A DNA stretch of 64,000 bases. Origin: Aporhodopirellula sallentina SM41. Its GTDB lineage: Bacteria > Planctomycetota > Planctomycetia > Pirellulales > Pirellulaceae. Position 1 is the first letter of the stretch, and each line of letters opens with the position of its first letter. The stretch is taken from contig NZ_ANOH01000048.1 in the NCBI RefSeq assembly GCF_000346505.1, positions 1 through 64,000 of the forward strand. Direction: 5' to 3'. The position numbers and the translations under genes were made by a program. Shown piece after piece: positions 1 through 64,000 of this stretch. The notes under the pieces were generated by a model. It saw only the letters and a list, made by a program, of their open reading frames with translations. It ran no database searches and was not told the origin of the DNA.

Positions 1-2
1 TT

Positions 3-359
3 CAAGGAGTCGATATCGTCAATCAACTCTCCACCGAGCCCCGTGCTCGACGAGTCATCGACACGAGCGACGAGAAACGCCTCTATTTCATGTGGAAAAG
101 TTCCAATCCATTGATGCGTTACGAAGCCGAGTTGATCGAAGAAGCCGGCGTCGAACTCGATGGTCGGCACATGCTTCGGTTCATTCCTATCGAACTCGAA
201 CAACAGCTCGCCGAAGCAGAACTGGAATTTGCGTCAATGTCCGGACACGAGTCGGAGGCGGAGATTGCTCTGACGGTGTTTCGGTGCATCACCACCGACG
301 GAGGGTACGAGTTCCGCATCGCCGATCAACGCTACCGCCCAACAAACGAACCCCAATAA
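3..359 (+). CDS. Hypothetical protein, C-terminal part (start outside window)
   Basis: The frame is open from the window edge to a TAA at 357-359, so only the last 118 residues are visible. Codon use matches the neighbouring genes. The visible part is acidic and Glu-rich in the middle, with no membrane segment and no motif I recognise. It ends with a polar tail (RPTNEPQ). An internal ATG at 90 is unlikely to be the start because the frame continues without a stop upstream. Function unknown. Confidence 0.6.
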   Translation, partial: QGVDIVNQLSTEPRARRVIDTSDEKRLYFMWKSSNPLMRYEAELIEEAGVELDGRHMLRFIPIELEQQLAEAELEFASMSGHESEAEIALTVFRCITTDGGYEFRIADQRYRPTNEPQ

Positions 360-492
360 ACGTCTCCAACGAAAACGCCCGTTGTGACGCCTAGTGGGAT
401 CATATGGGCAGAGACGAAACCGGCGAAGTCTCCCGTACGCGAATCCCGATACCTCATCACAGGTGTCTTTTCAGATAGCGGGAGTGCGAACG

Positions 493-756
493 ATGTGGCG
501 AAGTCTCTTTTTAGCAATCGGAATCATGATCATCGTCGTTGGTGTGGAAACGATGTTCATTGATTCAGCGAGCGTGTACGCGGCAGGTGAGTCGACCGCC
601 GTCAACTTCGTCGACCCCAGCGCACCGCCCGCCCCAACCACCAAAAGCTGGCAACCCGGCGAAAAGTTCCCCTGGGCAATGCTCGCCATCGGAACCATCA
701 TCGTCCTCTACGCCATCACCCTTCCCAAACGCTGGCACCGACCAGCCGAGGGTTGA
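493..756 (+). CDS. Small two-pass membrane protein, unknown function
   Basis: This 87-residue protein begins MWRSLFLAIG and has a hydrophobic segment at about residues 5-20. It continues with a Pro/Ala-rich linker (about 40-55) and a second hydrophobic segment at about 60-76 that ends in a basic tail. I chose the ATG at 493 because a purine-rich GGGAG lies 8-12 bases before it and because it places the first hydrophobic stretch at the N-terminus; the frame itself is open from 394. Small two-segment membrane proteins of this layout are common in Pirellulaceae, but I do not recognise a family. Confidence 0.6.
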   Translation: MWRSLFLAIGIMIIVVGVETMFIDSASVYAAGESTAVNFVDPSAPPAPTTKSWQPGEKFPWAMLAIGTIIVLYAITLPKRWHRPAEG

Positions 757-855
757 TCCGGTCGTTTTGTTGCGGACGATCAAAAAGACGGCCGCTCATG
801 ACGGGTTGGAACGAGAGAACAACGGACGGCCCGAACAACGGTAGAGCTGAACAAT

Positions 856-903
856 GACAGGGCCACACGACGACAGGGCCACACGACGACAGGGCCACAC
901 AAC
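856..903. repeat. Three tandem copies of a 16-bp unit
   Basis: The 16-base unit gacagggccacacgac occurs three times head to tail, the last copy with one change. The array lies in the 159-bp gap between two converging genes. No function is apparent. Confidence 0.85.
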
Positions 904-915
904 AACACGGAACGC

Positions 916-1596
916 TCAACCGGATTCAACAGACCGTAACACGGAGTTGACGAACGCGTTGACTTCCCGCCCGTGCGTCAATGAGATTACGTGGCCGCCT
1001 CCTTTGACGACCGTGTCAGGTTGAGTGTACCGCAGCGGCAGTGTTCGATCCCGGTCGCCGTGGATTTGAAAGACAGGGCAATCGGGTTCAGGCGTCTCTC
1101 GCCAATCAAGAATTCTCGAAAGCGACCATCGGAACACTTTGGGATCGGAACGGCGGAATTGACCGACGAGCCCCCAAGTAAAAGGCGATAACCGTCGAAA
1201 CCACTGTGACGACAACGGTGCGACGATCCACTGCAAAGTGCGGATCGGCAAGACATGAACGAAACATTTCAACGGTCGTGCCGCTCGGGCGTACATCGGC
1301 AACTCAGCCGGCGATCGAATGCTACCGATCAGTACGACACCTTTGACGTCCAAGTATTTTGCAGCATGCAGCGCCACGATTCCACCGAACGATGCGCCAC
1401 CAATAAGACAGGGGCCGCGAACATCGAGATCCCGTGCGAGACGTCGGGCATAATGATCGAGCGACTCCGCCGGATCGGGCCGCGGCCATGAGGGAACCAC
1501 TAGCTGTGTGAACGCGATTTTCTGCGGTGCGAAGACACTCGCATCAGCCGCCAGCCCGGAAAGAAGAATCAGCGGCAGCGAATCGGCAGAGGACAT
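916..1596 (-). CDS. Alpha/beta hydrolase
   Basis: The 226-residue protein has the nucleophile elbow GGASFGG (serine near residue 69). A probable acid sits in IHGDRDRTLP, and a probable catalytic histidine in the GGGHVISLTHG motif near the C-terminus, so the triad is complete and in the usual order. There is an N-terminal HG-like oxyanion segment (LLSGLAADASVF). The length fits small single-domain alpha/beta hydrolases. No signal peptide is seen, so it is probably cytoplasmic. The substrate cannot be inferred. It is transcribed alone, converging with the small membrane protein gene. Confidence 0.85.
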   Translation of the reverse strand: MSSADSLPLILLSGLAADASVFAPQKIAFTQLVVPSWPRPDPAESLDHYARRLARDLDVRGPCLIGGASFGGIVALHAAKYLDVKGVVLIGSIRSPAELPMYARAARPLKCFVHVLPIRTLQWIVAPLSSQWFRRLSPFTWGLVGQFRRSDPKVFRWSLSRILDWRETPEPDCPVFQIHGDRDRTLPLRYTQPDTVVKGGGHVISLTHGREVNAFVNSVLRSVESG

Positions 1597-1736
1597 CGAT
1601 CACGCGTTCAATGGTGAGCACATTTCGATGCCGCAGCGAGACTCAACACGTTCAGCAATCTGCTGAACCGGGCCGAAAAGAGAAATGCGAGCTAGAACAG
1701 AGTCTCCCCTGTTCTACTCGCAAGACAGTGTTTCGC

Positions 1737-2228
1737 CTAACGACTGACGAGATGCGTTTCGACTTCGACGAACGGGTTCGAGCGGATTTGGCCCGGTTTG
1801 AATGTGTTGGCAGTTGCCAAAGTGTCTGCTTCGGACCAATTGTTTTCGACAACCTCACCTTTTTTGACCGGTGCGTCGAAGCTGGCCGAACGGCAGATGA
1901 ACGGATTGCTCACAGGACCTTCATAGGTGCGTGCTCGCAGCCCCGAAGCCCCGGCTTGCCCGTGATAGCCGGCAGGCGCGGATACTTGAGGTGGTGCCGC
2001 GAACGGGCTGATTCCGTAGGGACGGAAATGACGCGTGCCATAGTAAACCGGTGGGTTCAACGCGAAATAAGGCGGCGTGCCAACGCGGGAGCGATACTGA
2101 GCACCGTAGGGTTGGTAGAATCCGTACGCTTGGAACCCGTAAGGGCCAAAGCACTGGGCATGCACGCTACGGTTGTCCATCAATCCGGCAAAACAAACCG
2201 CGGCGACAAGGGCGAGCATTCGCAACAT
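1737..2228 (-). CDS. Secreted hypothetical protein rich in Tyr/Pro/Gly
   Basis: From the ATG at 2228 the protein has 163 residues and opens with a clear signal peptide (MLRMLALVAAVCFAGLM... with a likely cut after VHA-Q). The first third of the mature part is rich in Tyr, Gly, Pro and Phe (GFQAYGFYQPYG), and the rest is polar. The frame is open further upstream to 2324, but that extension would bury the signal peptide, so I prefer 2228. It is likely exported to the periplasm or surface. I do not recognise a named domain. Confidence 0.65.
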   Translation of the reverse strand: MLRMLALVAAVCFAGLMDNRSVHAQCFGPYGFQAYGFYQPYGAQYRSRVGTPPYFALNPPVYYGTRHFRPYGISPFAAPPQVSAPAGYHGQAGASGLRARTYEGPVSNPFICRSASFDAPVKKGEVVENNWSEADTLATANTFKPGQIRSNPFVEVETHLVSR

Positions 2229-2517
2229 GGTGAAAATCGGCTTTCCCCCGCTAGCGGCGAGGCATTTTTCGACCGGATCGACCTCCACCGTCAAAATCAG
2301 CGGATCGGCACAAACCCCGGTCAAAGGGGTGGTTTTGGTTCAAAGACGAGTCGGTAATCGTGTGGCTCAACGACACACCCCCGTGCAGACTCCACGTTAA
2401 TCTCGCCCTAAAAACCTTGCAACGAAAACAACCGGTAACTTGAGCAGTTCTTTTGACGATTCGAATGAGAATTCGGCCGCACGCGACGAAAACGTCCGAT
2501 CGCGGTGCACAAATGCA

Positions 2518-3723
2518 ATGAAGATCGGCTGCGTGATCCATTCGCTCGATGGGGGAGGCGCCGAGCGCGTCATGGCGGGACTGGCCTCGCGACTGGCAAT
2601 GCGTCACCACGACGTCGAACTGATCACCCTGGATGACGGCAAACATCAACGCCATCCGCTGAGCGAGCGAGTGAAGTGGGTGCCCCTCGATGTGCTTTCG
2701 ACTGATGAACGCCCGGTCTCGATTCGAACACGTCTCAAACGGCTTCGCTCGGCGATCGATGCCGGTGGATACGACGTCGTGTTATCGTTTTGCGATTCGA
2801 CCAATCTGCTGGTCATGATGTCGACTCTTTGCATGCGTGGCCGGCCGCCGATCGTGCTGAGCGAACGCAGCGACCCGGCTCACCAGACGCTCGGCGCGGC
2901 CCGAGAATGGCTCCGCGATCGACTCTACCCCCGAGCCGAGGCGGTCATCGGTTTGAGTGAAGACGTCGCGGCGACCTTGCGTTCACGGATGAACGTGAGC
3001 CCAATCGTCATCCCCTCCGCCGTCGAGCCACCGCCGCACGAATATTCCAAGGACCGAACGACGTCGTCTCACCAATCGATCGCTCTGCCGATCGGCACCC
3101 CACCTCCCATCCGGCTGATTGCGATCGGCCGATTGGAACCCGAAAAAGGTTTGGCCCGGTTGCTCGAAGCGCTCGCGACGTTGAATCGGAACGGAACGTC
3201 GAAAAACTGGCGACTCAAAATCCTAGGCGACGGCAGTGAAATGCCACGACTGCGATCCTATGCAGTCGAACACGGAATTGAATCGCGAGTTGAGTTCTGC
3301 GGGTGGGTTGATTCGGTGTGGCCCCTTTTGGCGGAGTCGGATGCTTTCATTCTTCCGAGCCACTACGAAGGATTCCCGTCCGCGATGCTCGAGGCGATGG
3401 CCGGGGGGCTCGCCGTCGTGGCGGTTGATGCCGGGGGCGGGGTCCGGTCGGTGATCCGCAATGGGGAGAACGCGTTGCTCGTCGAAAACACATCAGAGTC
3501 GCTCGTCGAGGGAATCCAAACCATCCTTTCGGACAACGTGCTGCGTGAACGATTGGCGAGCCGTGCCCCCGAGGTCTGTGACCGGTTCGGGTGGGAGGCA
3601 ATGGTCGATTCGTACGAAGAAGTGCTTCGCCGCGTCTCGAATAGGGAAATCGACATTCCCACTAATCCAAACCCACGTGATCTCGAGGCCCATCCCCCTG
3701 CGCCGAATTGTGTGACACAATAA
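2518..3723 (+). CDS. Glycosyltransferase family 4 (GT-B fold)
   Basis: The 401-residue protein begins MKIGCVIHSLDGGGAERVMAG, the typical N-terminal Rossmann strand and glycine-rich loop of GT4 enzymes. The C-terminal nucleotide-sugar domain shows GRLEPEKGLARLLEAL and the conserved E-x7-E motif in HYEGFPSAMLEAMAGG. These enzymes transfer a sugar from a nucleotide donor to a lipid- or polysaccharide-linked acceptor at the inner face of the membrane. The open frame extends to a TTG at 2440, but the family normally starts at the Lys-Ile strand, so I chose the ATG at 2518. It stands alone, 43 bases before the lipase gene, so the acceptor is unknown. Confidence 0.88.
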   Translation: MKIGCVIHSLDGGGAERVMAGLASRLAMRHHDVELITLDDGKHQRHPLSERVKWVPLDVLSTDERPVSIRTRLKRLRSAIDAGGYDVVLSFCDSTNLLVMMSTLCMRGRPPIVLSERSDPAHQTLGAAREWLRDRLYPRAEAVIGLSEDVAATLRSRMNVSPIVIPSAVEPPPHEYSKDRTTSSHQSIALPIGTPPPIRLIAIGRLEPEKGLARLLEALATLNRNGTSKNWRLKILGDGSEMPRLRSYAVEHGIESRVEFCGWVDSVWPLLAESDAFILPSHYEGFPSAMLEAMAGGLAVVAVDAGGGVRSVIRNGENALLVENTSESLVEGIQTILSDNVLRERLASRAPEVCDRFGWEAMVDSYEEVLRRVSNREIDIPTNPNPRDLEAHPPAPNCVTQ

Positions 3724-3766
3724 ACGTTCTTGCGTTTGCGCCGATGCCCTCGAAGGAGTGAACCCG

Positions 3767-4732
3767 ATGAGTGATTCAGAATCGAACGTCGCATCTGAAA
3801 ACGATGCCGATCAGTCCGGCATGAGGCCGAGCCAAAGCCCCGTGGGCGACTTACGCCAACCTTCCGGGATCGTTCACGACAAAGACGAAGTGCCGGTCGT
3901 CGTCCACAGTCGGGCGAGCGGACCGATCGCGGAAATGACTTTCCTGCAACGGGCGTTGCTCTTCGCCGAATTGGCAATGGTGTCCTACAACGACGAACGC
4001 GAGGCGACCGAAGCGGCGAAATTTGTAGGCTTTCCCGACGTCACCTTTTTTGACCACGACGGGTCTCAGGCCTATCGCTTTCGCAACGACCACGACTGCG
4101 TGATCGCCTGCCGCGGGACCGAGCCGAATGAATGGAACGATATCCGCGCCGACGCCAACGCAACGGCCGTGTTGGCAGAAACGGCGGGCAAGGTTCACCG
4201 CGGTTTCAAAACGGAAGTGGATGACCTCTGGCCGATGCTCGAAACCGCGTTGATCGGAAACGAACAACCCACCTGGTTTTGCGGGCATTCGCTCGGCGGT
4301 GCGATGGCCACGATTTGCGCGGGCCGCTGTTTTTTGTCGCACATTAAAACCACCCCGAGTGCGTTGTTCACCTATGGCAGTCCACGGGTCGGGGACAAAC
4401 GATACATTAATTTTGTAAAACTCGATCATTACCGGTTCGTGAACAACAACGACATTGTCACACGCGTCCCGCCCGCCTGGATGGGATACCGTCATTGTGG
4501 TACCGAGGTATACATTGATCGAAACGGCAACATCGGGCATCTCGGGATGCTGATGAAACGTCGCGACCGATGGCGTGGGTTCCTCAAGGGGCTCCGCCGA
4601 TTCCGCGTCGACCATTTCTCCGATCACCCTTTGCACCAGTACATCGGACCGATACTCACCGCCGCACAACAAGAGCAAGCGGACCTGGGGCGTGGCGAAG
4701 ACGCCGTCGATGCCTCAGACTTAATCCGCTGA
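3767..4732 (+). CDS. Class 3 lipase family protein
   Basis: The product has 321 residues. The GHSLGG elbow (Ser about 175) lies in [14 protein letters not shown], preceded by the [11 protein letters not shown] oxyanion region typical of lipase class 3 (PF01764). The downstream Asp is probably in [10 protein letters not shown] and a His lies in the HLGM/HPLHQY region. No signal peptide is evident; the first 55 residues are polar and probably disordered. GAAGGAG lies 9 bases before the ATG at 3767 and decides the start over an in-frame GTG at 3758. Triacylglycerol or other ester hydrolysis is the family activity; the true substrate is unknown. The MoxR gene follows after 29 bases and may be cotranscribed. 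Confidence 0.88.
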
Positions 4733-4761
4733 CCCCGAACGTCCCTCCTCACGGATTCCGA

Positions 4762-6036
4762 ATGAGCTCCCCCGAATCGTCATCACCGCAATCGCAGGTA
4801 TCCGCCGATGACTTGGTCGTCACGATCGAAGGCGTCGAGCTGAAACTGGCACATCCGTATGAGTCCCCCGGTGACTGGATCGGCCAGAGCGAAATCCTGA
4901 AGCAATTGCTGGCGTGCTGGATCACGGTGGATGACACCGATTTACCGTTGACGCCGCGGCTGCTCGGATCCCCCGGAGTTGGCAAGACTCAATTAGCGAT
5001 CGCCGCGGCAAAACAGCAAAAACTCCCGCTCTATATCTACCAGTGCACCGCGGACACCCGTCCGGAAGATTTGCTGATCACCCCCGTCCTCAGCCGGGGT
5101 GGCGAGATTTCGTACCACGCCTCACCGCTGGTCAGTGCCATGATCCGAGGCGGTGTTTGCATCCTGGACGAGGGAAACCGGATGAATGAGAAATCGTGGG
5201 CGTCCCTCGCACCATTGCTGGATAACCGCCGCTATGTGGAGTCAATCGTTGCCGGGATCACGATCCCCGCGTCGCGCAACTTCCGCGCCGCGGTCACGAT
5301 GAACCAAGACGAATCCACCTTCGAGATCCCCGACTACATTCTCAGCCGCCTGCAACCGACGCTCCAAGTCGGTTTCCCCAACAAGCAGGACGAGATGGCG
5401 ATCCTGCAGTACCACCTGCCGTTCGCCGAGCCGGAAATGCTCGCGTTGACGGTGGACTTTCTGCAGCATTCCCACGAGTTGAAACTGGATTTTTCCTCTC
5501 GCGACGGCATCAACCTGCTGCGATACGCGATCAAACGAATGGCACAGGATCCCGACCATCCCGTCGCCCACGAGGACGCGTGGCAGGAAGCCTTGGAAAA
5601 ATGCCTCGGCGAGGAAGCCGTCGATCTAGAAATGCTGGCCGAACGCCGCAGCCGAACGCTCGGCGGCGATGCGGTGCCATTGGGATTGGCGGACCTGTTT
5701 TTCGACCCGAATGATCCGCTGCATCCTGACCGCGAAGAGGATGACGATGACGACGATCTCGACGGGATCGTAGGGGCGGATCGAACGCTGGAATTTTCGC
5801 CGCCGAGGCTCCTCGGTGTCGAATCACATCGGCCTAACTCCCCCAGCGATGGTCTTTTCGAGGACCTACCAGATCGAGGCGAGGACGGCTATGTTTTCAC
5901 CTGCGAAGAGCCATCGGCCACCGCCTCGACAGCCCACGTTCCATTGACGCCTTCAAGACCGATCCGAAAACTCATCGGCCGATCGGCGTTCGCCGCGGTT
6001 AACACAAGACAACCGGGGCTAACGCCCGCCGGCTAG
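4762..6036 (+). CDS. MoxR-family AAA+ ATPase with unusual C-terminal extension
   Basis: The 424-residue product has Walker [10 protein letters not shown] at 69-77, Walker B with ILDEGNRM at about 133-140, and a sensor-1 region with VTMNQDE. These are hallmarks of MoxR ATPases, which remodel or activate partner proteins that often carry von Willebrand factor A domains. The ATPase and lid domains end near residue 325. An Asp/Glu-rich stretch ([10 protein letters not shown]) follows, then about 90 residues that look unlike a folded MoxR segment and end over a GC-rich hairpin (GGGGCTAACGCCCGCCGG near 6016). The tail could be a real linker or could come from a recent frameshift past an older stop. 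No DUF58 or VWA partner gene is adjacent. Confidence 0.85.
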
Positions 6037-6213
6037 TTGATTTACGGAGTTTTTCGGAAAGGTCCTTCGTCAATTCCCGCTGCCCCCCTCGTTTTACAGC
6101 GGCGACCACCTCCGTGCGGCCCGATACGGCAACCGCAACATCGCGTCGCGGCGACAACGGTCGGCCGTTTGGCCCTTCTCCCCAGTTTCTCACCCGTACT
6201 TCCCACGAAATTC

Positions 6214-6678
6214 ATGTCAGATCACGAGTTACCATTACGTCTCGCCGTCGGGGGAGATCACGCCGGTTTCCCTCTCAAAGAGCTGGTCACCAAACATTTT
6301 TCGGATTTGGTCATCGAACTGATCGACTGCGGGACTCACGATGATTCTCCGAGTGACTACCCCGATTTCGCGGTCGAAGTTGCCGAAAAAATTAACAGTG
6401 GGCAGGCCGACCGCGGCCTTTTGATCTGTGGCAGCGGTGTTGGCGTCAGCGTCGCGGCAAACAAAATCACCGGCATTCGAGCCGCCATCTGCCACGACAC
6501 CTATTCCGCACACCAAGGCGTCGAGCACGACGACATGAACGTGCTGTGCATCGGCGGCCGGATCATCGGCAGCGCACTGGCGTTTGAAATTATCAAGGCG
6601 TTCCTGTCGGCTCGGTACACTCCGGAAGAACGTCACGCGCGACGCCTGCAAAAAATTGTCGCACTTGAGGAAGAATGA
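6214..6678 (+). CDS. rpiB: Ribose-5-phosphate isomerase B
   Basis: The 154-residue protein matches RpiB in length and motifs: GGDHAGFPLKE near the start, DCGTHDD, SDYPDFA, and GLLICGSGVGVSVAANK with the catalytic cysteine. HDTYSAHQGVEHDDMNVLCIGGR follows the family pattern. It interconverts ribose 5-phosphate and ribulose 5-phosphate in the cytoplasmic pentose phosphate pathway. The frame is open from 6037, but the ATG at 6214 is where the family begins; the upstream part is non-conserved. thiC follows after 95 bases. Confidence 0.95.
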   Translation: MSDHELPLRLAVGGDHAGFPLKELVTKHFSDLVIELIDCGTHDDSPSDYPDFAVEVAEKINSGQADRGLLICGSGVGVSVAANKITGIRAAICHDTYSAHQGVEHDDMNVLCIGGRIIGSALAFEIIKAFLSARYTPEERHARRLQKIVALEEE

Positions 6679-6728
6679 TCCTCCTGCGAAATCGCCGGAC
6701 TACTCGCCCCCGACTAACTGCCGTATAA

Positions 6729-8099
<1,371 letters not shown>

Positions 8100-8411
8100 A
8101 ACCGATCCGAGAACGTCGGTAAGTTGACCAGCCGGTAGACGCGGGATGTCGATTTACGAAGTGCAGCATTTGGTAGTGGACGAGGCAACGAGTCCCTTGC
8201 GTTGGGATGGACTCGTTGCCTCGTCCACTACGAGTCACGCCCTCGGCGAAGAACGCATCGAAAAACGTCGGCAATATAATTCGGTATCTCTCACCCCCGG
8301 TTGTCTCGCGTTCACCGCGGCAAACGCCAATCGGACGATGAGCTTTTTCAGACAGGTCATGAACCGACACGTCGCATTGCTCCTCGACGAAAACCATGCC
8401 TCCTGGCAGCC
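8100..8411. other. Convergent intergenic region (312 bp)
   Basis: This gap between thiC and the converging gene at 8412 contains the large palindrome at 8173-8231. I see no credible coding frame in it. Confidence 0.6.
8173..8231. repeat. Palindromic element, 23-bp perfect arms (GTAGTGGA...TCCACTAC)
   Basis: The arms at 8173-8195 and 8209-8231 are perfect reverse complements around a 13-base loop. The outer 8 bases are GTAGTGGA and TCCACTAC, as in the elements at 37448 and (imperfectly) 57148, but the inner stem differs. It sits between two converging genes, so it could terminate transcription from both sides, although no T-run follows either arm. Confidence 0.9.
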
Positions 8412-8852
8412 TCACGCCGCAAGGTCATCGGAAATCTGATCGTCCGTGAATCGTTTTGCCGGCGGCAGCGAACCGGCAACGCGTCCGACAGAGCTGGTTC
8501 GATTGGTACCGGCACCGTCGAGCATCTGTTGCAGCCGATGCAACGTCATCGCCATTTGGTTCCATTCGCCGACCACTTCCATCGTCGACATCTCGTTGGC
8601 GTCATCACGGTCGAAACCGCGTTCTCCCACCCGCACTTTGGCCGACAAAACGGTCACCGTCTGCACTGGCTCTTTGTCTTGGCAACGCTCTGAATGAGCA
8701 GCCGAGCAACGAGACCGTTCACCGGACTCCGCTTCCTCGGTCGGTAGAATCTGCTGCATGACTTCGTTCACCGCCCACAATGCCGCCTTGCGGCTCGAAT
8801 CGGCGGCGACGACACGACGAAAAGTACCTGACTGCACGTAATATTTGGCCAT
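8412..8852 (-). CDS. Conserved small hypothetical protein
   Basis: This 146-residue protein starts MAKYYVQSGTFRRVVAADSSRKAALWAV, a soluble segment that seems conserved in style. A variable, Glu/Ser-rich middle with several Cys follows, then a region with an amphipathic helix (EWNQMAMTLHRLQQML). AAGGAA lies about 9-13 bases before the ATG at 8852 and supports this start over upstream alternatives. No catalytic motif, membrane segment or signal peptide is seen. I recall similar MAKYYVQSG-type starts in planctomycete hypotheticals, but this is memory, not a search. Confidence 0.65.
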   Translation of the reverse strand: MAKYYVQSGTFRRVVAADSSRKAALWAVNEVMQQILPTEEAESGERSRCSAAHSERCQDKEPVQTVTVLSAKVRVGERGFDRDDANEMSTMEVVGEWNQMAMTLHRLQQMLDGAGTNRTSSVGRVAGSLPPAKRFTDDQISDDLAA

Positions 8853-9051
8853 TGAATCGTTCCTTGAAGGGTAGGTTGCCGGGACAACCAAACTATCGGA
8901 CAGGCCTTGGACACGTTTGGTCATCGGCGACAAAACCGCACTCGCGGAGACAACTGTGGGCGACCACCATGCATGGTAGACTTTTCGTCAAAACCCTATC
9001 GACGCGGATAATCGATCCCCCGCTTTTCGATCCTCCTCCTGATCCGAATCT

Positions 9052-10386
9052 ATGCTCACACACCACGGCGCCTACGACGGAGTCACCGGTTCATGTCACC
9101 AACTTTCCTGGGATGAGGGCCGCTCGAGCCTGTTGGTCGATTGCGGGATCTTCCAGGGCAGTGATGCAAAGAAACACCCCAACCCGGAAATCGAATTCTC
9201 GTTAAAAGGGATCAAGAGTTTATTGCTGACCCACGTGCATATCGACCACGTCGGTCGATTGCCCTACCTCATCGCGGCGGGCTTTGAGGAGCCGATCTAC
9301 TGCAGTCTTCCAACCGCAAAGCTGCTCCCGTTGGTGATGGAAGACGCGCTCAAGATCGGGTTCACACGATCGAAACGATTGATTTCGAAGTTCACCCATC
9401 AGATCAAAAAATTGCTCCGCCCGTTGCCGTATCACTCGTGGAAAGAGATCCCCGGTGGAGCCAAAATTCGTCTTCTGCCGGCCGGCCACGTTCTCGGTTC
9501 GACGATCTTCGAGGTCGAACTACCTGACGGAAAGCGAGTCGTCTTCAGTGGAGACATTGGCGCCGGTACCAATCCGCTGCTCAACCCACCGATCAGCCCC
9601 GAGAAGGCCGACCTGTTGATTCTCGAAAGCACCTACGGAGACAAACTCCATCCGCCCAAGATCGATCGCCAAGCCGAACTCGAACGAATCATCCGACACA
9701 CTCTCAATGACCGCGGCGTGACGATCATCCCCGCCTTCTCTCTCGGCCGAACCCAAGCGTTGCTCTATGAACTCAACGGAATTTTCGAACGTGTTCAGGC
9801 AACCGAGAAACACACGCTCATGAAACAGATCGATGTAATCGTTGACTCGCCTTTGGCGTCACGCTTCACATCGCTCTACAAAGAGATGAAAGAACATTGG
9901 GGCGAGGAAGCCCAAACGATACTCGAAACAGACGACCAACCTCTCGTGTTCGAAAACCTCACCACCGTCGGCAGCCATTCCGAACACAAAGAAACCATCA
10001 ACTATGTCGAGAAGCACGAACTGCCTGCCGTCGTGATCGCAGGCAGCGGAATGTGCACCGGCGGACGAGTGATGAACTACCTGAAACGATTCATCGGCGA
10101 CCCACGCACCGACATTATCTTTGCCGGATATCAAGCCGGAGGCACGCCGGGTAACTACATCTCGCGAGGCAGTGATTGGGTGCGACTCAACGGTCGCAAA
10201 TACACCATCAACGCGGACGTGCACCAACTGACCGGCTATTCCGCCCACGGTGACCAAAGCGACCTGTTCCGGTTCGTCGAGGAGATCAAAGAACCCGTCG
10301 GAGAAATCCGATTGGTTCATGGAGACTACGCCCCCAAACGAACTCTGACTGCCGAACTCACCAAACGCGGCTACAACGTTATCTAA
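9052..10386 (+). CDS. Beta-CASP metallo-beta-lactamase RNA nuclease
   Basis: The 444-residue protein has the MBL metal motif HVHIDH (about 62-67), a following GHVLGS and FSGDIG, and the beta-CASP motifs ESTYGD, IPAFSLGRTQ and IAGSGMCTGGR. The C-terminal RNA-metabolising segment includes GYSAHGDQSDL and LVHGD. This is the layout of CPSF73/YSH1-like nucleases, related to but distinct from RNase J, which cut or degrade RNA with two zinc ions. No signal peptide is present, so it is cytoplasmic. It is transcribed divergently from the 8412-8852 gene, and the FAD enzyme gene follows after 149 bases. Confidence 0.9.
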   Translation: MLTHHGAYDGVTGSCHQLSWDEGRSSLLVDCGIFQGSDAKKHPNPEIEFSLKGIKSLLLTHVHIDHVGRLPYLIAAGFEEPIYCSLPTAKLLPLVMEDALKIGFTRSKRLISKFTHQIKKLLRPLPYHSWKEIPGGAKIRLLPAGHVLGSTIFEVELPDGKRVVFSGDIGAGTNPLLNPPISPEKADLLILESTYGDKLHPPKIDRQAELERIIRHTLNDRGVTIIPAFSLGRTQALLYELNGIFERVQATEKHTLMKQIDVIVDSPLASRFTSLYKEMKEHWGEEAQTILETDDQPLVFENLTTVGSHSEHKETINYVEKHELPAVVIAGSGMCTGGRVMNYLKRFIGDPRTDIIFAGYQAGGTPGNYISRGSDWVRLNGRKYTINADVHQLTGYSAHGDQSDLFRFVEEIKEPVGEIRLVHGDYAPKRTLTAELTKRGYNVI

Positions 10387-10535
10387 GAACCGTTCCGAAG
10401 ACCTCGATGAACCAATTGGCCTTCGGGGGCTCGTCCCGTTTGCCCGATACAAAACGCGGCGAATGTCGGTCGGCTGATCAGCTTTCGGATCGCTTCAAAC
10501 TCACTTTCGAACGCAAAACGCCCTCGGGCTCACAG

Positions 10536-11852
10536 ATGGAATCAACCAAGACCGTTATCATCGGGGCAGGCCTAGCAGGTCTGGCTTGTGCGAAACGTTT
10601 GGCACTCGCCGGTGAACGCTGCACCGTGCTCGAAGCGACAGACCGCGTCGGAGGACGTGTCCGCACCGATCACGTCGATGGCTTTGCACTCGACCATGGC
10701 TTTCAGGTCTTACTAACGAGCTATCCCGCCTGCCGAGAGCTTCTGAACTACGCGTCACTGGAACTTTGTCCGTTTGAACCTGGGGCACTCATTCGGCAAA
10801 AAGGTCAGTTTCGATTGCTCAGCGATCCCTGGCGACGCCCCCTCAAAACGTTCGCAACGGCCACCAACCCGATCGGCACCATCGGCGATAAGTTGCGGAT
10901 CGCAAAGCTGCGTCGAGATAGCCACCAAGGTGCGCTCTCCGATCTGTACGCGCGCCCAAATACGAGCACCGAGCAGCGTCTCCTCGAATACGGTTTCAGT
11001 CAGAAATTTATTGACGAGTTCTTCCGCCCTTTCCTCGGCGGCGTGTTCCTCGACGAATCGCTGTCCACGTCGAGCAGAATGCTCGAGTTCGTATTCCGAA
11101 TGTTCGCCGATGGCGAGATCGCGGTTCCCGCGGGCGGCATGGCGGAGATTCCACGACAGTTGGCAGATGGCTTGCCACAGGGAACGTTGCGACTAAACAG
11201 TTCGGTGACCAAACTCGAACGAATCCAGCCTGCCGGCAATCCTGGATCACCCCGACACCGTGTGCTTCTCAACAACGGATCCATCGAATGTGACCGCCTC
11301 GTGGTCGCGACACCGAACAACGCGGCGGCGAGGCTGCTCGGCCGTCCTGAACTCACAACGCAGTGGTCCGGGACAACCAATTTGTATTTTGCCGCCGCTT
11401 CATCACCTAACAGCGAACGTCTGCTAATGCTCCGCGGCGATGAAACCGGTCCGGTGCAATCCGCCGTCGTACTCAGCGATGTGGCAAAGCGTTACGCACC
11501 GAACGGGAAGAATCTTATCTCGGTGAGCGTCGGTGACGACATCTCCGCCTCGGACGTAACCAATGAACGCGAACTCGAATCAAGCGTCCGAACTCATTTG
11601 GCGCAGTGGTTTGGTAGTGGTGTGAACGCGTGGGAATTGCTCAGAATTTACCACGTTCCCTACGCACTGCCGGTGATGAACGTGGAAGACATTCTCAGCC
11701 AAGAGAACACTCTTGGTCGGCCGTCGGATCAAGAAACGGCAGCCAACCTCTTCGTTGCCGGAGACCATTGCGAAACGCCTAGCATTCAAGGCGCGATGAA
11801 CAGTGGCCTCCGGGTTGCGGAGCAAATCTTAGTGAGCAAGAACGCAACGTAA
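10536..11852 (+). CDS. FAD-dependent amine-oxidase-like oxidoreductase
   Basis: The 438-residue protein starts with an ADP-binding fold (VIIGAGLAGLACAKRLALAG, then EATDRVGGRVRTD with the Arg pair of the amine oxidase / protoporphyrinogen oxidase / phytoene desaturase group). The C-terminal FAD motif is present (LFVAGDHCETPSIQGAMNSGLRVAE). The substrate is not evident; carotenoid- or amine-type oxidation would fit the family. The frame extends upstream to 10407, but the Rossmann strand begins right after the ATG at 10536, so that start is preferred. Its end lies 23 bases from the converging dps gene. Confidence 0.85.
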   Translation: MESTKTVIIGAGLAGLACAKRLALAGERCTVLEATDRVGGRVRTDHVDGFALDHGFQVLLTSYPACRELLNYASLELCPFEPGALIRQKGQFRLLSDPWRRPLKTFATATNPIGTIGDKLRIAKLRRDSHQGALSDLYARPNTSTEQRLLEYGFSQKFIDEFFRPFLGGVFLDESLSTSSRMLEFVFRMFADGEIAVPAGGMAEIPRQLADGLPQGTLRLNSSVTKLERIQPAGNPGSPRHRVLLNNGSIECDRLVVATPNNAAARLLGRPELTTQWSGTTNLYFAAASSPNSERLLMLRGDETGPVQSAVVLSDVAKRYAPNGKNLISVSVGDDISASDVTNERELESSVRTHLAQWFGSGVNAWELLRIYHVPYALPVMNVEDILSQENTLGRPSDQETAANLFVAGDHCETPSIQGAMNSGLRVAEQILVSKNAT

Positions 11853-11875
11853 GAGTTCGCTCCGCAGTTGGAGTT

Positions 11876-12367
11876 CTATACCTCTTGTGCCTGAAGCATC
11901 CAAAGGTGCTTCTCCATCGGTGCGGCAATCCCGATGCACAGATCCTCAGAAACGGGATCGAGGTCGCCGAGCTTTTCAACGGATGCCCGCAGAGTATCGA
12001 CGGCTGTCTTGATCGCGTCGGCAACGTGCTTGACCGTGGTTGGCACGTCTTGGAAACCTTCTGGATACCCCTGCAGTTCGCTGTCGCTGTCTACCGTTGC
12101 GGATCGTCCGTCTGCGGAAACTCCGAGCGTTGCGATTCGTTCGGCCAATTCATCGCTACCGTCACGCGTGGTTGCAATGATTTCATCGAGCTGCAAATGG
12201 ACGCTGCGGAAATTCGTTCCGACAACGTTCCAGTGCGCCTGTTTCATTAACAGCGCCAGGTCGACGAAATTCACGAGGTTTTGCTGAAGGATCGCAGTAA
12301 CCTTTTCGTTGTTTTCCGACGAAAGGATTTCGCGTTTAAACTGTGATTGCGTCGTAGTAGTCGACAT
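11876..12367 (-). CDS. dps: Dps/ferritin-like stress protein
   Basis: The 163-residue protein has the Dps ferroxidase signature: KQAHWNVVGTNFRSVHLQLDEI, with the His, Asp and Glu that bind iron across the dimer interface, followed by DELAERIATLGVSADG. Dps dodecamers store iron, consume hydrogen peroxide and often shield DNA. The N-terminal tail (MSTTTTQSQFKRE) is short and only weakly basic, so DNA binding is uncertain. AAAGGA lies close before the ATG at 12367. It is a single gene with its own upstream region. Confidence 0.93.
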   Translation of the reverse strand: MSTTTTQSQFKREILSSENNEKVTAILQQNLVNFVDLALLMKQAHWNVVGTNFRSVHLQLDEIIATTRDGSDELAERIATLGVSADGRSATVDSDSELQGYPEGFQDVPTTVKHVADAIKTAVDTLRASVEKLGDLDPVSEDLCIGIAAPMEKHLWMLQAQEV

Positions 12368-12580
12368 TTTTTTCCTTTATTAACGTTGCATTGTTCGAAC
12401 AGTTCTTCGCTGGCAAGGCCTTCGGCGCGAGTTAGGCAGAAGGCCGCTCGAGGAACTCAGCGGAGAGACAGAGCAACCGTCATGCCAAACGATCTCTGAC
12501 GGCCTGTAAAACAATCAACGTCGATGCGAACCCTGCAATTCGAATTCAGGCACCACAACATCGCACCTTAAATCGCGACA

Positions 12581-14128
12581 TTACAAAAGCAGTCGGAGCG
12601 ATATCGAAACCAACGCTATCAGGACGATCGGCACCGAGATCCATCCCCATGCTGGCCCCCACAACGCCCACCGCTCCCGACCACGCATTGTCAGCTGACA
12701 TAAATGCCACGTCGACGCAACGAGCGATGCGATGGCAACCGCCAGAGCAAAACAAAGCATGCCAACGGTCTCGAAGAGTTCGGGCATAGGCACCGCGGCG
12801 ACGGCAGCGAGAACACCCGCGAAGTACGCGACCGCAGGGGCGGCGTAGTAGGCCATTGTGCCGCGACGAACCCATTGCCCGGTCGATGCACCAATGAGGA
12901 AACACAGGGCATATCCGACCAACAAGGGAGCTCCCCAGTCGTCGAGGTATCCCCATTGAAAGCCAAGGATCAGCGATCCAAACACCCATGTCACGGAAAT
13001 CAGAGCCGACACCGCCACAGGCCCGAGCATCCGTGTCGACCAAACCAACCAGGGCGCAACTCCACGATCGGCAAAGAAGTACCGTCGAGGCTGTCGCATG
13101 TCGCCGTGGAACACACTCACCCCAAGAATCAACTGCAACCACCCCAAGAGCAGAATTGAAACAACCCCATGCATGTCGCCGAAGCGATTCATGCCACTCG
13201 CAAACAACAAGGATGCTCCAACGACGAGCGCGACAGACATCAGTAACCATCGCGTTTGCTGGAAGTGCTGCCACAGCAAAGCACGCCCAACCGAAGGCGT
13301 ACCGGTGTAACTCAATTGCACTTCCACCCGGCGAACATCCGTGGACTGAAACGGGAGTCTCCAACTCTCATCACTCGGACCAGTCAATCGTCGCTTGGCA
13401 AGATAGAACACGCTACCGATGAGACACGCGTGAACAACGAGGGGCAATAGATAATAAAATGCGTGTCCCCATATTATTAGCTGCAGGTCTACCCCACTGC
13501 CCGCTCGAAACTCAAGCAGAAAGCGTTGAGAATACAGCCCCAACAAGACCAGCCAAAACACGACCGCCGGAATGATTGCAACCGCGGACGCGAGTGAGTT
13601 GCGAATCAAAAACGCAGTGAAGAAGCCACAGGTGAGCACAACTAGATAGACATAAACGAAGAACGCTCCTCCCAAAATAAACTGCCCCACCGTGGTTTCT
13701 CCGCTGCCGCGGCCAGACAATTCCAGATCTAAAAAAAGAGAACAACAGGCAAAGACCAACACCACCCAAAGCACAGCCAGCATCAACAGCAGCAGTGCGG
13801 CGACTATCTTAGAAACGACAATGTCGACCCACGAAACAGGCAAACGCCGCATCCAATCCATTGTCCTGTCTTCGTTCTCGGTCCCGACCAATGTCGGTGC
13901 GGCGCCGATCACCACAAGACCTGGCAGGAAGCACAGCATTCCAAATGCGCCGTCGACTTCAGGCGAATCGGCGCTCCACATCCAATGGTTGATACACAAC
14001 AAGACCGCCACCAACACGGGACCGACCACCGCTGCCAGCGCCAGCGATCGCAGTAGACGCAAATCCTTCCAAAGCAAATGCCACATCATCTGCAACCTTG
14101 CCGGGGCGACCGTAGCAACCGCGTTCAT
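12581..14128 (-). CDS. ABC transporter permease
   Basis: The 515-residue protein is strongly hydrophobic, with about 12 predicted membrane segments in two similar halves of about six each. The halves are separated by a polar stretch near residues 235-275 (KRRLTGPSDESWRLPFQ). Its start codon overlaps the stop of the ATPase gene (ATGA), so translation is probably coupled. The segment GTENEDRTMDWMRRLPVSW after the second helix resembles ABC-2-type permeases. Together with the ATPase and the GntR regulator it forms a Ytr- or Bcr-like exporter. The substrate is unknown; antibiotic or lipid export would fit. Confidence 0.85.
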   Translation of the reverse strand: MNAVATVAPARLQMMWHLLWKDLRLLRSLALAAVVGPVLVAVLLCINHWMWSADSPEVDGAFGMLCFLPGLVVIGAAPTLVGTENEDRTMDWMRRLPVSWVDIVVSKIVAALLLLMLAVLWVVLVFACCSLFLDLELSGRGSGETTVGQFILGGAFFVYVYLVVLTCGFFTAFLIRNSLASAVAIIPAVVFWLVLLGLYSQRFLLEFRAGSGVDLQLIIWGHAFYYLLPLVVHACLIGSVFYLAKRRLTGPSDESWRLPFQSTDVRRVEVQLSYTGTPSVGRALLWQHFQQTRWLLMSVALVVGASLLFASGMNRFGDMHGVVSILLLGWLQLILGVSVFHGDMRQPRRYFFADRGVAPWLVWSTRMLGPVAVSALISVTWVFGSLILGFQWGYLDDWGAPLLVGYALCFLIGASTGQWVRRGTMAYYAAPAVAYFAGVLAAVAAVPMPELFETVGMLCFALAVAIASLVASTWHLCQLTMRGRERWALWGPAWGWISVPIVLIALVSISLRLLL

Positions 14129-15132
14129 CGCAAGACTCCCCGAGATAGTTCCGGTTGAAACGCCCCGTGAGGCGCGGTCTCGGACGGCGTGTTTGCACAA
14201 ACGGCGACAAAGATCTCTTCGAGCGTCGGCATCACTTCGTCGACCGTTCGCACGCCCCCTTCGCTTCCAAACTTGCTTCGCCAATCATCGGACAACCGAC
14301 TGACGACCCACCGGCGTTGCCTCCCGTTGATTTCCTCGCTCAATACTTGGCCACCGGGAGGTTCACAGTAAACCTCCGCGTCATCCATCGTTGCGGTGAC
14401 AATACGAGTTTGATGCTTCAGCACCTCCAACGGTTGAACCAATCGCAACTTACCCGCGTGCAGAATGGCGACCACATCGGCAACTCTTTCGACCTCGTTG
14501 ATCTGATGGCTACTCAACAACACGGTACGCCCTGCGGCGGCGCGATCAACCATCGACTCGAGAAATTGCCTGCGAACGATCGGATCCAACCCGCTAGTCG
14601 GTTCATCCAAGATCAACAACTCCGGATCATGCGCGACCGCGAGAGCGAGCGCAACCTTGGCACGTTGACCTTTGCTGAGCGCGGACAGTTTCGTCCCTAT
14701 TGGTATCTGAAATTCGGCAATCAATTCCTCATAGCGTCTCGGAAACGCACCATCATAAAACGCGCTGGCGAACCAACCGATCTCCGACGCCGACATCCAT
14801 TCGTACATGGCGGGCGAGTCCGATACATAACCGATCTGCCGACGGATTTCCTCCGATTGGGACGCGCAGTCGTGGTTGAGAACTTTCGCTGAACCTCGAT
14901 CAGGACGGAGGTACCCGGTTAGGATTCGAAGCAGAGTTGTTTTGCCTGCTCCGTTCTCGCCGAGCAATGCAAATACTTTTCCGCGAGGGACCGACATGTC
15001 GATTTGATCGAGCGCCAATGTGTTGCGAAAACGCTTGGTCACCGCCTGAACATCGACAACCGGTTGGGAGTCACCGGCGTTCTCAGGCGCATCGCATTGA
15101 TACTTCGCTTGTTCACTGTTGATCTCGGTCAT
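14125..15132 (-). CDS. ABC transporter ATP-binding protein
   Basis: The 335-residue protein carries Walker A GENGAGKTT (58-66), signature LSKGQRAKVALA, Walker B LLILDEPTSGLDP and the switch region LLSSHQINEVE. A C-terminal extension of about 90 residues follows the nucleotide-binding domain, as in BcrA/NatA-type exporter ATPases. The start ATG at 15132 lies inside the end of the GntR gene (20-base overlap), and its stop overlaps the permease start. This tight packing indicates one transcript of regulator, ATPase and permease. It powers the permease from the cytoplasmic face. Confidence 0.93.
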   Translation of the reverse strand: MTEINSEQAKYQCDAPENAGDSQPVVDVQAVTKRFRNTLALDQIDMSVPRGKVFALLGENGAGKTTLLRILTGYLRPDRGSAKVLNHDCASQSEEIRRQIGYVSDSPAMYEWMSASEIGWFASAFYDGAFPRRYEELIAEFQIPIGTKLSALSKGQRAKVALALAVAHDPELLILDEPTSGLDPIVRRQFLESMVDRAAAGRTVLLSSHQINEVERVADVVAILHAGKLRLVQPLEVLKHQTRIVTATMDDAEVYCEPPGGQVLSEEINGRQRRWVVSRLSDDWRSKFGSEGGVRTVDEVMPTLEEIFVAVCANTPSETAPHGAFQPELSRGVLR

Positions 15133-15562
15133 TGCCGTGTTCTCCGCCGGAAGATAATGAGGACGATGCGGATGCTTCCTCCGCCAACTGCAATTCATGC
15201 AGTGTCTGTTCGAATATTTCACGCAGTTGCCCGGCTGACATTCCACCGGAAAACGCGTCGGACAAAGTCGCTCGCACGTTGGCAGCGACTATCTCGTTGC
15301 GAGCTTCCAAGCAGAGATCGACGGCATCACGCCGGACGACCAACCCACGCCCTCGGAGTGGCTTGAGTATCTGTTGGGCCTGCAACTCCCGGTAAGCGCG
15401 GGCGATCGTGTTGGGGTTCAACGCGATGTCGCGCGACAACTGGCGGACGCTTGGCAGCATTTGCCCACCAACGAGCGTTCCGTCCGCGATCGCAAATTTG
15501 ACCTGACGAACGATCTGTTCGTAGATCGGAACCGCGCTTTGAGGGTCAATTGAAAAGAACAT
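15113..15562 (-). CDS. GntR-family transcriptional regulator (YtrA-like)
   Basis: This 149-residue protein has an N-terminal winged helix of GntR type (PIYEQIVRQVKFAIADGTLVGGQMLPSVRQLSRDIALNPNTIARAYRELQ). A short helical C-terminal part (about 75-149) follows instead of a large effector domain. That short form is the YtrA subfamily, which usually represses a linked ABC transporter operon. It is the first gene of the ATPase-permease operon. The ATG at 15562 was chosen because it directly precedes the conserved FSIDPQSAVPIYEQI segment. A probable operator and promoter lie 160-190 bases upstream. Confidence 0.9.
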   Translation of the reverse strand: MFFSIDPQSAVPIYEQIVRQVKFAIADGTLVGGQMLPSVRQLSRDIALNPNTIARAYRELQAQQILKPLRGRGLVVRRDAVDLCLEARNEIVAANVRATLSDAFSGGMSAGQLREIFEQTLHELQLAEEASASSSLSSGGEHGNDRDQQ

Positions 15563-15907
15563 GAGTAGCCACGATCGGGTTTGGCTCCATGACATGAAGC
15601 GGGACCGTCGGCACGAGCGGTAACTCGGAAGACACGCAGACCTCGCGTTCGCAAACCGAAAACAAAACCGCGTCGTTGGATTCGAAAACCAAATCTCGAG
15701 AACGCCCGAACCAGTGTGCTACCACGATAGCACACACGGCTTGTTCGTCAACACATTACTGTATTTTCTCGTTTCGACGACGCGTATCGATTCACGCAAA
15801 CGCAACTCAATCAGAGATGCCTGAGCGCGCAAACACGATTGTACTATCGGGCATTTTCAGCCCGATGCAGCGGAATCGGATCCGTGACCGCGTCTCTGCT
15901 GCCCGAT
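15563..15907. other. Intergenic region (345 bp) upstream of the GntR operon
   Basis: This stretch carries the promoter and dyad listed at 15714-15751. The part nearest 15908 lies downstream of the thiO operon. No convincing coding frame is seen. Confidence 0.6.
15714..15751 (-). promoter_or_regulatory. Promoter with -10 box inside an inverted repeat (probable GntR operator)
   Basis: Read on the minus strand, TTGACG (15751-15746) is followed after 16 bases by TATCGT (15729-15724), a plausible -35/-10 pair. The inverted repeat GTGTGCT-8 bases-AGCACAC (15714-15735) encloses the -10 box. The operon's first gene, 162 bases downstream, encodes a YtrA-like GntR repressor, so autoregulation from this site is the simplest reading. 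The leader of about 150 bases is unexplained. Confidence 0.55.
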
Positions 15908-16711
15908 TCAGACGCGTTGCGGGCGGTACAGATCGAGATCGGGACGTCCGGCGAGTCCCGCGAAAACCTCTGCGATCTGCTGCCATCCCGAACGCAGCGC
16001 GTCGGCGGCGTCAACTTGGTCAGGCGTGCGGAGGTGAAAGAAGTAGTCCGCAGGCAGATCGAAATCACGACTGCAAAAATCGGACGGCAGGTCAGCCACA
16101 ATCACGCACTCACAACGCAACTGTCCGTTCTCGGCCGATTCGATAGGCTCACCGCTCAGCGACAAGAGAAAGTCCGGCGGGATGTCCTCCTCGGCATCGT
16201 CTTCACTTTCATACGCCTCGGCATCGCCCTCTTCATCGACCACCGGCGCCAACGTAATCGCATCGACAAAGGTGTTCGAATGCACGCGACCTCGCAGCAA
16301 ATCCGTCGCGATCACCTGCTGCAGTCCATCTTCGATCCACTGCTGCATCGTGACCGGCAACGCGGCCGGCTCGTCTTCTCGCTGGGCGGAGATCGCGGAA
16401 ATCGCCAACGGAGACAAACTGCGATCCGGCAACATTGGCAGAGCATCCCCCCAACGCTCGTCGATCGACTCTTCCCCTAACCAATGCTGCGCAAACCAGT
16501 CGTCATGGAACGTTGGTCCGATACGAGGCGGCATCCCCTCTCGCACGACTGGCTGCTTCCATAAATCCGCAGCTGCGAGAAGCGTGACGTTGTACCCCAG
16601 GTACCGACCATAAAGCGCGGCCTCGATACCGATCGGTGTCGTTCCGAGAACGGCGATGGTCCCAGGTGGATCGAGAGTCGCTGGAAGAAAATCGTCTTGG
16701 TGGGTGTTCAT
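15908..16711 (-). CDS. Rossmann-like protein coupled to ThiO, degenerate FAD/NAD motif
   Basis: The 267-residue protein starts near residue 18 with GTIAVLGTTPIGIEAALYGRYLGYNV, which resembles the dinucleotide-binding strand-turn-helix of flavoproteins. The usual G-x-G-x-x-G is changed to G-T-T-P-I-G. The middle holds an acidic insertion (DEEGDAEAYESEDDAEED). The C-terminal part (SGWQQIAEVFAGLAGRPDLDLY) is helical. Its ATG at 16711 overlaps the thiO stop (ATGA), so it is translated with thiO. It may be an inactive or altered flavoprotein that assists ThiO, or an unrelated oxidoreductase relic. The function is unknown. Confidence 0.7.
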   Translation of the reverse strand: MNTHQDDFLPATLDPPGTIAVLGTTPIGIEAALYGRYLGYNVTLLAAADLWKQPVVREGMPPRIGPTFHDDWFAQHWLGEESIDERWGDALPMLPDRSLSPLAISAISAQREDEPAALPVTMQQWIEDGLQQVIATDLLRGRVHSNTFVDAITLAPVVDEEGDAEAYESEDDAEEDIPPDFLLSLSGEPIESAENGQLRCECVIVADLPSDFCSRDFDLPADYFFHLRTPDQVDAADALRSGWQQIAEVFAGLAGRPDLDLYRPQRV

Positions 16712-18021
16712 AAGTTCGTGGGAAGTTGCTCTTGTTGCTTGCCGACCGAGAACGGCGACATGTCCATGAATGTTGATTTGCGTTCGATGACGTCGGCCAT
16801 CGCCGTTGCGGTTGCGGGAGCGAGATGAATACCGCTGCGGTAATGTCCCGACGCGACATACACTCGCTGGCTGTTGGGTTGGCGGCCGATCAATGGGAAT
16901 CCGTCAAACGTCATCGGACGAAGACCAGCCCAACGCTGGATCTCGGGAGCGTCGGCAAGGTCCGAACAAACGTGCCCCGCGAATTGCCGCAGATGATCGA
17001 TCACTTCGGCCGTAGTGTGCTGCGCGAAACCGGCTTCTTCTTCACACGACCCAACAAGCACATGCCCATCGCCGCGGAACACCAAATATCGATTTCCGAT
17101 ATTCAAGACAGCCGGGGCGTTGAAATGGTCGCTGTGCAGCAGCAAGATCTGCCCACGCACCGGGATCAAAGCGTTCTGTAGCTTGGCCGACGGCGTGATG
17201 TAGCCGGTTGCGGCGCCGCCACACAACACGACTCGATCGGCCGAGAAACTCTCTCGATGCCAGTGCGAGTCGGTACTGATTTTGACTTGATGATCGCTTT
17301 CATCGACCGCCGTGACGAGTGTGTCGTAAACAAACCGCACCCCCGCATCGATACACGCCGCGTAGAGAGCCTTCAGCACTCGCGAAGGTCGAATCTGATG
17401 CTCGTCGGGAACCCACCACGCGGCGAGGTCAGGACGTTGTTTCATCCACGGATTGTTATCGATCCAGTTTGAAAGCCGCGGCAAACGTTCGGCGACTTCA
17501 ACACGAGTCAACGCTTCGCACTCGATATCGAGTTCTTTCCAATACGCTGTCATGCCACCCATCGCGGCCGCCTCGCCGACGGTTTCGGCGAGGTAGTATC
17601 CACCACAACGCATCAGCCCGACATCGATTCCCGTGACATCGCTCAACTGCTCGGCCCACTGCGGCCAAAGTTGATGGCTGTAGCCGCGCAGTTGGTCGAG
17701 CGGGTCGGTCGCCTTTTCAAAGTTGGCCGGAGGTAGGATCCCGCTCGCTGTCCAGGATGTGGGTCGATTGGTTTGGGTATTGTCAGCCACCGCCGAAGAG
17801 TCTTCGCTGCCGGCACTGCGGCGTTCGAGAAGCACGACCGATTGCCCACGTTTGGCCAGTTCCCACGCGATCGACATGCCGATGATTCCACCGCCGACAA
17901 CGGCGATTTCGTGGGCTTCCGATTTTTGGGCCTCAGATTCATGGGCCTCCGCTTCATGGGCCTCAGATTCGGGAGGTGGAGGGTCGGGGTCGGGCTGGCT
18001 GAGATCGGCGTTCATGATCAT
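16708..18021 (-). CDS. thiO: Glycine oxidase ThiO-like FAD oxidoreductase
   Basis: This is a DAO-family flavoprotein (437 residues) with EIAVVGGGIIGMSIAWELAKRGQSVVLLER near the N-terminus, TASGILPPA, and the C-terminal FAD and substrate region (RWAGLRPMTFDGFPLIG, VASGHYRSGIHLAPATA). ThiO oxidises glycine to iminoacetic acid for the thiazole part of thiamine. The Arg in GHYRSG matches the substrate-binding Arg of glycine oxidases. Unusual points are a pentapeptide repeat before the Rossmann fold and a roughly 20-residue polar insertion after the first FAD strand (SAGSEDSSAVADNTQTNR). No thiG or thiS is adjacent, so a different amine oxidase role remains possible. The start could be ATG 18021 or 18015. 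Confidence 0.8.
   Translation of the reverse strand: MIMNADLSQPDPDPPPPESEAHEAEAHESEAQKSEAHEIAVVGGGIIGMSIAWELAKRGQSVVLLERRSAGSEDSSAVADNTQTNRPTSWTASGILPPANFEKATDPLDQLRGYSHQLWPQWAEQLSDVTGIDVGLMRCGGYYLAETVGEAAAMGGMTAYWKELDIECEALTRVEVAERLPRLSNWIDNNPWMKQRPDLAAWWVPDEHQIRPSRVLKALYAACIDAGVRFVYDTLVTAVDESDHQVKISTDSHWHRESFSADRVVLCGGAATGYITPSAKLQNALIPVRGQILLLHSDHFNAPAVLNIGNRYLVFRGDGHVLVGSCEEEAGFAQHTTAEVIDHLRQFAGHVCSDLADAPEIQRWAGLRPMTFDGFPLIGRQPNSQRVYVASGHYRSGIHLAPATATAMADVIERKSTFMDMSPFSVGKQQEQLPTNL
17905..17964 (-). repeat. Four tandem 15-bp units within thiO
   Basis: Four consecutive 15-base units encode SEAHE-like pentapeptides (SEAHE, AEAHE, SEAQK, SEAHE) just before the FAD-binding fold of ThiO. They keep the reading frame and look like a small variable-number repeat. 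Confidence 0.75.
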
Positions 18022-18106
18022 TCAGTGGTGGGGACGAATATTCTGCTATTTGAATCGCATCGACCTCACTTGGATACCTCCCAAAGCCCGCCCGCGACGA
18101 CATGTT

Positions 18107-18976
18107 TCAGTCAAACAAACCGTCGAGCAACACACTCTCCTCCGGAAACTCGCGGGCGATCGTTCCGGCCAGCCGAACGAGATCCTCGGCAGTATCCACG
18201 TCGTGGCGCGTCGGAAGAATCCCGACCGACAACGACGACCGCTCTGCCGCAGCGAGCGTCTGCTCGAACACGTCCGGAGTGCTCCACGCGATACCCTCAA
18301 ACAATCCCGCCAAACTCTCCTGCGTCACGCCAGAGGTGCGGCTTTTTTCCAGATCGGCGCTGCCACGCAGACCAATCAGATAGTAGCCGCCATCATCGGC
18401 GGGACCGAGGACGAGGTCATGGGTCTCCAAACTCTTCCACGCCTGATCCATTTCATCCTGGGAAAGCAGAGGGCAGTCCGCCCCGATCAGGACGCAAGAC
18501 ATGGCTCGATCCTGCCGATCCGCCACCGGCAAAGTGTGATTCTGCGACACACCGGAATCCTCCGAGTCAGAATCATCGACGGGACGAAAAAGTAGGTGTT
18601 CGAACCACCGTTTCATTCGCCGCCCCAGGTCTCCGGTCCCCTGATCGGTCACCTGCCACCCCTGGATCGATTGCTCGACGAGAGCCGCCTGAAAGTCCGC
18701 GAGGCGGTCGACCGGTGAGCCAACGAGTTGACGTATTTCCCCGACACCGGCGAGCCGCGTGAGGAGATGACAGACGAAACGTCGGTGGATTTCAGCCGAC
18801 ACTGCCATCGGGTCAGTGAATCCACCTAAAACGGGTTTTCCCGAATCGGAGGTGATATCACGCAGCGTCGCTGTCCTGGCCGAGTTCAGGGAATTCGCCA
18901 GCCGGGTCTTCACCTCCCCGGGCTGCCAAAATTTCGCCATTACTCCGATCACACGCAAGTTTCGATTTTGCGACAT
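18107..18976 (-). CDS. TIGR04282 / DUF2064-type glycosyltransferase-like protein
   Basis: The 289-residue protein has the family signatures VIGVMAKFWQPGEVKTRLA near the start, CVLIGADCPLLSQDEMDQAW (GxDCP metal and nucleotide site) and LVLGPADDGGYYLIGL. This is a GT-A-like nucleotidyl/glycosyl transferase fold, annotated in databases as the arsenosugar-biosynthesis type (TIGR04282). The real reaction in planctomycetes is not established, and no arsenic genes are nearby. The ATG at 18976 precedes the conserved first strand; an in-frame start at 19015 would add 13 polar residues. It lies 85 bases upstream of thiO on the same strand and may share its transcript. Confidence 0.85.
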   Translation of the reverse strand: MSQNRNLRVIGVMAKFWQPGEVKTRLANSLNSARTATLRDITSDSGKPVLGGFTDPMAVSAEIHRRFVCHLLTRLAGVGEIRQLVGSPVDRLADFQAALVEQSIQGWQVTDQGTGDLGRRMKRWFEHLLFRPVDDSDSEDSGVSQNHTLPVADRQDRAMSCVLIGADCPLLSQDEMDQAWKSLETHDLVLGPADDGGYYLIGLRGSADLEKSRTSGVTQESLAGLFEGIAWSTPDVFEQTLAAAERSSLSVGILPTRHDVDTAEDLVRLAGTIAREFPEESVLLDGLFD

Positions 18977-19305
18977 ATTTGTATTATTGTCGGGGGCTGT
19001 TCGCGCGTTTTTCAAGTAAACTCGATGGAACCATCATTACCATCGACGGAGAATGGAACGACCATTGCGTCGCGTGGTGGGTGGTTCTGGTAGTCTTAAT
19101 GAACAAAGCCTCGCACCTTAACCCCGCCATTGGGGCGGATTTCCAGGTCGTAAGAGCTTCGTTCGACTAGAAAAGTGCTTTTAAAACGAGTAAAACGTGG
19201 CTCCAGCCTATTTCGGTGTTAGCTAGACTGCCTCCTTCGACAGAGGCACAGGCCTCCGTCGGCTGACGCAACCTTTTTCGGGCGGGATCAACGGTCGGCC
19301 TCTCC
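18977..19305. other. Divergent intergenic region (329 bp)
   Basis: This stretch separates the TIGR04282 gene (minus) from the kinase gene (plus) and should hold promoters for both. A hairpin with 10-base arms and one mismatch (19238-19261) lies about 45 bases before the kinase start. I found no clear -35/-10 pair and no coding frame. Confidence 0.5.
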
Positions 19306-20829
19306 ATGTCATCCATTACTTCAGAACGTCTCGTCTCGATGGTTGCGAAAAGCAATCTGATCGAAGAGAAAACGCTCGAGCGTTTCCTGAAGAAAGTCTA
19401 CGAAAAGTGCGATGGCAAACTGCCGTCGAACCCCCGGAAACTCGCGACCGCGTTCAAACGTGCCGGCCTGCTGACCGATTGGCACATCGAGAAGATTTTC
19501 GCGGGCAAGTACCGCGGTTTCTTTTTGGGTCGATACAAACTGCTCGGCCACATCGGCACCGGTGGGATGAGCAGCGTCTACTTAGCAGAACACGTTGGCC
19601 TGCACGACAAACGCGCGATCAAGGTCCTGCCTAAAAAACGTGTTCACGATGCGTCGTACCTTGCACGTTTCAAACGCGAAGCCCAAGCGATCGCTTCGCT
19701 CAACCACCCCAACATCGTGTTGGCACACGACATCGACAATGAAGGTGACACCCACTTTATTGTGATGGAGTATGTCGACGGCATTGATCTGCAGATGCTC
19801 GTCCGGCGAGACGGCCCACTCGACTTTTCCAACGCCGCAAACCTAATCGCACAGGCCGCCCGCGGTCTCGAACACGCTCACGAACGGGGCGTGATTCACC
19901 GTGACGTCAAACCGGCGAACCTGCTGATCGACGAGAGTGGACTCGTTCGCCTGCTCGACATGGGACTCGCGCTGGTGGCGACCGAGGAAGACCATTCGTT
20001 GACGGTGGCCAACAACGAAAACGTTCTTGGCACGGCCGACTACCTCGCTCCCGAACAGGCCCTCAACAGCCATCAAGTCGACCACCGCGTGGACATCTAC
20101 GGACTCGGATGCACGCTGTATTACCTGCTCACCGGACGCCCGCCGTTTTCCGATGGGACACTCGCACAGCGGATCATCAAGCATCAAAATGAGATGCCAC
20201 GATCCATTCGCGAGTTGCGACCGGATTGCCCCGGTGAACTCGAAGGCATGTGCGTCAAAATGCTCCAAAAAGACCCTCGCTACCGATATCAATCGGCGAA
20301 GGAGGTCGCGGAAGTCTTTGAGAAGTTTGCCGCTCGCGTGCCAAAGGGCGAACCGGTACGTATCGGACTCGGTGACGCCCCCGACACAGCCGCCCCGCTG
20401 TCTTCGTTGAGTTTTACCGACAGCAGTTCAGGCGGTAGCTCGGACGGCGGACCGGGAGGCGAAGTCCAACACGACACCGTGACCGGTAAGAACGACGAAA
20501 CTCTCGCGAGCAGTCGTTCCAAATTGATCAAAGAGCAGGACAAGAAAGCCAGCAGCAGTGGCCGCCTGGTGAAGGTCCAATCGATGGGCGTGCCGCTGGA
20601 CTCCTCCACCGGCAGCCAATTGGACCTCGAGGTCGAATCCGGCTTCCGTGAACCGTCAAAACGCAAACGGCGTGACAATCCCCCGATCATCGACAGCGAC
20701 ACTCAACTGCGTCGCGCGTCATCCAACCAACGAGAGCCGATGGACCCGCTGCTGCTCGGGACAATCATCTCGGCTCTCTTCGTGGCCGCACTCGTGCTCG
20801 GGTACTTCATCGCACGAGTGACTTCTTAG
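19306..20829 (+). CDS. Membrane-anchored serine/threonine protein kinase
   Basis: The 507-residue protein has an N-terminal helical module (about 1-76, ending FAGKYRGFFLGRYKLLGHIG) seen in planctomycete kinases, then a Hanks-type kinase domain (about 77-345). The glycine loop is GTGGMSSVY, the Lys is in AIKVLPK, and the catalytic loop is HRDVKPANLL. The DFG motif is DMG (218-220), a change that keeps the metal-binding Asp. APEQ and DIYGLGCTLYYLLTG follow. A long Ser/Gly/Lys-rich linker leads to one C-terminal membrane helix (about 484-503) with only a few residues beyond it. The kinase domain therefore faces the cytoplasm and there is no extracellular sensor; the N-terminal module may be the input. 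Confidence 0.93.
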   Translation: MSSITSERLVSMVAKSNLIEEKTLERFLKKVYEKCDGKLPSNPRKLATAFKRAGLLTDWHIEKIFAGKYRGFFLGRYKLLGHIGTGGMSSVYLAEHVGLHDKRAIKVLPKKRVHDASYLARFKREAQAIASLNHPNIVLAHDIDNEGDTHFIVMEYVDGIDLQMLVRRDGPLDFSNAANLIAQAARGLEHAHERGVIHRDVKPANLLIDESGLVRLLDMGLALVATEEDHSLTVANNENVLGTADYLAPEQALNSHQVDHRVDIYGLGCTLYYLLTGRPPFSDGTLAQRIIKHQNEMPRSIRELRPDCPGELEGMCVKMLQKDPRYRYQSAKEVAEVFEKFAARVPKGEPVRIGLGDAPDTAAPLSSLSFTDSSSGGSSDGGPGGEVQHDTVTGKNDETLASSRSKLIKEQDKKASSSGRLVKVQSMGVPLDSSTGSQLDLEVESGFREPSKRKRRDNPPIIDSDTQLRRASSNQREPMDPLLLGTIISALFVAALVLGYFIARVTS

Positions 20830-20837
20830 CGTCTGCC

Positions 20838-23252
20838 TTACGGCTTTGATTTACGCTTTTGCTTCTTCGGCTTGCCCGTAAAGGTGCGTTTGCCCCCTTG
20901 GGGACCACCGCGTTTCCCGTTCTTGGGCCGGAAACCGTTACGGTTGCCACCGCGTTGATAACCACCACGCTGGTAACCGTCACGAGGGCCATCGCCGAAG
21001 TCACCGTCTCGGGCGACCTCGAGATTCAACCGCTTGCCCGATACCCAGGTTTTGCGGAGCTTTTGATAGATATCCGACGGCATGCCTTCGGGCAAATCGA
21101 TCGTACTGAAGTCGTCACGGATATTGATTGGACCAATGTACTGCCCTTCAATCCCCGCTTCGTTGGCGACCGCACCGACGATGTTGCCCGGTTTCACTCC
21201 ATCTTGCCAACCGACTTCGATGCGATAGCGAACCATGCCCTCGCGTGGTGGACCGAGTTGCCGTTGCGGTTTGTTACCACGACCGTGCGCGCCTCCGCGG
21301 TCATCGCCGCCGTAATGGTCACCACGATCGAATCGTCCATCGTGATGTTCGGAACGCTGTCGAGTCGGACGATCTTTCATCAAGAACGGACGTCCTTGCA
21401 TCGACATGTCCGCTAAGGCGGCAGCGATCATTTCCAACGGCTTGCCAGATTCCTCGGAGTACTTCGCGATCAACTCTTTGAAGAGAGTGAGGTCCTTCGC
21501 AGCAGTCGTTTCGGTGATTTGCTCGCCAAAGCGTTTGATCCGAATTTCGTTGATCTCGTCGGCGGTCGGAACACCAACGACCTCAATCGGCTGCTTAGTC
21601 GCTCGCTCGATCTGACGCAGTTTCCCTCGTTGGTTTTTGGTGAGGAAAATGATCGCCTCGCCGTCGCGTCCCGCCCGTCCGGTTCGTCCGACACGGTGAA
21701 TGTAGGATTCCGAATCGTGCGGCAAATCGTAGTTGAACACGTGACTGATGCGAGGCACGTCGAGCCCGCGGGCAGCGACATCGGTCGCGACGAGAATGTC
21801 GAGTTTACCGTTCTTGAGTTGACTGATGGTCCGCTCGCGAACCTTCTGTGGCATGTCTCCGTTAAGTGCCACGGCTGACAGTCCTTCTCGCGAGAGACTC
21901 TCGGCGACGCTGATGGTTGCGTCCTTCGTTTTAGTGAAGACGATCACGCCGTCGGTTTCTTCGACTTCGAGAAGTCGGACGAGCGTGTCGATTTTCTCTC
22001 GCGGTGGAACAAACAGGGCTCGTTGGCGGATCGACTCGGCGGTCGCCGTTTTCTTCTTGATCGTGATCCGAGCCGGGTCGGTCAAATACTCATCAGCAAT
22101 GCTGCGGATCGGGCCGGGCAGGGTTGCCGAGAACAACGCGACCTGACGAGTGGAAGGCGACTTCTCGAGGATGAATTCGACGTCTTCGAGGAAGCCCATG
22201 TTGAGCATCTCATCGGCTTCGTCGAGAACCAGACAATCGAGTTTGCCGAGATCCAACGTGCCGCGGTTGACGTGATCGATCACGCGTCCGGGCGTTCCAA
22301 CCACAACCTGCACGCCGCGGCGGAGTTGTTTCAACTGGGGTTCGTAGTCTTGGCCGCCATAAATGGCAGCGACTGCAAAACCGGGAACCTTGGCACCATA
22401 GGTCGAGAACGATCTGGCGACCTGGATAGCCAACTCGCGGGTTGGTGCGAGCACCAAAACTTGTGGGTGATACTTTTTGGTATCGATCGTCGTCAGGATC
22501 GGCAGAGCGAACGCCGCCGTCTTGCCGCTGCCCGTTTGGGACTGAGCGAGCACATCACGGCCTTGCAGCATGTGCGGCAGAATTTCGGCTTGAATCGGCG
22601 TCGGGGTGTCGTAGCCCGATTTCTCAACCGCCTCGAGAACTTCGCTGCGAAGCGGAAAAGCGGCGAAGCCCTGTTTTTCTTCGACGACAACTGCTTCTTC
22701 GACCACAACCTTTTCTTCGGCTACTACGGGTGCTTCGACCGCGACCTTTTCTTCGGCCACAACGGCTTCTTCGACTGTGATGCTCTCTTCGGTCGCAACG
22801 GATTCTTCGACAGTAACCTTTCCTTCAACTGCAGCGTTTTCTTCGACTGCAACGTTCTCTTGAGACGCAACGCTTTGTTCAATATCGACCGCTTCGCTAG
22901 GAACCTGTTCTTCGTTGTGAACCGGTTCGTTCGGAACGTTTTGATTCAACAGGTTTTGATCGAACGCATCGTCGCTCACGACGACTTCTTCTACCGTTGC
23001 GACGGCGGCATCCACACCGGTCTCAACGACCGGTGCCGAGCAGATGATTGCGTCCTCGTTTTCGGTCGCTTCGGGAAGGCATTCGACGACGGTATCCTGC
23101 GTGTAGCACGCCAACAGGGCGTCATGGGTGGCCGGTTCGGCGTGGACCGAGGACTCGATCGACGAATCACTGTCGGAATATGGGTTGGGTTCGGTAGACG
23201 GAATCTGTTCAGACAAAACGGTGTTCTCAGAGTTTGGAAATTGACTCGACAT
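20838..23252 (-). CDS. DEAD-box RNA helicase (CsdA/DbpA-like) with acidic repeat N-terminus
   Basis: The 804-residue protein has the full DEAD core (about residues 235-600): Q motif with TPIQAEILP, Walker A AQSQTGSGKT, PTRELAIQ, VLDEADEMLNMGF, SATLP, and HRVGRTGRAGR. A DbpA/CsdA RNA-binding domain follows (VRYRIEVGWQDGVKPGNIVGA...), then a basic Gly/Arg/Lys-rich tail ending KKQKRKSKP. The first 230 residues are unusual: acidic, with repeated VEE/VAEEK-type units. It probably unwinds structured RNA or assists ribosome assembly, as its relatives do in the cold. The start ATG at 23252 (MSSQFPNSE) fits the codon pattern; the frame extends 43 residues further upstream. Confidence 0.93.
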   Translation of the reverse strand: MSSQFPNSENTVLSEQIPSTEPNPYSDSDSSIESSVHAEPATHDALLACYTQDTVVECLPEATENEDAIICSAPVVETGVDAAVATVEEVVVSDDAFDQNLLNQNVPNEPVHNEEQVPSEAVDIEQSVASQENVAVEENAAVEGKVTVEESVATEESITVEEAVVAEEKVAVEAPVVAEEKVVVEEAVVVEEKQGFAAFPLRSEVLEAVEKSGYDTPTPIQAEILPHMLQGRDVLAQSQTGSGKTAAFALPILTTIDTKKYHPQVLVLAPTRELAIQVARSFSTYGAKVPGFAVAAIYGGQDYEPQLKQLRRGVQVVVGTPGRVIDHVNRGTLDLGKLDCLVLDEADEMLNMGFLEDVEFILEKSPSTRQVALFSATLPGPIRSIADEYLTDPARITIKKKTATAESIRQRALFVPPREKIDTLVRLLEVEETDGVIVFTKTKDATISVAESLSREGLSAVALNGDMPQKVRERTISQLKNGKLDILVATDVAARGLDVPRISHVFNYDLPHDSESYIHRVGRTGRAGRDGEAIIFLTKNQRGKLRQIERATKQPIEVVGVPTADEINEIRIKRFGEQITETTAAKDLTLFKELIAKYSEESGKPLEMIAAALADMSMQGRPFLMKDRPTRQRSEHHDGRFDRGDHYGGDDRGGAHGRGNKPQRQLGPPREGMVRYRIEVGWQDGVKPGNIVGAVANEAGIEGQYIGPINIRDDFSTIDLPEGMPSDIYQKLRKTWVSGKRLNLEVARDGDFGDGPRDGYQRGGYQRGGNRNGFRPKNGKRGGPQGGKRTFTGKPKKQKRKSKP

Positions 23253-23841
23253 GCTGGCTTTCGATGCGCAAAACACCCCGCAAACCGAATCACGAAACCG
23301 GTCGGTTGGGGCGTGGTGGAAATGGGAAGGATGGCGTGGCGAACGAACGCACCGGCATACAAAACCAGTGCGACGCAACACAGATCGCGACGCTGCTTTC
23401 TCTTCCCGGGCAAATGATCAGAAAATCATGCCCTTGGACGGTTCATTTACTCGCGAACGTGATTGCGAGGCGGAAACCGATAAAGACTTGTCGCGTTATT
23501 GAGCCCGTGAATCGTGAAAATCCCGCATGTCTTCGCTACCGCACAAAGCATAAGATCGCTGGCGGTTATGACCCTGCGGAAGGATCGGATCGAAGTTCTG
23601 TGAATCTTCGACGGCTCTTTGTTGGGGCGGAGTCTAACCGAAACTCTCATTTTGCAATAGGAGAAATCCGTGAACTCGGCGCGGTTCGCGACTTACTTGC
23701 CATCCCCCCCCGCAAGGGCTGCACTCACTCGCACCCCGATTCATCGGATGAATTCAACTGATTCGCTATCAGGCGACGCGCCCGATTGTCCGATGAAAAC
23801 CGCGGCTAAGGCCGATCGCCTGATGAGCTTTCGGATGGGTG
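23253..23841. other. Long gap (589 bp), probable leader of the helicase gene
   Basis: No credible gene is seen in this long gap upstream of the helicase on the minus strand. A plus-strand frame at 23670 has an AGGAG but an odd composition and runs antisense into the NUDIX gene. Long untranslated leaders are common for cold-regulated helicases, so it may be a regulatory leader; this is inference. It also holds a run of eight C at 23704-23711. Confidence 0.45.
23768..23824 (-). terminator. Possible 3' hairpin after the speA-NUDIX operon
   Basis: The 9-base arms ATCAGGCGA (23768-23776) and TCGCCTGAT (23816-23824) are perfect reverse complements. They lie 18 bases past the NUDIX stop on the minus strand. 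The 39-base loop is long and there is no T-run, so this is at best a weak or Rho-assisted terminator. Confidence 0.3.
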
Positions 23842-24456
23842 CTACGACGCCGGGAAAAGGCTGTCCAGGCACAGTTGACTCCAGGTTTCCAATCGATCGT
23901 AGTCTGCTCGCAACTGAGCGATCGTCAGAAATTCCCCTTCGGCGAGTTCCGGTTCGTTGCTCGTGACGTTTGGTTGCTCGAGCGTAAAACGATGGATGAC
24001 CCCAAGGTGCACCTGACCGACTTCGTTGCTCGGATCGTACAGGACCCCTTCGCGGTCGTCGGTATAGTCGCTGAGAATCGTGACTTCCTCGTCGAGTTCG
24101 CGTCGCATCCCGGTGACGTACGGATCTTCGTCGCCGTCGGCGTCTTCTTGGCTGATGTGACCTCCGACTCCAATGCTTCGTTTGGCATGCAGCCGTGATT
24201 CCCCGGAACCACCGCCACGCGTGTAGGTAAACACGCGGACCAACCCGTCCTCGGGATCCGTCCACTGCATGACAACGTACGGGATCAGTTGTTTGAAACG
24301 AGGGTCCGCCTCCATGGCGGCGCGCGGACGGTAGGACAGACGGTCGCTCGCGAGGATCGGCACGAGAAACCGATCCACGTCGACTTCAAAGCCTTCGAGG
24401 TGGCCGATGGACTCAATCAAATCGGCCGGGACGACCAGAACGTGTTCTTCAGACAT
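23842..24456 (-). CDS. NUDIX-like hydrolase
   Basis: The 204-residue protein has a NUDIX-like box: GVGGHISQ, a spacer containing an acidic insertion (EDADGDEDPYVT), then GMRRELDEEVTI, which retains the RE-x2-EE core that binds magnesium and diphosphate. The insertion makes the box longer than the canonical GX5EX7REUXEEXGU. Sequences of this type in bacteria are often called phosphoesterases. Its ATG (24456) overlaps the end of the arginine decarboxylase gene by 8 bases, so the two are translationally coupled. The substrate is not evident; a link to polyamine or nucleotide housekeeping is inference. Confidence 0.8.
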   Translation of the reverse strand: MSEEHVLVVPADLIESIGHLEGFEVDVDRFLVPILASDRLSYRPRAAMEADPRFKQLIPYVVMQWTDPEDGLVRVFTYTRGGGSGESRLHAKRSIGVGGHISQEDADGDEDPYVTGMRRELDEEVTILSDYTDDREGVLYDPSNEVGQVHLGVIHRFTLEQPNVTSNEPELAEGEFLTIAQLRADYDRLETWSQLCLDSLFPAS

Positions 24457-26623
24457 GATTCGTGTTGGAAGAATGGGTTGGTTCGGAACGACCACTCGAA
24501 ACAGAATCGGTCGCGGAAGAAGATGTATCGTCGGATTCGTTGCTGTCGCTTGGCGAGGCAACACGACGCGAAGTCAGGTAAGTGTACCCGGCGAGGGCAC
24601 GCTCGTAGGCGGCAACGGTTTGGCCTGCCTGTTGATGATTGATGCGACCGTTGTCGACCGCAACCTCGACCGCGTCTTGGATCGCCTCGACGAGTTCACG
24701 GTCCTCGTACTGAACGTACCCAAGGACTTCGGAAACAGTGTCGCCTTTGACGATCGATCGAATTTTGGTGATATCACCATCGAGTTCGATATGGACCGCG
24801 TGCGTATCACCAAACAAATTGTGGAGATCACCGAGAATCTCCTGATAGGCACCGACCATGAAAACCGCGAGTTGATACGGTTCGCCCGCGCGAAGCGGAT
24901 GCAACATCAACGTCCCGGTCCGTTGTCCATCCCCGACAAACGAATCAATCTTGCCATCGCTGTCGCAGGTGATATCTCCGAGCACCGCATGCCGGGTTGG
25001 ACGTTCGTTGAGTCGGTGGATCGGCATGATCGGAAACAACTGATCGATCGCCCAGGAGTCCGGCATCGATTGAAACAGCGAGAAGTTCGCAAAGTAGATG
25101 TCCGACAACATGCGATCAAGCCCCGACAAATCCTCCGGGATTTCATCGAGGTCGCTGGCAAACTCTTGAGCCCGATGACAGATCGCGAAGTACAGCGTCT
25201 CGGCAGCAACCCGCTGTTCCAACGGCAAATAACCGCCGCTAAACAAATTCATGCACAGGTCCAACGCAACCTGCGCGTCGTGGAACGTCTCGAGCATATT
25301 CGCCGGAGACATGTTCTTGTACTGTTCCCACAAATCGCGAACCGGTTGCTCGAAATCGTCTGGCGGCCCCTCGGGTGCTTGGTCGCGGAGTTGGCGACTG
25401 AGCACCTCCTCGCTGAGACGATCTTCACCGAGATCGTTGTCATCGCCGAAACCGTCTTCGTCCGCCGATGCGGCGAGTTGCTCTTCGGCAGGCACGCGCG
25501 CCCACTCGGGAAGATCCGCTGCCCCCTGCGATGTTACTCCGAGGGTTTCCATTACTAGCACGCTGTGCTGCGCCGTGAGAGCGCGGCCGCTCTCGGAGAT
25601 CAGTTGCGGATGCGGCACTTCGGCTTCATCGCAAACGCTCTGCACGTGATAGACCACGTCGTTGGCGTACTCCTGGATCGTGTAGTTCATACTCGACTCG
25701 TTGTCCGACTGCGAACCGTCGTAATCGACACCGAGCCCGCCACCGACATCGAGATACCCCATCGCGGCACCGCGTTTTTTCAAATCGGCATAGATCCGCG
25801 CCGCTTCCAAGATGGCCGACTTCAGTTGACGAATGTTTCCGATCTGGCTGCCGACATGGAAGTGCAACAGTTGAAAGCAATCGCCCATGTCGATTTCGAT
25901 CAACCGATCCAACTGCGTCAGCACCTCGGCGACGGTCAGGCCAAACTTGCTGCGATACCCGCCGCTCGCTTGCCATCGTCCGCTACCACGGGTGGCGAGT
26001 TTGACACGGATACCAAACGTTGGGCGAACCCCGACTTCTTTGGCGACCCGCAGGATCAAGTCCAGCTCACTTACCTTTTCAACAACCGGTAAAACCGTTC
26101 GGCCGAGTCGCTGCGCGTGCAACGCGAGCCGAATGAACTCTTCGTCTTTGAACCCATTGCAAACGATCGGCAAATCGTTGTTGCCCATCGCGACCGCGGC
26201 GAGGAGTTCGGGTTTACTGCCGGCTTCGATTCCATACCCGAGCCGCGATCCTTCCCCAACGATTTGTTGAACAACCTCGCGTTGTTGGTTCACCTTGATT
26301 GGGAACACACACCGGTATCGATTGGCATAACCGTGATCGGCAATCGCTTTGCGAAAACAGGCATCGATTCGCCGCAGACGGTCGCGCAGGATTCCATTGA
26401 ACCGAATCAGGATCGGGAGTTCCAATCCGCGGTCGACTAATCGATCGACTAGCGATTTGAGATCTACCGAATGGGGATTGCCCGGTTCGGGAGTGACGAC
26501 CACCGTTCCAGCCGGCGAGATCGAAAAGTATCCGTCTCCCCAACGCTCAATTCCATACTGGGCGCAAGCGTCATCAATGGCCCACGATTCACCGGTCGCG
26601 TGGTGTTCTTTTTGAGTTTTCAA
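24449..26623 (-). CDS. speA: Biosynthetic arginine decarboxylase
   Basis: The 724-residue product is a fold-III PLP decarboxylase: CVFPIKVNQQ carries the PLP lysine (about 110), followed by YGIEAGSKPEL, HFHVGSQIGNI, YLDVGGGLGVDYDGS and ISESGRALTAQHSV. SpeA makes agmatine from arginine, the entry to putrescine and spermidine in many bacteria. The protein is longer than the usual 630-660 residues. Extra length comes from an acidic segment in the middle (SADEDGFGDDNDLGED) and a Ser/Thr-rich C-terminal tail. The TTG at 26623 follows GAAAGG at a suitable distance and fits the family; an upstream TTG at 26680 has no visible ribosome site. The stop overlaps the NUDIX start. Confidence 0.92.
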   Translation of the reverse strand: MKTQKEHHATGESWAIDDACAQYGIERWGDGYFSISPAGTVVVTPEPGNPHSVDLKSLVDRLVDRGLELPILIRFNGILRDRLRRIDACFRKAIADHGYANRYRCVFPIKVNQQREVVQQIVGEGSRLGYGIEAGSKPELLAAVAMGNNDLPIVCNGFKDEEFIRLALHAQRLGRTVLPVVEKVSELDLILRVAKEVGVRPTFGIRVKLATRGSGRWQASGGYRSKFGLTVAEVLTQLDRLIEIDMGDCFQLLHFHVGSQIGNIRQLKSAILEAARIYADLKKRGAAMGYLDVGGGLGVDYDGSQSDNESSMNYTIQEYANDVVYHVQSVCDEAEVPHPQLISESGRALTAQHSVLVMETLGVTSQGAADLPEWARVPAEEQLAASADEDGFGDDNDLGEDRLSEEVLSRQLRDQAPEGPPDDFEQPVRDLWEQYKNMSPANMLETFHDAQVALDLCMNLFSGGYLPLEQRVAAETLYFAICHRAQEFASDLDEIPEDLSGLDRMLSDIYFANFSLFQSMPDSWAIDQLFPIMPIHRLNERPTRHAVLGDITCDSDGKIDSFVGDGQRTGTLMLHPLRAGEPYQLAVFMVGAYQEILGDLHNLFGDTHAVHIELDGDITKIRSIVKGDTVSEVLGYVQYEDRELVEAIQDAVEVAVDNGRINHQQAGQTVAAYERALAGYTYLTSRRVASPSDSNESDDTSSSATDSVSSGRSEPTHSSNTNHV

Positions 26624-26680
26624 TCCAGGGCCTTTCGAGCCATGAGGAGCGAAGCCGATCGCGCGGCGGGGGATGAGCAA

Positions 26681-27030
26681 CGAGGTTCACGAGATGGAAT
26701 CGCAGCTAACCTCGGGGCAGATCGTATCTTCGTCAGACCGTATCGGCGACCGACCGAAGCAGGGGCGAACCGAATCCCGAGCGTCCTCGGTACGTCGCCC
26801 ATGTTTGCGTGCCCGCGGCTCTCTGTCGAGGTCCGGCACAAAAACAAAAAAAGCCCGGTCTTCCCCCCGAAAGACCGAGCTTGATCCGAGGCGTTGTGAA
26901 TCGAATTCACTTGCCTCGCATTCTTCTCGAACGTCCCAGGCCCCCCGACCTTTTTCGTTCGTGACTCGCTAGCTTCACCGGCTCCCGTGCGAATCACAAA
27001 CGATGGAAACGTTCGCGAAAATTCAGTGCA
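26681..27030. other. Intergenic region with terminator (350 bp)
   Basis: This gap separates the large surface-protein gene from speA, both on the minus strand. It contains the strong terminator at 26838-26880. The remainder should include the speA promoter, but I see no clear box pair. Confidence 0.55.
26838..26880 (-). terminator. Intrinsic terminator for the DUF11/SdrD gene
   Basis: On the minus strand GCTCGGTCTT (26880-26871) pairs with AAGACCGGGC (26862-26853) with one G-U pair, around an 8-base loop. TTTTTTTGTTTTTG follows directly. This is a textbook Rho-independent terminator, located about 150 bases past the stop of the gene at 27031. Confidence 0.9.
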
Positions 27031-30000
27031 TCAGAGGATGCACAGCTTGTAGCTCAGGTAAGGTTCCAGAGCAAAATTGTTTTCCGGCACGTCGGCCGGC
27101 GAAGTTCCTCCGACGGTCACATCGATGGTGTCACCCGAGTCGGCAGGGGTCGCTCCCGTGCCGTCCTGTTCGAGCCCATCGTTGAAGAACGAAGGCATGT
27201 CGAGGCGTTGAACCTGATAGTCACCCGCGATCAGTCCGTCGAACTCGTAGAACCCGTTTTCGTCCGTCGTGGTGCGAAGACCGTCGGTGCCGAGATCGCC
27301 ACCGGTCAGCAACAACTCAATCCCCTCGAGACCGTTGTCCATGCCGTTGAGCAACCCGTCGTTGTTGAAATCGCGGAAGACAGTTCCAGAAAGCTCGTTG
27401 ATCGCTTGGTCAATCGCGGTCGTTGCGGTAGCCGTGTTGGTACGATCGTTGGTGATTTCCTGCGTCGTGGTCGACACCGTCACCGAGTTCACCTGATCGG
27501 CGGTCACCCCGGCATTGACTGTCGCGATGATCGTGAACTGGAACGAATCCCCCGACGCCAACGCGGCGTTATTCAGTGGTGTCACCGTCACGACACCGTT
27601 AGTCGCGGTGAGATCACCGTCCGGACCGGTACCGCTGACGAAAGTCACGCCCGATGGCAGAGTATCCACAACCGTAACACCCTCGGCCGGCGATGGTCCG
27701 TCATTGAAGACCGTTACCGTGTAGGTCAACTGAGAACCAACCTGAGCGGTCGAGGTACTCACGGTCTTGGTCACGTAGACGTCGGCCTCCGGAACCACGG
27801 TCACGTTGGATGCTGCCGCATTGTTGTCCGTTTGCGTTTCACCGGTATCGGTCACCAAGCTGACATTGTTCGTCAAGGCACCCGAGGCATCGTCATCCAC
27901 CGTGGCGGTGATCGTGATCGTCCGAGTGGATCCCGGTGCGAGATCAAACTCAGGCATCACGATCGTACCGTTGGTGGTGCTCGTTGGCGTCACGGTCGAC
28001 CCACCGGAGGTTGCCGATTGGAACGTCAATCCGTCCGGCAACGAATCCGTCACGATGATTCCCGTCGCCAACGATGGACTCAGTCCGTTGTCTGCTTCGG
28101 TACCGTCGTCGTCGGTATCGTGCGAAACCACCATGGTGAAGGTGACCGTATCGAGCGGCCCAACCGTGCCGGTTCCGTCAGTCGATTTCGAAATCGTGAT
28201 ATCGAACTCAGGCGTTGTCGTGATCGTGACCGAGTCGTCGTTATTGGTCACATCGAGCTCGGTCACTCCTGGGACGGCAACCGATGCCGTGTTGACGATG
28301 TCTCCCGTGGCGGAGGCATCCACGTCGGCGGTGACGGTGAAGGTTCGCGTTTCTCCAACAGGGATCGATGCGTACTCGACCAAGATTTGGCGAGTCGTCG
28401 TGTTGAAGAAGTTCGTGTTGCTGGCTCCCGCGGCGACAACACTGACTCCGGTCAAGTTCGCCGGCAGAGTGTCTGTCACGTCAACGTTCACTGCGTCAGA
28501 GATACTGTCGACGTCGTGGCTGACCGTGAACGTGTAGATCACTTGGTCTTGGCCGGGGACGACGGTCGTGACGTTGACGCTCTTGTCGAGGATCAAATCC
28601 ACGCGTGCTTCCGGATCGACCTGAACGGTGTCGGTATTCGCTGCGTGTCCAGTCGGCTCGGTGTCGGTTGTCGCGATCACAACATCGTTGTCGAGCGGAC
28701 TGAACTGATCGCTCGCGACGGCTGCCTCAAAAGTGAATGTTCGCGACTCACCGGGTGCCAGGTCAGGCACGTTGAATGTGATCGTTTGACCGGAACTCGA
28801 CGCGATCGTTGCACCGCTGGTCAGCGGGTCAAAGCTACCGGCGACAAGTGACAATCCGGTATCGAGCGTGTCGGTCACGGTCACGCCACGAGCCTCGGAC
28901 GTTCCGGAGTTGGTTGCCACAATTTCATAGGTGACAAACCCGCCGGCGAAGACGTCAAACGGTGCGGTGCTGTCGATGATGTCATCGGCGTCATCACCAT
29001 CGGTTCGATCGTCCGGAGTGCGGGTGGAGATCACGGTCTTGGCAACCGTCACGTCCACTTCACGCTCAACGGGAGTCTCGTCGGTTGCGGTGACGTCAGC
29101 AGCGTTGTCCGCCGTGGCGGTGACGGAGTTCGACAGGGGCGAATCGGCATCCTGGAACGCGGCATCGACCAACACGCGGAAGGTCACCGTCTCGCTTTCC
29201 GATCCAGCCATATCGCCGAAAGTGATCCGCAGTTTGCCGTCATCGGCACCGCCGCTGACCAACTCAACCGTACCGCTGCCGGTGGTGAATGTTCCCGAAC
29301 CGGCGACATACGAGACACCGGTTGGCAAGGTGTCGAGTGCAACAACGTTGGTCGCGGCGTCCGTGCTGACGTTGGTCACCGTCACGGTGTAGGTGAGCTC
29401 GTCACCGGCGATAACAGTGTCAGGTGCGTCGATCCCGTCGGTCTTGGTGATGGTCAGTTCCGCCAACGGAACGTCCGCGGTTTCCACGGCGATGTTGTTC
29501 TCGAGTGCTCCGTCAACCGGATCGCCGGTCGCACGGTCCGCGTCGGTCGGGTCATTGTCGACTTCGACTTGGAATCCAGACACTTCAATTTCGTTGACCG
29601 GATCCGCGGTCAGGCTCGCGTCGATCGATGTGGTCACGGTGTACGTGACGCTCGCTCCGGCGGCGAGGCTACCAACGTCGAAGGTATGGACAGGGCGACC
29701 GTCTCCATTGGTCGTGGTCGTTGTTGCGACCGTGCTCGAACCACTGTCGACCACGCTGACGAACGTCAGGCCTTCAGGAATGGTGTCGCTTACGGTAACG
29801 TCCGTGGCATCGGTTTCGCCGAGGTTGATGATCGTCACGGTGAAGACCGCGGTTCCGCCGAGCGTCAAATTGCTCGAGCCATTATCAATGGTTTTATCAA
29901 TCCGCAGGTCAGTCGTCGGCAAGACCCCAAAGTCAACGGTGGTGTTCTCGTTGCCGCCGGTCGGTTCGCCGCCAATGGTCAAGGTGATCGAACCGCTGAT

Positions 30001-31620
30001 GAATCCGACGCCATCGACCCAGACACCGTCGTTATCGTTGCCCGCATCGTCATCGGTATCACCAGCGGGTGTATCGATCGAACTGCCAATGTGTCCCTCG
30101 AGCGGTTGGCCGGTGGTGAATTGGTCGGCAGGAATCATCACATAGTAGGTTCCCGGCCCCAGGTCGTCACCGCTGGTCAATGTCGTGAACGAGTAGGAAC
30201 CGATATCCGCGCCACCGAGTGGATTCACCGTCGTGGTCGCGATTGGTGTTTGCAGACCGTCGCTCGGATCGGTGTCATACAGTTCGATCTCGATCGGATC
30301 GCTGGCGGCGGCTTGGAATAGTCCCTCACCGGCATCCTGCAAACCATTGTCCTGTTCGGCTTGGTCGGTGCCGCCACCGTTATCGATGAAGACTTCACCA
30401 CCGAGCGTCAACGGAACGGTAGCAACCGAGTTGGCAACGTTCTCGTTGCTGCGACGCGAGTCCAAGATCGACAGGAAGAAATCCAACCCAGGTGCACCGG
30501 CGCCACTGTTGCTATTGACCCCATCGACGAAACCTTCGATTGCACCGACGTCTTCAAAATCAGCCCCGGTTCCGCCACCAGTCACAAAACTGGAAAAAGG
30601 AACAAACACATTAAGTGGATCTCCCGACCCGATATTGTCTGGCAAATCGATCGTGGCGATCGAGAAATTAGCCGCGTCGGTGTAAACACGCACGACCAGA
30701 CCGCCCGTGACGACCGTGTCGCTGCGAACCGCAATCTGCAACCCGCTTGCAGAGTCACCATCGGTCAGGTCAATCCCGCCAAGACCGGTTCCGTCGAGCG
30801 CCAAACCAGCGCCGTCACTGTCGACACCGTCGTACTGCACCAACAGGGTCGCTTCGACGTCACCGCCGTTGGAGAACACGAGTTGGTTCGAACCGGTAAC
30901 GACTTCAAAACTGCTCGTTCCGCTGCTCGCGTTGTCGATAAAGATTTCAACATCACGTTCGTCACCGACGACACCACCAGCCGATCCCAGTGCACCGGAA
31001 CTGCTCGTGGTGGTCGACCCAACCACTGTTTCGGTGATCGGTTGGGAAGGTTGGGCGGTCAAGAAATCATCGATTGTTACCGCGGTCACACCATCGTCAT
31101 CGGTGACCTGAACTCCCACGTCATCCGACAGAACCACACCGGCGATCGGCGTTCCCCCAGAGTCCTGAACCCCACCGGCTCCCGCAGCAAACGTCAAAAC
31201 GTAGAACCCATCGGTCGTGACGAAGGGGTTTGTTAGCCCGGCATCCTCAGTCGCATCGTCGTTGGCAACGGTATCCTCACCGTCGAGACCTGTGAAGCGA
31301 TAGACACCGTCGGCGCCCGTGGTCATCGTGCCGACCAACGTCTCACCTGCATCGAACACACCGTTCTGCGTGACGTCGTCCAAGTACAGATTCACATCAA
31401 CGTTTTGCAGCAACGTTTCGCCCACGTCGACCGTGTTGTCACCGTCGGCGTCAATGAATGCCACCCCACTGATTGCTCCCAAGTCGCTGGCGAGCAATTC
31501 GCGTTTTTGCAACGATTCGAGCTTAAGACGCCGGCCGTTCTTACCACGACGTGTGGCCGAACGTTCGTTGCGTCGAGTCTTTTGACCGGTAAGTCGGTCG
31601 ATCATGCGTTGCCAAATCAT
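27031..31620 (-). CDS. Giant surface protein with SdrD-B and DUF11 repeats
   Basis: The 1529-residue protein opens MIWQRMIDRLTGQKTRRNER, a basic leader, then LKLESLQKRELLASD, which resembles the planctomycete LEPR-x-L-L-type sorting signature. An SdrD-B/Cna-B-like region follows (AISGVAFIDADGDNTVDVGE). Next come at least seven DUF11-type beta-sandwich units recognisable by VTDTLP/VVDTLPSGVTFVSG and PGES-x-TFT motifs. A final SdrD-B unit (LSGTVFRDFNNDGLLNGMDNG) closes it. The ATG at 31620 has GAAGG at good distance. No C-terminal sorting motif or membrane helix is seen (it ends SYKLCIL). Such proteins are probably exported, calcium-binding stalks or adhesins on the cell surface. Confidence 0.88.
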   Translation of the reverse strand: MIWQRMIDRLTGQKTRRNERSATRRGKNGRRLKLESLQKRELLASDLGAISGVAFIDADGDNTVDVGETLLQNVDVNLYLDDVTQNGVFDAGETLVGTMTTGADGVYRFTGLDGEDTVANDDATEDAGLTNPFVTTDGFYVLTFAAGAGGVQDSGGTPIAGVVLSDDVGVQVTDDDGVTAVTIDDFLTAQPSQPITETVVGSTTTSSSGALGSAGGVVGDERDVEIFIDNASSGTSSFEVVTGSNQLVFSNGGDVEATLLVQYDGVDSDGAGLALDGTGLGGIDLTDGDSASGLQIAVRSDTVVTGGLVVRVYTDAANFSIATIDLPDNIGSGDPLNVFVPFSSFVTGGGTGADFEDVGAIEGFVDGVNSNSGAGAPGLDFFLSILDSRRSNENVANSVATVPLTLGGEVFIDNGGGTDQAEQDNGLQDAGEGLFQAAASDPIEIELYDTDPSDGLQTPIATTTVNPLGGADIGSYSFTTLTSGDDLGPGTYYVMIPADQFTTGQPLEGHIGSSIDTPAGDTDDDAGNDNDGVWVDGVGFISGSITLTIGGEPTGGNENTTVDFGVLPTTDLRIDKTIDNGSSNLTLGGTAVFTVTIINLGETDATDVTVSDTIPEGLTFVSVVDSGSSTVATTTTTNGDGRPVHTFDVGSLAAGASVTYTVTTSIDASLTADPVNEIEVSGFQVEVDNDPTDADRATGDPVDGALENNIAVETADVPLAELTITKTDGIDAPDTVIAGDELTYTVTVTNVSTDAATNVVALDTLPTGVSYVAGSGTFTTGSGTVELVSGGADDGKLRITFGDMAGSESETVTFRVLVDAAFQDADSPLSNSVTATADNAADVTATDETPVEREVDVTVAKTVISTRTPDDRTDGDDADDIIDSTAPFDVFAGGFVTYEIVATNSGTSEARGVTVTDTLDTGLSLVAGSFDPLTSGATIASSSGQTITFNVPDLAPGESRTFTFEAAVASDQFSPLDNDVVIATTDTEPTGHAANTDTVQVDPEARVDLILDKSVNVTTVVPGQDQVIYTFTVSHDVDSISDAVNVDVTDTLPANLTGVSVVAAGASNTNFFNTTTRQILVEYASIPVGETRTFTVTADVDASATGDIVNTASVAVPGVTELDVTNNDDSVTITTTPEFDITISKSTDGTGTVGPLDTVTFTMVVSHDTDDDGTEADNGLSPSLATGIIVTDSLPDGLTFQSATSGGSTVTPTSTTNGTIVMPEFDLAPGSTRTITITATVDDDASGALTNNVSLVTDTGETQTDNNAAASNVTVVPEADVYVTKTVSTSTAQVGSQLTYTVTVFNDGPSPAEGVTVVDTLPSGVTFVSGTGPDGDLTATNGVVTVTPLNNAALASGDSFQFTIIATVNAGVTADQVNSVTVSTTTQEITNDRTNTATATTAIDQAINELSGTVFRDFNNDGLLNGMDNGLEGIELLLTGGDLGTDGLRTTTDENGFYEFDGLIAGDYQVQRLDMPSFFNDGLEQDGTGATPADSGDTIDVTVGGTSPADVPENNFALEPYLSYKLCIL

Positions 31621-31941
31621 CGTTTCACTACCTTCGTTGGCTAGTGGTTTGTCTGTGGGGGGTGTCAGCAGCGATTCAACTCGCTCGTGAACGCCAATCG
31701 CAAATACCCAAGAACGCTGTCGCGAAAAAAATGTCGTCTGAAAAGGGCTCACCGGGGCGAACCTTCTCCGTTGGACGCTGCCATGGACGCCTAAGTTTCA
31801 CGATCACACTCGGAACGTCTTCGTTGAACCGTCTCGGCGGATTCGATGCAGAATCTGCACATTCGGTTCAATCGGCTGTTTCGTTTCGTCCGCGACAGCC
31901 GTCAGGCTTTCACACGGACGATTCATCCTGACCGTTAAGCT
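31621..31941. other. Intergenic region (321 bp) upstream of the surface-protein gene
   Basis: This is probably the promoter and leader of the large gene at 27031-31620 plus the 3' end of the BBP7 transcript. I found no convincing terminator with a T-run and no credible coding frame. Confidence 0.5.
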
Positions 31942-33612
31942 TTACCAGCGGTAATCGAGTCCGAAGCTGAGCCCTTGTGCCCAATAGTCGGTGTTATCGA
32001 AAGCGAAGCGTGGGAAGACGCCCGTTGGTGTGTCCGCGTTCGAGTTGGGAACTTGAGCCTGGTCAATGATCCGTTCGATTTGATCGCCAGGGCGAACCAC
32101 GTTGGACATGTACAGGAACGTGTAACCGAACGTCGCACGCAGTTGGTCAGTGAGTTGGTAGCCGATCTTCATGTTCAGTTCAGGCAAGACCGAGAACTCA
32201 TCTCGCTCGTATGTTCCGATGTTGGAATTCAGAGCCAACAAGCCACCTGATACCGCCGGGGCGGTGCCGTTGACGACGGTCGAACCAGCGATGTCCACCG
32301 TTTGACGTGTGTTACCGACCGCCAAACGAAGCCCGATGTCAAAGTTCCAGTAGTCGATCGAACGGGTGTGGTACCAACCGAAGTCGATGCCGTTGAATTG
32401 GTTACGTGTCCGGAACGATTCGTTGAGTGCGAAAGTCAGCGGCGTGTTTGTTCCCTGATCGATCAGGATGCTGCTGGCGATTCCGATGCCTTCGTCGAGT
32501 TCCACCGAACGAAAACCGAGGCGGTGTTCCGAACGTGAGCACCAACGGGTTGGGCACGAACACGGTCCCGTGTGAGTGCAGCCCTGGTTGGCGATGCGGA
32601 AGTGCCGCAGGTAGATGTCCCACCCGCTCAGTTCACTGTCGACGGCGATGTTCAACGTACCGGTGTGGCCCCGTGTCGGATCGTGAACCAAAGCGACCGC
32701 TTCGGTCAGTTCATCCAAATCGGAATCGGGATCGTCCAAGACCGTGATGATTGGTCGAACCAAGGTGCCGTTTTGTGCTCCACCGGCGAAGGAATCCGTT
32801 TGACGGTCCAACCCGAACGCTCCGGCACCGATGCCCCAGGTGTGGCAATTGTCGAACCAGAACCCGAAGTCGAATCGCATCCCGTCAAAGTTGTCAGTGA
32901 GCACCTCGTCGTTGCCGTAGAGTACCGTTCCGTTTGCCAGCGGATCGCGGTCGGACAATCGTCCCGTCGATGCCAAAGGCGGCAGATCGACTCCATCCTG
33001 CCACCACATCAGGTACTCGGCGGAGAACCAACCGTCCTGTGGCCAGCACAGTGTGATGCACGGACGCAGACTATCGCAGTCGCGGTATTCGCCGCACATC
33101 GGGTCGCCGTTGCAGCACTGACCGCTCGAGCAACCGATGCCGTCGCAACCGCCGATCGACACACCGCACATGCCATCACAGCCACCGTCGCCACAACCGC
33201 ATGATCCCATCGGAATGGAATCACACCCGTAGTCGTGGACCGGTTCGAGATACACTTGGCCGTCCATCGGCACGCTCTCGTGCGTGACGATCGGCTCGAG
33301 CACCGAGGTGCTCGAGACCTGACGAACGACCTTCTTAGGTTGTTTGGTTTGCTTGACGGGTTGGACGCGGCGAGGACTCGCGGTGGCCGCTTCATAGTCG
33401 ACTAACTCCACCTCCGTCGCCTCCGGCCGAGACTTCGACGGCCGTTGGGATAGATCACGGACGGGCTGCCACGAAGCGCGAGCAGACTGTTCTACTCCTC
33501 TCGCATTCGATTGGGCCTGTACAGGTTGGCTCAGGCAAGCGATCGCGAATACGGCGATCCCCACAAGAGAAATTCGACATGGTGTGTTGAGACGTTGCGA
33601 CACTTTCGTCAC
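31942..33612 (-). CDS. BBP7-family outer-membrane beta-barrel protein with Cys-rich segment
   Basis: The 556-residue protein has a signal peptide (TPCRISLVGIAVFAIACLSQPVQA). A Lys/Pro/Val-rich linker follows, then a Cys-rich stretch (about 130-190) with 13 cysteines by my count. The rest alternates short beta strands and aromatic residues typical of a barrel: WFSAEYLMWWQDG, FDFGFWFDNCHTWGIG, NGIDFGWYHTRS. It ends in an aromatic strand (AQGLSFGLDYRW), the usual signal for barrel assembly. BBP7/DUF1551 proteins are a planctomycete-enriched outer-membrane family of unknown role. It lies upstream of the giant surface-protein gene on the same strand, 321 bases apart. Confidence 0.85.
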   Translation of the reverse strand: MTKVSQRLNTPCRISLVGIAVFAIACLSQPVQAQSNARGVEQSARASWQPVRDLSQRPSKSRPEATEVELVDYEAATASPRRVQPVKQTKQPKKVVRQVSSTSVLEPIVTHESVPMDGQVYLEPVHDYGCDSIPMGSCGCGDGGCDGMCGVSIGGCDGIGCSSGQCCNGDPMCGEYRDCDSLRPCITLCWPQDGWFSAEYLMWWQDGVDLPPLASTGRLSDRDPLANGTVLYGNDEVLTDNFDGMRFDFGFWFDNCHTWGIGAGAFGLDRQTDSFAGGAQNGTLVRPIITVLDDPDSDLDELTEAVALVHDPTRGHTGTLNIAVDSELSGWDIYLRHFRIANQGCTHTGPCSCPTRWCSRSEHRLGFRSVELDEGIGIASSILIDQGTNTPLTFALNESFRTRNQFNGIDFGWYHTRSIDYWNFDIGLRLAVGNTRQTVDIAGSTVVNGTAPAVSGGLLALNSNIGTYERDEFSVLPELNMKIGYQLTDQLRATFGYTFLYMSNVVRPGDQIERIIDQAQVPNSNADTPTGVFPRFAFDNTDYWAQGLSFGLDYRW

Positions 33613-34234
33613 CCATCAAGATGGAATCGGGGGGCAAAGGGTGACTCCCATCAAACCGAAACGCTCGATCAAACGAGCGGCCGTCGGCTGAGAATCACCG
33701 GCTCACCAGTCATATCGACGAATCCAATCCAGATTGTTAAGGCAAAACCGTCAAAACCCGGAGAATCGTCAAAACCGCAACAATGCGAACAACCTGCCGA
33801 TACGAAAAACCCAACGAATAACGCAAAAAGCCCGCGACACACAAACTCTCGGCAAAACGCAAGAACCACCCAACCCGCAAAGTCACACAGTCGGAACACA
33901 AAGACTGATCGACCCAACACCCGTTCGTTCGTCCACCACACGCAAAGCCCCGCCCAGGACGCACGATCGGCCGCCCGAAAGACGCTCCTCCGAGAGAGCG
34001 TGCAGAAGGGTAGCCATCCCGCTCAGAAACGGAACAATAGGACGCTACGATCGCGGGAGCACGCCGTCATGGTGCAATGCCCACGCGTGAAACGAACATC
34101 TCATGAAACTGCATCTGCTCCGGCGAGAAAGACACCATCGTGCGTCGGCCGAGAATCTCCGGTAGCGAGTACCGGCCGGACATTTCCGCAGTTCCCCACA
34201 CATCCCTGCCTCACCGTTGACCGAAGAGCCCCTG
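33613..34234. other. Divergent intergenic region (622 bp) with strong A/C skew
   Basis: This region lies between the BBP7 gene (minus) and hemL (plus). Its centre (33741-33920) is unusually poor in T on the plus strand: I counted about 13 T and 30 G in 180 bases. Open frames exist on both strands, but all give low-complexity products, so I call none. Promoters for both flanking genes should be here. Confidence 0.5.
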
Positions 34235-35542
34235 ATGCTAACGTCGAACACCGCTGCCCAGTCTCATCCCCGCAGCCACTCCGCATTCGAGCGAGCCACC
34301 CATTTGATGCCCGGCGGTGTCAACTCGCCTGCTCGTGCGTTCGGTGCAGTTGGTGGCTCACCGCTCTTCATCGCTCGTGCCGAAGGGGCCTATCTCTATG
34401 ACCTCGATGGCAACCGCTACATCGATTACATCGGCTCATGGGGACCGATGATTCTCGGACACGCGCAGGAGGAAGTCGTCGAGGCAATCACCCAGGCGGC
34501 AGCCCGCGGCACCAGCTACGGCGCGCCGACCGAAGCCGAATCCCGCCTCGCCGAACAGATCATCGAAGCGGTACCGAGCATCGAAAAAGTCCGCCTCGTC
34601 AACAGCGGCACTGAAGCGACGATGAGCGCCCTGCGAGTCGCCCGTGGTGCGACGGGACGCAACAAAGTGATCAAGTTCTCGGGAAATTACCACGGACACG
34701 TCGACTCACTTCTGGTCGCCGCCGGCAGTGCGGCAGCGACCCTCGGCGCACCGGATTCACCCGGCGTCACCCCCGGTGCCGCCGCGGACACCATCGTGTT
34801 GTCCTACAACGACGTCAGTGGGCTCCAAAACGCGTTCGCTCAGCAAGGTGACGAGATCGCGGCGGTGATTCTCGAACCGGTCGTCGGCAACATGGGCTGT
34901 GTCGTGCCGACGATGGAGTTCCTGCAAACGATGCGTGACCTTACTTCCCAGCACGGCTCGATTCTGATTTTCGACGAAGTCATGACCGGATTCCGCGTTG
35001 CCTTCGGTGGGGCTCAGGAGCGTTTCGGAATCACACCCGACATGACCACACTGGGCAAGATCGTCGGTGGAGGTATGCCGTTGGGCGCGTACGGAGGCCG
35101 GAAAGACATCATGGATCAGGTCCTGCCTGCCGGTAAGGTATTCCAGGCCGGAACGCTCAGCGGCAACCCGGTCGCGGTCGCCGCCGGATCGACCACCCTG
35201 GACATCCTCAAAAAGTCACCGCCCTATGAGGCACTCGAAAAGATGGGCGAGCGATTGGCCGCCGGCCTGTCTTCGGCAGCCTCGGATGCCGGAATCCCTC
35301 ACACCGTCGCCCGAGTCGGCAGCATGATGACGCTGTTTTTCAACCCTGATCCGGTCACCTGTTGGGACCAAGCCGATCGCTGCGATCGAGACGCGTTCGG
35401 TCGCTATTTCTGGGGCCTCATCGGGGAGGGTGTCTACATGCCGTGCAGCCAATTCGAAGCGTTGTTCTTCAGCCGTTTGCATGATGAGGCGATCATCGAC
35501 GAAACGATCGACGCGGCTCGCAAAACCTTGGCAGCATTTTGA
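34235..35542 (+). CDS. hemL: Glutamate-1-semialdehyde 2,1-aminomutase
   Basis: This is a class III PLP aminotransferase-fold enzyme of 435 residues. It shows LMPGGVNSPARAFGAVGG, SWGPMILGHA, RLVNSGTEATMSALRVARG, KFSGNYHGHVD, ILIFDEVMTGFRVA and the PLP lysine in TTLGKIVGGGMP. HemL converts glutamate-1-semialdehyde to 5-aminolevulinate, the committed precursor of haem and other tetrapyrroles in the C5 pathway. The ATG at 34235 is preferred to a TTG at 34217. No other haem genes are adjacent; a PAS-LuxR gene follows after 233 bases. Confidence 0.96.
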   Translation: MLTSNTAAQSHPRSHSAFERATHLMPGGVNSPARAFGAVGGSPLFIARAEGAYLYDLDGNRYIDYIGSWGPMILGHAQEEVVEAITQAAARGTSYGAPTEAESRLAEQIIEAVPSIEKVRLVNSGTEATMSALRVARGATGRNKVIKFSGNYHGHVDSLLVAAGSAAATLGAPDSPGVTPGAAADTIVLSYNDVSGLQNAFAQQGDEIAAVILEPVVGNMGCVVPTMEFLQTMRDLTSQHGSILIFDEVMTGFRVAFGGAQERFGITPDMTTLGKIVGGGMPLGAYGGRKDIMDQVLPAGKVFQAGTLSGNPVAVAAGSTTLDILKKSPPYEALEKMGERLAAGLSSAASDAGIPHTVARVGSMMTLFFNPDPVTCWDQADRCDRDAFGRYFWGLIGEGVYMPCSQFEALFFSRLHDEAIIDETIDAARKTLAAF

Positions 35543-35775
35543 CGGCGACGGGCCGAAACAATGCACTCGCGTCGTAGCCAGCCGGTACGATGCAACGGGG
35601 TGAATCGGACGTCCGCCTCTCGACAGGCAACTAACATCACCGCTGTAGCCCCATATCATGAGATGGCCACCCGCCATCGATCATCCAAGACGACGATCAT
35701 GCACGCCACGGTTGCTCTTCGACGAGCACCTGTCGGTCGCGGATCGTCTGCGACAGAAGTGAAGGATAGAGCGAC

Positions 35776-36462
35776 GTGACACGTCCCGATTTGAGCGATA
35801 TTGATTTCGTCAAACTCCTCGACCAGGATCCCGATCTGGGTCTGGTGATCGTCTCGGAACAGGGGGAGATTGTCGACTACAGCACCAGCACGCCGGCGAT
35901 CTTCGGAGTCGATCCCGCAATTGACTTTCGAGGCAAAACACTCAGCGACGTCTTCGAGTTTGAATTCGCTGACGAACGCATGCAGTGGATCAGCGAAGTC
36001 CTTCAAACCCAGCAACCTCTCCGTGTGGATCACCTCTACAACGGTCGCCGGATGGTTTCGACGATTCTTCCGATGCGTGGCGAAGACCAACCTCGGTACG
36101 TTGCCGCGATGACGAAACGCGATGGCACGACGTCCGGCGAATCCAACGAAAAGAGCGTCGTGAGCGGCTTTCTCGATCTCGGGCCGTTATCAAAATTGAC
36201 CAAGCGTGAACTCGAAGTCTTGATCCTACTAGGACACGGATACAGCGTCCCGGATGTGGCGAGAAAACTGTATCGAAGCCCTCGGACGGTGGAACAACAC
36301 AAAGCCTCGATCGGCCGAAAACTCGGCGTTTCCGCGATCGCCGACATCGCCCGAATCGTCGCCGTTCACGGACTCAAACTCGAAGACCTCGAACTCGAAC
36401 GTGTCCTCGCACTTCGTCCCGAATACCGACACGAAGAAGCAAACACGACAGAAACTCCGTAG
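35776..36462 (+). CDS. PAS-LuxR transcriptional regulator
   Basis: The 228-residue protein has a PAS-like domain (about 10-120: DLGLVIVSEQGEIVDYSTSTPAIFGVDP). A LuxR-type helix-turn-helix follows (about 135-200: LTKRELEVLILLGHGYSVPDVARKLYRSPRTVEQHKASIGRKLGV). No receiver domain and no phospho-acceptor Asp arrangement are seen, so it probably senses a ligand or redox state directly. The start is a GTG at 35776 preceded by GAAGGAT. It stands alone; the target genes are unknown. Confidence 0.88.
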   Translation: MTRPDLSDIDFVKLLDQDPDLGLVIVSEQGEIVDYSTSTPAIFGVDPAIDFRGKTLSDVFEFEFADERMQWISEVLQTQQPLRVDHLYNGRRMVSTILPMRGEDQPRYVAAMTKRDGTTSGESNEKSVVSGFLDLGPLSKLTKRELEVLILLGHGYSVPDVARKLYRSPRTVEQHKASIGRKLGVSAIADIARIVAVHGLKLEDLELERVLALRPEYRHEEANTTETP

Positions 36463-36672
36463 GCACACAGCGGACTCGCCCATTCGGTTTCTGGCGTAGG
36501 TGCCGGCGTGATTGCCGGATTGATAACGCAAAGCTCATCGAAGCGGCGCATTTCCAATCGCGGCGATGGTTTATGTTGTTTGATTGAGATCGGTGCGTGG
36601 GGACGATCGTTCAATCGGTGTCGCACGCGTCAACGACTTCGGTATTTCGCTGGTCATCACCCAATTCATGCG

Positions 36673-37428
36673 ATGAATCCTATCACGTTCGCACTCTCGG
36701 AAAGACGACGGCTGATTCCGATCGCGATCCTGGCAACGGCCTTGGCTTGGCTGGCCACGGGGAACTCCATCGCGGCAGCCCAACACCTGTTGGAAACTTC
36801 TCGCGCCGCCGGACCGATCGGCTTCATGGTGCTCGGGACAGGTTTGATGTGCCTGTTTGTCCCCAAAACAATCATCTCGATCGCCGCGGGAGGCCTGTTT
36901 GGCGGGTTTGATGGTGCGTGGATTTTGACCGCGACCGCACTGATTTCGGCGCTGACGAACTACCATATCGGTCAGTGGACATTGCCTGCGAACCGCTCCC
37001 GTCAGGAAGAAAACCCAAGCAGCATTCCCGAGGCGACAAGCGGCATCGACAACGATAATCCTTCGGCCACCGTTTCTTCCCGGCAGCGTCTTCTGAACCG
37101 GATCAGCACGATGGCAAACCAGGGTGGACTGGGGTTTCACCTCGCCGTCCGGTTAACCCCCGTGCCAACAACGATCATCAGCTACACGATGGGAGCCGCC
37201 TCGGCTCGACAAATTCCCTATGCGGTCGCCGCCGTCCTCGCATCGATCCCGCAGTGGTTGTGGGTTTACTGCGGCGCGGTTGCCGCTTCTCCCGATGAAT
37301 CCGGGATGGCAAAGTTCGCCGGCATCGGCTGTTCGGTCGCCGCCGCCGTGGTGCTGTCGGTCTGGGTGCCACGCCACGTCGCGGGGGCTCTCCAAGACGT
37401 CTGCGGAGAGCCTGGCGAATCCGAGTAG
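36673..37428 (+). CDS. TVP38/TMEM64 (VTT domain) membrane protein
   Basis: This 251-residue membrane protein has about five hydrophobic segments. FVPKTIISIAAGGLFGGFDGAWI near residues 60-80 and AVRLTPVPTTIISYTMGAASARQIPY near 155-180 match the paired re-entrant motifs of VTT (SNARE-associated / DedA-superfamily) proteins. A polar loop (NRSRQEENPSSIPEATSG) between the halves is longer than usual. These proteins act in the inner membrane and are linked to lipid scrambling or transport in relatives. I chose the ATG at 36673 since the upstream frame shows no membrane pattern. Confidence 0.83.
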   Translation: MNPITFALSERRRLIPIAILATALAWLATGNSIAAAQHLLETSRAAGPIGFMVLGTGLMCLFVPKTIISIAAGGLFGGFDGAWILTATALISALTNYHIGQWTLPANRSRQEENPSSIPEATSGIDNDNPSATVSSRQRLLNRISTMANQGGLGFHLAVRLTPVPTTIISYTMGAASARQIPYAVAAVLASIPQWLWVYCGAVAASPDESGMAKFAGIGCSVAAAVVLSVWVPRHVAGALQDVCGEPGESE

Positions 37429-37447
37429 TTTTTATCAGCGTCATTTC

Positions 37448-37507
37448 CGGTAGTGGATCTTGTTAAAGATCCTGGTGCATGAGGATCTTTAACAAGATCC
37501 ACTACCG
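37448..37507. repeat. Palindromic element, 26-bp perfect arms (GTAGTGGA...TCCACTAC)
   Basis: The arms at 37448-37473 and 37482-37507 are perfect reverse complements around an 8-base loop (ggtgcatg). The outer part is GGTAGTGGA/TCCACTACC and the inner part contains TCTTGTTAAAGAT. It lies between two converging genes and closely resembles the element at 57148. Confidence 0.92.
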
Positions 37508-37611
37508 CCTGCCCGAAAAACCTGCCTGCCTCGGAAGTACGAGTTCGTGATTCGCCAACTACGCCGAGAACTCAGCCACCTCCGGCCGCCACGCTTCGAC
37601 CGAGACCGAGT

Positions 37612-38265
37612 CTATCGATCCAGTACCATGTCGATCAGGCTTTCCATGCCCATGCGGGTGTCTTTCGCGATCACGATACGATCGCCTGGACGCAACGCGT
37701 AGTCCGATTCAGGACGGACTTGTTCCGGAGCACGTTCGACAAACAGCACATCCATTCTCACCCCTTCGAAACTGGTAGGTGATGAACGGTAGAGAGCCGC
37801 CTGTGCTTTGCCGAGTTTTTTCAGGACGCCGGTCTGTTTCAACAATGTGCTGACGAACACGCTCTGTCCGGTCCCGTTCTCGGACGTCGGCAGAGGCAAA
37901 ACGCGAATCGGCTCTTCGGCATCCAAGATCTGCAATACGATCGAATTGTTCGCCTTGGCGTTACGGACGGCTTGGTAAGCCTCCTGCGTGAACGTGCTCG
38001 ATGGCAAAGTAGCGGACGCACCGACAGGAACATAGTTTTCCTGTTGAGCCTCGGCCTCCGCGGCCAATCCAGTTCCGAGCATGTTGATCGCTGGCATCTT
38101 CATCCCGCCGGCGGGGAAGACAGAGCAACCGGTCAACGAAACAGGCAACAATGCAATCGCGGCCAATAGGCACCGAGTCGGCAGAATCGCGACAACGTTT
38201 CTCGGGATGCGAGCAATCACAAAGGCACTCGAGTGGTTGGCGTTGGACGGTTGGTCAGGATGCAT
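37612..38265 (-). CDS. Lipoprotein with a polysaccharide-export-like C-terminus
   Basis: The 217-residue form (from ATG 38265) has a hydrophobic segment ending in LTGC, a lipobox, so it is probably a lipoprotein attached to a membrane. The C-terminal part (PESDYALRPGDRIVIAKDTRMG) resembles the SLBB-type ends of Wza-like export proteins, but the domain is short and no complete Wza is present. The central part is Asn/Ala-rich and unassigned. The N-terminal region before the hydrophobic segment is long, and starts at 38310 or 38355 are also possible. The role is uncertain; a surface-polysaccharide link is a guess from the C-terminus. Confidence 0.6.
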   Translation of the reverse strand: MHPDQPSNANHSSAFVIARIPRNVVAILPTRCLLAAIALLPVSLTGCSVFPAGGMKMPAINMLGTGLAAEAEAQQENYVPVGASATLPSSTFTQEAYQAVRNAKANNSIVLQILDAEEPIRVLPLPTSENGTGQSVFVSTLLKQTGVLKKLGKAQAALYRSSPTSFEGVRMDVLFVERAPEQVRPESDYALRPGDRIVIAKDTRMGMESLIDMVLDR

Positions 38266-38477
38266 GATTCGACTCTGCGAGCGACTGGGGGTGTCTGCGG
38301 AGGGCGTCATTGCCGGTTGCCTAGACGTGGCGGCTTGGGCAAACTTTAACGACACCCGTTGGATCGACCGTCCGCGATCAATTTCTTGATGAAATTTTGC
38401 AATTTTGCTTATCTCCCAAACGGGGGCCCACGAATTCGGGTTGCCGACGCCATAGCCGGATTGATAAAAGCACGTTC

Positions 38478-38933
38478 ATGTCATACTCCCCACACTCCTC
38501 CAACTCACCGCACCGAAGCCGTAAACGCGGTGTGATCGGTGTGATGTTTCGAGAAGACCGCCTGCTGATTATTCGCCGGTCCATGACCGTCAACGCACCA
38601 GGAAAACTCTGTCTGCCTGGAGGAGGTATCGAAGCGGGAGAAACCGAAGAGGAAGCCCTCATTCGCGAAATGCAGGAAGAGATTCTCGTCGATGTGGAAC
38701 CCGTTCGGTTGTGCCACCGCAGCGTGACGCCCTGGGGAACGAGGCTCGCATGGTGGATCGCCAACATCAACGATGAGGCGGAACCCGTACCGAATCCCGA
38801 AGAGGTATCCGAAATCCACTGGATGACGCCGGACGACATCGCCAAAGCCTCCAATGTCTTGCCGAGCCTTCCGGAGTTCATCTCCCAGTGGCGGGCCGGC
38901 CAGATTGACCTGCCGTGGAACGTTTCGGGCTGA
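38478..38933 (+). CDS. NUDIX hydrolase
   Basis: The 151-residue protein carries a canonical NUDIX box GGGIEAGETEEEALIREMQEEILVD (about residues 50-74) with the RE-x2-EE core. It hydrolyses a nucleoside-diphosphate-linked substrate using magnesium. The substrate is not evident; the length and layout suit MutT-like or general NTP-cleaning enzymes. The ATG at 38478 precedes the polar N-terminal tail (SYSPHSSNSPHRSRKRG), which is unusually Ser/His-rich. It is divergent from the lipoprotein gene and runs toward the small basic protein gene. Confidence 0.88.
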   Translation: MSYSPHSSNSPHRSRKRGVIGVMFREDRLLIIRRSMTVNAPGKLCLPGGGIEAGETEEEALIREMQEEILVDVEPVRLCHRSVTPWGTRLAWWIANINDEAEPVPNPEEVSEIHWMTPDDIAKASNVLPSLPEFISQWRAGQIDLPWNVSG

Positions 38934-39109
38934 TCATTCCGGCGCCGACGAACGGTCGGACGCACACACCTCGCTTTCCGCCTTGCCTGAAACACGTGTT
39001 CTGCTACGCTTACGTGCCTTGCATGTTGGGGAGGCAGTAACTCCTCGCAAATCAAAATACCAATTTTGTCCGAATTTTGTCCAAAAATCAGACGAGGAGA
39101 ATGAACTAG

Positions 39110-39199
39110 GTGGGTACTAAGAGAACTGGAAAAGGCCGTCGCAAAGTGGGAAGAAAGAAACGACGAATGCGGGCAAAGATTCGTCACCGCAAGAAATAA
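39110..39199 (+). CDS. Very small, highly basic protein (29 residues), possibly ribosome-associated
   Basis: The frame starting at GTG 39110 encodes 29 residues beginning GTKRTGKG and ending RKVGRKKRRMRAKIRHRKK, then TAA. Over half the residues are Lys or Arg. GAGGAG (39094-39099) is 10 bases before the GTG. Composition and size resemble small ribosomal proteins, and the KKRRMRAKIRHRK stretch is reminiscent of the bS22/AURKAIP1-COX24 type motif KKRRKRMSKKKHRK; this is resemblance only. An in-frame ATG-AAC-TAG lies immediately upstream (39101-39109), so GTG is the only usable start in this frame. It sits between a NUDIX gene and the J-domain-like gene. Confidence 0.7.
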   Translation: MGTKRTGKGRRKVGRKKRRMRAKIRHRKK

Positions 39200-39291
39200 T
39201 TGCTGCGTTTGGCCACTGAGATGCGTCGATTCGATTAAATTTGGGTCTGCTATTCAACCTCCACGAATCGACGCTTTTGGGTGGAAACGCG

Positions 39292-40947
39292 ATGCCCAGT
39301 CCTTCTATTCACGAATTACTGGGCTTGCCTGCCGAAGTCACCCGTCCCAACGCCTACCAAATTATGGGGCTGGAACTGGGTGAACCGGATCCTCAAAAGA
39401 TCCAGTCGGCGATCCAAGACCGAGTTCGCCTTCTCAAGAAATCGAAGGCATCTACCTCGGCCGAAGTCTGGCAAAAAGCCGCCCGAGCGGTCCAAGCTGC
39501 TCAGAAAATACTGTGTGATCCGGACCAAAAGGCCGCTCTCGACGCTCAGTACGGCATCGTCAACGACGTGACTTCGGAACCGAAAGAGCCCGTCGATCCT
39601 CTCGCCGCTCTTTTGCCCTCGGCGAAAAAAAGCTCACAGCCGCCCGCATCTGTGCCCGCGCAGGCACCGGACTCGGCCATCGCGTCGCAACCTGCGGCAT
39701 CCGCTGGCGCCGTCAGCGTTCCCGATTCTCCGTCGGTCGACACGTCCACATCGCCCCAGGTTCCGGTTTCTCCGCGACCGGTTCCCGAACTGAATTCGTC
39801 GGCCGAAATCGACACTCGGCCGCAAATTCAATCGCGACGAACGTCTCGCCGTCGGCGTTCCTCGACCGGCAATCTAGTTTTTGGGTCACTCGTTCTCGGC
39901 CTTTTACTACTCATCGTCGGTGGATTTGCGTTCGTCTTTCTTAACGGTGGCGGCATTGTTGTCGTCAACGACGACAACGGGTTCGCCATCAACGCAGCGA
40001 CGGAAAATGCCCCAAGTCGTCCGGCGCAGAGCACGCGTGCCCGTCCGATTGATAACGACGGTGTCATGACACATCCCCGGCAGGGCCGCGTTGAAGGCCC
40101 CGACCTGGGCGGTCCCGACTTTGACCTACCATCGATGCCAAATGCATCCAGCAGCGACTCGATGACAGGAAACGCTTCGATGACAGGCAGCACTGCCGAG
40201 GAAACCCCTGGCATGGGCCAACCGTCCGGTCCCTCCATGAGCGACACGGCCGGGTCGGCGCCCGCGATGGCAACGCCCGATTCTTCGATGGACTCCGCAC
40301 CTGACCCGGCGCCAGGATCCATGATGGCGCCATCCAACGGGCAGCCCCCACCGAATTCTGCCACGCCTCTCGCGAACTCCACGCCCGACACACCTCAACC
40401 ACCATCACCGCAGGAAATCGAAAACGCCGAAAAGGCGATCACCGCTTCACGAAGCGCGATCGTCCAACGGAATTGGGCCGCGATGAAGTCGCTCGCCGAA
40501 ACGGCCGAGGAAAAGGCTGCCACCGATACTCAGAAACAAACCGCCGAAACGCTTTATCAGTTCGCCGATCTAGCGACTTACTACCGCGGCGCGATTCAAC
40601 GAGCGATGGCGGACTTGGTCTCCGGCAACGAAATCAAACTGACCGACACGATGACGTTCTTGGTGCAACGATCGAGCGCCGACGAGATCACGCTCTACCG
40701 CAACAAACGCCAATACGAATACACGTTTGAAGAAGTCCCGCTGAGCGTGGCTCATGCACTCGCCCCCTTCCAACTCGACGTGTCATCCCCGGAAGGAAAA
40801 GCCGCCAAAGCGGTCTTCCAGTCCATCTCTGAAAAAGCCACCCCCGGCCACCGTGCCGAATCGGTGAAAATCCTTCGCGACCTCGAAAAGGTGGAAGGGG
40901 CCGACCCCAAGCGTCTCGCGGATTTCGTCGAGTCGCTGTCCAACTGA
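39292..40947 (+). CDS. J-domain-like single-pass membrane protein
   Basis: The 551-residue protein starts with a helical region resembling a J-like domain (about 17-85: NAYQIMGLELGEPDPQKIQSAIQD...KILCDPDQKAALDAQYG). A Pro/Ser-rich linker follows, then an Arg-rich stop-transfer stretch (RRTSRRRRSST) before a membrane helix (about 190-215). The outer part has a long Met/Ser/Pro-rich disordered region and a C-terminal helical domain (about 385-551) rich in Ala and Lys. The HPD motif of true DnaJ is absent. It probably links a cytoplasmic chaperone-like domain to an envelope domain; the function is unknown. Codon use is normal. Confidence 0.7.
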   Translation: MPSPSIHELLGLPAEVTRPNAYQIMGLELGEPDPQKIQSAIQDRVRLLKKSKASTSAEVWQKAARAVQAAQKILCDPDQKAALDAQYGIVNDVTSEPKEPVDPLAALLPSAKKSSQPPASVPAQAPDSAIASQPAASAGAVSVPDSPSVDTSTSPQVPVSPRPVPELNSSAEIDTRPQIQSRRTSRRRRSSTGNLVFGSLVLGLLLLIVGGFAFVFLNGGGIVVVNDDNGFAINAATENAPSRPAQSTRARPIDNDGVMTHPRQGRVEGPDLGGPDFDLPSMPNASSSDSMTGNASMTGSTAEETPGMGQPSGPSMSDTAGSAPAMATPDSSMDSAPDPAPGSMMAPSNGQPPPNSATPLANSTPDTPQPPSPQEIENAEKAITASRSAIVQRNWAAMKSLAETAEEKAATDTQKQTAETLYQFADLATYYRGAIQRAMADLVSGNEIKLTDTMTFLVQRSSADEITLYRNKRQYEYTFEEVPLSVAHALAPFQLDVSSPEGKAAKAVFQSISEKATPGHRAESVKILRDLEKVEGADPKRLADFVESLSN

Positions 40948-41282
40948 GAGTTCGCTGTCCAACCGAAAGTTGACGTCCGCGACCGTTGATACGTGACCAA
41001 GGGTTGATACGTGACGAAAGGGCCCATCGCACACCGGCAAATCAATTCACCGGTCTGTCGGGTAGGTTCCTAGCACACCGGCGGCAGCAATTCCGAATGG
41101 GATGAATCTCTGCGTCCGCACGGTTTTTCGGTCCATCACCCCGACAGATCGCACCGGCAGGACGGGTTTGCTCACTGCGACAATATGTATGGTCGATAAC
41201 CAGTTCTAAAAAGTTGGTCGACGAGTACGATGAAACGTCGATTTCAGGACAGTCGGCCCCGCCCTCACGGAGAAAGCGTTTG
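40948..41282. other. Intergenic region (335 bp)
   Basis: This stretch separates two plus-strand genes. A 13-base repeat (gttgatacgtgac) occurs at 40985-40997 and 41003-41015, and 'gcacaccggc' occurs twice. No coding frame or clear terminator is seen. Confidence 0.5.
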
Positions 41283-41834
41283 ATGCGATTTCAGATCTTG
41301 CTTTCTGCCGCTGCGGGACTGTGCTTCCTGATCGTCCCCACGGCCTGTTGCCCGGTAGTCGGCGCCGCCGACGTCGTTCCTCCGACCTTTGACATCACGT
41401 TGCGTAATTCCGACGACTCGGCTCGCGTGACTCAAGACGACTCGTCGGTCGTGTTGTCACTGCAGAGTCCGCGGGGAATCGGTAACGCCAAGGTGCGTCG
41501 GCGAGATCCGGCATGGCCCCAACGGATGACCGTTCGTCTGCATTTGCGTGGGATGGAAAAACTTCAACTCAGCAACGGAACGCTCACCCTCCACGCCTCG
41601 GTTTCGAGCAACGGTTCGATTCGTTCCTGGCAACACGGGGACGAAAAGGAACGGCTCGATGCCAAGAGTCCTTACTGGATGAATATCAAACGCGCCGAGC
41701 ACGAACACACCGACAAAACACAGCCCTCAAAAACAATCACCGTCCCCATATTCGAATTCACCGTTCCACCGGCCTTGATAGCTGAGTCTCCGGAAGAACT
41801 CACCATCAGTTGGATTGACTTTTATCGAAACTGA
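41283..41834 (+). CDS. Secreted hypothetical protein
   Basis: This 183-residue protein has a signal peptide (MRFQILLSAAAGLCFLIVPTACCPVVGA) followed by a beta-rich, soluble domain (DITLRNSDDSARVTQDDSSVVLSLQSPRGIGNAKVRRRDPAWP). The N-terminal Cys pair (ACC) sits in the hydrophobic segment and does not look like a lipobox. No known domain is recognised. It begins at ATG 41283; an upstream in-frame start at 41214 would precede the signal peptide. It is probably periplasmic or surface located. Confidence 0.65.
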   Translation: MRFQILLSAAAGLCFLIVPTACCPVVGAADVVPPTFDITLRNSDDSARVTQDDSSVVLSLQSPRGIGNAKVRRRDPAWPQRMTVRLHLRGMEKLQLSNGTLTLHASVSSNGSIRSWQHGDEKERLDAKSPYWMNIKRAEHEHTDKTQPSKTITVPIFEFTVPPALIAESPEELTISWIDFYRN

Positions 41835-41998
41835 ATACGTGCGACTTCGCCCTCCAATATTTCACCACCCATCCGCAACGACTCGGACATGTCCGATTTT
41901 CTATCCCGTGAAACGACCTCTCTAGACACCGGACCACAACCATCGCCCGGTTCCTCGCAGTCTCTCGGATCAGGGATGCAACTGTTTAGGAAACAATC

Positions 41999-43090
41999 AT
42001 GACTCGAAAGGCTTTGGTAACCGGCGCGAGCGGTTTCATCGGACAACACCTGGCAAAGTATTTGCGGCAGATCGGTTGGGATGTGCGTTGCCTTGTTCGG
42101 CCGACATCGAATAAAGCACCCTTTGAGCAAGACGGCTTCGAGCTGACCGAAGGATCGCTATCCGATCTGGAATCGCTCCAGCGTGCGGTCGAGGGGACCG
42201 ACGCTGTCTTTCACCTCGCCGGTGCCACCAAAGCACTCCGCAAGAAAACACTGTGGGATGTCAACGAGAGCGGTTCGCGATTGCTCGCCAAGGCCTGTGC
42301 CGACGCGCAAACGCCGCCAACACTCGTGGCGGTTTCCTCACTCGCCGCCGGCGGACCGCTGGTTGCAATGAAACCGGGCGAAGATGTCCCGCAAACGTAT
42401 CGTCTCGGTCGCTACCGCGTTCGCCGCGAAACCGACCCGACCGAACCGGTGTCCAACTACGGCCGCAGCAAACTCGCCGGCGAACGAGCGATCGCCGCTT
42501 TTGCCGATCAAGTCCCGATCAGCATCGTTCGGCCGCCGATTGTGATCGGCCCCGGCGACCGCGACGGTTTCGAGATGTTCCGTACCATCTCAACGATGGG
42601 TTTGCATTTGGTTCCCGGTTGGTGGCCGTCATTGTTCTCGGTCATCCACGTCGAAGACCTCGCTCAAACCCTCGCGACGGTTGCCGTGCATGGAGAACGC
42701 TGTTCACCGCGAACCGGTTGCCTGGAACACGCTCGCGAAGCAACGCCCGATGAATACGGCCAAGGGGTCTATTTCGTCAGTGATCCCGAAACGGTCACCT
42801 ACGCCGAACTAGGAAAGATGATCGGTCGCGCGATCGGAAAGACAAAGGTTCGCTGCATCCAGGTTCCACCACGCGTCGTCCGTGCCACCGCAATGATTAA
42901 CCAAGGACTGAGCTACCTTCGCGGCAAACCGCATATTCTCGGAGTGGATAAATCACGCGAGGCGATCGCCAACGGTTGGGCATGTGATCCGGGCAAGTTA
43001 TTGCGAGCCGGTGAATTGCAATTAAAGAATGACTTGCAGACACGCCTCAATCAGACCGCGTCGTGGTATCGTGAGCACGGTTGGCTGTGA
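41999..43090 (+). CDS. NAD(P)-dependent epimerase/dehydratase (extended SDR)
   Basis: The 363-residue protein begins with VTGASGFIGQHLAKYLRQIGWDV, the nucleotide-binding motif of extended SDRs. It has YGRSKLAGE as the catalytic Tyr-x3-Lys and RPPIVIGPGDRDGF. The length and downstream region resemble 3-beta-HSD-like or NAD-epimerase-type enzymes (sterol, hopanoid or sugar substrates). The actual substrate is unknown. It precedes lhgO by 119 bases and may be cotranscribed, but no pathway link is evident. Confidence 0.85.
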   Translation: MTRKALVTGASGFIGQHLAKYLRQIGWDVRCLVRPTSNKAPFEQDGFELTEGSLSDLESLQRAVEGTDAVFHLAGATKALRKKTLWDVNESGSRLLAKACADAQTPPTLVAVSSLAAGGPLVAMKPGEDVPQTYRLGRYRVRRETDPTEPVSNYGRSKLAGERAIAAFADQVPISIVRPPIVIGPGDRDGFEMFRTISTMGLHLVPGWWPSLFSVIHVEDLAQTLATVAVHGERCSPRTGCLEHAREATPDEYGQGVYFVSDPETVTYAELGKMIGRAIGKTKVRCIQVPPRVVRATAMINQGLSYLRGKPHILGVDKSREAIANGWACDPGKLLRAGELQLKNDLQTRLNQTASWYREHGWL

Positions 43091-43209
43091 GTCTCGGCGA
43101 CGTGCACACTCGTGGAAGTTTTTGTTTCGCGTCGCAATTGTTTCAGGACTCAACAATCCAATGAATCGTTTTCTGTTCGTTCGATGAGATCCTGCTGCGA
43201 GCACCACGA

Positions 43210-44397
43210 ATGACTGATATCTGCATCGTTGGCGGCGGAATCGTCGGGCTCGCCACCGCGTACGCGATTCACCAAAAGGCCCCTGGGACTCGGATCACGG
43301 TCCTGGAAAAGGAACACACAACCGCTTTGCACCAATCGGGCCGCAACTCGGGCGTGCTGCATACCGGGATCTACTACCGCCCCGGCTCGCTGAAGGCGAC
43401 GACATGCCGAAACGGCAAACTGGCCATGCAACAGTTCTGCCAGGAGAACGGAGTCCCCTTCGAAATTTGCGGCAAAGTGATCGTGGCAACCGATGAATCT
43501 GAGGTTTCACGTCTCGAATCCATTTTGCAGCGTGGCGTGGCCAACGGAGTCGATTGCCGGAAGATCGACGCCAAAGAACTCAGCGAGATCGAACCTCACG
43601 CCCGTGGCGTCGCCGCCATTCGCGTTCCTGAGGCGGGCATTGTCGATTACCCCGAGGTCTGCCGGAAACTCGCGGGACGTTTGACCGATTCGGGAAACGA
43701 AGTGCGTTTCAATTTCCAGGTCCGTCAAATCGAAACCAACACAAATTCCGTCACACTACGCGATGCCCACGACACCATCGAAGCCGACCGGGTCGTCAAT
43801 TGTGCCGGACTCTACAGCGATCAACTCGTGCGTCTCGCCGGGAGCCAACCGACGGCCCGTATCGTTCCGTTTCGCGGCGAGTATTACGAATTGCGTCCGG
43901 AGTTCCGGCACCTATGTCGGAATCTGATCTATCCGGTTCCTGATCCAATGTTTCCGTTTCTCGGTGTGCACTTCACGCGGATGATTGACGGCAATGTTGA
44001 GTGCGGCCCCAACGCGGTCTTGGCACTCGCGAGGGAAGGTTACGACTGGACAACGATGCGACCGAGCGAACTGCTGGCTTCGTTGTCTTACCGCGGGTTC
44101 CAACGACTCGCCCGAAAACACTGGCGGATGGGCGCCGGCGAGGTTTGGCGATCGCTTTCGAAATCTGCGTTCGTCACTGCGTTGCAAAAATTGATTCCCG
44201 AAATCCGTCCCGAACATGTGGTCCGATGCCGGGCCGGCGTCCGCGCCCAGGCGGTGACCGCCGAAGGACAACTCGTTGACGATTTTCAGATTCAAACCAC
44301 CGGACGTGTCTCGCACGTGATCAACGCTCCGAGCCCGGCGGCGACCGCCTCGCTGCAAATCGGACGACACATTGCCGACAAAGTCCTGCATCGATAA
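43210..44397 (+). CDS. lhgO: L-2-hydroxyglutarate oxidase
   Basis: The 395-residue flavoprotein begins ICIVGGGIVGLATAYAIHQK, and the FAD loop LHQSGRNSGVLHTGIYYRPGSLKA is typical of LhgO. Further matches are IPEAGIVD-like RVPEAGIVDYP, FRGEYYELRPE, YPVPDPMFPFLGVHFTRMIDG and GPNAVLALAREGY. LhgO oxidises L-2-hydroxyglutarate to 2-oxoglutarate and passes electrons to the membrane quinone pool. The length equals that of the E. coli enzyme to within a few residues. The start ATG at 43210 fits the first Rossmann strand. Confidence 0.92.
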   Translation: MTDICIVGGGIVGLATAYAIHQKAPGTRITVLEKEHTTALHQSGRNSGVLHTGIYYRPGSLKATTCRNGKLAMQQFCQENGVPFEICGKVIVATDESEVSRLESILQRGVANGVDCRKIDAKELSEIEPHARGVAAIRVPEAGIVDYPEVCRKLAGRLTDSGNEVRFNFQVRQIETNTNSVTLRDAHDTIEADRVVNCAGLYSDQLVRLAGSQPTARIVPFRGEYYELRPEFRHLCRNLIYPVPDPMFPFLGVHFTRMIDGNVECGPNAVLALAREGYDWTTMRPSELLASLSYRGFQRLARKHWRMGAGEVWRSLSKSAFVTALQKLIPEIRPEHVVRCRAGVRAQAVTAEGQLVDDFQIQTTGRVSHVINAPSPAATASLQIGRHIADKVLHR

Positions 44398-44573
44398 CGC
44401 TGCTCTTCACGATGGCTCGCTGGCATCGGCGAGCTCAGTTTCACCGTGAAACCGGACGCGTCGCTTTGAACGGCGAGACGGTTTTGGATTCATGATGGTG
44501 ATCGAAGATGCCGATCACAACGACTGGAGCGCCTTTACTCGCGCGCCACGTGCAATTGAATCCGGGGGGAGTC

Positions 44574-45737
44574 ATGAGAGATCGTTCTGAAAACAGGGTC
44601 CAGCGCCGACGTGCGTTGACGCTCGGTGTCGCCGTATTGGCGTCGGCGTCAAGCGTTTGCCGGCACGCCGGAGCGGAAAGACCTTCCGCGGTCATTCAAG
44701 CCGGAGGCGGCGTTGCTCAAGAGCGTGCGCCGATCGTTTCCCGCGTGTTCCGGTTGCCTCCCGTCGACGACGAAGTTGAACAGGTCGTTGTGACGGCGAT
44801 CGCGGTTGACCCCCGTGGTGAGTTCTTGGCGGTCGCCGGTGACGACCACGTCATTCGAATTTTGAACGCGGAAACCTTTGACGTCGTGCGAGTTCTCGGC
44901 GAAGGCGGATCCGAGAAATCCACCAATCCCGGTCACTTTGACTGGATCCGAACGATGGCGTTTGACGCGTCCGGAACACGATTGGTGTCGGCGGGCAACG
45001 ACGGACAGATGATTCTGTGGGATCGTCGTCGCGATTTCACCGTCCTGCAAGAAATCGATTCAGCCCCCGCGCTCGCGTGCGTGCGTTTTGCCGGTTCGGG
45101 AAAACAGATCGCCGCGGTCGGGTTTGACTCGCAGGTGTTCTTGATCGGCAAAACAGTCAGCTCGATGCCGAAACTCCGTTGCCATTGTGTCGATCTGCGT
45201 TGCTGTGCGTATCGCGACGACGGACGCATGCTGGCCGTGGCGGGGCGTGATGGACACATTCATTTGTTCGATCCGTTGACCGGAAAAACCCTGAATGAAA
45301 AACGTCTTCACTCCGCCCGCATCCGCGATATCGCGTTCATGCCAAACTCGAATGTTCTCGTGAGCGTGGGCGAAGACGGCGAGATCATGCGGTTCGACAC
45401 CGCCGGCCAAACGCTGCTGTCGCGACAACGGATCACCTCGGGGCGTCTGTTTTCGTTGGCGATCGTGGACAGCCATCTGTTAGCGACCGCCGGCAGCGAT
45501 GACGAAATTCACCTGGTGCGGTTGAACGAAGACGACCAGCGACTCTTTCCGATGGCGACTCTGAGCGGTCATGTCGGATCGATTTCGACATTGGTGGTCA
45601 ACAACGGAACTCTGATTTCGGGTGGCTTTGATGCAACGCTCAGGCGTTGGGATTTGGCTCAAATGGCGAGCCCCGAAAGCAAGATTGCTCTCGGAAACGA
45701 CGCGGACAACGGCAGTCTGACCCCAACCCCTCGGTAG
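44574..45737 (+). CDS. WD40-repeat-like beta-propeller protein with probable signal peptide
   Basis: The 387-residue protein has a short N-terminal segment with RRRALTLGVAVLASASSVC, a possible Tat- or Sec-type signal. At least five to six WD40-like repeats follow (VTAIAVDPRGEFLAVAGDDHVIRILNAET; RTMAFDASGTRLVSAGNDGQMILWD; GHVGSISTLVVNNGTLISGGFDATLRRWD). GGGGGAG lies just before the ATG at 44574. It could be a periplasmic scaffold for surface assembly. The giant surface-protein gene starts 30 bases after its stop, so the two probably share a transcript. Confidence 0.8.
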   Translation: MRDRSENRVQRRRALTLGVAVLASASSVCRHAGAERPSAVIQAGGGVAQERAPIVSRVFRLPPVDDEVEQVVVTAIAVDPRGEFLAVAGDDHVIRILNAETFDVVRVLGEGGSEKSTNPGHFDWIRTMAFDASGTRLVSAGNDGQMILWDRRRDFTVLQEIDSAPALACVRFAGSGKQIAAVGFDSQVFLIGKTVSSMPKLRCHCVDLRCCAYRDDGRMLAVAGRDGHIHLFDPLTGKTLNEKRLHSARIRDIAFMPNSNVLVSVGEDGEIMRFDTAGQTLLSRQRITSGRLFSLAIVDSHLLATAGSDDEIHLVRLNEDDQRLFPMATLSGHVGSISTLVVNNGTLISGGFDATLRRWDLAQMASPESKIALGNDADNGSLTPTPR

Positions 45738-45767
45738 AGAAATCTGCGGCACAGGGAGGTGCCCGGC

Positions 45768-48700
45768 GTGATCTGGAAACACATCGAAAACATCTGCAGC
45801 GGACTCGGAATTGCCAGCAGCAAGCGGTCGCGACTGCGCGAACCGTCGCCCACGAGCGTGCGCACCCGCCGTGGACATCTGAGCAAACTGATCGCCGCCT
45901 CATCGCAGCGTCCCGGGGTTCACTCCCGGAACATGCGAGTCGAATCACTCGAAGAGCGACGCCTGATGGCGGCCGATCCGATTCATGTCGGGGTCGTTTA
46001 CCTCGAAACCGATTATCTCGAAACCGACGTGGGTAGCGACTCGGCTGGTGACAAGTTCATTCTCTCGTTCACCGGGGGTGCGCCGGGAACGACGCTAACC
46101 GAACTGCGGATCATCACCGACAAAGACGGCGACGGTATTAGCGTTGGTGACCCCATTTTCGACACCGAGGCAGGTGGGCGTGGTAAGAACGGTTTCCACG
46201 GCTTTGAATTGGTCCCCGGTCAGTCCGAGGTGGTCGAAGTCGAGGTCGTCGACGGCGGTCAGGAATTGATCCTTCGCCCGGAAGACTTCCAGGCGGGCGA
46301 TCAACTCGTCTTCACACTCGACGTCGACGAAGTCCTGCGGAATCTGGAGGACCTCGAACAGTTCAACCAACGCCTCGACGTGATCACGTCGGGACAGGAA
46401 TTCCAAGATTCAATCCTCGAAGCCGTCTTCGAAGCCCCCAACTACTACGAAGCGTCCGCAGATTCGATCTTCCTGAACGACTATGGCGATCCTAAAGCCG
46501 ACTTTGGGCTGAACCTGCCGCCGGACGAAAGCGATGAGGCCGAGAGTTTGCCGAACCGTTCGGCCGCCGCCGTCGCGAGCGTCACGCAAACCCCGCGCCC
46601 AGCCTCGGTGGGCGGTTTCGTCTATCGCGACGACAACGATTCGGGAACCAAAGACCCCGGCGAAGTCGGCTTGGGTGGCGTCCTGATTCGCCTCGAACCG
46701 ATCGACACGATCGCACCGCAAGCGACCCTGACGACCACCACCGCGGCGGATGGCTCCTACCAGTTCGACAACGTCATGCCGGGAACCTACCGGATCGTTG
46801 AAGTCGATCAACCTGAAGACCTCGACGACGGAAAAGACGCCGCCGGAACGATCTCGGGTCGTGTGGTCGGTTCGGCCGTGAATCCCGGTGACGAAATCGT
46901 GGGTGTCGTCCTCAACGGTGGCGACGCGGGGATCAACTACAACTTTGGTGAACTGCCGCTCGGTTCGATTGGGGGCTTCGTTTACCTCGCCGCACCGGGC
47001 GCCGATTGCGACGGCGATCATGACGACGGTGACAGCACACCGTTGCCGGACGTCGAAATCCGGCTGATCGACGAGAACGGCAACGTCGTCGAGACGACTT
47101 ACACCGGTGCCGACGGCAGCTACCGATTCGACGATCTTCACAAAGGCGTCTACAGCATCGTCGAAGTCACACCCGAAGGATTGATCGACGGCGGCGCGCA
47201 CCCCGGCGATATTCAAACGCTCGCATCAAACGTCTTGGTGGGAATCGGTTCCGCGGTGGACGGCGGAACGATCACTCACGTCGAATTGCCATCCGGCGGT
47301 CAGGGTGAGTCCTACAACTTCTGCGAAGCCGCCCCGGGATCGATCTCCGGACAGGTCTACCACGACCGTGACAACGATGGTGTCAGGGATACCGGCGAAG
47401 AAGCCATCGAAAATGTTTCCTTGGACCTGGTGGACGCTAGCGGTACGATCGTCGCGTCCACTCAGACGGATTCTCAGGGGCAATACATCTTCGATGACTT
47501 GCCCCCGGGAACCTACTCGGTCATCGAAACGCAACCATCCGGGTACATCGACGGCAAGGACCGCGTCGGGACGATTGGTTCGGCGCAGAGCGGTCGACTT
47601 GGCGCCGACAACGACTCGCTCGTCGACATCGTGCTGCGGCAGGGTTTGCACGGAGTCAACTATGACTTCGGCGAACGCCAAGTCGCCTCCATCAGCGGTC
47701 GTGTTCACGTCGACCTCGACGAAGACTGCGAACTCGACCCGAATGAGACCACGCTCGCGGGCGTCGTCATCGAACTGAAGGACGAAAGCGGCAAAACCAT
47801 CGCGACGACGCAAACAGATGCGTTGGGAATGTATTATTTCGACAACTTGCTGCCCGGCACGTACAGCGTCGTCGAACAACAACCGGCAGGTTACTTCGAA
47901 GGTGGCGCCACGGTCGGCTCTGCAGGCGGTGTGCTCGACGGCACCAACCGAATCGAACAAGTGACGCTCACGTCAGGCGAGAACGCGACGGACTACGATT
48001 TCTGCGAACGCCCACCGGCCGACCTTTCGGGGGTCGTCTATGTCGACCGCGATGCTGACTGCATTCGTGATCCGAACGAGGAAGGGCTCGAAGGCGTCTT
48101 GATTGAACTGATCGATTCGTCAGGAAACGTTGTCGCGAGCACCACCACCGACGCCAACGGGGAATACCGGTTTACCAATCTCCGCGCCGGAGATTACCTC
48201 GTCCGCGAAACACAACCCGACGGCTACTTCCACGGCGGACAAACCGCGGGTAGCCACGGCGGTAACGATTCGGTCACCGACCGCATTTCAGCGATCCCGG
48301 TCGGTTGGGGTGAAACGCTAACCAACTACAACTTCTGCGAGGTACTGCCCGCGGAAATTTCAGGGATTGTCTACGTCGATCGCGACAACGATTGCGTTCG
48401 AGACAGCGGTGAGGAAGGCCTCGCGGGCGTCTTGATCGAACTGATCGACAGCAGCGGCAACGTCGTCGACTCAACGACCACCGACGCCAATGGCAACTAC
48501 TCGTTCACCAACCTGGAAGCCGGCGAGTATGTCGTTCGCGAGACGCAGCCGGAAGGATATTTCCACGGCGGCCAAACGGCGGGCAGCAAAGGTGGCAACG
48601 ATTCCATCGCCGACCGCATTTCAGCCATCCCGGTCGGATGGGGCGAGACACTGACCAACTACAACTTCTGCGAAGTGTTGCCTTCGGAGATTTCAGGTGT

Positions 48701-51407
48701 TGTCTATGTCGACCGAGACGAAGACTGCTTCCGCGACAGCAACGAAGAAGGACTCGCGGGCGTTCTAATCGAGCTTCTCGATAGCACCGGTACCGTTGTC
48801 GCCACGACGACCACCAACTCGCTGGGCGAGTATTCGTTCACGAACCTGCGGGCAGGCGAATACCAAATCCGCGAAACGCAGCCTGCCGGATACTTCCACG
48901 GCGGACAGGTCGCCGGCAGCAAGGGAGGCGATGACTCCATGGCCGACCGCATTTCGGCCATCCCGGTCGGATGGGGCGAGAGCCTAGTTAACTACGACTT
49001 CTGCGAGTTGCTACCGTCGGAGATTTCCGGAGTCGTCTATGTCGATACTGACCGCGATTGTTTCCAAGACCCCGACGAGATTGGACTCGGCGGCGTGCGG
49101 GTCGAACTCTACAACGATGCAGACCAACTGATCGCGTTCACGCTGACTGCGAACGACGGCAGTTACAGTTTCACGAACCTTGAAAAAGGAAACTACACGG
49201 TTCGCGAGATTCAACCCGAAGGTTATTTCCACGGCGGACAAGTCGCCGGTAGCGGCGGCGGGGACGACTCGGTCGACGACGTGATCTCGCAAATCGCCTT
49301 GGCGTCGGGACAATCCGCGACACGCTACGACTTCTGCGAACTGCCCCCGGCAACGATCTCCGGGAAGGTTTGGAGCAACCTGGATCTCGACCAAGAGTTT
49401 GACGAGAACGAATCTCCGATCCCCGGCGTCGTGATCGAACTGCGGGACGAGTCCGGCAACGTCATTGCAACCACACAAACCGATGCGGACGGGTGCTATG
49501 AATTCACCGGCCTGCGTCCCGGTCGTTATCAGGTCAAAGAGTATCAACCCGAAGATTACTTCCACGGCGGGCAAACCATCGGAACGCTCGGCGGTCGCCT
49601 GCTGCAATTCGACTTGATCGGCGAGATCGATGTCGAAGGTGGCGAACACGGAACCGAATACAACTTCCCCGAAGTCCCGCCGGTCACCATTTCCGGTTAT
49701 GTGTTCCAAGACGGCGACGCGCTCGTCCTTAGCGACACTCCCGATCCCGAGGATTTACGAGACTATCGCGACGGGCAACTCACCAGCGATGATACCCTCC
49801 TCGGCGGAGTGACCCTGGAACTACGTGACGTCTTTGGCGTTGCGATCGATCCGGCCAACGATCAGCTCGGCAACTCGTCGTCCAACGTAATCCGCGTCAC
49901 CACCGACGAAAACGGCTACTACGAGTTCACCGGCCTGCGCCCGCGGATCGTCTACTCCGTGTATCAAACTCAACCGACCGGCTATGTCGATTCGCTCGAT
50001 ACGGCAGGGACCACCGGCGGCCTCGCGATCAATGTCGCGGACTTCCCCGACCCCGGTGCCCTCAATTCCTTTATCTCAAGATTGGCCGAAGGCGGCGATC
50101 CAAAGTTCGACGCGATTTTCAACATCCAAGTCGATCCGGGACAAACCAGCACGAGCAACAACTTCAGCGAGATCGTGATCGAAGAACCGCCCGTCGTGCC
50201 ACCTCCGGCCGACGAAGATCCTGCCCCCGAGGCACCGATCACGCCGATCGAAACCTTCGATCCGGTCGTGCCCGTGGAAGCCTACTGGCAACCACAAAAC
50301 ATCACCCGGCCTATGTTGGCCGACGACGAATGGGAAGTCAGTTGGCACCTCAGCGTGATCAACGGCGGGTTCCCCCGAGGACAAGGCACTGCGTCGGCGA
50401 TGATGGCATCGAGCGATGGACGTTTGCAAATCCAACAGGCAACCTATCGTGGTGCCGATGACGCAAACGGTGCTGCCGTTGGCAAACTGCCGGACGTGCT
50501 TCTCGAAGTCAACCTATCGAAAGGTCGTTGGCAAATCACGCCGAGCAGCGCGAACACGATGCAGCCCCTTTCGGCCAACACCCGTAGTCTCTCGGCCGAG
50601 ACCAGTGACGATTCAATCCGCCTCGGCCACGAAGACGCGACCGCGTTGACGGGCGACTTCGATGGCGACGGTGTCGACGAAGCCGTGCTGTTTATCAACG
50701 GACAATGGTTTGTCGACCTCAACGGCGATGGGCAGTGGGACGCGGGCGATTTGTGGGTTCGCCTCGGCACCGAACTCGACCGACCTGTCGTCGGTGACTG
50801 GGACGGCGACGGCAAAGACGACGTCGGAATCTTTGGTCGACGTTGGCAGAACGATGCCGAACGAATCCGACAGGACCCCGGCTTGCCTGACCCAGCCAAC
50901 CATCGACGACGTCAACTCCGACGCGAAGACCTCGTTCACCGCGAGCTCACCGAAGAAGAGAAACAACAACGTCTGTTGCTGCGAGGTGAAGACGGGAAGT
51001 GGCTCGCCGATGCGGTCGATCACGTGTTCCAATACGGCGAACAAGTCGACACGCCGATCGCAGGTGACTGGAACGGCGACGGCATCGATCAGATCGGTGT
51101 CTTCCGCAGCGGTCAATGGATGCTCGACGAAGACGGCGACGGTCGATGGACCAGCAAAGACCGACCGAAGACATTCGGGCGTCCTGGTGATGAACCCATC
51201 GTCGGTGACTTCAACGGCGACGGCATCGACGAGATCGGAGTCGTCCGTGGCGACCTATGGATCATCGATACCGATGGCGACCGTCGTATCACCGGTAACG
51301 ACAAACAGATCCAAGTGCCTCGGCCGAGCGGTGATGCACAACCGATCGCGGGCGACTTCGACGGCGACGACATCGACGATCCAGGCTACTACCAAGCCGC
51401 CGGATAA
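45768..51407 (+). CDS. Giant surface protein with ten SdrD-B repeats and FG-GAP-like end
   Basis: The 1879-residue protein starts at GTG 45768 (read MIWKHIENICSG), with GGGAGG 9 bases upstream. A basic leader and MRVESLEERRLMAAD match the start and signature of the protein at 27031-31620. After an N-terminal beta domain, ten SdrD-B units (about residues 280-1420) follow, each with 'SG-V-Y-D-D-D-C-D' and 'TTTDANGEYRFTNLxxGxY' motifs and 'YNFCE' ends; units 4 to 9 are exactly 111 residues. The last part has FG-GAP/VCBS-like GDFDGDGVDEAVLF and GDWNGDGIDQIGVF repeats with calcium-binding D-x-D-x-D-G loops. It is probably exported and rigidified by calcium, acting as a stalk or adhesin. Confidence 0.9.
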   Translation: MIWKHIENICSGLGIASSKRSRLREPSPTSVRTRRGHLSKLIAASSQRPGVHSRNMRVESLEERRLMAADPIHVGVVYLETDYLETDVGSDSAGDKFILSFTGGAPGTTLTELRIITDKDGDGISVGDPIFDTEAGGRGKNGFHGFELVPGQSEVVEVEVVDGGQELILRPEDFQAGDQLVFTLDVDEVLRNLEDLEQFNQRLDVITSGQEFQDSILEAVFEAPNYYEASADSIFLNDYGDPKADFGLNLPPDESDEAESLPNRSAAAVASVTQTPRPASVGGFVYRDDNDSGTKDPGEVGLGGVLIRLEPIDTIAPQATLTTTTAADGSYQFDNVMPGTYRIVEVDQPEDLDDGKDAAGTISGRVVGSAVNPGDEIVGVVLNGGDAGINYNFGELPLGSIGGFVYLAAPGADCDGDHDDGDSTPLPDVEIRLIDENGNVVETTYTGADGSYRFDDLHKGVYSIVEVTPEGLIDGGAHPGDIQTLASNVLVGIGSAVDGGTITHVELPSGGQGESYNFCEAAPGSISGQVYHDRDNDGVRDTGEEAIENVSLDLVDASGTIVASTQTDSQGQYIFDDLPPGTYSVIETQPSGYIDGKDRVGTIGSAQSGRLGADNDSLVDIVLRQGLHGVNYDFGERQVASISGRVHVDLDEDCELDPNETTLAGVVIELKDESGKTIATTQTDALGMYYFDNLLPGTYSVVEQQPAGYFEGGATVGSAGGVLDGTNRIEQVTLTSGENATDYDFCERPPADLSGVVYVDRDADCIRDPNEEGLEGVLIELIDSSGNVVASTTTDANGEYRFTNLRAGDYLVRETQPDGYFHGGQTAGSHGGNDSVTDRISAIPVGWGETLTNYNFCEVLPAEISGIVYVDRDNDCVRDSGEEGLAGVLIELIDSSGNVVDSTTTDANGNYSFTNLEAGEYVVRETQPEGYFHGGQTAGSKGGNDSIADRISAIPVGWGETLTNYNFCEVLPSEISGVVYVDRDEDCFRDSNEEGLAGVLIELLDSTGTVVATTTTNSLGEYSFTNLRAGEYQIRETQPAGYFHGGQVAGSKGGDDSMADRISAIPVGWGESLVNYDFCELLPSEISGVVYVDTDRDCFQDPDEIGLGGVRVELYNDADQLIAFTLTANDGSYSFTNLEKGNYTVREIQPEGYFHGGQVAGSGGGDDSVDDVISQIALASGQSATRYDFCELPPATISGKVWSNLDLDQEFDENESPIPGVVIELRDESGNVIATTQTDADGCYEFTGLRPGRYQVKEYQPEDYFHGGQTIGTLGGRLLQFDLIGEIDVEGGEHGTEYNFPEVPPVTISGYVFQDGDALVLSDTPDPEDLRDYRDGQLTSDDTLLGGVTLELRDVFGVAIDPANDQLGNSSSNVIRVTTDENGYYEFTGLRPRIVYSVYQTQPTGYVDSLDTAGTTGGLAINVADFPDPGALNSFISRLAEGGDPKFDAIFNIQVDPGQTSTSNNFSEIVIEEPPVVPPPADEDPAPEAPITPIETFDPVVPVEAYWQPQNITRPMLADDEWEVSWHLSVINGGFPRGQGTASAMMASSDGRLQIQQATYRGADDANGAAVGKLPDVLLEVNLSKGRWQITPSSANTMQPLSANTRSLSAETSDDSIRLGHEDATALTGDFDGDGVDEAVLFINGQWFVDLNGDGQWDAGDLWVRLGTELDRPVVGDWDGDGKDDVGIFGRRWQNDAERIRQDPGLPDPANHRRRQLRREDLVHRELTEEEKQQRLLLRGEDGKWLADAVDHVFQYGEQVDTPIAGDWNGDGIDQIGVFRSGQWMLDEDGDGRWTSKDRPKTFGRPGDEPIVGDFNGDGIDEIGVVRGDLWIIDTDGDRRITGNDKQIQVPRPSGDAQPIAGDFDGDDIDDPGYYQAAG
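47688..49685 (+). repeat. Six tandem 333-bp repeats in the giant surface protein
   Basis: Unit starts at 47688, 48021, 48354, 48687, 49020 and 49353 (the next domain begins at 49686) are each exactly 333 bases apart. Units 2-4 are near-identical over long stretches at the DNA level, for example GCCATCCCGGTCGGATGGGG. Earlier units of the protein are 348-375 bases. Confidence 0.9.
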
Positions 51408-51578
51408 CCGTAGAGCAACCGTCATTCGTCAAACAACGGCATGCTGACATCAATCGCCTCGCACACTCTCCCCGGACGTTGCCAGGCGAACGATACTCGG
51501 CACTCCATCGCGGGTACCCATCGATGATTTCGAACACGCCGATACGGTGCCGCGAATCGGCGAACAAACAACGCTTGC

Positions 51579-52325
51579 CTATTTACCAAGTTGACGCTGG
51601 CGGTATTCCGACGGCGACGTGTTCATGATCCGTCGAAAGCTACGGCTGAAGTGAGCATGATCGAAAAAGCCACATGCGTGTGCGATCTGCGAAATCGTCT
51701 GCTCCGTCTCCGTTAACAAACGAGCGGCGTTCTCAACCCGCACCCGAAGCAAATACTGTCGTGGCGAGGAACCGAACGCGTGGCGAAACCGGCGTTCGAA
51801 TTGACTCACCGACAATCCCGCCATCTCGGCGAGCTGCGACGTTGTGAGCGCCTCTTCGTAGTGCAAATGCAGATGCTCAACAACTAACGAAAAGGCATCC
51901 GCGTCGGCCGACTGTTCGCGCAGTTGCTCGATCTGTCGCGAAACCCCCGCGATCCCAATCACCACGCCGCGTCGATTTCGCAGTGGGACTTTGCTCGTCA
52001 TCACCAAACGCGGTGACCCTTCCGATTCCGGAGCACTCTCGATCCGATTGACGAGCGGCTCGCCCGATCGCATCACAACCTCGTCATCGGCCCGATACTC
52101 TTCGGCACGCTGCTTTGGGAAGAAGTCATAGTCGGTAAGGCCGATCGCCTGATCCTGTGACGAAACCCCACAATATTCGCACCCGCGACGGTTCAACGCG
52201 ATGAACCGTCCCTGCCGGTCTTTGACGAAGAACGAAACCCCCGGCAGTAGTTCGAATAGCTGGTTCATCTGCTCAAATCCATCGAGTTGGGCAAAGAACT
52301 TCTTTCTCGCATCGGCATCTTCCAT
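51579..52325 (-). CDS. PAS-AraC transcriptional regulator
   Basis: The 248-residue protein has an N-terminal PAS domain (about 17-135: LLPGVSFFVKDRQGRFIALNRRGCEYCGVSSQDQAIGLTDYDFFP). A C-terminal AraC/XylS DNA-binding domain follows (about 150-245) with both helix-turn-helix units (TTSQLAEMAGLSVSQFERRFRHAFG; TISQIAHACGFFDHAHFSRSFRRIMNTSPSEYR). The PAS part has two cysteines near CEYCGV that could bind a cofactor, but this is only a suggestion. It may regulate the divergently transcribed DUF1549/DUF1501 operon that starts 125 bases upstream of its own start. Confidence 0.9.
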   Translation of the reverse strand: MEDADARKKFFAQLDGFEQMNQLFELLPGVSFFVKDRQGRFIALNRRGCEYCGVSSQDQAIGLTDYDFFPKQRAEEYRADDEVVMRSGEPLVNRIESAPESEGSPRLVMTSKVPLRNRRGVVIGIAGVSRQIEQLREQSADADAFSLVVEHLHLHYEEALTTSQLAEMAGLSVSQFERRFRHAFGSSPRQYLLRVRVENAARLLTETEQTISQIAHACGFFDHAHFSRSFRRIMNTSPSEYRQRQLGK

Positions 52326-52449
52326 GCGTCTAATTTACACAGCCATCACGTATTGATGCAAGACAATACCGGTTCATCGGTCAATAATGTCGCACCAGTG
52401 GCCCCCAAGAGCACACTGCCGATTACTGATTTCGCCTGGAGCTGAAACT

Positions 52450-55400
52450 TTGAGAAACCGTCTTCGAACGATAGCAATCGCCCTCGCAATGGCCGCCACA
52501 ATGCTGGGATGGTCGCACGCCCGGGGTAGCGACATTGATTTCAATCGCGACGTGCGTCCGATCCTGTCCGACAAATGTTACTTCTGTCACGGCCCCGACG
52601 AAGAGAACCAGAAAGCCGGATTGCGGTTGGACGTTCGCGACGACGCCATTGACGCGATCGAGTCAGGCGAAATTCTCGATCGCATCACGAGCGACGACGA
52701 AGACTTCTTGATGCCGCCTCCATCGTCCAATCTGTCGTTAACCGACGAGGACAAACAAACCATCGCGCGGTGGATCGAAGAAGGGGCTCAGTACGACGGA
52801 CACTGGGCGTTCAAACCGCTTCCCGCGAAAGTCGACGTCCCCGAACTCGATCAAGACGAGTGGTGCCGACAACCGATTGACCGTTTCGTTTTGCAAACGA
52901 TGAGGGAAGCCGGGATGACTCCCGCCCCGGAAGCCGCCCCGTTGATTTGGCTTCGCCGGGTAACACTCGACCTGACCGGACTGCCTCCCACACCATCTCA
53001 GGTCGAACGGTTTGGAAAGGCGGTATCCAAAGACACCGAGGACGCCTACCAAACTGCCGTCGCGGAGCTGCTCGCATCACCCGCGTTCGGCGAACACATG
53101 GCCGTCGCGTGGCTCGACGCGGCTCGCTATGCCGATTCCTACGGCTATCAATCTGACAAACTCAACACCCAGTGGCCGTACCGCGATTGGGTCGTCGACG
53201 CGTTCAACAAAAACCTTCCCTACGACGACTTTCTTACCTGGCAACTCGCAGGTGACTTGCTCGACAATCCGACTCGCGAACAGCGTTTGGCAACCGCGTT
53301 CAACCGAATCCACCGGCTCAACAACGAGGGCGGTGCCGTCTTTGAAGAGTGGCGTATTGAAAACGTTGCCGACCGTGTTCAAACATTCGGTACCGCAATC
53401 CTCGGCCTCACGCTTGAGTGCTGTCGCTGCCACGACCACAAGTACGATCCGATTCCGATGAAGGATTTCTATTCCTTGTCGGCTTACTTCAACTCGATCG
53501 ACGAAAGCGGCGTATACGACCGAACCGAAAAGGTGCCAGCGCCATCATTGCTGCTGCCCACCGAGGAACAGCAAGCCGCATTCGAACAAGCTCAACAGGA
53601 ACTCCGTGCCGCCGAAAAACGCTACGCGGAAGAATCCGAACGTGCGAAAGATCGCTACGTCACATGGAAGGAAGCCAACCCGTCCGCCACCGCGAGCCTG
53701 CCTGATCTACGCCTCGCGTTATCGTTCGATCGAAACTACGACAAGACTCTCAAGAGCGTCTATCATCCGTCGCAATCCGATCGCAGTTGGACGTCCATGC
53801 CGGACCTCGTCTCAGTCGATGACATCACCATTCCTCGGCTCAATCCTGAGTTGGCCGCCGACCGCCTCGAGGAACCAGGCGGGGACAACGCACTCCCACG
53901 GCTCGCACTCTCTCTCGACGGGGAACGCGGCATCACGACCTCCGGCATTGAACCGCTCGACCGTTGGACACCGTTCTCACTCGTGATCACTCTTCGCGAG
54001 ACCAAACGAGTGGCCGAACGCAGCCTGATCGCCCACCACACCCGCGGAACCGATTGCGGCTACAACGGTTGGGACCTGACGCTCGTGGACGGCTACCTCG
54101 AATCGCGGATGTATCGCGTCTGGCCGGGCAACGCGATCGGTGTGCGGACCAAAGAACGCATCCCGGTCGATCAGTGGCTGCAAATTTCGGCAACGTATGA
54201 CGGTTCGTCCAAGGCCGCTGGTTTGCAGTTGTTCCTCAACGGCGAGCCGCTCGAAACCACCGTCCTTCGCGACAAGATCAAAAAGTCAGCGAACGTCAAA
54301 GTCGACCATGGAGGCGAGTTTGTCGTCGGACAACGTTTCCGAGCTCGCGGACTCGCAGGCGGTCTGATCGATGACGTTCGGTTGTATACGCGAGCATTGA
54401 CCGAGAACGAACTACGGTATCTCGCGACCGGAGCCCCCCTCCCCGTATCGGAGGCGACCTACATCTCCGCAATCGACGAACCGGCCCGCACAGCGTGGGA
54501 CGCATTGAACGAAGCACGTCATGCGTACGTCATGGCGGAAGAAGTCATGAATGAAGTTCCGATCATGCACGAGATGGAAGAACCTCGCCCCGCCCACTTG
54601 CTCGCCCGTGGCCAATACGACGCACCCAAAAACGAACAAACTCGAGTCGAACGCGCCGTTCTCTCGAGCCTGCCGGTTGGCTTCCCCGAAGACGCACGCA
54701 ACGATCGACTCGGGTTGGCTCGATGGGTGACCGATCCGGCGCATCCGTTGACCGGTCGTGTCGCGGTGAACCGATTCTGGGGCAACTTCTTTACCGATCC
54801 GCTCGTCCACACGCCCGAGAACTTCGGCCTGCAAGGCGACTTGCCGACGCACCCCGAGTTACTTGATTGGCTCGCCCGTGATTTCATAAACAGCGGATGG
54901 GACGTCAAACGGCTATGCCGCAACATTGTCCTGTCGTCGACCTACCGTCAAAGCTCCGCGGTCACGACGCAAAAGATCGCCGCCGATCCGACCAACCGTT
55001 TGCTATCGCGAGGCCCCGCGCACCGACTCGCCGCTGAACAAATCCGAGACATCGCCTTAGCGAGTTCGGAACTGATTAACCTCACACGCGGCGGGCCACC
55101 GGTTTCGCCTTACCAGCCCGGTGGAGACCTTTGGCGAGAATCCAACGGCATGTCGCCTCCGTATCAACAGTCGGTCGGCAAAGCCCTTTACCGACGGTCA
55201 CTGTATTCGGTCTGGAAACGCACCTCGCCACTACCGAACATGTTGACCTTCGACGCCACCACCCGTGAGGTCTGCTCAGTCAAACGGTCTCGCACCAATA
55301 CGCCACTGCAAGCCCTCGTGTTGCTCAACGACGTTCAGTTCGTCGAAGCCGCACGTGCGTTGGCCGAGCAAGTCCTCCCAACGAGTGACGAGACCGCGAG

Positions 55401-55641
55401 GATTGACGACGCCTTCTTGCGTCTGACCGGACGGCACCCGGATCAACGTGAGCTGGAGATCCTCGTGAACCAGTTGACGAGCGAACGAGAGTACTTCGCA
55501 AACAACCGTGACGCGGCGGTTGACTTTATCAAAATCGGCGAATCCCAACCGGACACCGACTTGGACCCGGTCGAACTCGCAGCAACCACTGCCGTTTGCC
55601 AAACCATCCTGAACCTCGACGCAACCATTTGGAAACGATAA
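52450..55641 (+). CDS. Planctomycete cytochrome c / DUF1549 / DUF1553 protein with LamG-like insert
   Basis: The product has a signal-like N-terminus ([25 protein letters not shown]), then a planctomycete-type cytochrome domain with CYFCH (haem-binding C43-x2-C46-H47). DUF1549 follows ([31 protein letters not shown]), then a LamG-like module (about 520-660: [14 protein letters not shown]...[18 protein letters not shown]) and DUF1553 ([47 protein letters not shown]). Such proteins are abundant in planctomycetes and tied to glycan use, but their reaction is unknown. I prefer the TTG at 52450 (GGAG 9 bases upstream) to the ATG at 52387, which would add 21 residues before the signal. The DUF1501 gene follows after 13 bases. 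Confidence 0.92.
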
Positions 55642-55654
55642 AGGCGGCCCCACC

Positions 55655-57124
55655 ATGACAATTTCATTCAACGCAAATCAACAACACCCGATGACGGCCA
55701 ACCGCCGTATCTTTCTTCGCAACGGTTGCACAACTTTAGGCAGCGCCGCGCTAGCAACCCTGATGGGAAAAACGGGTTTGGCATCACCCACGCCTTCGCC
55801 GGCGGCCAATACGCCGTCGCCGATGTCGGGAACCCACTTCGCCCCCAAAGCCAAACGGGTCATCTACCTGTTTCAATCGGGAGGCCCCGCGCAGCAAGAC
55901 CTGTTCGATTACAAACCGATCCTTAACAAAATGAACGGCGAGGAACTGCCTGCTGCCGTGCGGGGCGAACAACGCCTCACCGGCATGAGCGTGAACCAGT
56001 CTTCTCTGCCGCTGGCCGGTTCCCACTTCAAATTCTCGCAGCATGGTGAATCTGGAGCATGGCTCAGTGATCTGCTGCCGCACCACCGCGAGATCGTGGA
56101 CGACGTTTGCTTCATCAAATCGATGAACACCGAAGCGATCAACCACGACCCCGCGATCACAATGTTCCAAACCGGCTCGCAAATCGCCGGACGCCCCTCA
56201 CTCGGTTCGTGGTTGTCATACGGACTCGGCAGCGAAAACGAAGACCTTCCCGCGTTCATCGTCCTCGTATCAGCGGGCCAGGGCGGTCAACCGCTCTACG
56301 CGCGGCTGTGGGGCAACGGTTTCCTTGACTCGAAGTATCAAGGAGTGCAGTTCCGTGGTGGCAACGATCCGGTTCTCTACCTATCAAACCCGTCCGGTAT
56401 CACCCGGCCACATCGCCGGTCACAACTCGATGCGATCAACAAACTGAATCAGCATCAGTATCAAAACGAACTCGATCCTGAAATCGAATCTCGAATCGCC
56501 CAATATGAAATGGCGTTCCGCATGCAAGCGAGCGTTCCGAGCGTGACCGACTTTTCAGACGAACCCGAGTCGACGTTCGAATCCTACGGTGAGGACGCCC
56601 GCAAACCGGGCACCTTCGCCGCCAACTGCTTACTTGCACGCCGTTTGGCCGAACGCGATGTTCGGTTCATCCAGTTGTACCACCAAGGATGGGACCAACA
56701 CTCCAACCTGCCCAAAGGCATCCGTGGACAAACCGCCGAGACGGACCGGGCATCCGCAGCGTTGATCAAAGATCTCAAACAACGCGGCATGCTCGACGAC
56801 ACCCTCGTCATTTGGGGTGGTGAATTCGGTCGAACATCATATTCGCAGGGCGTCCTCACACCGGACAACTACGGGCGAGATCACCATCCACGCTGCTTCA
56901 CCACGTGGATGGCCGGCGGCGGTGTTAAACCAGGAATGACCTACGGAGCAACGGATGAGTTCGGGTACAACGTCGTCGAAAACGGGGTCCATGTGCACGA
57001 CTTCAACGCCACCATCCTGCACCTGCTCGGCATCGATCACGAACGTTTGACGTATAAGTACCAAGGACGACGTTTCCGTCTGACCGACGTCCACGGCCAC
57101 GTCATTGATCCGATTCTCGCCTAG
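55655..57124 (+). CDS. DUF1501 protein with Tat signal
   Basis: The 489-residue protein starts with a twin-arginine signal ([21 protein letters not shown]). Its fold is of the sulfatase/alkaline phosphatase type used for DUF1501: [63 protein letters not shown] and [15 protein letters not shown]. It is exported already folded and partners the preceding DUF1549/1553 protein, a standard planctomycete pair. The enzyme activity is not established. ATG 55655 or 55691 could start it; both keep the Tat signal. The gene converges with the XylR-type regulator across a palindromic repeat. Confidence 0.9.
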
Positions 57125-57147
57125 GCGTTCATGTCAACTCTCTCTTC

Positions 57148-57206
57148 GGGTAGTGATCTTTCGAAGGATCCTCATGCATCAGGATCTTTCACAAGATCCA
57201 CTACCG
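57148..57206. repeat. Palindromic element, imperfect copy (GTAGTGGA family)
   Basis: The right arm (ending TCCACTACCG) is nearly identical to that of the 37448 element, and the left arm matches it with one base missing and a few mismatches (CGGGTAGTGATCTTTCGAAG). It lies between the DUF1501 gene and the converging XylR-type gene. Confidence 0.85.
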
Positions 57207-57304
57207 CCTATCCGAAAACCAAACCGCATCGGATTGCAAGTGCGATTGCGACATCCGATCAACGACTTGGGAATGCCGGACTTTCAAATTGTCATCAGTT
57301 CCGG

Positions 57305-58513
57305 CTACTGCGTTGCGTTCTCACCATAGAACCGCATTCGGAACTGTCGCGGAGTCTCGCCGACCAAACGTTTGAAGTAACGAACGAAGTTTTCAGGCAA
57401 ATCAAAACCGGATTTCTCGGAAATCAACTTCACCGGCCATGCTGTTTCACGCAGAAGCATCTTCGCCCGTTCGACCCGAACATGATGAATCTGCTGCGAC
57501 GGCGAGCAGTGAAAGTACTGACGAAATCTTCGCTCGAGCGTGCTACGCGACAACAACAACTCCTCTGCGAGTTCATCGACGGTCAAACCATGGACCGCGT
57601 CCCGCTCAATGATTTTCACCGCCTCGTCAATCTCCGGATCGATCATCGCCAAACGATTCGTTGACTCTCGCATCACGACGCCTGAGGGTGATACAAACAC
57701 CGGGGATGTTGGAGATTCCGACTTAGTTTTGCGGCGAGATGTTTTTGTCTTTTGCCGACGTATCTTTGCGTCGAGAATCGCAGCGGCTTTATAGCCAACC
57801 TCGACCGCGTTGAGTTCGATGCTCGAAAGCGACGGTGACAACAAACTACAAATCATGTGTTCGTTGGTTGTCCCGAGTATCCCCACCTCCGCAGGCACGG
57901 AAACGTTGAGACTGCGACACGCCTCCAAAACACGGATCGCCTGCGAATCGCCCACCGCCCAAATCCCAATCGGCTTGGGCAACCGTTCCACCCACTGTAT
58001 CAACGGTCTCTCATACGACTGACGCCACGTCGGATACGGGAGTTGACTGCCTTTGTATGCACCTGGAAACACGTGAGCGGTAAGGCCGCGTGAACTCATG
58101 TTTTCACAAAAGGCATCTCGGCGTGCGTCTGACCACCATGAGTTGGCGAATGAATAAAACGCCAATCGCTCAAAGCCTTGTTTGATGAGATGGTCGATCG
58201 CGAGGTCTGCGGTACGTTGTTCATCAGTACGAACCTCGGCAGTCTGCACTTCGCCATCCCCTAGCAACTCCACAACGGGACAATTCAAACGTCCGATTGC
58301 CTTCGCGAGAGGACGGGTTGGACTGCGCGCAATGATCCCATCGCCTTGCCAGTGCTTCAGCGACGGCGGCAACCCTTCGTTGATGCCGCGATCCTCGAAA
58401 TGGAACAACCAGTTCGCACGCTCCTTTGCGTAACGCGAGATCCCCTGGATCACGTCACGTCCAAAGACGCGCGAGGTTTCAACGAGCAAGAGTATCTGTT
58501 TTGGCTCGGTCAT
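57305..58513 (-). CDS. XylR-type AraC-family regulator
   Basis: The 402-residue protein has an N-terminal periplasmic-binding-like sensor (about 1-270: ILLLVETSRVFGRDVIQGISRYAKERANWLFHFEDRG; VGILGTTNEHMICSLLSPSLSSIELNAVEVGYKAA). A C-terminal AraC DNA-binding domain follows (about 295-400: LTVDELAEELLLSRSTLERRFRQYFHCSPSQQIHHVRVERAKMLL; FVRYFKRLVGETPRQFRMRF). This layout is that of E. coli XylR, which activates xylose genes upon binding the sugar. Placed divergently next to the sugar-isomerase operon (272 bases between starts), it probably regulates that operon in response to a sugar or related ligand. Confidence 0.92.
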   Translation of the reverse strand: MTEPKQILLLVETSRVFGRDVIQGISRYAKERANWLFHFEDRGINEGLPPSLKHWQGDGIIARSPTRPLAKAIGRLNCPVVELLGDGEVQTAEVRTDEQRTADLAIDHLIKQGFERLAFYSFANSWWSDARRDAFCENMSSRGLTAHVFPGAYKGSQLPYPTWRQSYERPLIQWVERLPKPIGIWAVGDSQAIRVLEACRSLNVSVPAEVGILGTTNEHMICSLLSPSLSSIELNAVEVGYKAAAILDAKIRRQKTKTSRRKTKSESPTSPVFVSPSGVVMRESTNRLAMIDPEIDEAVKIIERDAVHGLTVDELAEELLLSRSTLERRFRQYFHCSPSQQIHHVRVERAKMLLRETAWPVKLISEKSGFDLPENFVRYFKRLVGETPRQFRMRFYGENATQ

Positions 58514-58555
58514 ATTGCAATTCCCGGTAAGACCTCACTTCGGACTCATCCACGA

Positions 58556-58596
58556 TCCCCTCTCTCCCCACCTCCTCCTTCCTCTTCCTCTCTTTC
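58556..58596. other. Polypyrimidine tract upstream of the XylR-type gene
   Basis: About 41 bases on the plus strand are all C or T except one A. On the regulator's mRNA the same stretch is a purine tract, 43 to 83 bases upstream of the start codon, containing GGAGG-like sequences. It could affect regulator translation or DNA structure. Confidence 0.6.
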
Positions 58597-58784
58597 GCAG
58601 CCGACCCAATCACGTCATGAACCACCTGCGTCCAACCGTAGATTAGTCTCACGTCTCAAACCGCACCTGACAAAAACCTACCATTATTTTGACAACATCT
58701 GCCAGTGGTTTCGGACCGCAGGATTACTAGACTCTCTTCAGTGTCATTGATGTCAACTCAGCAGCACTGAAAGAGTAAAACCCC

Positions 58785-59651
58785 ATGGGCAAAGTCGGAA
58801 TTGGTTTGAACCTCGAAGCGGTTCGCACGTCACACAAGTCTTTCGAGTGGGGCGTGCAGTTCGCTGCCGACCTCGGCTACGAATACATCGAACCGATGGT
58901 CCACTGGGGGCGAGAACTCCTCAGCGAAGCGAGATACTTCCACAGTGTCTCCATGCTCGACGATCCGTTTCGCATTCGCGACGAAGTTGAAAAACACGGA
59001 CTCAAACTCTCGGCGCTGTCGTCGCACAGCCAGGCATCCAAACCGGAAATCGCGGTCGAGTATCTCAAACAAGCGGCTCGTTTTGCCAACGAAATCGGGG
59101 CACCGATCATCAACACGCACGAAGGCCATAAACAAACGTGGACGACGATGGAGGAAGATTTCGTCCTCATCCGCTATTCACTTATGGAGGCCCTCAAAGT
59201 TTGCGAACGCAGAGGCATCCGAATCGGTTTCGAGATGCATCAAACCTATTCGCTCAAACCCGCCCTCTATGACCGTTGCCTCAACCTAGTCGATTCCCCC
59301 AACCTCGGAGCAAACTTTGATACCGGAAACGCCTATCTCGGTGGCGAAGATCCACACGAATGGCTCGAACGCATCAAACACCGCGTCATTCACATCCACG
59401 CCAAAGACATCTCGGTCGAACAATCCGAAGCCGAGCGGGGCAAAGTGATGGGCACCGCCGTCGGTTGTGCCTGCGGCGACGGAGTCATCGACTGGGAACG
59501 AATCGTCGCGACCTGTCGCTCGGTACCGCAGGACATCGTGCTGAGCGTCGAGTGCGGCACCTTGGAGCAAGCCGAACGTAGCATCGATCACCTCCGAGAA
59601 ATCATTGGCAAGAGCACTCATATCCCCCAAACACTGCACCGGACCTCCTAA
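58785..59651 (+). CDS. Sugar phosphate isomerase/epimerase (TIM barrel)
   Basis: The 288-residue protein shows the xylose-isomerase-like TIM-barrel pattern: YEYIEPMVHWG, LKLSALSSHSQ, INTHEGHKQTW, IGFEMHQTY (metal Glu and His), GANFDTGNAYLGGEDPHEW, VIHIHAKDIS and VLSVECGTLEQAERSIDHLRE. These are the metal ligands of the AP-endonuclease-2 superfamily (PF01261). It isomerises or epimerises a sugar or cyclitol in the cytoplasm. First gene of a four-gene operon under the divergent XylR-type regulator. No strong ribosome site is seen before the ATG at 58785. Confidence 0.9.
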   Translation: MGKVGIGLNLEAVRTSHKSFEWGVQFAADLGYEYIEPMVHWGRELLSEARYFHSVSMLDDPFRIRDEVEKHGLKLSALSSHSQASKPEIAVEYLKQAARFANEIGAPIINTHEGHKQTWTTMEEDFVLIRYSLMEALKVCERRGIRIGFEMHQTYSLKPALYDRCLNLVDSPNLGANFDTGNAYLGGEDPHEWLERIKHRVIHIHAKDISVEQSEAERGKVMGTAVGCACGDGVIDWERIVATCRSVPQDIVLSVECGTLEQAERSIDHLREIIGKSTHIPQTLHRTS

Positions 59652-59669
59652 CGGCACTGGAACCCAACG

Positions 59670-61034
59670 ATGTCTCGCAATGACAACTCCAACACTCCCT
59701 CCTCAACCGGCCGAACGTCAAAAAACCGTGTCGCGTTGACACGGCGCGGCTTCCTTCGCGGATCCGCAGTCGCATCGGCAACCACCTTCGCCTTCCCGAC
59801 CATCATTCCTCGTTCAGCTCTCGCGGAAGGCAACCGACCGGGTGCGAACGATCGAATTCGCATCGCGGGCATCGGAGTGGGCCGGCAAGGGAGCGCCGTT
59901 CTTCGCCAAGCCGCATCCGATCCTCGAACCGACGTGGTGTGCATCTGCGACGTCAACCAACCTCGCGGAGAGAGCATTGCAAACGCAGTCGGCGCCGCGG
60001 ATGTCTATCAAGACTACCGACGCGTTCTCGACCGCGACGACGTCGATGCGATCGTCACGGCCACGCCCGAACATTGGCGAGCCAATATCTGCATCGCCGC
60101 CGCATTGGCAGGCAAACATGTTTATGCTGAAAAGCCGTTAACGTTGACGATCCCCGAAGGGCGGTTGATGGTCAAAGCCGCCCGAAAGACGGGAATCACC
60201 TTCCAAGTCGGATCGCAACAACGATCTCAACGCGCTAATTTCATCGGCTGCGAATTCATCCGAAACGGCGGACTCGGTGAAATCAAAGAAGTCCACGCTG
60301 CCAACTACGAAAGCCCCTGGCTGTGCGAACTTCCCTCCCAACCCGTTCCCGCAGGGATTGATTGGAACATGTGGTGCGGCCCCACGGAGTTAGTGCCCTA
60401 CAACAAAGACCTTTACGCGCCGCGTGGGAATCCCGGCTGGCTATCCATTCGGCCCTACAGCGGAGGTGAAATGACCGGATGGGGCACGCACGGATTCGAT
60501 CAAATTCAGTGGGCACTCGGACTCGACTCAACCGGTCCAACGGAAATCCTCGTCGACGGTCCTGCGCTTGACTTGCCCATCTACCGTAGCCCCGAATCGA
60601 GGGACCGGGGGCAACGAGTTTGTTCCCAACCACGACTTCGCTTCCGTTACGCCAATGGTTTGACCGTTCATTTGGATCGCGGGAACCGCGGCGGAGGAAT
60701 ATTCGTTGGCGAGAAAGCAAAGATGGAAGTATTCCGTGGTCGCATCACGTCCAACCCTTCCGAACTCGCCCAAAACCTCTTGGACGAACACTCACGACAA
60801 GACCAGAGTCACGTCGGCAATTGGCTCGACTGCTGCGTGTCCGGGGAACGACCAATCGCAGACGTGGAACTCGGGCACCGAAGTGCGACCGTTTGCCACC
60901 TACTGAACATCGGTCGGTTGCTCGGACGCAATCTACGATGGGATCCCGATCGAGAAACTTTCGTTGGCGATGACGAGGCCAACGAGATGCTCACCCGCCC
61001 CATTCGAAAAGGATTCGAATTACCCACGGTCTAA
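59670..61034 (+). CDS. Gfo/Idh/MocA oxidoreductase with Tat signal
   Basis: The 454-residue protein has a twin-arginine signal (LTRRGFLRGSAVASATTFAFP), then NAD(P)-binding GIGVGRQGSAVLRQAA, the family motif AEKPLTLTIPEG and the C-terminal dehydrogenase domain (GGEMTGWGTHGFDQIQWALG). Planctomycetes have many Tat-exported Gfo/Idh proteins, an odd location for an NAD(P) enzyme. Tight cofactor retention, as in glucose-fructose oxidoreductase of Zymomonas, is the usual explanation. It lies 18 bases after the isomerase gene. It probably oxidises or reduces a sugar derivative in the periplasm. Confidence 0.92.
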   Translation: MSRNDNSNTPSSTGRTSKNRVALTRRGFLRGSAVASATTFAFPTIIPRSALAEGNRPGANDRIRIAGIGVGRQGSAVLRQAASDPRTDVVCICDVNQPRGESIANAVGAADVYQDYRRVLDRDDVDAIVTATPEHWRANICIAAALAGKHVYAEKPLTLTIPEGRLMVKAARKTGITFQVGSQQRSQRANFIGCEFIRNGGLGEIKEVHAANYESPWLCELPSQPVPAGIDWNMWCGPTELVPYNKDLYAPRGNPGWLSIRPYSGGEMTGWGTHGFDQIQWALGLDSTGPTEILVDGPALDLPIYRSPESRDRGQRVCSQPRLRFRYANGLTVHLDRGNRGGGIFVGEKAKMEVFRGRITSNPSELAQNLLDEHSRQDQSHVGNWLDCCVSGERPIADVELGHRSATVCHLLNIGRLLGRNLRWDPDRETFVGDDEANEMLTRPIRKGFELPTV

Positions 61035-61108
61035 CACCCCGCGCCGTTTCCTACCCCACCTCATTTCATCCTACCCGTCATTTCATCCTTCCCGTCGAGA
61101 ACATTCCC

Positions 61109-62125
61109 ATGTCTCTATCACCGCGTATCTTCTGGATCATTGCCTCGGTGATCTCCCTCACCTTCTGCCACATGCACGGTGTCGCGGCAGACAACACTCC
61201 TGCCACGTCCACCCGCATCGCAGTAGAGATTGCCGATGACGAAAGTTCATTGACGTTGCGTATTGATCAGAAGCCCGCGTTCGTCTATCGCTGCGACTCA
61301 TCTGTTGACTTACCCCACTTCGATCCTTTTCTCAGTGCGAGCGGTCGCCCCATGACGGTGAAGATCAGCAAAGACCATCCACACCACCGATCGTTTTGGG
61401 TAGCCGAAGAACGTGTCCACCTCGAAGGGCAGCCCAAGCCCGTGGGTCTCTACATGGCACTTTACTCCGGAGTCACCGACAAAGAAAAATCTCCGTGGCC
61501 GATCGCTCCGTATCAACGCCGAGTCAGTCATGTCGCGTTCTCAAACGTCACCGTTGCCGGTAACGAAGCCGAGTTCGATGAAAAGTTGACTTGGATGGAC
61601 GGCGACACACCTCTCCTCGATGAACTCCGTCACTACCGCGTGGTAGCACTCGCCGACGGTGAGTACTTCCTCGACTTTTCATTCCGTCTACAGGCCACCT
61701 ATGGTGACGTCACGATCAAACGTGACGCGACCCACTACGCGATCCCATACATCCGCATGAGCGATCCCTTCACGGTCAAAAAAGGCAGCGGCAAAGTCGT
61801 CAACAGTGAAGGCGGCGTCAATGAATCAGGAACCCACGATAAACTCGCCTACTGGGTGGACTATTCTGCCACCATGCCGGACGATTCAGGTTTCGAAGGG
61901 ATCACCTGCATGATCCATCCCGATCAGAAACCGCCGCACTTGTGGCTCATCCGTGACTACGGAACCTGGGGCCCTCGCGGTGCCACAGGCTATCACAATG
62001 CCACATTCACCATTGCCGAAGGTGACCAATATGACCAACACGTCGGCATGCTAGTTCATCGCGGTAACGCCCAAGAAGCCGACATCGCCAAACGGTACCA
62101 GGACTACTGCGATGGCAAATTGTAG
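61109..62125 (+). CDS. DUF6807 (PmoA-like) secreted protein
   Basis: The 338-residue protein has a signal peptide (RIFWIIASVISLTFCHMHGVAA). The DUF6807 pattern follows: HPFDPFLS-like DLPHFDPFLSASGRP, SKDHPHHRSFWVAEERVH with its His cluster, KRDATHYAIPYIRMSDPFTVKKGSGKVVNSEGG and DYGTWGPRG. The activity is unknown. The family is common in planctomycete sugar operons beside Gfo/Idh and sugar-isomerase genes, and the strongly conserved His residues suggest metal binding. The start ATG at 61109 was chosen for the signal peptide. The Nramp-like gene follows after 123 bases. Confidence 0.85.
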   Translation: MSLSPRIFWIIASVISLTFCHMHGVAADNTPATSTRIAVEIADDESSLTLRIDQKPAFVYRCDSSVDLPHFDPFLSASGRPMTVKISKDHPHHRSFWVAEERVHLEGQPKPVGLYMALYSGVTDKEKSPWPIAPYQRRVSHVAFSNVTVAGNEAEFDEKLTWMDGDTPLLDELRHYRVVALADGEYFLDFSFRLQATYGDVTIKRDATHYAIPYIRMSDPFTVKKGSGKVVNSEGGVNESGTHDKLAYWVDYSATMPDDSGFEGITCMIHPDQKPPHLWLIRDYGTWGPRGATGYHNATFTIAEGDQYDQHVGMLVHRGNAQEADIAKRYQDYCDGKL

Positions 62126-62248
62126 GTCACGCAGAAACATCTCCGGTGCAGCGTCCAGCCACGCTCGCCCGTCCAACCCACAAAGGGCATTCTTCCGCCG
62201 ATCCCCAGCGGTGCCCCCATTCCATGATCGTTGATTCCCTCGGATACC

Positions 62249-63988
62249 ATGGCAACCAACGCTGCCCCATCCAATGACTCGGTACGGTCAGACCGAGCGT
62301 TGCTGCTCGAGGCTCAGCGAGAAGGCAAACAGCTATCCGCTTTCGTGAAGCTGTCCGGGCCCGGATGGCTACAAAGCGCAACCACTCTCGGAGGAGGTTC
62401 GCTCGCCGGGTCCTTGTTTTTGGGTGTTCTGGGAGGAACCAGCCTTCTCTGGTTACAAATCGTCGCGATCACGATGGGCGTGATCATGTTGTCGGCGATC
62501 AGTTATGTCACGCTGTCGACTGGTCGACGCCCGTTCGAAGCAATCAATCGTGAAATCAATCCTGCGTTGGGATGGGGATGGCTCATCGCCACCGCGATGG
62601 CCAACATGATTTGGTGCATGCCGCAGTTCAGTTTGTGCTACGACGCACTCGATAAAAACCTCTTCACGATCGGCGACTGTAGCGGCCTCGGCGACGAAGC
62701 CAACACGAAGTGGCTCGTAACCGCGGTCATATTTGTGGCCGCGGGAGTAATCGTGCTGCTCAACGTCCGTCGAGGCCGAGCGGCGTGGCTCTTTGACGTC
62801 TTCCTGAAATCACTGATCAGCACGGTCGTATTCTGTTTCTTTGGCGTCGCCGCCCTTTTGATTCTCAACGGCGACGTCGACCTGAGTTCCGCACTGTCGG
62901 GTTTAGTCCCCGATCTCCGGCAATGGCGGATGCCAACCGGGGAACTGCACGCTGTGGTCAGTGGCATGCCACCGGTCGCCGCACAATTTTGGACGGATCA
63001 GCTAGTCGCCAATCAACGCACCGTGATGATCGCTGCAGCGGCAACCGCCGTTGGTATCAACATGACGTTCCTCATGCCCTACTCCATGATCGCACGCGGC
63101 TGGGACAAACCCTTTCGTGGCTTGGCACAATTTGATCTCGCGACCGGAATGGCGATCCCGTTCGTACTGGTGACGAGCTGTGTCGTGATCGCATCCTCGG
63201 CATCGTTTCACAACCGGATCGACGATCAACTCGCCTCCAATGATTTGGCCGTGATGGAGCAATCCCCTCTCTTCGAAGCGGTCAAACCATCTCTCCTGTC
63301 ACGCATCAACACCATGCTCGCCGAGCGATCCGAACAGGTCGATGAGCAAGCCAAAGTACAGATGATGGCCGAACTCTCATCAGACGAAAAACGCATTGCC
63401 ACTGCGCTCGTTAAAAGAGACGCGTTTCAACTTTCGCAAACGCTCACTCCCTTGCTAGGAGAAGCCAACGCGAAACTCGTATTCGGGCTCGGCGTGTTCG
63501 GGATGGGCTTTTCTTCGATCATCATTTTGATGCTCATCAACGGTTACGCGTTCCGCGAGATGGTCGGCTCTCCCGAAGGAACCGTCCCCTTCGTGGTCGG
63601 CGTCCTTGTCGCCGGACTCAGTGGCGCCAGTTGGGTATGGCTATGGTCGGGAGGTGCCAAGTTTTGGCTAGCCATTTTTGCCAGCACCTTCGGGATGATG
63701 CTCTTGCCGATTGCCTACATCACGTTCTTCCTCATGATGAATAGCAAACGGATCCTCGGCGACGATCGTCCCACCGGTACTCGCCGTTGGATTTGGAACA
63801 TTGCGATGGGGATATCCGTGGCCGGTGCCTTGGCGGCGGCCTACACAGCAATTGTCGACAAAGCAAACGATCCTCTTCAGCCTGCCGCCTACCCGACCGT
63901 TATCACACTATTGATCCTCTATGCCATCGCAGTAGCAGCAGGATTTCTCTTCCGTCATCGCACGTCAACAATCGCAAGCAATCGATAG
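62249..63988 (+). CDS. Nramp-fold transporter lacking canonical metal ligands
   Basis: The 579-residue membrane protein has about 11-12 helices and the Nramp/SLC11 layout: GPGWLQSATTLGGGSLAGSLFLG in helix 1 and NMTFLMPYSMIARGW in helix 6. The helix-1 motif that is D-P-G-N in metal-transporting Nramps reads GGGS here (residues 48-51), and the helix-6 M-P-H reads MPY (276-278). Two of the metal-binding residues are therefore lost (Asp and Asn; His becomes Tyr, Met is kept). A long polar loop (about 325-400) is inserted before helix 8. It may carry a substrate other than Mn or Fe, perhaps organic. ATG 62249 is preferred over TTG 62231. Last gene of the operon. Confidence 0.88.
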   Translation: MATNAAPSNDSVRSDRALLLEAQREGKQLSAFVKLSGPGWLQSATTLGGGSLAGSLFLGVLGGTSLLWLQIVAITMGVIMLSAISYVTLSTGRRPFEAINREINPALGWGWLIATAMANMIWCMPQFSLCYDALDKNLFTIGDCSGLGDEANTKWLVTAVIFVAAGVIVLLNVRRGRAAWLFDVFLKSLISTVVFCFFGVAALLILNGDVDLSSALSGLVPDLRQWRMPTGELHAVVSGMPPVAAQFWTDQLVANQRTVMIAAAATAVGINMTFLMPYSMIARGWDKPFRGLAQFDLATGMAIPFVLVTSCVVIASSASFHNRIDDQLASNDLAVMEQSPLFEAVKPSLLSRINTMLAERSEQVDEQAKVQMMAELSSDEKRIATALVKRDAFQLSQTLTPLLGEANAKLVFGLGVFGMGFSSIIILMLINGYAFREMVGSPEGTVPFVVGVLVAGLSGASWVWLWSGGAKFWLAIFASTFGMMLLPIAYITFFLMMNSKRILGDDRPTGTRRWIWNIAMGISVAGALAAAYTAIVDKANDPLQPAAYPTVITLLILYAIAVAAGFLFRHRTSTIASNR

Positions 63989-64000
63989 ATTCGGCCCTTT

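Follow-up and report, generated by a model that had tools for sequence, protein, structure and literature searches.

An old array of 333-bp SdrD_B units with putative disulphide staples in a predicted surface protein of Pirellulales

The B domains of the Staphylococcus aureus protein SdrD (PF17210; structures 10ps, 4jdz and 8vdk) offer the closest described counterpart to the repeat array considered here. In the available text of a structural study (PMC13174682), strands D, A and G of an SdrD B domain form one sheet, with strand F0 beside G, and an EF-hand-like site lies in the A-B loop, directly after strand A. The domains are short-linked, rigid and rod-like, and Ca2+ fixes the A-B loop; the words disulfide and cysteine are absent from the main text of that paper. 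A second point of comparison is provided by CnaB domains, in which an isopeptide bond links the first and last strands, and some SdrD_B domains are predicted to have Lys-Glu-Asn bonds (both from the available text of PMC12617251, a survey in whose main text planctomycetes do not appear). Planctomycetes, in turn, have long attracted notice for walls that are made of protein and contain cysteine, and an N-terminal export motif of the LExLExR type has been described in large, repeat-rich surface proteins of the group (both according to the portions of PMC8567305 at hand).

The DNA analysed, referred to below as the window, is a stretch of 64,000 nucleotides from the planctomycete Aporhodopirellula sallentina SM41 (contig NZ_ANOH01000048.1). 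A single plus-strand open reading frame at 45759-51407, with a GTG start codon and 1882 codons for amino acids, spans the array and encodes an SdrD_B array protein, probably of the cell surface, with an orthologue in each of the 13 genomes of the genus. A Pfam profile search finds PF17210 (SdrD_B) in ten stretches of this protein (538.9 bits against a cut-off of 29.7), which bears out the SdrD-B identity given to the units in an earlier note on this DNA. The likeness to SdrD ends with the repeats: the rest of the protein has no match to SdrD, its host is a planctomycete, and the whole-protein SdrD model NF012181 is not reached (346.8 bits against a cut-off of 2500; best stretch 284-728, within the repeat part), which rules out the MSCRAMM adhesin SdrD as the identity of the whole protein. 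A plasmid search returned only distant SdrD-like matches, all below 60% identity, and 24 of the 62 records were staphylococcal.

Near its N-terminus the protein has a putative planctomycete extracellular motif of the LEERRLMAA type (45924-45980, plus strand, as are all features of this gene), which scores 24.9 bits with PF07595, just under the cut-off of 25.5, and the corresponding pattern E-x-[LMVI]-E-x-R was found by regular expression in 103 of 111 relatives; a location at the cell surface is suggested by this motif, and the protein may have an adhesive role. It is followed by a beta-rich N-terminal domain (45975-46601; AlphaFold2 pLDDT 94.5), the marker of the family, for which a fold search gave no clear match (best VIA, Z 7.2, within the stated noise level) and Foldseek gave none at E 0.001. 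Next come three SdrD_B units recognised in the unit parse: unit -3 (46605-46964; also found by Pfam) without paired cysteines, unit -2 (46965-47342; read from the translation) with paired cysteines and an altered Ca2+ loop, and unit -1 (47343-47690; 116 aa) with glycine at both of the corresponding positions. Downstream of the array are a longer SdrD_B-like unit (49689-50180, the end being approximate; PF17210 match at 49872-50015, below the cut-off) and a C-terminal region of FG-GAP-like repeats (50316-51404; PF13517, three stretches, 6.6e-07).

The array itself was described in the earlier note as six tandem SdrD-B units of 333 bp at 47688-49685, and this description is confirmed: all six lie in one frame with 111 codons each, and units start every 111 codons, from 47688/47691 to 49686/49689. 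By unit parse and alignment they are U1 (47691-48023), U2 (48024-48356), U3 (48357-48689), U4 (48690-49022), U5 (49023-49355) and U6 (49356-49688). Units outside the array are not 333 bp long, the three preceding ones being spaced about 120, 126 and 116 aa and the following one being longer. At the DNA level the repeat is far from uniform; Tandem Repeats Finder reports only 2.9 copies with a 76% match, and pairwise identities among U1-U6 are 49.8-75.4% for DNA and 43.2-82.9% for protein. Only U2, U3 and U4 are much alike (71-75% at the DNA level), with every other pair at 50-61%, and the long identical stretches that were said to be shared by the middle units prove to have been overstated: the longest is 25 bp (U3/U4), followed by 20 bp (U2/U3) and 17 bp (U2/U4). 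The latter two are expected from the protein sequences and the gene's own codon use (p 0.30 and 0.20), whereas the 25-bp run exceeds that expectation (p 0.004), as does the total of identical bases between U3 and U4 (252 observed versus 232.9 expected, with none of 3000 simulations as high).

This residual identity of U3 and U4 is one of several observations in favour of a young array, produced by recent unequal crossing-over or gene conversion and differing in copy number between strains. The exact 333-bp register would fit such an origin, middle units cluster by clade and not by position, also within two individual genomes (G001 and G011), a gene from another genus of the family (G018) has two units that are 84% identical with a pS of 0.40, and in Rhodopirellula europaea 6C contig ends interrupt the gene within the array. 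Against this stand a longest identical run of only 25 bp and synonymous sites at or near saturation: pS among U2, U3 and U4 is 0.59-0.72, compared with 0.67-0.70 for random synonymous codons, a level close to that between orthologues of a unit in different species; of the three pairs, U3/U4 is the lowest (4.5% of simulations are as low). Copy number, moreover, is constant over whole clades, including close species with a pS of about 0.2-0.5. Given the saturated synonymous sites, the history of copy number and the position-specific grouping of the outer units, recent duplication was rejected, and the recent duplication or gene conversion proposed in the earlier note is not supported; we consider a young array very unlikely.

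The history of the units can be followed in more distant comparisons. The array gene is present in all 13 genomes of the genus, that of the window included. In the 12 that have it complete, the array consists of six units (five genes) or of five (seven genes); in the thirteenth, Rhodopirellula europaea 6C, the gene is interrupted within the array and lies on two contigs. Draft breaks of this kind (L036/L037 and L044/L045 in R. europaea 6C) mean that unit counts in drafts need care. For two genes belonging to other genera the parse gives four and five array units, and 74 of the 78 units parsed in 15 genomes are 111 aa long. When the non-repeat parts are used to build a tree, all genes with six units fall into a single clade (support 94/95), and one gain, from five to six, is enough to explain them. 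The 78 units were also placed in a tree, based on few columns and with 22 of its 74 inner branches unresolved. In it, both U1 and the last unit cluster by position across species, the penultimate unit does so within the window's clade only, and middle units cluster by clade. Shared copy number and evenly diverged units in relatives had been named beforehand as the signs of an old and stable array, and this is largely what was found. Across 60 genes of the order, the number of SdrD_B units per protein is 3-13, and a unit with paired cysteines is most often followed by the next at a spacing of 111 aa; 111 aa is the usual length of such units across Pirellulales. Taken together, the clade-wise clustering of middle units, the residual U3/U4 identity and the range of 3-13 units show that units do turn over, slowly, and that rods do change in length, on scales from species to family. 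We conclude that the 333-bp array exists as described, is old, and has a structural explanation.

The units resemble SdrD B domains in Pfam family, in fold, in the EF-hand-like loop after the first strand and in their tandem arrangement with very short linkers. U3 and U4 were modelled together with AlphaFold2 (pLDDT 97.1, pTM 0.84), and in this model only two residues separate the last strand of U3 (103-107) from the first strand of U4 (110-118). The nearest solved structure to the pair is SdrD B1-B2 (10ps; Z 15.4), with an rmsd of 11.3 A over 202 residues, from which it follows that the angle between beads differs from that in 10ps; a single unit model superposes on 8vdk at 1.8 A over 106 residues (Z 14.7). 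The putative Ca2+ ligand positions 8, 10, 12, 16 and 19 are mostly acidic, and a complete ligand set is present in only about half of each class of unit (180 of 358 with paired cysteines, 106 of 208 with glycine at both positions); the loop may bind Ca2+.

Where the planctomycete units depart from SdrD B domains is in having cysteine in place of a loop glycine and of a residue of the last strand. In U1-U5, the DxDxDG loop has a cysteine at position 13 (C13) where its glycine would stand, and a second cysteine, at position 105 (C105), lies within the motif Y[ND]FCE on the last strand, while U6 has glutamine and proline at the two positions and no staple. The two cysteines occur together. Of 115 segments from the window protein and its orthologues, 67 have both, 48 have neither and none has one only, with the reservation that this count comes from a crude regular-expression parse and some of the 48 are not true units. 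In a larger set of 81 loci, 65 of which came from searches with peptide patterns in which cysteine was permitted but not obligatory, the figures are 254 both, 220 neither and 15 single, with 106 of 595 matches unscorable (232, 209 and 15 after removal of duplicates, 90 being unscorable). A fairer sample, chosen regardless of cysteine, comprises 60 genes picked by their N-terminal domain (60 of the 91 places listed); of its 424 units, 366 can be scored and 58 cannot, with 154 both, 195 neither and 17 single. The two large sets overlap, since several of the 60 genes also belong to the 65 loci. The domain can do without the staple, as U6, unit -3 and unit -1 lack the cysteines, and some single-cysteine units have no obvious partner, e.g. 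two in the locus L158.

The pairing could in principle serve something other than a bond within the unit, namely the binding of a metal (Zn, Cu or a haem-like cofactor) or a bond between units or molecules. Planctomycete walls contain cysteine-rich proteins (PMC8567305, in the portions at hand), and a cysteine in a Ca2+ loop could in principle ligate a metal. The evidence from adjacent units that differ at position 13 points the other way: in the 81 loci, position 105 matches its own unit in 204 cases and the next one in a single case, and in the set picked by N-terminal domain it does so 164 times against 6. A bond between units was rejected on these counts, and since C105 tracks C13 of its own unit by 204 to 1, the bond would be intra-unit. 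This own-unit association holds in alternating arrays too, strict alternation of stapled and unstapled units being seen in many genes. A metal site is further opposed by the presence of just two cysteines per unit in 251 of 258 paired-cysteine rows, by invariant columns that contain no conserved histidine or further cysteine, and, as described below, by the appearance of a cysteine at columns 70-77 where C105 is lost. We therefore regard metal binding or a bond between units as improbable, and an intra-unit disulphide as the best reading of the C13/C105 pairing that the sequences offer. Genes for disulphide formation are present in the genome, with three VKOR matches, one of which shares a 482-aa frame with a thioredoxin-like domain.

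Units that have C13 and lack C105 provide a further line of evidence. In 12 of 13 such units, spread over 11 loci, a cysteine is found at columns 70-77, compared with 3 of 156 units that have C105 and 0 of 208 that lack C13 (Fisher p 8e-15); 47 of 424 units were unscorable for these columns, and units shared between the two large sets were taken out of the second. Columns 70-77 overlap the end of strand 69-74 in the U3-U4 model, a strand that we equate, by the order of strands in the model, with a putative counterpart of SdrD strand F0. The same units speak to another possibility, that the paired cysteines reflect shared ancestry alone, one unit with two cysteines and one with two glycines having been duplicated with no bond needed. 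Units do duplicate within genes, so that unit counts are not independent; independent contrasts take account of relatedness. On all branches, 21 contrasts go the same way, none the opposite way and 2 show no difference when either partner is counted; with C105 alone the averages are 14.4, 0 and 8.6. On well-supported branches there are five contrasts (4 the same way, 0 opposite, 1 without difference), which are too few for significance, and this leaves shared ancestry some room. It has to accommodate, on the other hand, about 20-23 changes per cysteine on the best tree, which occur in step or together with a cysteine at columns 70-77, and a switch of partner in 12 units of 11 loci. Common descent as the sole cause of the pairing thus seems to us quite unlikely.

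Taken as a whole, the explanation that we think likely is that of an old rod of 111-aa SdrD_B beads, of which U1-U5 have a C13-C105 disulphide staple. The array would be the rod of an exported planctomycete surface protein, in which SdrD B-type (CnaB/transthyretin-like) beads, joined almost without linker, would act as a stiff spacer between the N-terminal domain and the FG-GAP-like C-terminal region; the stiffness is itself something we infer. In U1-U5, C13, taking the place of the usual glycine in an EF-hand-like Ca2+ loop after the first strand, would be oxidised after export and become bonded to C105, on the last strand of its own unit, in a disulphide that would pin the loop and the pair of first and last strands covalently, in addition to or instead of Ca2+. 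In some relatives the partner of C13 would be a cysteine in columns 70-77 instead. The period of 333 bp would then be the natural length of the domain, kept by structure and not a mark of fresh copying, with units rarely gained or lost (one gain, from five to six, within the genus). The staple would sit near the place where CnaB domains have their Lys-Asn isopeptide bond. The units and the isopeptide-bonded domains are alike in fold class and, if the disulphide is accepted, in the covalent joining of first and last strands; they differ in that the putative bond here is a disulphide running from the A-B loop to the last strand. An identity as isopeptide-bonded CnaB domains, which need a lysine on the first strand, an asparagine on the last and a catalytic Glu/Asp, was rejected, as no lysine was found at positions 1-8 in any of 232 paired-cysteine units.

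We make no claim for the C13/C105 form outside the family of the array protein. Six further SdrD_B loci from the same genome that were read (contigs C136, C393, C208 twice, C24 and C458) have no cysteine in their unit spans. In a wider sample of the phylum collected with PF17210, 119 of 129 distinct units were unscorable with the unit model and the remainder comprised 3 with both cysteines, 7 with neither and 0 with one; read directly, these loci have other cysteine patterns or none, except L136, which belongs to the same family and has C13/C105. Two loci from distant planctomycetes, L135 and L149, have SdrD_B repeats with a different, denser cysteine pattern, which suggests that disulphides, if that is what these cysteines form, arose more than once in the SdrD_B fold. 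Another distant planctomycete protein (L133, G139 C29:1-10600) is 3462 aa long and has 29 SdrD_B units spaced at 105-114 aa, with no cysteine in the unit spans. In L201 and L202, a short VADCL-type turn replaces the Ca2+ loop and cysteines are apparently kept at both ends; both are unscorable, as unit boundaries fall inside the last motif.

At the level of the whole gene, the protein resembles planctomycete extracellular proteins with PF07595 in its putative N-terminal export motif, large size and richness in repeats, and is unlike them in being restricted to the order, mostly single-copy and paired with a WD40 gene. Among 118 sampled genomes of the order (completeness of at least 90%), the N-terminal domain is found in 88, representing 59 of 73 genera, once in 85 of them and twice in three; a 392-genome sample of the phylum gave 12 matches, all from the same family or order. 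The neighbouring gene (44508-45737, plus strand; Pfam WD40, 4e-31) encodes a WD40 beta-propeller and lies 21 bp upstream of the array gene on the same strand. In 55 of the 56 relatives with enough flanking sequence (55 others have too little), the gene next upstream on the same strand encodes a WD40 protein; the one apparent exception, L074, was missed owing to a wrong domain position and does have a WD40 frame, which ends at 4894, ahead of the array gene's frame at 5003. The neighbour is kept in nearly all Pirellulales relatives examined, down to about 28% identity, and the remaining neighbours keep their positions in the closest species only. The array protein is a predicted surface protein that is specific to the order and mostly single-copy, and the conserved WD40 gene upstream of it suggests that the two genes form a functional pair; the WD40 protein is probably exported. 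A Tat signal seen by eye on the WD40 protein is not claimed; a crude regular expression finds one in 19 of 64 cases and also reads upstream non-coding codons.

More tentatively, and with slightly more doubt than conviction, we propose that Pirellulales share one mostly single-copy module, consisting of a WD40 protein and a disulphide-stapled rod with switching partners, in which rod length and stapling are tuned by lineage. If this is true, the staple would be a third way of hardening the SdrD_B fold, besides Ca2+ and isopeptide bonds, and lineages would tune both the stapling pattern (all beads or strict alternation) and the length of the rod. Among the literature matches listed, no description of C13/C105-stapled SdrD_B units in planctomycetes and no relevant title on planctomycete cystine or disulfide wall proteins was found; the literature searched likewise gave nothing on SdrD in Pirellulales and only unrelated titles on planctomycete isopeptide-bond adhesins, and the single paper listed for SdrD B-like domains together with disulfide concerns Macrococcus. 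The points worth following are the stapled-unit variant, its switch of partner and the order-wide pair of WD40 protein and rod. What began as a remark on a repeat array has become a testable claim in protein chemistry, that of a covalent lock near the isopeptide site of related domains, for which stapled and unstapled beads alternating within single proteins are built-in controls. Present across most of an order and accompanied by a conserved neighbour, the gene is also a natural target for work on the surface biology of planctomycetes.

Two further repeat features were noted elsewhere in the window. A second large repeat protein of 1573 aa, encoded on the minus strand at 27031-31752, has DUF11 repeats and one SdrD_B domain, and tandem repeats of 18/36 bp are present at 22675-22882 within a minus-strand open reading frame (20838-23381).
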